From the NCBI GenBank assembly GCA_024224995.1, contig JAAENB010000237.1:1-34502 (forward strand): 34,502 bases of DNA, in the 5' to 3' direction. Origin of the DNA: a bacterium (GTDB taxonomy: Bacteria > Spirochaetota > UBA4802 > UBA5550). Position 1 is the first letter of the stretch; each line of letters starts with the position of its first letter. Positions 1 to 34,502 of the stretch are shown here, piece after piece. The notes under the pieces were generated by a model that did no database searches, was not told where the DNA came from, and saw only the letters and a list, made by a program, of their open reading frames with translations. Made by a program: the position numbers and the translations under genes.

Positions 1-170
1 AAAAAGGGAAATACAAGATCGGTTGGTGTTAGTCCATGCCACTTCGCGTGCTTGAGCGGCGCGTATACATCATTCCATGAGCCGGGATTATTTACCAGGA
101 TCATACCGGCAATGGTAATTCCCCTGAAAATATCGAGAGAAATGAGCCGTGAACCTGTTGTTGTATTCAT
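1..170 (-). CDS. HGSNAT/DUF5009-like membrane acyltransferase, N-terminal part
   Basis: The first 56 codons of a gene that runs off the left edge. The reading begins with ATG at 170 and is open to position 1. It contains [20 protein letters not shown], then NNPGSW near residues 27-32 and [13 protein letters not shown] near 45-57. These are hallmark blocks of the heparan-alpha-glucosaminide N-acetyltransferase-like family (DUF5009/DUF1624): a first membrane helix followed by the periplasmic [13 protein letters not shown] segment. Bacterial members are multi-spanning membrane proteins, probably acetylating exported sugars. The substrate here cannot be told. A weak AGG lies about 7 bases before the start. 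The family assignment is strong although only the N-terminus is seen. Confidence 0.85.
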
Positions 171-602
171 ATAATTGCCTGCCCGTCCTTTACCGGAATG
201 CCCGCTCCTTTCTTGAAAGGCAAAGAGTGCAAGTCCCTGAAAGATGCCGTATTCAGCAAATTATGCTCAATAAATCATCAAGCGTCAACTAAAACCGGGA
301 AAAAAGTCAAAAAATCATTGCAAGAAGGTGCGGAGAATGAAGATAATAATGATAATAAATTTTACTATTGGAAAAAAATAACCGGAGAAAGGTTTACTTC
401 AGTAAAAAGCATATTTCCACCTGGTGAAAATTTATCACCCCGATAAACATGCTCATAAAAATCTTGAAGTTTTTTTGTAAGAGATAGATTTATACTCTTC
501 CTCTAAATAAAAAAATTGACAACGGTAAAAAAAAGAGGTAATATCGAGCATCTTATTCAGCAGGGAATGCTGTAGAAATTAAATATTGGAGGCCTGGCAG
601 AG
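171..602. other. intergenic region, no convincing gene
   Basis: Spacer between the divergent acyltransferase and PAS genes. An 82-codon open frame at 198-446 has a Lys/Asn-rich, featureless product and no ribosome binding site, so it is not called. The right end carries the promoter listed separately. Confidence 0.5.
516..544 (+). promoter_or_regulatory. sigma70-type promoter for the PAS gene
   Basis: TTGACA at 516-521 and TAATAT at 539-544 are separated by 17 bases, close to consensus. The gene starts about 58 bases downstream, with a GGAGG at 588-592 before its ATG. Confidence 0.65.
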
Positions 603-1040
603 ATGGAAGAACTAATGAGTAAATCAAAAGAAGAACTGGTAAAGGAAATACTTGAATTGCGTGAAGCGCTTTCCAAAGATGAAGGCATTATCGATAGTAT
701 AATTGAAGGGTTGGGGATTACCGACGCTACAGGAAATATTATTCAAGTAAATAGTTCGTTAATCAAAATGTTCGGTTTTGATTCTTCTGATGAAATGCTT
801 GGAAAATCCGTTACCAGCTTTATTGCGGAGAAAAATATTGAAAGTACAATGGAGGGATTTAAAAAATGTCTTACAAACGGGATCGCGACTAATTTCCAGT
901 TTAGCGCAGTAAAAAAAGACGGCAGCCCATTTACCTGTTTGCTCAATGCTGCTGTCCTCAAGGGAAAGAATAATGAGTTAATTGGAGTACTGACAACGCT
1001 GATAGATATTACCGAGCACACGGAGGCAGAAGAACGGTAA
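603..1040 (+). CDS. stand-alone PAS-domain protein
   Basis: A 145-residue soluble protein. Residues 1-28 form a short Glu/Lys-rich helix, probably a coiled coil, and residues 30-142 form one PAS domain. Visible PAS features are GLGITDATGNIIQVNSS, MFGF, the MLGKSV turn, KDGSPF and the closing ITEHTEAEER. In sensor kinases and GGDEF proteins the D-I-T-E motif leads straight into an effector domain, but here the frame stops just after it. The protein is therefore either a free sensory or partner subunit or the remains of a larger sensor. The ATG at 603 lies 10 bases after GGAGG; a second ATG at 615 is possible. The ligand cannot be inferred. Confidence 0.75.
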   Translation: MEELMSKSKEELVKEILELREALSKDEGIIDSIIEGLGITDATGNIIQVNSSLIKMFGFDSSDEMLGKSVTSFIAEKNIESTMEGFKKCLTNGIATNFQFSAVKKDGSPFTCLLNAAVLKGKNNELIGVLTTLIDITEHTEAEER

Positions 1041-1173
1041 ACGGCCGCTACATGAAATCATTTGGGGTCTTTCCTAAATGTTGGGAAATATAGATAAAAA
1101 AATTATATTGTTGTAGAAATTCCACCCCCGGTTCTTAAAATAGTTTCTTGCGGGAGAATATAAAGGAACCAGG

Positions 1174-1284
1174 ATGGAATTAAAAATACTGACTCAATTA
1201 TTAGGACTTACGAATTGTATTGTAAAGGATATTTCAGTTATAGGGAAAAAAATTATAATGGAAATTGAACGATTGGGATATTGA
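1174..1284 (+). pseudogene. possible ISL3-type transposase N-terminal stub
   Basis: A 36-codon frame starts at ATG 1174 just after an AGG and reads MELKILTQLLGL, then a VKDI...IIMEIE strand pattern. This resembles the start of ISL3-family transposases (LLGL...VxxVexxxxxIxIEVE), which is normally followed by a CxxC zinc ribbon. Here a stop comes first, so any function is lost. The match is a pattern impression over about 30 residues and could be chance. Confidence 0.3.
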
Positions 1285-1506
1285 TTTTTAAGAGCGCGGA
1301 CTATACAATCCCCCGAAGTTCAGCCAATATAACCATATCCCGGAAGAAGTGAAGAAGAGCTCTGCCCGGGAAACAGCTTTTTTTGATTGGAAGGACCAGA
1401 CATAACATGCTGGCGATGATAGTCTTTTTTTTAAATAATATGAGTGGTAATTCATAATAAGTGCAGACAGTGATTACAGAAAGAATAACAACGGATAAAA
1501 TTTTTA

Positions 1507-1534
1507 TTGAATAAATCAGAATAAACTATATACT
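1507..1534 (+). promoter_or_regulatory. possible promoter for the patatin gene
   Basis: TTGAAT at 1507-1512 and TATACT at 1529-1534 with a 16-base spacer, about 55 bases before the gene start. Moderate match in an AT-rich stretch. Confidence 0.4.
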
Positions 1535-1589
1535 TATTATTAGTCTGGAGGACGTATATTTACGAAAAAGTCTGTTTGCAGGGAGAAAA

Positions 1590-3845
1590 ATGAAGCAGGA
1601 TAATCTTTTTTCACACGACGATTTGCCGGCTCTTTTACACGGCACAAATCTTTTTGAAAATTTCAGCCCGGAAAGTGTACAGGGAATGGCTGCGAAGATG
1701 GAAGGTGTTGCCCTGGAAGCGGGAGAAAGCCTTTTGCGCAGGGGAGATCCGGGGACTGCTCTCTATATTGTTATCAAGGGCCGCCTCAAGGCTTTTATTT
1801 TTCAAGAGAACGGAGAGGAACGGCTCCTGGAAGAAATAAGCCCTGGTATGACCATTGGTATAATGCAGGTTCTGGAAGGAGGAAATTACAGGGCTAATAT
1901 ATCGGCGCTGAACGAAACGGAGCTGCTTAAATTAAACAAAAAAGATTTTGTAGAGCTCGTGAATAAGTTCCCTGAAATGATAGAGCTCATGGCGAAGATC
2001 GTGCTGCAGCGGCTGAAAAACAACCGGGTAAGGGCTGCCCTTTCCAGGTATTTGGGACCAATAGACCAGGAACAGTTCAGGGAGATTCAAGCTCAATTGG
2101 AGTGGATAACCCTGCAGCGGGGAGAAACCCTTTATCGACAGGGAGACCGGCCCGGTGGAGTCTATATTGTCATAAGCGGCCGTCTAAAAAGCTTTATCGA
2201 AGATGACGATGGCAAGCCATCTTTTGAAGTTGAGATTAAAAGCGGGGAGTTTGCCGGGGAGATGGAAACATACCTGGAAAAGGAACGGAAAACAAACGTC
2301 TATGCAGCTCGTGAAAGTTACCTGGTTAAAATTTCCAGGGACGCTCTTTTAAACTTAATCGAACAATACCCCGGGTCAATGAAAAAAGTTGCCGATATTC
2401 TTATGCGCCGCCAGGAAGATATTATCGATACTGTCAGGAAACATAAAGAGTTCCGGGGGAAAAATAATACCCTGAAAAATATAACAGTCATGTCGGATAA
2501 TCCTGATGTGCCTCTTGAAGAGTTTGCGACCAGGCTGGTTTCCGCTCTTTCTTTTTTTGGTTCCACCCTTCATTTAAGCAGTGAGCGCCTGGAGGCACTG
2601 ATGGGATCACCGGGAATTGCCCAGACTCCCGACAGTATCAGGGTAAACTCCTTGCTGGCAGAAATAGAAAATGAATATGATTATATCGTGTATGAGGCGG
2701 ATGTTACCCTGTCACCCTGGACCAGGAGATCCATTCACCATGCGGACCGGGTTCTGGTAACGGCCTGGTTCGGAAGCGATCATGCCAGGGGAACAATTGA
2801 AAAGGAACTGCTTTACCCGGAAGGGGGGATTGTAACACCGGAGCAGACCCTGGTGCTGCTCCACCCCGACGGCAGCCGTGATCCCGTAGGAACAAAGCAA
2901 TGGCTGGCAGAGCGCCGGGTTGAAATGCATCACCATATCCGCTGGGACAATGATGGCGATATCCGGCGGTTGAGCCGCTTCCTGGCCGGCCGGGCAATTG
3001 GCGTTGCTCTGAGCGGAGGCGGCGCGCGCGGTTTTGCCCATGGCGGAGTGCTGCGGGCCTTTACGGAAGCAGGCATTCCAGTTGATATGATCGGCGGTGT
3101 CAGTAGCGGGGCTATTGCCACATTGGCCCACGCTTACTGCTGGTCTTATGAAAAATTTATTGATTTCAGCAAAAAAGAATTTATCGAAACAAAACTTTCA
3201 AAGGAATTCACGCTCCCTATTATGTCCCTGCTCAGAGGCCGCCTGCTGGAAAGAGCTATAAAAAAAGCCTGTGGTGACCGTTGTATTGAAGATCTCTGGA
3301 TCAATTGCTTTTGTCTTTCCTGCAATCTTACTACTACGGAAATGATCGTATACAGAGATGGTATGGCCCGAAAGGCTCTTCGGGCCACTATGGCCATGCC
3401 CGTAGTTCTGGAACCGGTGATTGAGAATAATAATATCCTGGTCGATGGCGGAGTGCTGAATAATCTTCCCGGGGATATTATGCGGGATTTCTGCCCTGGG
3501 CTTCTGGCCGCGCTGGACGTGAGCATTGACGATAATTTTGTTTATAAAGAAAAAAGCCTGCCCTCGCCCTGGCGGGTTCTTCTCAGCAGGCTTGTTCCGT
3601 TTATGAAAAAAATAGAGGTGCCAACCATCGCAGATGTGCTGACACGATCTATCTCCATCAGCAGTATATCAAAAATACGGATGGTAAAAAATGATGCCGA
3701 TATATATTTTAATCCCCCGGTGGAACATTTTAATCACCTGAACCCGAGCTATGCGGAAGAAATAGCGGAAGCGGGCTATCTCTATGCCCGGGAAAAAGCC
3801 CTGGAGTGGAAAAAAGAGCTGGTTTCCAGGGGAGTCCTTCCCTGA
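1590..3845 (+). CDS. patatin-like (NTE-type) phospholipase/esterase with two cNMP-binding domains
   Basis: A 751-residue protein built like neuropathy-target-esterase homologues. A first cyclic-nucleotide-binding fold spans about residues 17-135 (RRGDPGTALYIVIKGRLKAF) and a second about 153-270 (RQGDRPGGVYIVISGRLKSF). A linker region to about 465 precedes the patatin domain at about 466-640. The patatin motifs are complete: the oxyanion loop SGGGARG at 475-481, GVSSG with nucleophile Ser505, and DGG with catalytic Asp619. The family hydrolyses lysophospholipids or membrane phospholipids by a Ser-Asp dyad, and the cNMP domains are expected to regulate it or place it on the membrane. The ATG follows GGGAG. 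It is monocistronic between debris regions. Codon use in the middle is more GC-rich than its neighbours. Confidence 0.92.
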   Translation: MKQDNLFSHDDLPALLHGTNLFENFSPESVQGMAAKMEGVALEAGESLLRRGDPGTALYIVIKGRLKAFIFQENGEERLLEEISPGMTIGIMQVLEGGNYRANISALNETELLKLNKKDFVELVNKFPEMIELMAKIVLQRLKNNRVRAALSRYLGPIDQEQFREIQAQLEWITLQRGETLYRQGDRPGGVYIVISGRLKSFIEDDDGKPSFEVEIKSGEFAGEMETYLEKERKTNVYAARESYLVKISRDALLNLIEQYPGSMKKVADILMRRQEDIIDTVRKHKEFRGKNNTLKNITVMSDNPDVPLEEFATRLVSALSFFGSTLHLSSERLEALMGSPGIAQTPDSIRVNSLLAEIENEYDYIVYEADVTLSPWTRRSIHHADRVLVTAWFGSDHARGTIEKELLYPEGGIVTPEQTLVLLHPDGSRDPVGTKQWLAERRVEMHHHIRWDNDGDIRRLSRFLAGRAIGVALSGGGARGFAHGGVLRAFTEAGIPVDMIGGVSSGAIATLAHAYCWSYEKFIDFSKKEFIETKLSKEFTLPIMSLLRGRLLERAIKKACGDRCIEDLWINCFCLSCNLTTTEMIVYRDGMARKALRATMAMPVVLEPVIENNNILVDGGVLNNLPGDIMRDFCPGLLAALDVSIDDNFVYKEKSLPSPWRVLLSRLVPFMKKIEVPTIADVLTRSISISSISKIRMVKNDADIYFNPPVEHFNHLNPSYAEEIAEAGYLYAREKALEWKKELVSRGVLP

Positions 3846-3964
3846 ACGCTGCCGGGCTGTTGAGCCCTCACCCCTGCCTCCGGCATTCCCTACATAACAT
3901 ACCAGGAGATGATGGCCTAATAAGAAGCAGGATACTAAAAAACTTAAATCTCTTCATGGACAAT

Positions 3965-4792
3965 TTAAATAAATAAAGAATATTTGATTTGAATGATATA
4001 CAGCAACCCAAAAAAGGGTAAATAGATGCTAAAATATGCAAGAATAAATTTCTGTTTCAATAATGAGAGCGCCAATAAGAATAATGAAACACCTCCCAGG
4101 AGGTAATAACCGTTAAAAATAATAATAAACAATAAAACAAAAAGCATAATAACTACCATTGAGTACACCGTAGCAGGAACACCTAATGAACCGGCGGTTT
4201 GCAATTTGCCTGATTTTTGATCCGCTTCATAATCAACACAACTGCTGAACATTTCAAACAAGATGGCGCACAAAACCCAGATCAGCAATGAATCCCATTG
4301 CAAATGAAAATGGGAAGGATTGACAATATAACAAATATAAATGGGCAGTGACCAGGCAAAAGCGTTTCCTAAAAGATCAAAGGGAAAGCCGCTTGAACTC
4401 CAGGGCTTTGTTCCTAAAAAACCATTATAGACAATATTAAAAAGGGCCAGCAATAAAAAGTAAATAAGAGTATCCGGTATGGAGAAAGAAACAATCATCC
4501 ATATAAAAAATGGGATTTGTATCAAGATGCTAAGTTTAACAAATAATTTTAATTGCTCTTTAGGCGTGATTGGCCGTTTTTTCCTGCTTTCGGGAACAAC
4601 GATATCCATTTCATAATCAGCATAATCATTAACTCCCATAACCAGAAAATTCCATGGAAATGAGCAATAGAAAAGACCGATCCAGAAAGAGTATGTTGAA
4701 AAAATATCAGTGCTCTTAATCATTATGAAATAGGCAAGAATGCTGCAAATCCATAAAAAGGGCCGTGATACTATAACAATTTGCTTGATCAT
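3965..4792 (-). CDS. UbiA-family prenyltransferase (paralogue 1)
   Basis: A 275-residue, very hydrophobic protein with about eight membrane segments. The first Asp-rich site is NDYADYEMDIVVPESRK (about 55-71), matching UbiA NDxxDxxxD. The second is the loop DYEADQKSGKLQT (about 188-200). The opening VSRPFLWI and the FWIGLFY...FPWNFLVMGVND block resemble the lycopene elongase/CrtEb-like branch of UbiA more than UbiA or MenA themselves. UbiA enzymes use Mg-bound prenyl diphosphate to prenylate a lipid or aromatic acceptor in the membrane. The acceptor is not evident. It is a paralogue of the gene at 5279-6109, separated from it by 486 bases of debris. The ATG follows a GAGAG. Confidence 0.82.
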   Translation of the reverse strand: MIKQIVIVSRPFLWICSILAYFIMIKSTDIFSTYSFWIGLFYCSFPWNFLVMGVNDYADYEMDIVVPESRKKRPITPKEQLKLFVKLSILIQIPFFIWMIVSFSIPDTLIYFLLLALFNIVYNGFLGTKPWSSSGFPFDLLGNAFAWSLPIYICYIVNPSHFHLQWDSLLIWVLCAILFEMFSSCVDYEADQKSGKLQTAGSLGVPATVYSMVVIMLFVLLFIIIFNGYYLLGGVSLFLLALSLLKQKFILAYFSIYLPFFGLLYIIQIKYSLFI

Positions 4793-4875
4793 TTAAACTC
4801 TCTCTGTTTATAATAATTTGTTTTTAATTCTAACCTTTCCTTATACATTTTTCAACTCTTTTTCTCATGTCCGGA

Positions 4876-4951
4876 AAATAAAAAACGGCTATCTTGTTGT
4901 CACCACAAAAAACAATTCACGGGGATAAAGACGCGTATTTACACGCCTCTT
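4876..4951 (+). pseudogene. inverted fragment of the CFA-like methyltransferase gene
   Basis: On the plus strand this stretch closely matches the minus-strand coding sequence at 7208-7290 of the methyltransferase gene. Shared blocks include AACGGCTATCTTGTT, ACAAAAAACAATTCAC and AAAGACGCGTATTTACACGC. It has a deletion of about 8 bases in the middle and a few substitutions. The frame reads KNGYLVVTTKNNS and then stops. It is therefore a dead scrap of the same gene, or of a lost paralogue, lying in opposite orientation. Confidence 0.85.
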
Positions 4952-5093
4952 TGATCGAACCCGCTGAGGCAGCAACTTTATCGAACAATTTTACAATCTA
5001 TGGGAATTGAATCAAACAATTATAATGTGCAGTCGAAAATGATGTTGTATTTTTTATAAATTACTGTGTTTTTCTTTTGGATATGAAAATATA

Positions 5094-5222
5094 TCATTCG
5101 ATCATGTCTATTGTTGAGTACATTCCTCCAAAATGTATCCGGGTTTTAATGTAATCTTCTACAGACTCATACGACCGTGGTTCAAAAGTATGATCCAGGT
5201 AGATCCAATGAATGAAAAAACA
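5094..5222 (-). pseudogene. C-terminal remnant of an unrecognised gene
   Basis: An open stretch of 42 codons without a start codon, bounded upstream by a stop at 5225-5223. It reads like real protein: FIHWIYLDHTFEPRSYESVE, then DYIKTRIHFGGMYSTIDMIE and a stop. I do not recognise the family. Its composition and its place in a debris region suggest the tail of a broken gene. Confidence 0.3.
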
Positions 5223-5278
5223 TTATGTATTCAGGTATGGAAACTTCACCCTATGGCCGGAAGACCGATATATTCCGA

Positions 5279-6109
5279 CTATCCCCACACCTTGTCAACG
5301 GTAATATAGAGTATAAACAAAACGGACAAAAGCCTTCCCATCCACCGGAGCGACAGGTATTTCAAAAAAACAACAGCAATAACAAAGAAATTTAATGCGC
5401 TCACTAGAAAATAATTATCAATAATTAAAATATATAAATATACGGCAGCAACGCTTGCATAGATCAATGCCAGGGTTACCGGTTTTCCCAGTGTTCCGCA
5501 TGTTTGCATTTTGTTGGCTTTTATATCTATTTCATAATCATCGTAGGAGTGTATCATCTGGAATGCCGCCACGAGCACTCCCCATATAATTAATAGTTTG
5601 GGAGAAAAAGTGATAAAGGCCCCGTTGATTATATAGGCTATATATACGGGAAGCATCCATGCCATCATATTTGCAAGTATATCATAGGGAAAACCCTTCC
5701 CGCTAAAGGCCTTTATATTGCCAATATAGCCATTATAAAGAGCATTATAGGCAAAGAACAATACAAAATAAATTGTCACATGCAAGGGGTCGCCTATTAT
5801 ATAAAACCATACGATAAAAGGTATGTGAATAATGTGGCACCAAACAAGATATTTCTTTAGTTCCTCTTTTGAGACCACAGGGCGCCATCCCCTGTCAGCG
5901 TTTTTTATATCTTCGTCATAATCGGCATAATCATTATAAGCCAGGATCACAAAACTCCAGGGAAATGTTAAATAAAAAAACGCAATCCAGAAATTATAGG
6001 TCTGCAATACTTCCCAATTATGGATCAGCATCATATAAGGAATTATAGCCCCGATATACGATACGGGTCTTGAAACTTTTACCATGTTTAAGATGTTAAT
6101 TTTTTTCAC
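5279..6109 (-). CDS. UbiA-family prenyltransferase (paralogue 2)
   Basis: A 276-residue multi-spanning membrane protein, colinear with the paralogue at 3965-4792. The first Asp-rich motif is NDYADYDEDIKNADRG (about 60-75). The second is DDYEIDIKANKMQT (about 190-203), followed by CGTLGKPVTL. It should transfer a prenyl group to an unknown acceptor in the inner membrane. The start is a GTG at 6109-6107, chosen because AAGGAG sits 5 bases upstream. It begins 23 bases after the stop of the methyltransferase gene, so the two are probably co-transcribed and may modify the same lipid or pigment. The relation to lycopene-elongase-type UbiA proteins is inferred from the SRP...NDYADYxxD pattern. Confidence 0.83.
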   Translation of the reverse strand: MKKINILNMVKVSRPVSYIGAIIPYMMLIHNWEVLQTYNFWIAFFYLTFPWSFVILAYNDYADYDEDIKNADRGWRPVVSKEELKKYLVWCHIIHIPFIVWFYIIGDPLHVTIYFVLFFAYNALYNGYIGNIKAFSGKGFPYDILANMMAWMLPVYIAYIINGAFITFSPKLLIIWGVLVAAFQMIHSYDDYEIDIKANKMQTCGTLGKPVTLALIYASVAAVYLYILIIDNYFLVSALNFFVIAVVFLKYLSLRWMGRLLSVLFILYITVDKVWG

Positions 6110-6132
6110 GCATACTCCTTCCCTGCGGGATT

Positions 6133-7437
6133 TTACAGTATTGTATTTGTTAGTGGAGAACCATAGGGCTGCTTTTCAAAAACCATATGGACAAGAGTTG
6201 TTCCCGTTTCCATTGAAGCGGAGCCCATAGACCAGGCGTATTCAAAAGCCCTGAACTGCCGTTCGCTGTATTTCTCCAGCACATCTTTTTTATGGCTTCT
6301 TAAATTTTTAAGCCATTCTTTCCCGGTCCTTGCGTAGTGCATGCCAAAGGTCTCGGAATGAACAACCCGCAATTCACCGGTATTCATAGCAGCGCCCGTA
6401 AGGTCTCCGTGAGTTACGGCGTCAGCGTTGGGCATGACCAATGCCGGGAATGTGGGGAATTTTTGAGCTCCTTCGAGGAAAAAGATTTTATCGTTATACA
6501 TCATGGTATGTATTAATAAACGCCCGCCGGGCTTTAAGCGGTCCGTTAATGTTTGAATATATTCGTTAATAAACCGTCTTCCCACATGGGTTACCATTCC
6601 CACGCTAATGACCCGGTCATACTCCCCTTCCACTTCCCGGTAATCGGCATATTCAAAAGTGCAGCCGGGGAAATTCTCTTGCGCGAATGCAACCTGTTCC
6701 CGGGCAAGGGCTATCCCTTTTACCTCTGCCCCGTATGTTTTATGAATATGGTCGGCAAGCTGTCCCCAGCCGCAGCCCACTTCCAGAACTGTATGTGATT
6801 TTTCCACTTTTAATTTTTTTGCAACCAGTTCCATTTTATAGTCCTGTGCTTCAAGATAGGTGGCTTCCGGGTGGGGCCATATGGCACAGGAATACTGCAT
6901 GCTTGGCCCCAGCATCCATTCATGGAAATCATTTCCAATATTGTATGTTAATCCAACAAGGTCTTTGTTGTTGGTAATCGTATTCTCTATCCTGTTATAC
7001 AAATACTGTCTCACTTTTCTCCCGTATGGAACCAATCTCAAACTCTTGTTTAATACGGGTTTGAATATCTCGCAATTTAGCATTATCACAAGCAGTACAT
7101 CATGGGGGCTTTCCGAATGCCATTTTTTATTTACATATCCCAGCCCCAGGAATAATTCCCCGCCAATGAGCATATCATAAAAGATGCTTTCATCATGCAC
7201 CTCCATAGAGGCGTGTAAATACGCGTCTTTGTCCCCAAAGCTATGTGAATTGTTTTTTGTGTTGATAACAAGATAGCCGTTCTTTATTTTTTTGAACTGC
7301 TTAAAAAGAAGGTTCCTGCTCAGGTTACGTTTAATCCAACTTATGCTTTTTTTGGTTTCAAGAGAATGAAGATGGTTCGTGATATTTCGCCCCTTTTCAT
7401 TGGTCGATTTAACGTTCTGGTCTATTGGCATTTGCAT
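6133..7437 (-). CDS. cyclopropane-fatty-acid-synthase-like SAM methyltransferase
   Basis: A 434-residue cytoplasmic enzyme. The N-terminal 140 residues resemble the CFA-synthase N-terminal region (DKDAYLHASMEVHDESIFYDMLIGGELFLGLGYV..., read here in parts). The central region has the CFA lead-in YNIGNDFHEWMLGPSMQYSC and the SAM-binding motif I VLEVGCGWGQLA near residues 217-228, then GIALAREQVAFA and the EYDRVISVGM...HVG segment. CFA-type enzymes methylate or cyclopropanate double bonds of lipid acyl chains, and some relatives act on other lipids. Coupling to a UbiA gene suggests a prenyl-lipid or quinone-like product rather than routine CFA formation, which is inference. ATG 7437 follows AAGGAG by about 8 bases. 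A scrap of this gene lies inverted at 4876-4951. Confidence 0.85.
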   Translation of the reverse strand: MQMPIDQNVKSTNEKGRNITNHLHSLETKKSISWIKRNLSRNLLFKQFKKIKNGYLVINTKNNSHSFGDKDAYLHASMEVHDESIFYDMLIGGELFLGLGYVNKKWHSESPHDVLLVIMLNCEIFKPVLNKSLRLVPYGRKVRQYLYNRIENTITNNKDLVGLTYNIGNDFHEWMLGPSMQYSCAIWPHPEATYLEAQDYKMELVAKKLKVEKSHTVLEVGCGWGQLADHIHKTYGAEVKGIALAREQVAFAQENFPGCTFEYADYREVEGEYDRVISVGMVTHVGRRFINEYIQTLTDRLKPGGRLLIHTMMYNDKIFFLEGAQKFPTFPALVMPNADAVTHGDLTGAAMNTGELRVVHSETFGMHYARTGKEWLKNLRSHKKDVLEKYSERQFRAFEYAWSMGSASMETGTTLVHMVFEKQPYGSPLTNTIL

Positions 7438-7550
7438 GGGCTTTCTCCTTCAAAAGATTATTATAGTATTATAGAAATCCAAATTTAACAGGAGCAAAAT
7501 AAAAAGACAAGAACTTTAGCAAAAAATCGGGAATTTTTTATTTGCTGAAC

Positions 7551-7796
7551 ATGAGAAAGAGAGTTGAAATGATAAATTTAAAGTCTGGCAACCGAAAAGG
7601 GCTTTTTGCCAGGGATGGATCTCCTTTAATAAGGAGTGATCAGTTTCCGATCAAACCGGAAGGGAGGAATTGGTGTACAATGGCATATATTGGAGAAGGC
7701 ACCATCTTGCTTTTTGGCGGCTACAACGGAAAGAAAAATTTAAATGATACATGGCTTTATACTGTCTCCAATCATACGTGGCTGAAATTTCAATAA
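7551..7796 (+). pseudogene. single kelch-repeat fragment
   Basis: An open frame of about 82 codons whose C-terminal half is one kelch motif: ILLFGGYNGKKNLNDTWLYT, followed by NHTWLKF. A functional kelch propeller needs several blades and usually an export signal. Here one blade is left with no signal, so it is probably the N-terminal scrap of a larger gene. The start is uncertain: TTG 7542, ATG 7551 or ATG 7569, the last with AGAGAG just upstream. Confidence 0.5.
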
Positions 7797-7910
7797 TTTT
7801 TAGAAAAGCCGCAGCAAAATAGGTACAAATTTGTCCCCACACTTTTTATTTTTAATCCTTTACAATATATTCCGGTTTAAGTTTATTTAAAAATTACCTG
7901 GAGATAGGGA

Positions 7911-10028
7911 TTGTCAAATAGAAAGAGCAGGAAGGCGCGTATGGTGTTAAATCGAATGAAATTAATCAGATTCATAACATTCACAATTACCCTGACTATT
8001 CTTCTCAGTGGAACAGGCAATGCGAATAATTCCATACAAGAAAAGATTTATAATGTAATTCGTATTCTCAATAAGTATCACTATCAAGAACTTACCCTGG
8101 ATAAAGGGGTACAGGATGAAATAAAAAGAAATTTTATTGAACGCCTTGATCCCGGGAAATTGTTCTTTTTGAAAAGGGATGTTAAACAGCTCGTATCTAC
8201 CCGGATCAATTTAAGATCCAAAAATAGTAATATACAATCATTTTATAACAAAGCGGTTTCCTTATACCGGCGTCGACTCAAAGAAACGAATAGAATTATT
8301 GCCGCATTAAAAAACAGCAAACCCGGTTATAATAAAGAAGAACATATGGTTTATTATTATGAAATTGACATGGGGTACGCGAAAAACTACGCCGAACGTA
8401 AATCTCGTTGGGAAAAACATTTGAAATATAATATCCTTTCGAATTATTTTTTTAAAGCATATTATCATGAAGGTGTCAAAAATTATAAAAAAGATTTTTA
8501 CGAGAACGAGGCAGCAATACGCTCAAGGGTTGTAAAAAGAGAAAAAAGATTTATCCGTGAATTGGTATCTCCTCCCGGGGGATTTCAATCTTCTGTTGCT
8601 TCAGCGCTTATTGGTAGTATCGTAGCCAGGTTCGACCCGCACACGTCATATTTTTCAGCCGGAGATAAAAAGCGATTTGAATCAATGCTTTCAAAAAAAG
8701 CATATTCGTATGGAATATTTTTTACAAAGAATATAATGGGAGAGATCCGGATTGACAGACTGGTGCCGGGAGGCTCTGCCTGGAAATCTGCCGCGCTGAA
8801 CAAGGGGGATGTGGTATTAGAGATACAATATCCTGGTGAAAATAAAGTATTTGATACTTCAGAGTATTCGTTAAGACAAATTGATACTATTGTAAATGAT
8901 TCCAAATCAAATATGATTATTATAATGGTTAAAAAAGCGAATGGCGTTATTTCCAGGGTAAGACTTATTAAGGAAAAACTTACAGTAGAAGAGAATCGAA
9001 TTAATAGCTTCATTTTAAATGGGAGTGAAAAGATTGGTTATATCTATTTGCCGGCCTTTTATGTTGAATGGGAATCTAATGTTCCCGGCTGTGCTAATGA
9101 TGTGGCGAAAGAAATTTTGAAACTAAAAAGAGAAAAGATAGATGGTCTTATTTTAGACCTCAGAAGTAATAGCGGCGGATCGGTGATGGAGGCAGTGAGC
9201 CTGGCCGGGATTTTTATTGATGAAGGACCTCTTTGTATTCAGAGTTCTCGCGGAGGGAAGCCCCGTTTATTAAAAGATATGAATAGAGGCACGGTCTATG
9301 ATGGGCCCTTACTTGTTCTGGTTAATAGCCGGAGCGCGTCAGCTTCGGAATTTTTTGTAGCGGCCATGAAAGATTATAATCGTGCGATTATTGTTGGGAA
9401 TACGACCTATGGGAAAGCAAGTTCCCAGGTTCTTTTGCCCATAGTATCAAATTTTCGTAAATTTAATAGCGCCTATGCTGATTTTATTAAAATCACCACG
9501 AATATGTATCACAACCTTTTAGGTGAGACTCACCAGGGAGATGGGATTACTCCTCATATTATGCTGCCGGGTTTATTTGGTCATGTTAATTCCGAACGTG
9601 CTAATAAAAACGCGTTAAAAGGTAAAAAAGTAGATAAAAAAGTAAGATATGATAAAGGAAAAGCAATTTCTTTGGGTAGTATCGCTCGTAATAGCAGAAA
9701 CCGTATATCGGAAAGTAAAAAATTTAGAGAAATTAAATCTTTAAATAAAAAAATAACAAAGATCCTGTCCAGGGATGAAAAAATATCGCTTAATATCGAT
9801 GACTTTATGAAAGAAATGAAAGAGCGGATAGACATTTTTCGTTCAATGGGGGGGAATCTTAAAGGCAGCACCTCAGCATATACCGTTGAAAATAGTTCGT
9901 ATGATGCTGAAATAATTAGAATTGATACGTTTCGGAAAATTCTTAATGAACAATTGATAAAGCAGATTGGTGAGGATATCTATATTGACGAATCGTATCA
10001 TATTATGGAAGACTATATTAATAATTAA
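7911..10028 (+). CDS. exported S41 C-terminal processing protease (Prc/Tsp-like)
   Basis: A 705-residue protein with an N-terminal signal or anchor (MKLIRFITFTITLTILLSG, about residues 16-34), a helical N-terminal region typical of tail-specific proteases, a PDZ-like region around residues 270-340, and the S41 catalytic core at about 385-545. The motif NSRSASASEFF carries the nucleophile, which I place at Ser477. TTYGKASSQ carries the general base Lys502, 25 residues later as in E. coli Tsp. Such enzymes degrade or trim periplasmic proteins by recognising non-polar C-termini. The TTG at 7911 has TGGAG 7 bases upstream; ATG 7941, after AGGAAGG, is an alternative. The next gene starts 17 bases after its stop, so the two form an operon. 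Confidence 0.9.
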   Translation: MSNRKSRKARMVLNRMKLIRFITFTITLTILLSGTGNANNSIQEKIYNVIRILNKYHYQELTLDKGVQDEIKRNFIERLDPGKLFFLKRDVKQLVSTRINLRSKNSNIQSFYNKAVSLYRRRLKETNRIIAALKNSKPGYNKEEHMVYYYEIDMGYAKNYAERKSRWEKHLKYNILSNYFFKAYYHEGVKNYKKDFYENEAAIRSRVVKREKRFIRELVSPPGGFQSSVASALIGSIVARFDPHTSYFSAGDKKRFESMLSKKAYSYGIFFTKNIMGEIRIDRLVPGGSAWKSAALNKGDVVLEIQYPGENKVFDTSEYSLRQIDTIVNDSKSNMIIIMVKKANGVISRVRLIKEKLTVEENRINSFILNGSEKIGYIYLPAFYVEWESNVPGCANDVAKEILKLKREKIDGLILDLRSNSGGSVMEAVSLAGIFIDEGPLCIQSSRGGKPRLLKDMNRGTVYDGPLLVLVNSRSASASEFFVAAMKDYNRAIIVGNTTYGKASSQVLLPIVSNFRKFNSAYADFIKITTNMYHNLLGETHQGDGITPHIMLPGLFGHVNSERANKNALKGKKVDKKVRYDKGKAISLGSIARNSRNRISESKKFREIKSLNKKITKILSRDEKISLNIDDFMKEMKERIDIFRSMGGNLKGSTSAYTVENSSYDAEIIRIDTFRKILNEQLIKQIGEDIYIDESYHIMEDYINN

Positions 10029-10045
10029 ACAAGGGGGAATCAACA

Positions 10046-11107
10046 ATGAAAAAAAATACGTTCAGGGTAAAATTAATTTTAACGCTAATGGCAATCTCTT
10101 TTATCTTTACCGGGGTAGATTTATTAGCAGTGAAACAGGAAAAAAGTGAAGCGGTGAAATATATTGAAACCATCGGGGGAATATCCCAGGCCATTCAGAA
10201 AGATATATGGGAGTATGTTAAAACCGCGGCTCATGATAAAAACAGGCAATTGGTATTAAAACGCCGTATTGAAGTTGTCCTGTCAATTAACAAATCAATT
10301 AAACAGGTTAAAAAAATTAAATCTTTCAAGGGCAATGATACGTATAAAAATGCGGTACTAAAATATCTCAATATACTTCTTTCTATTTCAACAGAGGATT
10401 ACGCGAAAATCGTAGACATGGAAGAAGTGGCAGAGCAATCATATGATCGTATGGAAGCGTACATGCTCGCTAAAGAAAAGGCTAATGAAAAGTTAAATGA
10501 AGCTACTGAAGAATTATCTGAACATGAAAAAAAATTCGCGAAAGAAAATAATGTGCGGTTAATAAAGCAGGAGACTGAAACAACAAAGCGGCTTATTCTT
10601 TCCGGAAAAGTATTTAGTTATGATAAAATAATATATTTGATATTCTTTAAAAGCAGCAAACAAGAACTGTATCTTTTAGATTCACTCAACAGGATCGATA
10701 TCAATAAAATTGAACAAAATCGTTTAACCTTACTCAAATACGCGAAGCAGGGGTTAGATGATCTGGATGATGTGGATGAATATGAGGATGATGATTCAAT
10801 AAAAGAGTCATGTGAAAATATGTTGGAATTTTATGAAGAAGAAGCGGATGACAGGGTTCCGGTTTTGCTTGATTTTTTTATGAAAAAAGAAAAATTTGAA
10901 AAGATTAAAAAAGCCTTTGAGCTTAAACCGAAATCGGAGCGTAAGCAGGAAGATGTTGATCTTTTTAATGAAAATGTCGAAGCTGTTAATGATGCTCTGA
11001 AAGAATTTAATACAATAAATCAAGAATTGAATAACAAAAGAATGAAACTGGTTCATGATTGGAATAAAAAGAGAAGTGCTTTTTTCGATAAACATATTCC
11101 GGAGTAA
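10046..11107 (+). CDS. secreted coiled-coil protein of unknown function
   Basis: A 353-residue protein with a clear signal peptide (LILTLMAISFIFTGVDLLA, about residues 10-28) and then an almost wholly helical, charged body. Likely coiled coils lie at about 135-170 (AKEKANEKLNEATEELSEHE) and 285-345. An acidic patch DDLDDVDEYEDDDS lies near 236-250. I recognise no catalytic motif or named family. It follows a GGGGG ribosome site 17 bases after the protease gene and ends at a strong terminator, so it is the second cistron of the protease operon. A role as an adaptor, substrate or chaperone-like partner of the protease is inference. Confidence 0.75.
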   Translation: MKKNTFRVKLILTLMAISFIFTGVDLLAVKQEKSEAVKYIETIGGISQAIQKDIWEYVKTAAHDKNRQLVLKRRIEVVLSINKSIKQVKKIKSFKGNDTYKNAVLKYLNILLSISTEDYAKIVDMEEVAEQSYDRMEAYMLAKEKANEKLNEATEELSEHEKKFAKENNVRLIKQETETTKRLILSGKVFSYDKIIYLIFFKSSKQELYLLDSLNRIDINKIEQNRLTLLKYAKQGLDDLDDVDEYEDDDSIKESCENMLEFYEEEADDRVPVLLDFFMKKEKFEKIKKAFELKPKSERKQEDVDLFNENVEAVNDALKEFNTINQELNNKRMKLVHDWNKKRSAFFDKHIPE

Positions 11108-11112
11108 CGCTT

Positions 11113-11143
11113 ATACAAAACCGGCAAAAAGCCGGTTTTGTAT
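11113..11143 (+). terminator. hairpin after the protease operon
   Basis: A perfect 13-bp inverted repeat, ATACAAAACCGGC (11113-11125) and GCCGGTTTTGTAT (11131-11143), with an AAAAA loop, starts 5 bases after the stop codon. The stem's 3' side supplies the U-rich stretch only in part, so termination is likely but not classic. Confidence 0.75.
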
Positions 11144-11248
11144 GAAAAATCCCCAATAATTTGCCTAAAAAGCAAAATTCAATAATTTTTTGCCCTCTTT
11201 TTACGTAAAAATCAGACTTATATTCAACAACATAAAAAAGGAGCAAAC

Positions 11249-11520
11249 ATGAATAATAATATTTTCAGATCAATTTTTAAGATACCGGCAATTCTTTTTA
11301 TTGCGGTTTCTCTTCTATTTGCGGGATGTGAATTGGAAGATGGTGGAGGAAATAATAGTGGAGATACAATTTCTCCAACGGCAGAAGCAAACCCCGTATA
11401 GTCCCAATGCGCCGGGGCTTTTCACCGGAAAATGAAAAGGATTCTATTACAATTAAAACAAACAAGCCTCTGGAATTTGGTATTATGGATGCCATAGAAG
11501 TGATAATCAGCGATAAATGA
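11249..11520 (+). pseudogene. small lipoprotein gene with a frameshift
   Basis: The frame starts at ATG 11249, 5 bases after AAGGAG. It encodes a lipoprotein signal (IPAILFIAVSLLFAGC, Cys at about residue 27) and then ELEDGGGNNSGD..., but stops at 11399-11401 after 50 residues. Directly downstream another frame continues as GFSPENEKDSITIKTNKPLE and FGIMDAIEVIISDK to the stop at 11518-11520. One extra base in the CCCC run at 11392-11395 would join them into a lipoprotein of about 90 residues. I call it one gene broken by a homopolymer indel. A sequencing error is as likely as a true mutation. The family is unknown. Confidence 0.6.
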
Positions 11521-11637
11521 TTTTACACTCCCGCCGGAAGGCGTACATTTTCTGTTGTTCATTCCCTAACGAAGACTTCGTTGAATTATTTACTTTACAT
11601 AAAAGCTCATTTTTTAAATTGATGTAACAGAATCGAA

Positions 11638-11666
11638 TTCAAACTAAATATTTTTAAATGTATAAT
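11638..11666 (+). promoter_or_regulatory. promoter for the YadA-head lipoprotein gene
   Basis: TTCAAA at 11638-11643 and a perfect TATAAT at 11661-11666 with a 17-base spacer, just ahead of AAGGAG (11671-11676) and the ATG at 11684. Confidence 0.5.
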
Positions 11667-11683
11667 TAACAAGGAGCATATCT

Positions 11684-12995
11684 ATGAAAAAAAATTATTT
11701 TCTTACATTATGACAGGAGTAGCGGCTCTAACCTTTAGTGCCTTCACAATCTCTTGTGATAACATTGATCCGGAAACGGAATTACCGGCCGATAACACAC
11801 ACTGTCCCAATGGGGGAGTTTCAATTGACAGCGGTATTGACGAAAACGGAGACGGAGTTCTTGATCCGGATGAAGTGGACAACACAGATTATGTTTGTAA
11901 TGGAGAGGACGGAGCAGACCTGTCAACAGAAGTGAGCGCACTGCAAACAGGCATTACCGAACTGAAAGCATTAGTTGCTTCTCAAAGTACCGATATAACA
12001 AATATGCAAAACACAATTGATGACCGGGCATTGGAAATAAGCACTTTACAGGGAACGGTAAATTTCCAGGCCGCTGTAATGAGTGAGATGGAAGCCGTAA
12101 TAGATTCCCAGGCAGCAACCATCGGTAACATGCAAACAGTAGATACAACCCTGGCATCGACGGTAACGCGGCGACTCTATCCGCATTAAATTCCGATGTT
12201 AACGGCAATGAAGCTTCCATATCGACCAACACAGGTTCAATCAACAGTTTAAGTTCTACGGTCAGCAGTCATGATACTTCACTTAACACCCTGGACGGAA
12301 CCGTGAGCAGCAATAGTACTTCCATAAGTGACTTACAAACCAGCGTAAGCTCGCAAAACAGCATATTAGCCTCACTGCAAAATGCCGTAAGCGGCCATGA
12401 TTCCGATATTAACATTTTGAACAGTCAAACAAACAGCCTGGATAACAATGTAAATTCTCTTTTAGCAGTATTTAATGGAGTATCAAGAACGGGAAATACT
12501 ATTATGTTCAGTGGTGTTAATGTTCAGATAGTTAATGGAACAGGAACAACCGAAGGCGATGTGAACGGCCTTGGAAACCTGATCGTGGGATATAATGAAC
12601 TGAATACCATGGATAATGACCGCAGCGGCTCTCATAATATTGTCGTAGGCATGCGTAACAATTTTTCTTCTTTTGCCGGTATTGTAACAGGAAGTTATAA
12701 TTCAATAAGTGGTGATTATTCCACTATCATAGGCGGACGGAATAACACAGCCGACGGCAATTTGTCCAGTCTGACCGGCGGAGATTATAATACAGCCAGC
12801 GGAGAGCGTTCTACTGTAGCCGGAGGACGGTATAACACTGCCAGTGCTTCTGTAGCCAGAGTGAGCGGAGGTTTCAGGAACGCCGCCGACGCGAGAGGTT
12901 CCAGTGTGAGCGGGGGATATGATCTTGTGATTGATGCAAGCGGAACCTATGACTGGACAGCAGGAACCACCTATTATTACGACTCTCCATATTAA
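11684..12995 (+). pseudogene. lipoprotein with DUF7151, coiled-coil and YadA-head repeats, frameshifted twice
   Basis: The ATG at 11684 follows AAGGAG. The frame stops after nine codons because the A-tract after the start has 8 A's; nine would give MKKKLFSYIMTGVAALTFSA and a lipobox-like ending in ISC. The second frame (11710-12189) encodes a DUF7151-like acidic module (GIDENGDGVLDPDEVDNTDY, then VCNGEDG) and a heptad-like stalk (LQTGITELKALVASQSTDIT...). A one-base loss near 12158-12160 ends it, and the third frame resumes as DGNAATLSALNSDVNGNEAS, continuing to 12995. The last 130 residues hold YadA-type head repeats (NTASGERSTVAGGRYNTAS and relatives), each about 14 residues long. The repaired protein has about 435 residues and looks like a surface stalk-and-head protein, probably trimeric. 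There is no YadA beta-barrel anchor, so attachment would be by the lipid. Confidence 0.75.
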
Positions 12996-13014
12996 AAACA
13001 CCTGCAATATTTGC

Positions 13015-13061
13015 ACCTCAGAGCTCTTATAAAGAGCTCTGAGGTCACAGAAAATTTTTTT
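13015..13061 (+). terminator. rho-independent terminator
   Basis: A perfect 14-bp stem, ACCTCAGAGCTCTT (13015-13028) and AAGAGCTCTGAGGT (13032-13045), with a 3-base loop, followed by a T-run near 13055-13061. It ends the YadA-head gene. Confidence 0.85.
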
Positions 13062-13099
13062 AATTGCTATTTTTTATATTTCATTTATATTTGACGACA

Positions 13100-14044
13100 A
13101 TGAAAACATTATCAATATTCAGTGAAGGAATAAAAAACTTAGCAACAGAAACGGCCTGGTATGTTGCTGATTTATCCGAAGCAAAAGGTAAACAGGAATT
13201 ATTTACTCATCAGTCACCTCAAAGATTAAAGCTGCTGCGGGAACACGCTCTTATTGAAAGTGCCGTATCATCAAATAGGATCGAGGGTATTGAGATTGAC
13301 AATAAAAGGATTGGTACTGTATTATTTGGCAAACCGCTTCTACAGGACCGGAATGAAGAGGAAATACAGGGCTACAGAGATGCTCTAGAGTGGATACATC
13401 AAGAGAGCAGCTCAATACGTTTAAACCAGGCGTCAATAAAAAAACTTCACAATATGACTCGTGGAAGCAGCGCGAAAGAAACATCGCTATGCATGAAAGA
13501 GCTATTATCTCTTTATAGTGACTGTATTAAAAAGACCCCTATCCATCCCTTATTGTTAGTTGCAGCATTCAATCTTGATTTTTTATGTATCCACCCTTTT
13601 AGAGATGGAAATGGACGAGTCTCTCGTTTACTGTTATTACTTCAGCTGTATCATGCAGGTTATGAAGTGGGACGATTTATAAGCCTTGAACGGCTAATTG
13701 AAGAGCATAAAGAACGATATTATGAAACACTTGAACTCTGTTCACAGGGGTGGCACCAGGGAAAGCATAATCCATGGCCTTATAACAATTTTTTATTATA
13801 TCTTTTAAAAAAGGCTTATAATGAGTTTATAGAAAGAGTTGAAACAACTGCTGAGAGCAGGGGGATAAAAACAGAGCTTGTTATAGAGCAAATAAAAAAA
13901 ATGAAGGGAGGGTTTTCCTTATCTATGCTTATGCAAAAATGTCCGGATGTAAGTAAAGACATGATACGTAAGGTACTAAAGGACTTGAAAGGTGAAGGGC
14001 AGATTGAATCTACCGGAAAAGGTGCCGGGGGCACGATGGCATAA
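13100..14044 (+). CDS. Fic-domain protein with C-terminal winged helix; internal gap and shifted tail
   Basis: A protein of 314 residues when started at ATG 13100, preferred over the upstream TTG because the extension (LFFIFHLYL) is not family-like. The N-terminal inhibitory helix has SSNRIEG (57-63), with Glu62 expected to block ATP binding. The Fic core HPFRDGNGRVSR begins at catalytic His165, and a winged helix lies at about 255-305. Fic enzymes transfer AMP or related groups to target hydroxyls. Two oddities stand out. Between LHNMTRG and SSAKET about 30 residues usual for this subfamily are missing, including the G-x-Y-R region of the target-docking flap. And the last residues GAGGTMA result from the GGGGG run at 14027-14031; with four G's the frame reads GAGARWHNKGNNKGNNGS, as relatives end. 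The first suggests an impaired enzyme. Confidence 0.85.
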   Translation: MKTLSIFSEGIKNLATETAWYVADLSEAKGKQELFTHQSPQRLKLLREHALIESAVSSNRIEGIEIDNKRIGTVLFGKPLLQDRNEEEIQGYRDALEWIHQESSSIRLNQASIKKLHNMTRGSSAKETSLCMKELLSLYSDCIKKTPIHPLLLVAAFNLDFLCIHPFRDGNGRVSRLLLLLQLYHAGYEVGRFISLERLIEEHKERYYETLELCSQGWHQGKHNPWPYNNFLLYLLKKAYNEFIERVETTAESRGIKTELVIEQIKKMKGGFSLSMLMQKCPDVSKDMIRKVLKDLKGEGQIESTGKGAGGTMA

Positions 14045-14331
14045 TAAGGGTAATAATAAGGGTAATAACGGATCTTTGCTCTTCTTTGCTTAACAGAATG
14101 AATAATAACCCTTTTTATGAATCCCGTTTAAAATATAAAATTCCGAAAGTTTAACCTTTTGGTCAAAAGTGATAGAGAACGATTCCCCTATACCATTCTT
14201 TTTTTTGCAACCGGCCGGCTGGTTAGTTCTTTTTTATAAAAACAGTTGTAAAATCTTTCCGGTGTAATAATACGGCTATATCACATAACAGAGATGTTGG
14301 TGATATATAAATATTATTCTCCGGGGGTTTT
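14045..14331. other. intergenic region
   Basis: It begins with the out-of-frame continuation of the Fic tail (AAGGGTAATAAT repeated), then AT-rich spacer with a small CCGGCCGG palindrome near 14211-14218 and a GGGGG ribosome site before the ATG at 14332. I see no gene. Confidence 0.5.
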
Positions 14332-15582
14332 ATGAATTTTAAATTTTTTAAAAAAAGCGTTATGATTATTTGTGTACTGGTTTTAGGAGCTTTTATCATT
14401 GGGTGTGATCAATCCCAGGTTCCACCGGTGTGGGAGGGGGATTGTCAAATTAAAACCAGCAGCGATATAAAAAAAATGTCGGAGTTTACTACAATTGATG
14501 GTAATCTCAAAATTGAAGGAGCTTCATTGACGAATTTGCAGGGGCTGGAGAATTTGACCACTATTAAGGGATCTCTCTATATCAGGTATAATTCATCCAT
14601 GACAGGTCTTGAAGGGCTGCAGGGAATTACCAGAATTTCCGGTTCTGCTTATATCACTAATAATCCTGTCCTGGCAAGCCTTAACGGGCTGCGGAATTGT
14701 TCTTTTCTTGGTTCGCTCTGGCTGCAAGAGAACGATGCTATAAGCGATTTGAATGGCTTACAAAACCTTGCGGTGCTCAATTATTTATGGATAGAGCAAA
14801 ATGATAATCTTTCGAGTATCGCGATCTTGAACAGAGTTCGCAACCTGGAGCATGTTATCATTATACTGAGTCCTGCTTTGATGAGCCTGGAAGGTTTAAA
14901 TAACCTGGGTTCCATGAGTGGTGATTTGTGGCTTGAAAGTCTTCCGGGAGCTGATTTTAGCCCGCTCAGTTCAGTTTCCAGTATTGGCGGCAGCCTGAGA
15001 ATCAGCTATTGCAATTCCCTGGTTGACCTTGCTTCGTTGAGCGGTCTCACTTCCGTAGGCACGAGTTGTTCGATTAGAAATAACGCAAGTCTTGTTTCGC
15101 TGAACGGCTTAAACAATCTTAGCAATATCAAATTCGGTCTTTATATTGAAGATAACCCGGCGCTGGAAAGTATTGACGCCCTTGCCGGTTTGGGTACGGG
15201 GGACGCAGAGAACCCTGGCAGCATAGAAATTGTTAACAATGACGCGCTGTCGGCTCTTACGGGGCTTAACAATATTACCGGTACTCTCGGCAGTATCGAA
15301 ATCGCTAATAATGATGCTCTTGAAAGTTGCGCGGGTCTGGGCAATGTTGAGTATATCCCTTCTCTGAAAATTTATGATAATGCCGCGCTTACGGTACTTG
15401 GTCTCGACACCCTTTGTTCCGTTGGTTCATCGAGCGGTGATAGAAGATTCGATTATAGGATTACCAACAACATCCTGCTGTGCGAAGGGTTGGCTCTTGA
15501 GCTGCAAGCCCGGCTTGAAGAATGCGGCGGTATCGCCCAGGATACGGTAATTGATATATCGGGCAACAAGGATTGCCAATAG
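14332..15582 (+). CDS. leucine-rich-repeat-like surface lipoprotein
   Basis: A 416-residue protein. A hydrophobic leader (MIICVLVLGAFIIGC) ends at Cys25, a loose lipobox of the kind seen in spirochaetes. The body is a series of about 14 irregular repeats of roughly 22-25 residues, alternating L/I-x-I-x-x-N strands with loops: SLYIRYNSSMTGLEGLQGIT, GSAYITNNPVLASLNGLRN, GSLWLQENDAISDLNGLQNL and so on. This matches the receptor-L-domain or LRR solenoid style common in secreted bacterial proteins. The C-terminal part has several Cys (CAGL, LCSVG, LLCEG, LEECGG), perhaps a capping disulfide unit. It is probably a surface binding protein with unknown ligand. It stands alone, followed by a strong terminator. 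Confidence 0.8.
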   Translation: MNFKFFKKSVMIICVLVLGAFIIGCDQSQVPPVWEGDCQIKTSSDIKKMSEFTTIDGNLKIEGASLTNLQGLENLTTIKGSLYIRYNSSMTGLEGLQGITRISGSAYITNNPVLASLNGLRNCSFLGSLWLQENDAISDLNGLQNLAVLNYLWIEQNDNLSSIAILNRVRNLEHVIIILSPALMSLEGLNNLGSMSGDLWLESLPGADFSPLSSVSSIGGSLRISYCNSLVDLASLSGLTSVGTSCSIRNNASLVSLNGLNNLSNIKFGLYIEDNPALESIDALAGLGTGDAENPGSIEIVNNDALSALTGLNNITGTLGSIEIANNDALESCAGLGNVEYIPSLKIYDNAALTVLGLDTLCSVGSSSGDRRFDYRITNNILLCEGLALELQARLEECGGIAQDTVIDISGNKDCQ

Positions 15583-15596
15583 CTGCTATCTAAAAA

Positions 15597-15627
15597 ACCG
15601 GGACAATATTGTCCCGGTACCTTTTTT
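15597..15627 (+). terminator. rho-independent terminator
   Basis: A perfect 11-bp palindromic stem, ACCGGGACAAT (15597-15607) and ATTGTCCCGGT (15608-15618), then a T-run at 15622-15627, 14 bases after the LRR gene. Confidence 0.85.
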
Positions 15628-15646
15628 GAATCCCGCTGCTTAACTC

Positions 15647-15675
15647 TTGACATCTCAATTTTATCATCATACTAT
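15647..15675 (+). promoter_or_regulatory. sigma70-type promoter
   Basis: TTGACA at 15647-15652, a 17-base spacer, TACTAT at 15670-15675. It drives the small secreted protein at 15722. Confidence 0.7.
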
Positions 15676-15721
15676 ATGGCCTTCGGTTAAAACAATATTA
15701 TTTAACAATTGGAGGTTTACG

Positions 15722-16096
15722 ATGAAAAATTTATTAGCAGTATTAATCGTTCTGGCCACTACAGGAATTCTTTTTGCGGGATTGTATTCCGGGACAGAGG
15801 TGCACATTGAAATAAAAACAAGCGGGGAAAGTTTTGCCCATGGAGCTTTTGAAGCTGTACGGGATTCATCGGATTCAGTACAGTATATTCAATGTTACAC
15901 AACAAGTGATACTTTTACCATGTGCCAGGCGAGAGATAAAAACAGTAATTATCTTAGCGGGTATTCCTCTCAACCGGAGATCGCTGAAATGGTTAAGGCA
16001 ATGACCAAATCATCTAAAATTACGTTTTGGGTTTCCGTTGACACCGGTGAATTAGTCAGGATAAGTGTCAAAAATGGTTCCCCGTATATTGAGTAA
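15722..16096 (+). CDS. small secreted protein of unknown function
   Basis: A 124-residue protein started at ATG 15722, 6 bases after GGAGG. The longer frame from 15647 runs through the promoter and is rejected. A signal peptide covers residues 1-20 (LLAVLIVLATTGILFAG), cleavable near FAG-LYS. The mature part is a compact beta-rich sequence with two Cys (IQCYTTSDTFTMCQARD), which could form a disulfide. No family is recognised. It has its own promoter and a downstream hairpin, so it is monocistronic. Confidence 0.7.
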   Translation: MKNLLAVLIVLATTGILFAGLYSGTEVHIEIKTSGESFAHGAFEAVRDSSDSVQYIQCYTTSDTFTMCQARDKNSNYLSGYSSQPEIAEMVKAMTKSSKITFWVSVDTGELVRISVKNGSPYIE

Positions 16097-16141
16097 GAGT
16101 AAAGATAACACAAGACTCCTGAAAAATACCGGGAATTCAGG

Positions 16142-16174
16142 AACAGCAGGATCTATACGTACGATCCTGCTGTT
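16142..16174. terminator. hairpin between convergent genes
   Basis: A 12-bp inverted repeat, AACAGCAGGATC (16142-16153) and GATCCTGCTGTT (16163-16174), lies between the convergent genes at 15722-16096 and 16190-16546. It probably works as a bidirectional terminator. Confidence 0.65.
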
Positions 16175-16189
16175 TAAGATACTGAAAGA

Positions 16190-16546
16190 TTATTCTTTTG
16201 TGGATACAACACACTTAATATATCTGGCGGTATTAATCTCAGAGACTGCCGTGGTTTCTACTGAAGAGGGGTGAATGTGAGCGCCACCTTCAGGGCTGTT
16301 TGGGTTTGAACCGTCATAATTCTCGTGATCTATACAGATAGGTCCTACACTATCTTTATGAGTGTAATGACTTCCGTAGGCATACCCGGTATATATCACC
16401 TTCCATCCTTCCGGCGGTGTATGCATTCCCCAGTGGCATCTTGAAAAATAACCAGGGTGTTTCTTTAAATATTGGAGTAATATAGTGTCATAATTGTACC
16501 ATTCAACCGGAATTGATCTCTCTTTTTTTAAAAGAATAGTATACAA
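16190..16546 (-). CDS. short cysteine/aromatic-rich C-terminal-domain-like protein, probably 5'-truncated
   Basis: A 118-codon frame from a TTG with no ribosome site. The pattern RCHWGMHTPPEGWKVIYTGY, then YGSHYTHKD, GPICIDHENYDG, GGAHIHP and ARYIKCVVSTKE, resembles the C-terminal Cys/Trp domain of collagen-C4-like and related bacterial surface proteins (WG..CP.GW..IY.GY..GSHY). That link is from memory of the pattern and is weak. The conserved-looking part starts at about residue 35. The lack of signal peptide and start signals suggests that an upstream portion has been lost, so it may be a gene remnant. Confidence 0.45.
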   Translation of the reverse strand: MYTILLKKERSIPVEWYNYDTILLQYLKKHPGYFSRCHWGMHTPPEGWKVIYTGYAYGSHYTHKDSVGPICIDHENYDGSNPNSPEGGAHIHPSSVETTAVSEINTARYIKCVVSTKE

Positions 16547-16606
16547 AAAATATCATAAATGCTTATTTTGTATATTCAGCGGCTAATCACCTTTAAGGAG
16601 ACCAAC

Positions 16607-17368
16607 ATGTTCCGTTTTATTTCATATATCCTGGTATTCTCCATGATAATTACTTTCCCGGTTTTTTATATAATCGCCCTGCTTATTAAAATTCTGACCC
16701 TTCCTTTCGACCGGAGAGGGGTGGTTTTACACCTCTTTACCTGTTTTTGGGGTTCCTTTTATACATGGATTATGCCGCTCTGGCGCATAAAGATAGATGG
16801 CCGAAAGAATATACGGCGCAAAGCCACTTACATGGTGGTTTCCAATCACCAGTCTCAGCTCGATATTCTTGTTAACTTTCGGCTCTTTTTTCAGTATAAA
16901 ATTCTGTCAAAGGCTGAAATATTCAAGGTCCCTTTTATGGGATGGAATATGATCTTAAACCGTTATATCAAGCTCAAACGCGGAGAGAAAGGCAGCATCG
17001 ATATAATGATGAAAGAATGCGAAGACCATCTCAGGGAAGGCAGCTCTGTCTTCATATATCCCGAAGGAACACGCTCAAAGAATGGGATCATGAATTCTTT
17101 TAAATCCGGTTCATTTATACTGGCAAAGAAGATGCAGGTACCCATTCTTCCAATAATCATAAACGGGACCGACGCGGCCCTTCCTAAATTTAAAATGGAT
17201 ACCTCAGGTATTCATCGAATAAGCGTGGAAGTGCTGAAGGAGATTCCATATGAGGCTTTTAAGGACATGACAGTTGAGGAAACAGCGGTATATGTCCGTG
17301 AGATCATGTCTGTGGAACTGGCAGCAGTAAGGCTTGAGGCGGAGAAGAAAGCCGCCTCCGCTACGTAA
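16607..17368 (+). CDS. plsC: 1-acyl-sn-glycerol-3-phosphate acyltransferase (PlsC-like)
   Basis: A 253-residue protein started at ATG 16607, 6 bases after AAGGAG; the longer frame from 16559 lacks such a site. Residues 1-30 and 42-60 are membrane segments. The acyltransferase motifs are complete: NHQSQLD with His81 and Asp86, IYPEGTRSKNG near 148-158, and the proline block VPILPIIINGTD. It acylates lysophosphatidate to phosphatidate at the inner membrane; the family also includes enzymes using other acceptors. It is convergent with the megasynthase, whose stop is 28 bases away. An 86-bp part of its coding sequence (16861-16946) recurs at 22711-22796 on the other side of the megasynthase. Confidence 0.88.
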   Translation: MFRFISYILVFSMIITFPVFYIIALLIKILTLPFDRRGVVLHLFTCFWGSFYTWIMPLWRIKIDGRKNIRRKATYMVVSNHQSQLDILVNFRLFFQYKILSKAEIFKVPFMGWNMILNRYIKLKRGEKGSIDIMMKECEDHLREGSSVFIYPEGTRSKNGIMNSFKSGSFILAKKMQVPILPIIINGTDAALPKFKMDTSGIHRISVEVLKEIPYEAFKDMTVEETAVYVREIMSVELAAVRLEAEKKAASAT

Positions 17369-17396
17369 CCCCGGATGAAACTCTGCGTATACCGGC

Positions 17397-20300
17397 TTAC
17401 TCCATCTCTTGTATTTTTTCCGAATGTTTTTTAACAAAATATTTGGCTAATTCTTTAATCGTTGTATATTCAAAAAACAACATTTTTGAGGTCTCGCCAA
17501 AATCCTTTTCTATTTGTTTTAAAATATTCGCGATCATCAATGAATCAACACCATAGGTCTCTAAATCTTCAGTTAAATTTATCTGGTCTTTCGGGAGACC
17601 AATCCCCGTGGCTAATAAATCAACTAAATATTTTTCTGTCTTTTCAAGCAAAGCATTCTCATCGAGCTTGCCTGGTACGATTTTAATTTCTTTTGCGCCA
17701 TCACTTTTCTCTTCTTTTGGCGCAACAGTTTCTTCTTTTGGTGAAACTTCCCCCGGTGCTTCAGAATAGTTTTTAACCAAATAAACCGCCAAATCATTAA
17801 TCGTATTATATACAAAAAATAAATCTTTCGGCAGATCACCAAATTTATCCTCCAGGTCAATAAATAATTTTGTAATAATCAATGAATCAATACCAAAACT
17901 TTCAAAATTATCTTCCCCATCTATTTCAGCAATAGGTACTTTTAACGCTTCAGAAAAAAGATTCTTTAAATATTCTTCAGTCTTTTTGAAGGATTCGGTG
18001 TTAATTATACTATCTTCATGACTAAGAATTTTTTTCAATGTTTGAAAATGATTTTCAATAAAATATCGAATCAAGCTGCTAATATTATCATACTCAAAGA
18101 AAACCTGTTTGGAGATTGCCCCAAAGTCCTTCTCAATTTCTTTTAATAAGCCGGCAATCATTATTGAATCAATGCCAAAAGTCTCGAAATCTTCCTTCGA
18201 GTCAATTTGACTTACGGACAGCTTAATTTCTTTTGAGAATATCCTTTTAAAGTATTCTTCAGCTTTTAGAAACAAGTCACTATCAATATCATCAATATTG
18301 ATCGGTTCATCACTAATTATTTTTTGGGAATTTACTTTTTTCGTTATAAGCTCATTAAGGTCTTTCTCTATTTCTTTTTCTTCATCTACTTTCGTTACCG
18401 GAAGAGGGCTGGCAGCAGAGGCATGCTTTTTAGCGGTACGAACATCTTCATCTGCTTTTTTAATCCAATAGCTATTCCTGGCAAAAGCATACGTCGGAAG
18501 AGAGATCATATATGGTTCGCCGGATTGATATAAAAAACCCCAATCAATGTTGACACCAAATACCCATAATTGAGCTAATTTCCCATATTTTTTCTCATTT
18601 ATTAATATATCAAGAAACTGTTTACCATCATCACCATCAAGAATGAATTGGGCCTTTGCCCCTCTCTTTTTTCTGTTACCTTTGTGAAATTTTTCAATAT
18701 CTTCTGACCCTTGAGCGTAGAGCTCTAATTTTTCCTGCAGCTCCTCTTTTGAAGATGCCACAATTGCCAGGCGCTCATCCAGATGATCGCGTCTTTCCAG
18801 TAAATTATAGGCAATACTAACAAGAGGAATATCTTTATTTTCAGGTTTCTGTAAAAATGCAATAAATTTTTCCGCGTACCTTTTTAAACTTCCCTCATCT
18901 TTAGCGGAAAACAAAATTACCAGGGAGGTATTCTTATATGAATTCCCATTAAATTCAGGATTCGTATACTCTTCAAGAACAATATGAGAATTCGATCCCC
19001 CAAATCCAAAAGAGCTAACCCCGGCGCGTCGTGGAATATCGTTTCCATTTTCATCTTGTAAATTATTCCACGGCGTGGTTTTATCTACTATGTAAAAGGG
19101 GGTGTCGTCCAGTTTGATATAGGGGTTCAGTTCTTTGAAATGAACCGTTGCGGGTAATTTTTTATTTTTCATAGATAAAAGAACTTTTATTACACCGGCA
19201 ATTCCCGCTGCTGTTTCCAGGTGACCGATATTTGTCTTAACAGAGCTCAATCCACAATAATTTTTCTTTATTTGCTTTTTACCGAATTTTTTGTATAATT
19301 CGGAAAATGCTTTTTTAAGACCGTTTATTTCAACGGGATCTCCGAGCGAAGTGCCGGTACCATGAGTTTCAATATAGGTCACCGTATCCGGAGATATTCC
19401 GCCATTGCTAAATGCGGTAACAAGTAATTCAGCCTGCCTGTTTGGATTAGGAGCGGTAAGGGAATTCGCGTAACCGCCATGGTTAACTGAAGTACTTTTG
19501 ATAACTGCGTAGATACGATTTCCATCTTCAATAGCCCTACTTAGCGGTTTGATAAAAACTGCCCCGGAACCTTCGCCCCGGACATACCCATTTGCACTGC
19601 TGTCAAAAGTTTTACATTTTCCATCAGGTGCCAGCATTCCGGCTTTACTGAAAGCGATAAACAATTTCGGAGTAATAAGAGCATTGACTCCCCCGGCAAT
19701 GGCCATTTCCGATTCACCCTCCTGTATTGACTTCACTGCCCTATGAATGGCAAAAAGAGCGCTGGCGCAAGCAGTGTCAATGGGCTCACTTGGGCCGCTA
19801 AGATTCAGTAAATATGATATTCTATTCGCGAGTATTGAATGAGCCCAACCAGTTGAGGTATACGCTTCAATTTCACGAAGATTACTATCCTGAAGCTCAC
19901 TATAATCATGAGTGGCTACACCAACAAACAAACCGGTCATGGTTCCGGACAAACTTGATAACGTACATCCCGCGTCCTCTATGGCACTATAAACAGTTTC
20001 CAAAAATATTCTCTGCTGGGGGTCCATGAGTTCAGCTTCCCGGGGTGATATATTAAAAAACAGGGTGTCAAATTTATCAATATCATCAATAAATCCTGCC
20101 CGTTTCGTACTCATTTTATTTTCTTCTTCAAGAGAATTCCCGTAATAGTCTTCCCAGTTAAACCGGTCTTTGGGAATTTCAGAAATACAATCATCCCCTG
20201 CTTCCAGGTGCGCCCAGAATTCATCCAGGTCTTTTGATTTTGGAAAGATACCGCTCATCCCCACAATGGCTATTTGTTCATGATCGCCCGGCGCGGGCTT

Positions 20301-22562
20301 CCTTTTCGCAACCTGTTGAACTTCAATTATTTCCTCAATCTCTTCCTCTTCATAGTCCTCTTCAAATTCCTCGCCGAAATAGTTGGTAAACTTATCTGCG
20401 TATTCTATGGCAAAATATTCCGATAGTTCCTTAATGTTTTGATACTCAAACAACAGTGTGGGATGAAGTTCAATTTCAATTTCACGTTCCAGCATTTCCG
20501 ATATCTTGATTAACTCGGCGGAATCGAACAGCTCAAGGAAGGTCTCTTCAGTATCAATTTCAGAACTCGAGACACTTAAAACCTCGGCCGATGTTTTTAC
20601 CAAATAATCCTGAATCTTCTTTGTGTATTGTGAAATTGATTTCCTGGTTTTCTTTTTCTTCGGTTTCCCTTTCTCTTCCGGGACGCCTGCTGCTTCTTTT
20701 TTCTCCGGTGCGTTCTCAATCTCCGTGTCTTTGAATATAAATATAAGATTTTTTTCTTTTAGAGGCTCATTGGATATTTTAAAACCGCCTGGGATTTTAT
20801 AGGTCGCCATCTTTTGAGTAATTTTTTTGAGTTCAAAATCAACCAGGGCTTTTATTTCTTCTTCGGAAAACTTTTTATTCGATTCTTTTTCCAACCCGGA
20901 AATAGCCTCAAAGTCCGGATAGATGAGGGCGAAAGGATATTCACCCTTTTCATAATCAATCCGTGGGAGGATGTGTACCTGGGCAAAATATTTGCTTTTC
21001 AAAAGACTTTTCTCTATCCCTGCGGGATAAATATTTTTACCTCCTTTTGAAACAATAACATCTTTGCATCTGCCCGTTATAAAAATAAAATCATCTTCAT
21101 CAAACCTGCCAATGTCCCCGGTATGCAGCCAGCCATCTTCGGTGAGCACCTTTTTTGTTTCTTCAGGCTGGTTGTAATATTCTTTCATTACATTGGGTCC
21201 CTTTACCAGGACCTCTCCATTCCCGTCTTCATTGGGCTTATCTATTTTTACTTCAACATTTACCAGGGGAATGCCAATTGAACCCGGTCTGTTCTTTTCG
21301 AAAGTATTATAGGTTACAACAGGAGACGTCTCCGTGAGACCGTAGCCCTCAAGAACAGTAAAACCGAGAAGCTGCATGCCTTCAATGACCTCTTTGTCAA
21401 GAGGCGCGCCGCCCAGAAGAAATAAGCGAATAGTATTTAATCCTAAATCATCAATGACTTTCCCAATAATTTCTTTCCCGCCCGGAGATTCTAATGCTTT
21501 CCTGAAAAATTCTTTTCGGTCAGTGTTCTCCGCAAAAAGTTCATTGGGGAAAAGTTTATTTTTAAATAAATTGCTATAGATATCTTTATAAACTTTTTCC
21601 AGCATAAGAGGAACAAAGGTAATACAATTTGTCCCGGTCTCTCTCATGGTCTGGGCTATTATCTTTGTTTTTGAAGAAGAGATAAAGGTCACTTCGCTGT
21701 AGGTAAGCAGGGGCACAATAAAACCAAACATCGTGGGGTACGTATGAGAGAGGGGCAGTTGGGAAATAAATTTTTCACCCTCTTTATCCGGGTACTTCAC
21801 GGTGTTTAAATAACCGTAGGCATTTAAGATGATCGCGCTATGGGGCAGCACCGCGAAAATTTTCCCATGCATATAAATCATGGAGGCAGGGTCTTCGGGC
21901 TTAACGATATTTTTACTGTATGAGTCGACACCATTTTCAAGAATTTTGATGCCGGTATTATAAAGGGAATTAAACAAAATATATTCATATTCCTCATAAG
22001 GAATATCGCTTCTGAATTCCTGGATTTCAATATCCTGTATCTTTTCATTAAATTTTTTAATATTGATGGCGCCTTTATCTTTCCCGATGGTTTTATTAAG
22101 CTCATCATCATAAATCTTTTCATGAGGATCGAAACAAACGACCTTCCTGATTTTTTTTATTTTAGGTTTAATTGAAGTAATTTTATCCATAAAATTATTG
22201 GAGGTAAAAATTAAAACAACGTCGCTTGCTTTAACGATACCCAATAATTCTTCGGCCTTCGCGAATATATCAAAAGGAACAATAACCGCGCCGATTGAAA
22301 CGGCCGTGAGATATACAATTCCCCATTCATTCCTGTTCTCGGAAAGTATCCCGATGTGATCACCTTTTTTAATTCCCATTTGCAAAAGAATATTCCCAAG
22401 TACTTTTACATACTCTTGAAGTTCTCCATATGAAATATTCCAATATGAATCACCGACTTTGGTGCGAAATGCCGCGACCCCGAGCTTGTCTTTATCGAAA
22501 CCGTCAACCATCTCCCGAATGGTTTGGTATTTCATTGCTATTTCAAAATTTTTCTCAGTCAT
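17397..22562 (-). CDS. trans-AT-like polyketide/fatty acid megasynthase: ligase-like, ACP, KS, ACP, ACP, ACP
   Basis: A 1721-residue protein. The ATG at 22562 is chosen because AAGGAG lies 6 bases upstream. Domains: acyl-CoA-ligase/adenylation-like fold (1-610) with LPLSHTYP, GYGLTETSP and HTGDIGRFDEDD...GRCKD intact; ACP1 with ELFDSAEL, Ser681; an acidic linker; ketosynthase (about 765-1197) with IAIVGMSGIFP, DTACASAL (Cys932), ETHGTGT and KTNIGHLE; a post-KS region ending LPTYAFARNSYWI (about 1355), typical of trans-AT synthases; then three ACPs with GIDSIM (Ser1466), GIDSLI (Ser1560) and GVDSLM (Ser1674). There is no acyltransferase, ketoreductase or thioesterase. The adenylation P-loop is decayed: where TSGTTGKPKG is expected it reads YMHGKIFAVLPHS (230-242). 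The usual C-terminal Lys motif near 597 is also unclear. A free-standing AT and tailoring enzymes would be needed from elsewhere. The product is unknown. Confidence 0.88.
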   Translation of the reverse strand: MTEKNFEIAMKYQTIREMVDGFDKDKLGVAAFRTKVGDSYWNISYGELQEYVKVLGNILLQMGIKKGDHIGILSENRNEWGIVYLTAVSIGAVIVPFDIFAKAEELLGIVKASDVVLIFTSNNFMDKITSIKPKIKKIRKVVCFDPHEKIYDDELNKTIGKDKGAINIKKFNEKIQDIEIQEFRSDIPYEEYEYILFNSLYNTGIKILENGVDSYSKNIVKPEDPASMIYMHGKIFAVLPHSAIILNAYGYLNTVKYPDKEGEKFISQLPLSHTYPTMFGFIVPLLTYSEVTFISSSKTKIIAQTMRETGTNCITFVPLMLEKVYKDIYSNLFKNKLFPNELFAENTDRKEFFRKALESPGGKEIIGKVIDDLGLNTIRLFLLGGAPLDKEVIEGMQLLGFTVLEGYGLTETSPVVTYNTFEKNRPGSIGIPLVNVEVKIDKPNEDGNGEVLVKGPNVMKEYYNQPEETKKVLTEDGWLHTGDIGRFDEDDFIFITGRCKDVIVSKGGKNIYPAGIEKSLLKSKYFAQVHILPRIDYEKGEYPFALIYPDFEAISGLEKESNKKFSEEEIKALVDFELKKITQKMATYKIPGGFKISNEPLKEKNLIFIFKDTEIENAPEKKEAAGVPEEKGKPKKKKTRKSISQYTKKIQDYLVKTSAEVLSVSSSEIDTEETFLELFDSAELIKISEMLEREIEIELHPTLLFEYQNIKELSEYFAIEYADKFTNYFGEEFEEDYEEEEIEEIIEVQQVAKRKPAPGDHEQIAIVGMSGIFPKSKDLDEFWAHLEAGDDCISEIPKDRFNWEDYYGNSLEEENKMSTKRAGFIDDIDKFDTLFFNISPREAELMDPQQRIFLETVYSAIEDAGCTLSSLSGTMTGLFVGVATHDYSELQDSNLREIEAYTSTGWAHSILANRISYLLNLSGPSEPIDTACASALFAIHRAVKSIQEGESEMAIAGGVNALITPKLFIAFSKAGMLAPDGKCKTFDSSANGYVRGEGSGAVFIKPLSRAIEDGNRIYAVIKSTSVNHGGYANSLTAPNPNRQAELLVTAFSNGGISPDTVTYIETHGTGTSLGDPVEINGLKKAFSELYKKFGKKQIKKNYCGLSSVKTNIGHLETAAGIAGVIKVLLSMKNKKLPATVHFKELNPYIKLDDTPFYIVDKTTPWNNLQDENGNDIPRRAGVSSFGFGGSNSHIVLEEYTNPEFNGNSYKNTSLVILFSAKDEGSLKRYAEKFIAFLQKPENKDIPLVSIAYNLLERRDHLDERLAIVASSKEELQEKLELYAQGSEDIEKFHKGNRKKRGAKAQFILDGDDGKQFLDILINEKKYGKLAQLWVFGVNIDWGFLYQSGEPYMISLPTYAFARNSYWIKKADEDVRTAKKHASAASPLPVTKVDEEKEIEKDLNELITKKVNSQKIISDEPINIDDIDSDLFLKAEEYFKRIFSKEIKLSVSQIDSKEDFETFGIDSIMIAGLLKEIEKDFGAISKQVFFEYDNISSLIRYFIENHFQTLKKILSHEDSIINTESFKKTEEYLKNLFSEALKVPIAEIDGEDNFESFGIDSLIITKLFIDLEDKFGDLPKDLFFVYNTINDLAVYLVKNYSEAPGEVSPKEETVAPKEEKSDGAKEIKIVPGKLDENALLEKTEKYLVDLLATGIGLPKDQINLTEDLETYGVDSLMIANILKQIEKDFGETSKMLFFEYTTIKELAKYFVKKHSEKIQEME

Positions 22563-22580
22563 GGTATTCTCCTTACACAA

Positions 22581-22907
22581 TAAAAATAGACAGACTCGAA
22601 ATTATAACCAACGCGGAGGCCGGTTCCTAAAAAATCAAGAATAAACTAAATTATACACTAAAAAAAATGAATGTCAAGGGCTATACAGATTTTTTTATCG
22701 TATTTCCTGTCGATATTCTTGTTAACTGGAGGCTCTTTTTTCAGTATAAAATTCTGTCAAAGGCTAACATATGCAAGGTCTCATTTATGGGATGGGGCAA
22801 TTTTTCATATCAGGAAAAAAAATAATAAATTAAAAAAAAAGATGGAATTATTAAAAAATTGTCACACTTTTAGTAATCTGCTGTATCAATTAATATGAAA
22901 AGAAAAA
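22581..22907. other. intergenic region upstream of the megasynthase and sigma factor
   Basis: Divergent promoter space of about 330 bases. It carries the plsC scrap and AT-rich sequence with TATAAT-like boxes on the minus strand near 22603. No intact gene. Confidence 0.5.
22711..22797 (+). pseudogene. fragment of the plsC gene
   Basis: Nearly identical to 16861-16946 inside the PlsC gene, in the same orientation. Shared blocks include CGATATTCTTGTTAAC, GGCTCTTTTTTCAGTATAAA and ATTCTGTCAAAGGCT; differences are a few substitutions. The sequence on both sides is unrelated to plsC. The two copies form a direct repeat that brackets the 5.2-kb megasynthase gene. Confidence 0.9.
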
Positions 22908-23807
22908 ATGGATTTTAAGGATGATGATATGTATAATCCCTTTGATGAAAAAAGTGAAGAACAATACAAGGACCTGGAATATATCAGGAAAACGCTATCG
23001 GGCGATAAAAAGTCTCTGGAGCAGTTGGTTCTTCGTCATCAATCATGGATTTATAATATTGTTTTGACCATGACCAGTGATATTCACTTGTCTGAGGATA
23101 TCACACAGGAAATTCTTATAAAAATAATAACAAAGCTGTCCGGCTATGATTCAGAAAAGGCTTCTTTTAGAACGTGGTTATACCGTATTGTTGTTAATCA
23201 CATAATCAACATGAAAAAAAATAAAACAGAACAGGTGTTTTCCGCGTTTGAAAAGCATGGTGACTATAATAGTTATCTTGCAAATCAACCTGACGCGAGA
23301 AAATCTTTGCAGCCGGGGCATGCCTTTATTAAAGAAGAAACGAGAATCAGCTGTTCACTGTGCATGTTATTATGCTTAAAGAGACTTGAACGCATTGTCT
23401 TTGTTCTTGGCATTGTATTTAATGTTACCGATGCAATGGGAGCAGAAATCTGCGATCTTTCAAAGGATAATTTTCGAAAAATTTTATCCCGCTCACGAGA
23501 AAAAATATACCGGTTTTTTATTAATAACTGTAGTTTGCTAAAAGAGGAAAATCCATGTAAATGCGCTGAGCAAACCGGCAATCTTATTAAACTTGGGGCA
23601 ATTGATCCGGAAAATTTTTTTGTGGATCGCGACTCATACGGCACTGTGGCGGAGGTTCTGGGAAGTACGGTGGATGAACTTGAGGATGCCTGCTACGAGT
23701 TTAACGCGCTCTTTAAAAGTCAGAAATTCTTAAAGGGGCCGGACATGGTGCTCTGGCTGCAGCAATTGCTTATGAAAGGTGAATTTAACAATCTATTTGT
23801 TCTGTGA
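22908..23807 (+). CDS. ECF-type RNA polymerase sigma factor with C-terminal extension
   Basis: A 299-residue protein. Region 2 lies at about 28-105 (SGDKKSLEQLVLRHQSWIYN, DIHLSEDITQEILIKI, SFRTWLYRIVVNHIIN). Region 4 is at about 150-200 (LKRLERIVFVLGIVFNVTDA, ICDLSKDNFRKILSRSREKI). After it comes a Cys pair, NPCKCAEQT, and about 85 further residues, longer than a minimal ECF factor. Relatives with the same NPC-x-C tail form a known ECF subgroup. It would direct RNA polymerase to its own set of promoters. No anti-sigma gene is adjacent. The ATG at 22908 has only a poor ribosome site; ATG 22929, after AAGG, is an alternative start. Confidence 0.85.
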   Translation: MDFKDDDMYNPFDEKSEEQYKDLEYIRKTLSGDKKSLEQLVLRHQSWIYNIVLTMTSDIHLSEDITQEILIKIITKLSGYDSEKASFRTWLYRIVVNHIINMKKNKTEQVFSAFEKHGDYNSYLANQPDARKSLQPGHAFIKEETRISCSLCMLLCLKRLERIVFVLGIVFNVTDAMGAEICDLSKDNFRKILSRSREKIYRFFINNCSLLKEENPCKCAEQTGNLIKLGAIDPENFFVDRDSYGTVAEVLGSTVDELEDACYEFNALFKSQKFLKGPDMVLWLQQLLMKGEFNNLFVL

Positions 23808-23844
23808 TCTTTTTTTTGAATATTAATTATATTGGAGGTTTATT

Positions 23845-24318
23845 ATGGTAAATCGAGACTTAATCTCTCCCTGTGGACTGTATTGCGGAGTATGCAGTAT
23901 TTACTACGCGACTAAAAACAATGATCAAAAATTAAAAGAAAAACTCGCAAAGGTCTATAACGAAACGCCGGATAAAATCAATTGCAGCGGCTGCCGTTCC
24001 GATTCTGTTTATTGGTACTGTAACGTTTGCGGTATTAAAAGCTGCGCTCTTGAAAAGAATTATGAAGGCTGTTATCAATGTGATGATTTCCCCTGTGAGA
24101 AGGTTGAATCATTCCCGGTTCCTGATGGTAAAAAACATATACTTAGAGCCGTCCCCCAGTGGAAAGAGTTGGGCACGGAAAAATGGGCCGCGGCGGAAAA
24201 AGAGCTTTTTACCTGTAAACAGTGCAGTTCGGAACTCTTCCGCGGTTCAAGGAAATGCCGTGAGTGTAATACCTTAACCGGCCAGGGGTCACATAAAAAA
24301 TCGAATAATCAAAAATAA
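23845..24318 (+). CDS. DUF3795 cysteine-rich protein
   Basis: A 157-residue protein started at ATG 23845 after GGAGG. It opens with ISPCGLYCGVCSIYYATKNN and continues with CSGCRSD, CNVCGIKSCA, GCYQCDDFPC, the arrangement of DUF3795 proteins. A further CKQCSSELFRGSRKCREC knuckle near the C-terminus is an additional zinc-ribbon-like unit. These small proteins are thought to bind metal; the function is unknown. The gene follows the sigma factor by 37 bases and could be co-transcribed with it. Its last 30 bases overlap the convergent transporter gene. Confidence 0.85.
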   Translation: MVNRDLISPCGLYCGVCSIYYATKNNDQKLKEKLAKVYNETPDKINCSGCRSDSVYWYCNVCGIKSCALEKNYEGCYQCDDFPCEKVESFPVPDGKKHILRAVPQWKELGTEKWAAAEKELFTCKQCSSELFRGSRKCRECNTLTGQGSHKKSNNQK

Positions 24319-24780
24319 TCCCAGGCCTGTAAAAAAGACCGCAAGCATATGTTTCATAAAAGGCAGGAGCCGGGCAAGAAGCAGCGTGCCGCTGCTAAAA
24401 ATAAATGCTTTGAGTAACCCCGTACCTGAGGTTTCAGACAGGTATGGGGTTGCTATTAAGAAAGTTGGAAAACCAATCACGTTCTTGCCGCTTATGAGCC
24501 CTACGCCAAAAGCACTGAGAAAACTCATCAAGTAACCCTTATTTTCGTTCTCTTCTTTATTTTCCCGGTTTTGGATTATTGGTATTGCGGTATTTATAAA
24601 AACCGCAGTGAGGAACGAAAATATAAAAATGGCAAGTAAACTGCCCATTGCAGTTAAAAGCCCTGTTCGCCATCCGAATTGAACGCTGCGATAGAGGGAT
24701 AATGTTCCACTGGGACCGTAGGGGGCACCAACAGCGAAACCGGCGAATATGCCCAACAAGAATATCTGGCTAATAGTCAT
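24289..24780 (-). CDS. LysE-family-like membrane exporter
   Basis: A 163-residue protein with five or six hydrophobic segments. The ATG at 24780 is chosen because the reading upstream of it (CPGLPLKSCLTTEPCC) is not membrane-like and overlaps the promoter area of the next gene. The N-terminal block GFAVGAPYGPSGTLSLYRSV, then QFGWRTGLLTAMGSLLA, follows the LysE pattern (G-x-GP...R-x-x-x-x-G-x-x-x-G-x-x-x-x-x-G). LysE proteins export amino acids or related solutes. At 163 residues it is shorter than the usual about 200. The substrate is unknown. Confidence 0.65.
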   Translation of the reverse strand: MTISQIFLLGIFAGFAVGAPYGPSGTLSLYRSVQFGWRTGLLTAMGSLLAIFIFSFLTAVFINTAIPIIQNRENKEENENKGYLMSFLSAFGVGLISGKNVIGFPTFLIATPYLSETSGTGLLKAFIFSSGTLLLARLLPFMKHMLAVFFTGLGLFLIIRFFM

Positions 24781-24897
24781 ATTTTTTTTTGACCAGGTTT
24801 TTTTCGACAGTATTATACAGTAACAGCATGGCTCAGTTGTCAAACAGGATTTAAGAGGCAGCCCGGGGCATTTTTTGATTTTAGTGAAAAAAAGATC

Positions 24898-24927
24898 TTG
24901 ACTCATGACGGTGTTTTTTTTTATAGG
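24898..24927 (+). promoter_or_regulatory. possible promoter for the phospholipase gene
   Basis: TTGACT at 24898-24903 and TATAGG at 24922-24927 with an 18-base spacer, about 70 bases before the gene start. Confidence 0.45.
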
Positions 24928-24994
24928 TTATTTTCCGCCTGGTTTTTTAGAAAATAGTCTAAAAAAACAAAAAATAAATTAGGAGCAAAATTAG

Positions 24995-26671
24995 ATGCTA
25001 AAAAAGAAAAAGTTTAAAATTATGGAAGTCTCTCTGTTGTTATTATTAACTTTAATCCTTAGTAGTTGTGATGCAGAGAATCAAGGTTTAGTGGAGAATG
25101 GATTTATTTCAGGAACAAATAATATTAATTATTTAAATTCCACACAGGATTTACAGTATAATAGCGTATATCAAAAATCCGCTCATAATACCTACCAGAG
25201 AAAGGAATCAATGCTGGATACCCTGGTTTACCACAGAGTACGATCTATAGAATATGATTTGCATATAGGCAAAGAATGTACCGGTTGGGATCCGGTTCCC
25301 GGGAACTGGTATATCTACCATATTTGCGGAGTTGATGCGGCCACAACTGTTCATCGATTAAGTGATGGGTTGAATGAATTAAAAGCGTTTCATAACGCCT
25401 TTCCTGCTCATGAAGTCGTTACCGTATGGATGGATATCAAGGACGGCTTTAGAGAAAATGGTTTTGAACCGGCAGACCTGGACTCAATGCTTGTAAATAT
25501 TCTGGGAAGAGAAAATATTTTTAAACCGCAGGATGTATTAGATACAGCTCCCGGTACTGACACCTTACAGGAAGCGATAACAACTTCAGGATGGCCTGCG
25601 CTCAATGATTTAAAAGGAAAATTTATTTTTGTTCTAACCGATCAAGGACTCAATGAATACGCGACCGGTGATTCGGAAAAAGTTGCTTTTGTAGCTCCTA
25701 AAATTGATGAAAGTACAAATCTTGATACTACTCCGGATTATCAAATATTTTTTAATATGAACGCGTCAAACGGTACCAGTGCGGCGAAAGAGGTTTATGA
25801 GAAAGGATTTGTAAGCAGGGCGTATAACATGAATGAAGCCCGCTGGGAAGACGCGGTAAATAATTATGTTCATCATCTTGGAACAGATATGGTAAATCTT
25901 CATAGCGATCAATATACCATTACCCATAATAATAATGGATGGCCATTCTCAATAATTAATGATGCTAACTTAAGTGATTATGAACTGGATAGAGAAAACT
26001 ATATTGAAGAAAATAGTGTTATTGGTGTTCAAATAACAGGTTCAACCGGAAGCTGGTATGATTGGGACGACGATTTATGGGGAAAAGACGATGATTTTTC
26101 TTTTCACTTCAATAAAACAGCAAATGCAAATACCGATCGTAGTTATTCCGCAATGATTGCAACACCAAACAGTCATGTCGAAGACTGGGCAAAGGGTTGC
26201 TTGATCGCACGGAATAAAATAAGCGGTAGTAATAATGGAGAAGCATCGGCATATTTTGGAGTATGCAGACCCGCTGATAATGAAAAATTAAGAGTTCAAT
26301 ATAGAAAGGAAACGGGTGATAGCACAACAGCCGTAGAAAAGAATATTGTTCCCGATGATACAATCGACCAGGAAAGTCTTACCTATGTAAAGCTTGAGAT
26401 ATCAAATAACTCAACATGCGCGGCCGGATATGGTTCGCAGGATGGAGAAAACTGGGTATTGATAAACAGTAAATGTGGTTTTGATACTCTTGAGTATGAA
26501 GGGATTGGCGTTTCTTCACATGGCGGCGGCCCGGTAAAATTTCTTTTCGCGAATGTTGAATATACGGAAAATGCGAATTCAACAATTATGGACGCCGGCG
26601 ATTTGGAAAATAATCTTTCCATTGGCAGCAGGACTGTTCTTTCAACTATTTTTGACGGGTATTTTGAATAA
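24995..26671 (+). CDS. lipoprotein phosphoinositide phospholipase C-like (PI-PLC-C1 family)
   Basis: A 558-residue secreted protein. The leader LLLLLTLILSSC gives a lipidated Cys25. The catalytic barrel (about 58-330) has KSAHNTYQRK with His64, the metal-site block SIEYDLHIGK (Glu86, Asp88, His90) and WYIYHICG with His109, matching the Ca-dependent PI-PLC-C1 family (PF16670-like). These enzymes cleave phosphoinositides or related glycophospholipids. The C-terminal part (about 340-540: WAKGCLIARNKISGSNNGEA, YVKLEISNN, GIGVSSHGG) looks like a DUF1349 or concanavalin-type beta-sandwich, probably for carbohydrate or lipid binding. AGGAG precedes the ATG. Most bacteria lack phosphatidylinositol, so the substrate could be a host or prey membrane; this is inference. 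Confidence 0.85.
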   Translation: MLKKKKFKIMEVSLLLLLTLILSSCDAENQGLVENGFISGTNNINYLNSTQDLQYNSVYQKSAHNTYQRKESMLDTLVYHRVRSIEYDLHIGKECTGWDPVPGNWYIYHICGVDAATTVHRLSDGLNELKAFHNAFPAHEVVTVWMDIKDGFRENGFEPADLDSMLVNILGRENIFKPQDVLDTAPGTDTLQEAITTSGWPALNDLKGKFIFVLTDQGLNEYATGDSEKVAFVAPKIDESTNLDTTPDYQIFFNMNASNGTSAAKEVYEKGFVSRAYNMNEARWEDAVNNYVHHLGTDMVNLHSDQYTITHNNNGWPFSIINDANLSDYELDRENYIEENSVIGVQITGSTGSWYDWDDDLWGKDDDFSFHFNKTANANTDRSYSAMIATPNSHVEDWAKGCLIARNKISGSNNGEASAYFGVCRPADNEKLRVQYRKETGDSTTAVEKNIVPDDTIDQESLTYVKLEISNNSTCAAGYGSQDGENWVLINSKCGFDTLEYEGIGVSSHGGGPVKFLFANVEYTENANSTIMDAGDLENNLSIGSRTVLSTIFDGYFE

Positions 26672-26695
26672 GTTAACTTTTAGAATAATAGTATT

Positions 26696-26727
26696 AGCTG
26701 AGTGTTTCTTTATGGAAATACTCAGCT
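26696..26727. terminator. hairpin between convergent genes
   Basis: A 13-base stem with one mismatch (G/A), AGCTGAGTGTTTC (26696-26708) with GAAATACTCAGCT (26715-26727), lies just after the phospholipase gene and overlaps the 3' end of the convergent alarmone-synthetase gene. It is probably bidirectional, with a T-run at 26747-26755. Confidence 0.65.
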
Positions 26728-28011
26728 ATTGCCTATCCCGGAAATATTTTTTTTTAAATCTATTCCCGATTGAATCATAACTTTCAGCTTCTTCGCTTCA
26801 ATGGAGTCCGGATCAATTTCTAAAGCAACATCGCAATCTTCAAGGGCATTTATATAATCATTCATCTCAAAATAAACCTGTGCCCTGTTAAAATAAGGAT
26901 AAAATCTGTATGGATTTATCTTAATGCACAAATTGAAATCTTCAAGAGCACACTGATAGTCATGATTGACTTTATTTACTATTCCTCGATAGTATAAGGC
27001 CTTATAATTATTTTTATCAAGATCAAGAGCAGTAGAAAAATCAAATATTGCATGCTCATAATCAGATTCAGCAAATCTTGCCATACCTCTATGAAGATAA
27101 ACAATAATTTTTATAGTATCCGGCAGATTGTATTGTAATATCTGTGTATACACTGAAATAGCTTTTGAAAAATTGTTGTTATTATGAGCCTCAAGCGCCT
27201 CCATAAGGAGGTGATCCACACTATCCTCAACGGTATTCCCGGGTGTTTTTTCCGGTATTGAATCATTGTTTTTGTTTTTTTTCGCAACAGCAGGGCGGCC
27301 CGATGCTAATAAATCATAATCAAAACCATACGCCTCTTCTTCAACTTTTTCAAAAAATGCTTCCCGTCTTTTTTTTAATTGAACTTTCATTTTTTTTTGG
27401 TGATCCAGTATTTCCTGAAAAAGAATATCGGACAATGTCAGGTTCGCGTTTAATGCCGCCAGTTTTCGTTTTAATGGTTCATCAAAGGGGCTAAATTCAG
27501 TTTTATAAAACAATGAATGCTCCACTTCCGCCCAGGCATCCTGCAGCGCGGTACAGACCTGCACCTCACAGATGAGATTTTCAGGTTCTGTATGTTGTGA
27601 AAGAATTTTTATTGGGATCTTGATTAAAAAATGTATTGATGAATATCCAAATTCCTTAAATGAATGATCAATTCCTTTATGTTCATATTCTATTAATTCA
27701 TATTTTTCTTTAATAACAGATTCAATAGTTTTTAGATTCTCCTGAAAGGGGCAAATAATTCTCAGTCCCAGTTTGTCATTGATTGAGACTGATTTTCCCG
27801 TTGCTTCAACACTATTCATTTTTTTTAAAAGCTTGTCGTAATAACTATCAAAAGATTTAACTCGTGTCTTTATGGCGGGATTGAATGATTTGACTCCAAT
27901 GTTCTCCCTCATATGCTGAAGAAGATCAAAAAGAATATTTTCATACCGTTCTCGAGTTGACTCATATTCCTTTTCTAATTTCTTTCGATTTGGAATCCCT
28001 GTTTTTTTCAT
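26722..28011 (-). CDS. RelA/SpoT-type (p)ppGpp synthetase domain fused to TPRs
   Basis: A 429-residue cytoplasmic protein. Residues 10-215 are an alarmone synthetase domain: TRVKSFDSYYDK (49-60), NDKLGLRII (78-86), FGYSSIHFLI (121-130) and CEVQVCTALQDAWAEVEHSL (148-167). There is no HD hydrolase domain, so it is a synthetase-only enzyme like the small alarmone synthetases. One change is Cys153 where relatives usually have Arg or Lys (E-x-Q-I-R-T). A Lys-rich helical linker follows. Residues 265-420 hold about four TPRs (AISVYTQILQYNLP, AIFDFSTALDLDKN, ALEDFNLCIKINP, ALEDCDVALEIDP), giving a protein-interaction platform. The gene begins 7 bases after the 561-residue pseudo-kinase gene, so the two form an operon. 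Confidence 0.88.
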   Translation of the reverse strand: MKKTGIPNRKKLEKEYESTRERYENILFDLLQHMRENIGVKSFNPAIKTRVKSFDSYYDKLLKKMNSVEATGKSVSINDKLGLRIICPFQENLKTIESVIKEKYELIEYEHKGIDHSFKEFGYSSIHFLIKIPIKILSQHTEPENLICEVQVCTALQDAWAEVEHSLFYKTEFSPFDEPLKRKLAALNANLTLSDILFQEILDHQKKMKVQLKKRREAFFEKVEEEAYGFDYDLLASGRPAVAKKNKNNDSIPEKTPGNTVEDSVDHLLMEALEAHNNNNFSKAISVYTQILQYNLPDTIKIIVYLHRGMARFAESDYEHAIFDFSTALDLDKNNYKALYYRGIVNKVNHDYQCALEDFNLCIKINPYRFYPYFNRAQVYFEMNDYINALEDCDVALEIDPDSIEAKKLKVMIQSGIDLKKNISGIGNS

Positions 28012-28018
28012 AATTATT

Positions 28019-29704
28019 TCACTTACACAAAAGAGCCAGAAGTTCCTTCGCTGCCGCTTCCGGGCCTTTTGTTTCCCAGCCCCGGAGACCGGACCGTGTT
28101 CGTAACAGCCCTACATCTATTCCATTCTCAAAAAAGGTCTTAAAATACTTTGCCGCAAGTTCCTCATGAACATTTTTGTATTGTAATGCCTCAAAAATAT
28201 TCGCAAAGTATGTAGCGTTCTTGAATAGCCGCAACGCATCTTCAGGAGAATGTAATTGTTCTATTATTTGATTTTCCTCCGGAATGTCCTCATCAGCATT
28301 GGCGAAAAATATATAATCAACGGAATGGCCTTTTGTGAGATTATCATAGGTGGCTATTGGTAATACAATGCTGGCATCTTCCTTATTGGGATTCAGGATA
28401 ATTGACATATCAAGCCGGTCAAAGGCAAGGCCGGGCCTGATATTTTTAAGACGAAGAAAAGCGCCGGTGCCGGAACCATACCCTTTTATTTCACCGCTGC
28501 TATTCATTTCCAATGATCCAATCTTATGGGTTATGGTTATTATTCCCCGTATATGCTTTTTTTCAATTAATCGTAACGCGTTCAGGGTTTTGATTCCTCC
28601 CGATTCGGCATCACCCAGTAGTAAGACCTGTTTTTCAATGTTATTATTAAGGATTACTTTAAAAAAGAGCCCGTGAAAAGGGAACCTGCCTGTTTTTAAC
28701 ATCTTAATATTATGAAGAGTGAAAACTATGTTTTTCAGGGTTCCCAGGTACCCGAAGTGTTTTTCACCCGGTACTGCCATTACCAGGATATCGGTGTCAC
28801 TATCCTCGTAAAATACCGCTGTAGATCCGGGGAGCCCCGGTGAATTGTTTTCCGGCATGCCATATAGAAATATAGCGCCGGGCTTTTTATTAAGTTCTTC
28901 AGCATCGGCAATTTTAAATAGATTACAGAGAGAGAGCCCTGCTTCATAAAAATCCTTATATATGTAAACACATATTAAAAGGGAGCCTGCTTTCGCGGGG
29001 TAGCATAACCAGTCTTTGCTGTTAAATTCGCTTTGTTTCAGGGGATTGTAATTTATTTTTTTAAAATTTATTTCTTTCTCAACTATGGAAGAGGTCAGGA
29101 TAAGAGGAGGAAAAAGGAGGGCCTCTCTTATTATCGGAATTTTATTCAGTTGTTCATATTCCGGTGAATTATATGGAATATCGTTTGGCAGGGCCATTGC
29201 CGCCAGTTCAGCGCCTACTTCTATTTGGCGGTAAATATTCGGGTGACGTCCTGTTAGATTGTGTTCAATGTCACGGTAGGTTCTGCGTATTAAATCAGTG
29301 AGGTGTTCAATTGTTGTGCTGAATTGCTTTCCCGTGGAATCGGCGATTATAAAACGATCAAGATTTCTCCAAAAATCGTATACGCGTTTAATAAACTCTT
29401 TAAAAAGGTTTTTATCTCTAAAGAATATGGCCGATTCCTTTACAAGATTTGGTATTAAGTCCGATGAAATTCCCGAGAGGTATTTTAAGGTGAGTAATAA
29501 AAAACCAATCTCTTTTTCATCAATTGTTTTTTTGTCAAAAATATCAAGAAGGTAAGAGTTTTCTTCTTTTAAATTGTTTACGCATTTTTTTACTATATCA
29601 ATAAAGAGGGGACTTGTTAATAATTCGTTGGAGTTTTCACACACCCGGTCACTAAGATGAATTATTACTTTGTTCTCTATAATTTCATATGAAAGACCAG
29701 CCAT
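28019..29704 (-). CDS. PEPCK/HPr-kinase-like protein with decayed nucleotide-binding motifs
   Basis: A 561-residue protein. The C-terminal half matches a poorly characterised PEP-carboxykinase-like family: HGLFFKVILNNN...VLLLGD, then GYGSGTGAFLRLKNIRPGLA and SIILNPNKEDASIVLP...VDYIFFAN. In active relatives, as I recall them, the P-loop is GDSGAGKSETLEAL and the metal motif is DDMG. Here the P-loop reads GDAESGGIKTLNAL (from Gly364), with the expected Lys-Ser replaced by Gly-Ile, and the DDMG site reads HKIG (393-396). It is therefore probably a catalytically dead pseudo-kinase, perhaps regulatory. The N-terminal 250 residues are helical and not recognised. It is the first gene of an operon with the alarmone synthetase. 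Confidence 0.7.
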   Translation of the reverse strand: MAGLSYEIIENKVIIHLSDRVCENSNELLTSPLFIDIVKKCVNNLKEENSYLLDIFDKKTIDEKEIGFLLLTLKYLSGISSDLIPNLVKESAIFFRDKNLFKEFIKRVYDFWRNLDRFIIADSTGKQFSTTIEHLTDLIRRTYRDIEHNLTGRHPNIYRQIEVGAELAAMALPNDIPYNSPEYEQLNKIPIIREALLFPPLILTSSIVEKEINFKKINYNPLKQSEFNSKDWLCYPAKAGSLLICVYIYKDFYEAGLSLCNLFKIADAEELNKKPGAIFLYGMPENNSPGLPGSTAVFYEDSDTDILVMAVPGEKHFGYLGTLKNIVFTLHNIKMLKTGRFPFHGLFFKVILNNNIEKQVLLLGDAESGGIKTLNALRLIEKKHIRGIITITHKIGSLEMNSSGEIKGYGSGTGAFLRLKNIRPGLAFDRLDMSIILNPNKEDASIVLPIATYDNLTKGHSVDYIFFANADEDIPEENQIIEQLHSPEDALRLFKNATYFANIFEALQYKNVHEELAAKYFKTFFENGIDVGLLRTRSGLRGWETKGPEAAAKELLALLCK

Positions 29705-29779
29705 ACAAAATACTCTATCAATGCTTGTTATATTGTCAATTCTTTTTTAATTGATGATCCTGCTGTCGTTATTAAGTGC

Positions 29780-29819
29780 TATAATTGGAAAAATCTATGA
29801 TAAAAACAGTGATATTTCC
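29780..29819 (+). repeat. palindromic repeat copy U1
   Basis: TATAATTGGAAAAATCTATG... ending GATATTTCC. It is one of six imperfect inverted repeats of about 45 bases in the window (arms TTGGAAAAATC and GA-TTTTTCCAA). The right arm is cut short compared with U3 and U5. Confidence 0.8.
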
Positions 29820-29825
29820 GTCTTA

Positions 29826-29855
29826 TTAGATCACGGGATTGGAATAACGATGATC
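29826..29855 (+). repeat. 30-base direct repeat, copy 1
   Basis: Begins TTAGATCACGGGATTGGAAT and matches 34465-34494 at 28 of 30 positions. Both copies lie just downstream of a palindromic repeat (U1 and U6), so they mark a shared larger element. Confidence 0.8.
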
Positions 29856-29905
29856 CCCAAAAAACTGAAGAGGAAGCTCGGCTCATTGGATGGGGTGCTT
29901 AGGTT

Positions 29906-32155
29906 TTAATCCACTAATAATTGGGTCACGGCAGCTGCATTAATTGCCCATTGTTGATCATACACCTCATCGGCGTCCGGAGTCTCCATTATTGTCAGCC
30001 CCTGGGCCTCTGCTTTTATAAGCAGCAGGTTCCCGATATTCAATTTGCTGTCCAGTTTTTTGAGCAAACTCTCCACTGCTTCCGTATCAAGGTTCTGAGC
30101 TACCTGGCCGTAAAACGGCATTTCAAGCCATATAATTTCCCCGCTTTCTATTTCCAGAACGCCGAATGCCAATCCCTTTGTTAGCCCCCGGGTGATCCTG
30201 ACCTGGTGCTGCACACAGGAGGGATCATATGCCACTCCTGTCTTTTTAGATATTTTCATTGGATGTTTGCTCTCCATCCAGCCAACAACCAGGTTGGGGG
30301 TGATTTCTCCGCTGCTGTAGGAGTTACAGGTAAAGACCGCGTACCCGGCCTCCCTTTTTTGTAGTTTCTTTATATTAATATCAATATATTCGGCAGTACC
30401 CACGTTATGCGGGATCCTGCGAATATCTCCACTGTGCTTACAGCCGGGAATAACCAGGCTGCCAAAAGAATAAATGTCACTGTGCTTCTTATAGGTAATA
30501 AAACAGCTCAGGTCCATATCCAGCGGCTGGGCAGGCAGTCCTTCGCCCCATTGCATAAATAAGCGCACCCTGCTCCCCTCTACGGCGAAACGGGTTCCCA
30601 TTAAGACTGAAGGTAAATCCTGTACCGATTCGCTGCGGTCTCCAATTGGTACGGGCATTTTAAAAAGCATTGGATCGATATATATGCTTTTACTGCCGGT
30701 TCCTATGCGGGCGAATCTATTTTTCATGGCCAGCAAACAGAGATTTTCAATGTCCTGTTTCATCTCCTCCAGCTCGCCTTTTGTATAGAGCTTTAGCAGT
30801 TTATTATAGGGAATATTTTTGCTGATCCCGCCCAGGGCTTTTACGGTACGGTTTCCTCCGTGGGTAAAATAATTTTCCGCGTACATGCTGAGCGTAAAGA
30901 GCAGCCGTGCCGGAACATGATCTATTATATCAAAAAAAGCCGGTATCACTTCACCTGTTCCAAGCCGGAGCATGTTGGTAAATAAGGTTCTCGCGAATAT
31001 GCCGGGCCTTTGTTTAAGCCTGTTCACTGTATTTTTTATATCAGCATTTTTGCGGTATTTCTCAAGCTCTCCTTGCCACACGGTATATTTTTCAGTATAG
31101 AATAGATCCAGTAATTTTTTTAAGTGCTCAAAGCCTTCTCGTTTTGAGTATTCAGCCAAACGGAGCGCCCGGATAAAGCGGACCCACATCCCTCTTTTGG
31201 GATGCATTATTTCACACATCTGTTCAACACTCATGTCCATGGAATTAAGCCACCCCGCAGCGAGGCGGCAGTCTTTTCTTCCGTATTTCAGTTTCAGCTC
31301 ATCTTTTGATGCCTGTCTTGCCCGGGTCATTTCGTCTTTGATCTGCTCCAGGCTTACGTCCAGGTATACTGCCCTTGCGTTCGACTTTTTTCGTTTTATA
31401 ATTGTTTTGGGGTCTACTATTTGCAAAAACCCCGTATGTTTGTACCATAAATAGCGCAATATATCGTTTGGTGTTTTAAACTGATTCCGGAGATCTTCAG
31501 CCCGTCCCTGCTCTACAAAAAGATCTAAAACTACCATAAGAGTTTCTTTCATGCAAATCTCTACTTCCGGCAGCGGCAGATCCGTTAACAATAATTTGAG
31601 GCTCTCTATTTGTGTGGCATCAAGTGCTGTTCTCGAAGTTAACAGGTCCGTAAAACATTGGAACACATCGGGCTCGTGCCAGAGTTCCAGTATTTTCAGC
31701 TTGCTTCCCTGGCCGTAATTTTCAATTTTGCCAAACTCAAAAGGAGTTCCGCAAAAAGAGCAGCCGTTATACCGCTCAAGGGGAAAGGTGTTTTTCGGAA
31801 TCGTATGGCCGCAGGGTAATGTTGTACCTTCCGTGTTAAATACATTGGCATAAAACGTAATAATATGATGAGTCAGGGTTTCACCCGTGGGTACGTCCCA
31901 GCCTTTTACCAGGGGCGCCCAGTTTTTCTCCACGCCCATTACCTGCCGAAATTGTTCCAACAGCTTTTCCCGGAACGCGGGAGTAGTGCGGTTCAAGGCG
32001 TACAGGAGTGCTTCGCTTACACCAAATCCAAGTTTTGCCAGGTTTGCTGCCAGAATTGACGCGGCGCCGCTTACAGGCCCGGGATTACTTTGTAATAAAG
32101 ATTCGGGAATATAGACTGCCTGGTGCCGAAGACTGACTGTTTGTAACTCGTTCAT
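29906..32155 (-). CDS. TerD-like-domain protein with N-terminal zinc ribbon
   Basis: A 749-residue cytoplasmic protein started at ATG 32155; the longer frame from 32281 would translate the tRNA-like gene and is rejected. A helical N-terminal part contains a zinc-ribbon-like site, CGH (115-117) and CSFC (132-135). The middle (about 150-510) is helical and unrecognised, with many basic residues. The C-terminal region (about 515-640) has PLDMDLSCFITY, PGCKHSGDIRRIP, GTAEYIDINIKKL and FTCNSYSSGE, close to the TerD fold with its D-x-D-L-S and HSGD Ca-binding sites. TerD-type proteins are linked to tellurite or stress responses and phage defence, but the biochemical role is open. It stands alone on its strand, between the repeat U1 region and the tRNA-like gene. 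Confidence 0.72.
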   Translation of the reverse strand: MNELQTVSLRHQAVYIPESLLQSNPGPVSGAASILAANLAKLGFGVSEALLYALNRTTPAFREKLLEQFRQVMGVEKNWAPLVKGWDVPTGETLTHHIITFYANVFNTEGTTLPCGHTIPKNTFPLERYNGCSFCGTPFEFGKIENYGQGSKLKILELWHEPDVFQCFTDLLTSRTALDATQIESLKLLLTDLPLPEVEICMKETLMVVLDLFVEQGRAEDLRNQFKTPNDILRYLWYKHTGFLQIVDPKTIIKRKKSNARAVYLDVSLEQIKDEMTRARQASKDELKLKYGRKDCRLAAGWLNSMDMSVEQMCEIMHPKRGMWVRFIRALRLAEYSKREGFEHLKKLLDLFYTEKYTVWQGELEKYRKNADIKNTVNRLKQRPGIFARTLFTNMLRLGTGEVIPAFFDIIDHVPARLLFTLSMYAENYFTHGGNRTVKALGGISKNIPYNKLLKLYTKGELEEMKQDIENLCLLAMKNRFARIGTGSKSIYIDPMLFKMPVPIGDRSESVQDLPSVLMGTRFAVEGSRVRLFMQWGEGLPAQPLDMDLSCFITYKKHSDIYSFGSLVIPGCKHSGDIRRIPHNVGTAEYIDINIKKLQKREAGYAVFTCNSYSSGEITPNLVVGWMESKHPMKISKKTGVAYDPSCVQHQVRITRGLTKGLAFGVLEIESGEIIWLEMPFYGQVAQNLDTEAVESLLKKLDSKLNIGNLLLIKAEAQGLTIMETPDADEVYDQQWAINAAAVTQLLVD

Positions 32156-32196
32156 AGATATCCATGTAAAATATTTTTTAAATAAAAAAAAATATG

Positions 32197-32319
32197 GGAG
32201 ACAGGTGGGACTCGAACCCACGACCTTCAGATTACAAAGTTGAAGTAAGTCGATGATTGACTGCTTTCGCGGTAATTTCATGACTGAGCTGATGCTCTAC
32301 CAGCTGAGCTACTGTCTCC
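32197..32319 (-). tRNA. tRNA-like gene with an extra ~49 bases in the anticodon arm (anticodon possibly TGT, Thr)
   Basis: Read on the minus strand: acceptor GGAGACAG, TA, D-arm GCTCAGCTGGTAGAGC, A, then an abnormally long anticodon region of 66 bases where 17 are normal, AGGTC, T-arm GTGGGTTCGAGTCCCAC and acceptor CTGTCTCC. Acceptor, D and T stems pair perfectly. The 3' part holds TTTGTAA, which would place anticodon TGT. If about 49 bases are removed the molecule is 74 long, a normal tRNA length, but the 5' half of the anticodon stem then pairs poorly (CTTCA/TGAAG pairs only with an 11-base loop). The last acceptor pair G-1:C73 is His-like. No CCA is encoded after a discriminator. It has a good promoter. 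It could be a disrupted pseudo-tRNA or an intron-bearing one. Confidence 0.6.
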
Positions 32320-32326
32320 ATGAAAA

Positions 32327-32355
32327 ATGCTATGTGTTGTAATACTATTTGTCAA
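32327..32355 (-). promoter_or_regulatory. promoter of the tRNA-like gene
   Basis: On the minus strand TTGACA (32355-32350), a 17-base spacer, TAGCAT (32332-32327), then 7 bases to the first tRNA base at 32319. Spacing is ideal for sigma70. Confidence 0.75.
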
Positions 32356-32396
32356 TATAAAACCACTGATTTTTATTAAATCAGTGGTTTTATATT
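32354..32396. terminator. 19-bp perfect inverted repeat
   Basis: AATATAAAACCACTGATTT (32354-32372) pairs with AAATCAGTGGTTTTATATT (32378-32396) around a 5-base loop. It sits between the tRNA promoter and the ATPase repeats. It could be a terminator or an insulator, or part of the repeat cluster. Confidence 0.6.
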
Positions 32397-32437
32397 TGGA
32401 AAAATCTGCATGAACAATAGACATTTTTCTAATTATA
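32391..32437 (+). repeat. palindromic repeat copy U2
   Basis: TATATTTGGAAAAATCTGCA ... GACATTTTTCTAATTATA. First of a tandem pair ahead of the ATPase-nuclease gene. Confidence 0.75.
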
Positions 32438-32439
32438 CC

Positions 32440-32467
32440 TTGACTTATGTTTGGAAAAATCTATAAT
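32440..32467 (+). promoter_or_regulatory. promoter of the ATPase-nuclease gene, partly inside repeat U3
   Basis: TTGACT (32440-32445), a 16-base spacer, a perfect TATAAT (32462-32467). The left arm of U3 forms the spacer and the repeat contributes the -10 box, so the hairpin could affect expression. Confidence 0.65.
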
Positions 32468-32492
32468 AAAAACAACGATATTTCCAAATATA
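32449..32492 (+). repeat. palindromic repeat copy U3
   Basis: GTTTGGAAAAATCTATAATA ... GATATTTCCAAATATA. Second copy ahead of the ATPase-nuclease gene. The sequence following it, through the first codons of the gene, is shared with U6. Confidence 0.85.
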
Positions 32493-32504
32493 AAATGAGG
32501 TGAA

Positions 32505-33995
32505 ATGAGAAAAATAATTGGAAGGACGCATGAACAGAAAATTTTTTCACAGCTGTTTGAATCAAATGAATCGGAATTTATCGCAGTTCATGGGCGTAGA
32601 AGAGTTGGGAAAACATATTTAATAAGTGAATTTTTTAAGAATAAAGGAACTTATTTTGAATTAACAGGGCAATTGAAAATCAACATTTCCGAACAATTGG
32701 ACAATTTTTCCCTTTCTATTAAAGAGACTTTTGCTCTTCCTCTTGAGATAAAAAAACCCGGGTCATGGAAAGAGGCATTTGGCCAATTGAAAATTATTAT
32801 TGACCAACAGGATAAAAAGCAAAAAATAATTATTTTTTTTGATGAAGTTCCATGGCTTGCTTCAAAGAGATCCGGTTTCATTAGTGCACTTGAGTATTTC
32901 TGGAACACCTGGGCATCGAGAAAAAACAATATTAAAATAATCGTTTGTGGTTCAGCAGCTTCCTGGATGATAAGAAACTTTGTAAATTCCAAAGGAGGCC
33001 TGCACAATAGACTTACCGCATCCATTCGCCTTATGCCCTTTGATCTTTCCGAAACAAAAGAGTATCTTGAGTATAGAGGGATACATTTTAGTGACAGGCA
33101 GGTCCTGGATATTTACATGATCATGGGCGGAATACCTCATTACCTGAAAAAAATAAGAAAAGGATTATCGGCAGTACAAAATATCAATGAAGTATGTTTT
33201 AAAAAAGACGGATTCCTTACTACAGAGTTCGACAGGCTCTATGATTCTTTATTCGATAATTCAAGCAGCTATAAAACAATAATAACAGCTCTTACGAAAT
33301 CCCGGAAAGGGATGCTTCGCAGCGAACTCCGAAAAACAATAAATGCTACCCCGGGGGGAACACTTGCCAGAATGCTGTCGAACCTTGAAGAAGCTGGTTT
33401 CATCACCGGGCGGCAGCAATTTAACAAGAAAATAAAAGAAATGAGATATCACCTTTGCGATGAGTACAGTTATTTTTATATTAAATGGATAAAAAATATC
33501 GACAGAAGTGTTTTAATTAATCCAAAATCAAATTATTGGAATTTAATTTCGGAAACGCAGGCCTGGAAAATATGGTCCGGGTATATTTTTGAAGAGATAT
33601 GTATAAAACATTCTCATTTGATTAAAAAAGCTCTGGGGATAAGCGGCGTAATCACAAGAAGTTCCGCCTGGAATTACAGCACGGCTAAAAAAGCAGCATC
33701 AACGAAAGGAGCCCAGATTGACTTGCTGTTTGACCGCAATGACAGGGTAATTTCAATTTGTGAAATAAAGTGTCATAACAGTCCATTTCAAATCGATAAA
33801 AAATATTCAGAAGTGTTAAAAAATAAAATATCTGTTTTTCGTGAACAAACGAAAACCAATAAAAGTATTTTTCTTGTTTTTGTAACAACCATGGGAATGA
33901 AAAAAAATGATTACTATGACGAACTTGTTGACAATGAGGTGACACTGAAAGATCTATTCGCAGAGGGGCTCGCGGGTCTTGACGATGATTTATGA
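32505..33995 (+). CDS. AAA-type ATPase with C-terminal DUF234 (PD-(D/E)xK-like) nuclease domain
   Basis: A 496-residue protein. The N-terminal ATPase_2 domain has Walker A GRRRVGKT (30-37) and Walker B IIIFFDEVPWL with Asp113-Glu114, then a sensor-like IIVCGSAASWM and LHNRLTASIRLMPF. A winged-helix region (about 265-320: LRSELRKTINATPGGTLARM) follows. The DUF234 part (about 325-460) ends with GAQIDLLFDRNDRVISICEI and Lys, the D...ExK layout of PD-(D/E)xK nucleases. Members of this archaeal and bacterial ATPase family are often multicopy and poorly understood. A GAGGTG lies 2 bases from the ATG, so spacing is short. The gene is framed by repeat pairs U2-U3 and U4-U5, and U4 overlaps its stop codon. 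Confidence 0.88.
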   Translation: MRKIIGRTHEQKIFSQLFESNESEFIAVHGRRRVGKTYLISEFFKNKGTYFELTGQLKINISEQLDNFSLSIKETFALPLEIKKPGSWKEAFGQLKIIIDQQDKKQKIIIFFDEVPWLASKRSGFISALEYFWNTWASRKNNIKIIVCGSAASWMIRNFVNSKGGLHNRLTASIRLMPFDLSETKEYLEYRGIHFSDRQVLDIYMIMGGIPHYLKKIRKGLSAVQNINEVCFKKDGFLTTEFDRLYDSLFDNSSSYKTIITALTKSRKGMLRSELRKTINATPGGTLARMLSNLEEAGFITGRQQFNKKIKEMRYHLCDEYSYFYIKWIKNIDRSVLINPKSNYWNLISETQAWKIWSGYIFEEICIKHSHLIKKALGISGVITRSSAWNYSTAKKAASTKGAQIDLLFDRNDRVISICEIKCHNSPFQIDKKYSEVLKNKISVFREQTKTNKSIFLVFVTTMGMKKNDYYDELVDNEVTLKDLFAEGLAGLDDDL

Positions 33996-34036
33996 TTGGA
34001 AAAAACTATATAAAAAATGGACATTTTTCCAATTAT
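33993..34036 (+). repeat. palindromic repeat copy U4
   Basis: TGATTGGAAAAAACTATATA ... GACATTTTTCCAATTATA. It begins on the stop codon of the ATPase-nuclease gene. Confidence 0.8.
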
Positions 34037-34045
34037 AAGTCAGAT

Positions 34046-34090
34046 TATATTTGGAAAAATCTATGTCAAAAACAATGATTTTTCCAAATA
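34046..34090 (+). repeat. palindromic repeat copy U5
   Basis: TATATTTGGAAAAATCTATG ... GATTTTTCCAAATA. Its arms TATTTGGAAAAATC and GATTTTTCCAAATA are a perfect 14-base inverted repeat, so this is the best-preserved copy. Confidence 0.85.
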
Positions 34091-34132
34091 GTGTTAAACC
34101 CGCGTAATGACAACACTGATTTTTTTTTGATA

Positions 34133-34333
34133 CTACCGTATCTTTTTCAGCAAGGTCCGCATCGCCCTCATTTCATAACCATAGAGATTCAGCTTAAAAT
34201 GCTCCCGGTCTTCCGGAATATCGGAGCGGTAAAGCTCTTCGCCAGATTCCGGGTCCAGGGCACTTCGGCTCCGCTCAGTGACCGGGCTCCGCTCCCGGGA
34301 GGTGAGGAGAAGGGGATTGTCAGGGAAGCCGGG
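34133..34333 (-). pseudogene. C-terminal remnant of an unrecognised gene
   Basis: An open stretch of 66 codons without a start, bounded upstream by a stop at 34336-34334. The last 40 residues read like protein: LDPESGEELYRSDIPEDREH, then FKLNLYGYEMRAMRTLLKKI and R. The preceding part is made of GAGCGGAGC-type low-complexity repeats. The family is not recognised. Confidence 0.35.
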
Positions 34334-34334
34334 C

Positions 34335-34380
34335 TATAATTGGAAAAATCTATATGAAAAGCAGACATTTTTCCAAATAT
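34335..34380 (+). repeat. palindromic repeat copy U6
   Basis: TATAATTGGAAAAATCTATA ... GACATTTTTCCAAATAT. It is followed by the same AAAATGAGGTGAAATGAG sequence as U3. Confidence 0.85.
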
Positions 34381-34393
34381 AAAATGAGGTGAA

Positions 34394-34468
34394 ATGAGAA
34401 AAATAATTGGAAGGAGGCCCTTTGCGCAGCATATTGAATTATCATCTTTTTTATTGGTTTCATTTTAG
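34394..34468 (+). pseudogene. truncated 5' copy of the ATPase-nuclease gene
   Basis: Starts MRKIIGR exactly like the gene at 32505, with the same upstream U-repeat end and GAGGTG. After 22 bases the sequence diverges (RPFAQHIELSSFLLVSF) and stops at 34466-34468. Only the promoter-proximal end is kept, so it is a deletion derivative or a recombination product of the locus. Confidence 0.8.
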
Positions 34469-34494
34469 ATCACGAGATTGGAATAACGATAATC
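34465..34494 (+). repeat. 30-base direct repeat, copy 2
   Basis: Begins TTAGATCACGAGATTGGAAT and matches 29826-29855 with two differences. It lies directly after the truncated ATPase copy; the window ends 8 bases later. Confidence 0.8.
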
Positions 34495-34502
34495 AAAAAA
34501 AG

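What the first reader, a model, noticed from the sequence alone, without database searches (positions are those of the whole stretch)
32197..32319. tRNA-like gene with about 49 extra bases in its anticodon arm and an intact promoter
Acceptor, D and T arms pair perfectly and a well-spaced TTGACA-17-TAGCAT promoter stands 7 bases upstream, yet the anticodon arm is 66 bases instead of 17. Removing about 49 bases gives a normal 74-base tRNA with TGT near the expected place. Bacterial tRNA introns are usually group I introns of more than 200 bases, so 49 is too short for those. It may be an insertion that killed the tRNA, a tRNA-derived regulatory RNA, or a very small unusual intron. The His-like extra G:C pair at the end is also odd for Thr.
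Basis: partly seen in the sequence, partly recalled or inferred. Interest (0 to 1): 0.72.

Follow-up and report, generated by a model that had tools for sequence, protein, structure and literature searches.

The report
tRNA mimic with Ro60-type insert
A gene that looks like a tRNA interrupted by 49 bases appears to belong to a little-noticed family of phage RNAs, shaped like tRNAs with an extra module in the anticodon stem, that usually go with a gene for a Ro60-like RNA-binding ring protein.

Summary
In detail: minus strand 32319-32197, intact acceptor, D and T arms, 49 extra bases in the 5' side of the anticodon stem, promoter as described. It is not isolated. Pattern scans of viral contigs gave 85 distinct tRNA-like genes with 40-70 base inserts there, in two motif classes. 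Class A has a covarying hairpin; the window insert has the class B layout. A Ro60-family gene (TROVE or DUF2828) occurs in 31 of 38 insert-bearing phage contigs, usually close by on the same strand. Some phages carry the RNA circularly permuted; one matches Rfam YrlA, the known tRNA-mimicking Y RNA. These RNAs keep tRNA-like anticodon loops but often lack the acceptor-end base that normal phage tRNAs of the same anticodon have (27/55 versus 66/68). Best reading: an unpermuted YrlA-like Y RNA that mimics a tRNA, not a Thr tRNA with an intron; perhaps a decoy for anticodon nucleases (inference). Against: no Ro60-like gene on this contig, no YrlA match for the window RNA, and splicing is not excluded.

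The parts
32197..32319 (-). tRNA-like RNA with class B insert (Y-RNA-like tRNA mimic); anticodon UGU
   Evidence: RF00005 52.9 bits; pairing
32312..32319 (-). acceptor stem 5' strand, 8 bp with G-1:C73
   Evidence: exact inverted repeat I15
32197..32204 (-). acceptor stem 3' strand, C73
   Evidence: exact inverted repeat I15
32294..32309 (-). D arm
32289..32292 (-). anticodon stem 5' strand, nt 27-30
   Evidence: pairs with 32227-32230
32240..32288 (-). 49-base insert (Ro60-type module, class B); boundary ambiguous by one base
32278..32285 (-). P1 5' strand AGUCAUGA
   Evidence: pairs with 32248-32256 with one bulge
32263..32270 (-). small inner hairpin GC-GAAA-GC (P2) preceded by UUACC
   Evidence: fold; similar layout in most phage class B folds there
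32248..32256 (-). P1 3' strand UCAUCGACU
32242..32247 (-). UACUUC, class B motif right after P1
   Evidence: invariant in 16 of 16 aligned, but TTACTTC was itself the search term for part of the set
32227..32238 (-). anticodon loop UUUGUAA and 3' stem strand UCUGA
32205..32221 (-). T arm
32327..32355 (-). promoter-like TTGACA-17-TAGCAT, 7 bases before G-1
   Evidence: consensus match only, not above chance
32184..32192 (-). run of nine T after the RNA, possible terminator tract
   Evidence: sequence; the terminator scan found none

Best explanation
The locus encodes a small non-coding RNA that mimics a whole tRNA and carries, inside the anticodon stem, a structured module of the kind that goes with Ro60-family (TROVE/DUF2828) ring proteins. 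It is an unpermuted relative of the YrlA type of Y RNA, class B, here on an uncultured, spirochaete-like bacterial contig. Shown: tRNA body, module layout shared with phage RNAs, linkage of those RNAs with Ro60-like genes, permuted versions, relaxed base 73 with kept anticodon loops in the phage RNAs. Inferred: transcription starts at G-1 and ends at the T run; the module binds a Ro60-like protein; the RNA is not used as a normal Thr tRNA; its anticodon arm is kept as bait or mimic for proteins that act on anticodon arms, for instance anticodon nucleases.
For: Inserts at the same place with shared motifs in 85 distinct viral tRNA-like genes, 70 class A and 15 class B (found). Class A hairpin covaries: at two column pairs 21 and 23 of 46 sequences changed both sides and kept the pair, 3 broken at each. 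Window P1 has G-C at its second pair where 15 of 15 phage class B have C-G; a 4-bp stem flush to UACUUC appears in 19 of 100000 shuffles of the insert, a test set up after seeing it. Ro60-like gene in 31 of 38 insert-bearing phage contigs; on the same strand wherever both lie in one locus (64/64, 4/4, 20/20), median distance 513 bases for class A. The mixed family profile hits Ro60 1yvp at 6.9e-69; the DUF2828 model has Ro60/TROVE as its 11 best matches. Permuted versions, one matching YrlA RF02553 at 1.4e-08, below its gathering score. Expected base 73 in 27 of 55 insert RNAs versus 66 of 68 normal tRNAs of the same anticodons, p 2e-10; encoded CCA 7 of 80 versus 78 of 289. The window RNA has C73 paired with G-1.
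Against: No Ro60-like ORF in the 34.5 kb window, although only 2.2 kb lie on one side. The window RNA has no YrlA hit to E 10, and no phage record matched more than 37% of it. Its class B membership rests on one stem and one short motif. The letters CCA do follow the seventh acceptor pair, though without room for base 73. Anticodon loops of the phage RNAs keep U33 and R37 (class A 65 and 67 of 70; class B 15 and 15 of 15), which real, spliced tRNAs would explain at least as well. Seven of the 38 contigs lack a detected Ro60-like gene (one of them, L142, is a false member), and two comparison contigs with permuted-looking RNAs, L051 and L086, lack it too.
Confidence: 0.62

Rival explanations
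1. A true tRNA gene with a very small intron. The insert is cut out, the two ends of the 5' strand meet on the continuous 3' strand of the anticodon stem as a splint, and an RNA ligase seals them; the Ro60-like protein acts as a splicing helper.
For: 99 of 135 distinct insert RNAs allow a 5/5 anticodon stem; 85 of them are class A or B, with canonical loops and many different anticodons. Insert-bearing and permuted forms share one junction, as in archaeal and algal interrupted or permuted tRNA genes (recalled). An RNA_ligase family gene lies within 0.8 kb of the Ro60-like gene in four contigs, GAP32 among them.
Against: Base 73 is relaxed; acceptors of permuted forms are closed by short loops such as UUCG or AUCG; crAss001 seems to have a 9-base anticodon loop (by eye); RNA ligases are patchy: RtcB 4, Rnl1 4, RNA_ligase 16 of 38 over cut-off; the 3' boundary floats relative to the motif. 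A 5/5 stem can arise by chance in my best-of-12-splits test: 14 of the 99 are in neither class and only 2 of these have U33. The window stem keeps a C31-U39 mismatch.
Confidence: 0.24
2. A plain pseudogene: a Thr(UGU) tRNA killed by a random insertion of 49 bases.
For: Single locus, no Ro60-like gene on the contig, imperfect 31:39 pair, C73 odd for Thr.
Against: Acceptor, D and T arms intact, and the insert has the position, stem and motif of a phage family.
Confidence: 0.1
3. An archaeal or eukaryote-type intron removed by a splicing endonuclease at a bulge-helix-bulge.
For: The same pattern scan found three tRNA introns near nt 29-31 in Aenigmatarchaeota.
Against: Named relatives of window proteins are bacterial; by eye the folds show no two 3-base bulges around a 4-bp helix at the junctions.
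Confidence: 0.02

Closest known systems
YrlA, tRNA-mimicking bacterial Y RNA (Rfam RF02553)
   Same: tRNA-like body joined at the anticodon stem to another stem; one phage relative (L167), 189 bases from a Ro60-like gene, matches the model at 1.4e-08.
   Different: YrlA in Rfam is circularly permuted with a closed acceptor and no anticodon hairpin (alignment). The window and most phage RNAs here have normal tRNA order, an anticodon hairpin with an intact loop, and a different module.
Bacterial rsr-yrlBA-rtcBA RNA repair operon
   Same: Ro60 family protein with a tRNA-like RNA partner (passages of PMC7790460).
   Different: The partner here is DUF2828 in the four class A proteins scanned; RtcB in only 4 of 38 contigs.
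Archaeal and algal intron-bearing or permuted tRNA genes (recalled)
   Same: Interrupted and permuted tRNA genes sharing one junction.
   Different: No splicing endonuclease motif seen; relaxed base 73; phages and a bacterium.
Group I introns in bacterial and phage tRNA genes (recalled)
   Same: Sit in the anticodon arm.
   Different: Those exceed 200 bases; no group I match in the window by Rfam.
ROT/TROVE proteins of jumbo phages
   Same: Noted as RNA-binding proteins that in cells have a tRNA-like partner (passage of PMC7824862); YrlA in several phages is mentioned in a passage of PMC7765460.
   Different: The phage partner RNAs with inserts, and DUF2828, are not described in the passages seen.

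Membership tests
Y RNA / YrlA | tRNA-like domain | tested here: met
   RF00005 52.9 bits
Y RNA / YrlA | match to the Rfam YrlA model | tested here: not met
   window no hit to E 10; of L140, L175, L167 and L213 only L167 hits
Y RNA / YrlA | encoded next to a Ro60-family gene | tested here: not met
   none in the window, with only 2.2 kb on one side; met in many phage relatives
Y RNA / YrlA | binds Ro60 | not testable with these tools
   needs a binding assay
phage class B insert RNA (named here) | insert in 5' strand of anticodon stem; stem P1 directly followed by UACUUC; inner hairpin | tested here: met
phage class B insert RNA (named here) | covariance model of class B finds it | not tested
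   no class B model was built; MAFFT misaligned P1
functional tRNA-Thr(UGU) | A or U at 73 | tested here: not met
   C73 paired with G-1; normal phage Thr tRNAs T or A in 26 of 26
functional tRNA-Thr(UGU) | G1:C72; U33, UGU, A37 | tested here: met
group I intron tRNA | group I core | tested here: not met
   49 bases; no Rfam match
archaeal-type intron | bulge-helix-bulge at the junctions | tested here: not met
   folds read by eye

The most novel reading that the evidence does not exclude
Phages with large genomes, and here a spirochaete-like bacterium, make uncharged tRNA look-alikes, in normal or permuted order, held by Ro60-like rings through a module in the anticodon stem, whose intact anticodon loops act as decoys that soak up host anticodon nucleases or other anticodon-loop enzymes. 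Lys(UUU) and Asn(GUU), recalled targets of several such nucleases, are the commonest anticodons: 20 and 17 of 99, though Lys and Asn are also common among normal phage tRNAs (28 and 31 of 289). DUF2828 would thereby gain a function.
Probability: 0.3. Interest if true: 0.9.

Novelty: new variant of a known kind. Interest (0 to 1): 0.77.

Why it matters
It gives phage Ro60-like and DUF2828 proteins candidate RNA partners. It shows a tRNA-mimic RNA class that ARAGORN missed in the window and in the seven viral loci first tried and that phage records call tRNA-Lys or leave blank. It makes the open question of what bacterial and phage Ro60-Y RNA particles do testable in cultured phages (crAss001 and PhiCrAssBcn on Bacteroides intestinalis, GAP32, Serratia BF). 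If the decoy idea holds it is a new counter-defence.

Tried and rejected
The intron reading was my working model until; relaxed base 73 and closed permuted forms moved it to rival. Neighbour 29906-32155 as a hidden Ro60: rejected, no TROVE or vWA hit and about 60-66% identity to proteins named mostly from Bacteroidota among the 120 listed. Phage-encoded RtcB or Rnl1 as general ligase: 4 of 38 each. MAFFT plus RNAalifold on class B found no insert stem because the 5' strand was misaligned; I placed the stem by hand: over its four outer pairs it breaks in L145 and L151 at the first and in L108 at the fourth. Model R1 (class A) matches the window at 49.1 bits, but that score is mostly tRNA body and is no test. 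The Fisher test (37 of 82 versus 18 of 115 viral loci with a Ro60-like ORF, p 1e-05) is diluted: several of the 18 carry members that my class rule missed, and many loci have short flanks. Rows dropped: ten; five more for the set of 15 class B plus window; alignment A1 took 46 of the 58 class A sequences. Counts are of distinct sequences, not of independent events. Pairing of -1:73 is only mildly commoner in insert RNAs (65/85 versus 124/217), and T33 217/217 in normal tRNAs is forced by my filter. Few insert anticodons end in C36 (4 of 85 versus 52 of 217): unexplained.

Full report
What is there. On the minus strand at 32319-32197 lies a tRNA-like gene with perfect acceptor (8 pairs with G-1:C73), D and T arms and a 66-base anticodon arm. 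ARAGORN does not report it; the Rfam tRNA model does, at 52.9 bits, treating the middle as an insert. TTGACA-17-TAGCAT ends 7 bases before G-1, so a start at G-1 itself, without a 5' leader, is plausible (inference; the match is not above chance); nine T follow 4 bases after C73. The anticodon UGU with U33 and A37 A38 is complete on the 3' side; without the insert the stem would have a C31-U39 mismatch. The contig is 34,502 bases in all. Named relatives near the top of the list for one conserved protein are Spirochaetota and Leptospira, for another a Deltaproteobacterium, and for the gene downstream Bacteroidota. Eight window proteins compared with PHROGs gave no phage structural gene.

Relatives. 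A pattern for Thr(UGU) tRNAs with about 13-73 extra bases gave 13 stretches in genome contigs (one genome each of 84,980 species by the tool's description). By inspection three are archaeal introns (Aenigmatarchaeota) and ten are partial or overlapping tRNA copies; none resembles the window. The pattern is strict, so this is no proof of absence in bacteria. The same pattern in viral contigs gave 7 stretches, four of them one sequence, all with inserts between about nt 28 and 31. Without any filter on the anticodon arm, 135 distinct insert RNAs were found; 99 allow a 5/5 stem, 70 of these class A, 15 class B and 14 neither.

Structure. Class A: the 5' strand ends mostly in CG, then an A-rich lead, a hairpin of mostly 6-8 bp, then ACAGCAA or ACUGCAA. 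In an alignment of 46, hairpin columns 37:56 and 38:55 changed on both sides while keeping the pair in 21 and 23 sequences and broke in 3 each. Class B: a stem P1, an inner part with a small hairpin, then P1' directly followed by UACUUC. The window insert folds the same way. Its second P1 pair is G-C where all 15 phage sequences have C-G, and a 4-bp stem flush to UACUUC with a loop of 24 or more occurs in 19 of 100,000 dinucleotide shuffles. Caveats: that descriptor was set up after the fact, and part of the phage class B set was fetched with TTACTTC itself.

Cultured phages. L210 is Cronobacter phage GAP32 (100%), and matches over 74-100% of its insert-bearing tRNA-Lys occur in Xanthomonas XbC2, several Erwinia phages, Pectobacterium CBB and Serratia BF; it is annotated as a 122-125 base tRNA-Lys in two of the three records read and not as a tRNA in GAP32. 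L019 is crAss-like phage cr106_1; its homologue in crAss001 and PhiCrAssBcn1 is not annotated, though Rfam sees a tRNA there (46.6 bits). In crAss001 the anticodon loop appears to be 9 bases (by eye), which speaks against decoding.

Protein partner. Next to the crAss001 RNA lies gp96, a TROVE protein (PF05731 5.5e-13), reported as an early gene (passage of PMC10136315). A profile grown from it finds relatives in 57 loci, not in the window. The four class A partners scanned are DUF2828+DUF7788, the class B partner of L104 a divergent TROVE, and L130, with a GC-rich insert, has canonical TROVE plus vWA_Ro60. Where both lie in one locus they are on the same strand in 64/64 class A, 4/4 class B and 20/20 other cases; 61 of the 64 are within 2 kb. 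In half of the class A loci (35 of 70) no such ORF lies in the fetched stretch; in GAP32 it lies about 200 kb away. On whole contigs 31 of 38 insert-bearing phages have the gene (one of the 38, L142, is a false member), against 2 of 20 comparison contigs, mostly shorter ones. Both of these, L032 and L036, hold a permuted tRNA-like RNA (L036 by eye); L051 and L086 also show permuted-looking places without the gene. The profile, built from all kinds together, matches Xenopus Ro60 at 6.9e-69. DUF2828 alone finds nothing in the PDB by sequence at E 0.01, but its AlphaFold model (pLDDT 81) has Ro60/TROVE entries as its 11 best hits (E 1e-7 to 1e-6, TM 0.44-0.54, rmsd 9-12).

Permuted forms and YrlA. 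A scan for T arm - acceptor - short loop - acceptor - D arm listed 18 places; 11 carry a class A or B motif and 7 of these keep a 5/5 anticodon stem (the choice of split favours U33). Some of the other 7 are ordinary neighbouring tRNAs. One, L167 572-684, matches Rfam YrlA over its full length (48.3 bits, gathering 69, E 1.4e-08). The printed YrlA alignment shows a permuted tRNA without anticodon hairpin. So the phage RNAs come in two topologies, and the window has the unpermuted one.

tRNA or mimic. Anticodon loops are kept: U33 65/70 and R37 67/70 in class A, 15/15 and 15/15 in class B, A34 in 2 and 1. Acceptor ends are not: for five anticodons the expected base 73 (my expectation, borne out by the normal tRNAs) is present in 66 of 68 normal tRNAs of the same viral loci but in 27 of 55 insert RNAs (p 2e-10); CCA is encoded in 78 of 289 versus 7 of 80. 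Hence something selects for the anticodon arm more than for charging. I infer a mimic, most simply a decoy or docking RNA for enzymes that act on anticodon arms, carried by a Ro60-like protein. PMC7790460 (passages) voices a like idea for YrlA as competitive inhibitor of an anticodon nuclease. The intron reading remains the main rival; an RNA_ligase family gene sits within 0.8 kb of the Ro60-like gene in four contigs, but ligases are patchy overall.

Literature. In nine full-text searches (lists capped) I saw no paper whose listing describes tRNA genes with such inserts. Passages only were read of PMC7886860, PMC13015707, PMC7760394, PMC5259590, PMC5852040, PMC7824862, PMC7765460, PMC7790460, PMC10136315 and PMC11208441; [quoted passage not shown] Chen et al. 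2014 (PMC4201824), which I recall as reporting likely Y RNAs near Ro60 in many bacterial and phage species with tRNA-like domains, is not held, nor are two Wolin reviews; I cannot say whether unpermuted forms with intact anticodon loops are in them. The novelty claim is limited accordingly.

Noticed in passing
window 32354-32396: Perfect 19-bp inverted repeat with a 5-base loop between the RNA's promoter and the next gene; may be a terminator or element end.
   Followed up: no
window 32505-33995 (+): ATPase_2/AAA gene of a family also found on plasmids of many genera (118 records).
   Followed up: no
window 29906-32155 (-): 749 aa RING/TerD-like protein about 60-66% identical to mostly Bacteroidota proteins although another window protein points to spirochaetes; suggests horizontal transfer.
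   Followed up: partly
window 26722-28011 (-): RelA/SpoT-domain protein with TPR repeats.
   Followed up: no
L003, L009, L013: Aenigmatarchaeota tRNA-Thr(UGU) genes with 20-24 base introns around nt 29-31, which ARAGORN labels Ser, unknown and His.
   Followed up: no
L117 9575, L167, L184, L144, L111, L172, L169: Circularly permuted tRNA-like genes with closed acceptors in phages, Serratia phage BF (L117) among them.
   Followed up: partly
L130, L055: GC-rich insert RNAs near Ro60-like genes (canonical TROVE in L130) whose anticodon loops lack U33; perhaps a third class.
   Followed up: partly
GAP32 105133-107445 and three other contigs: RNA_ligase family gene beside the Ro60-like gene.
   Followed up: no
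insert RNAs, nt 36: Anticodons ending in C36 are rare: 4 of 85 against 52 of 217 normal tRNAs.
   Followed up: no
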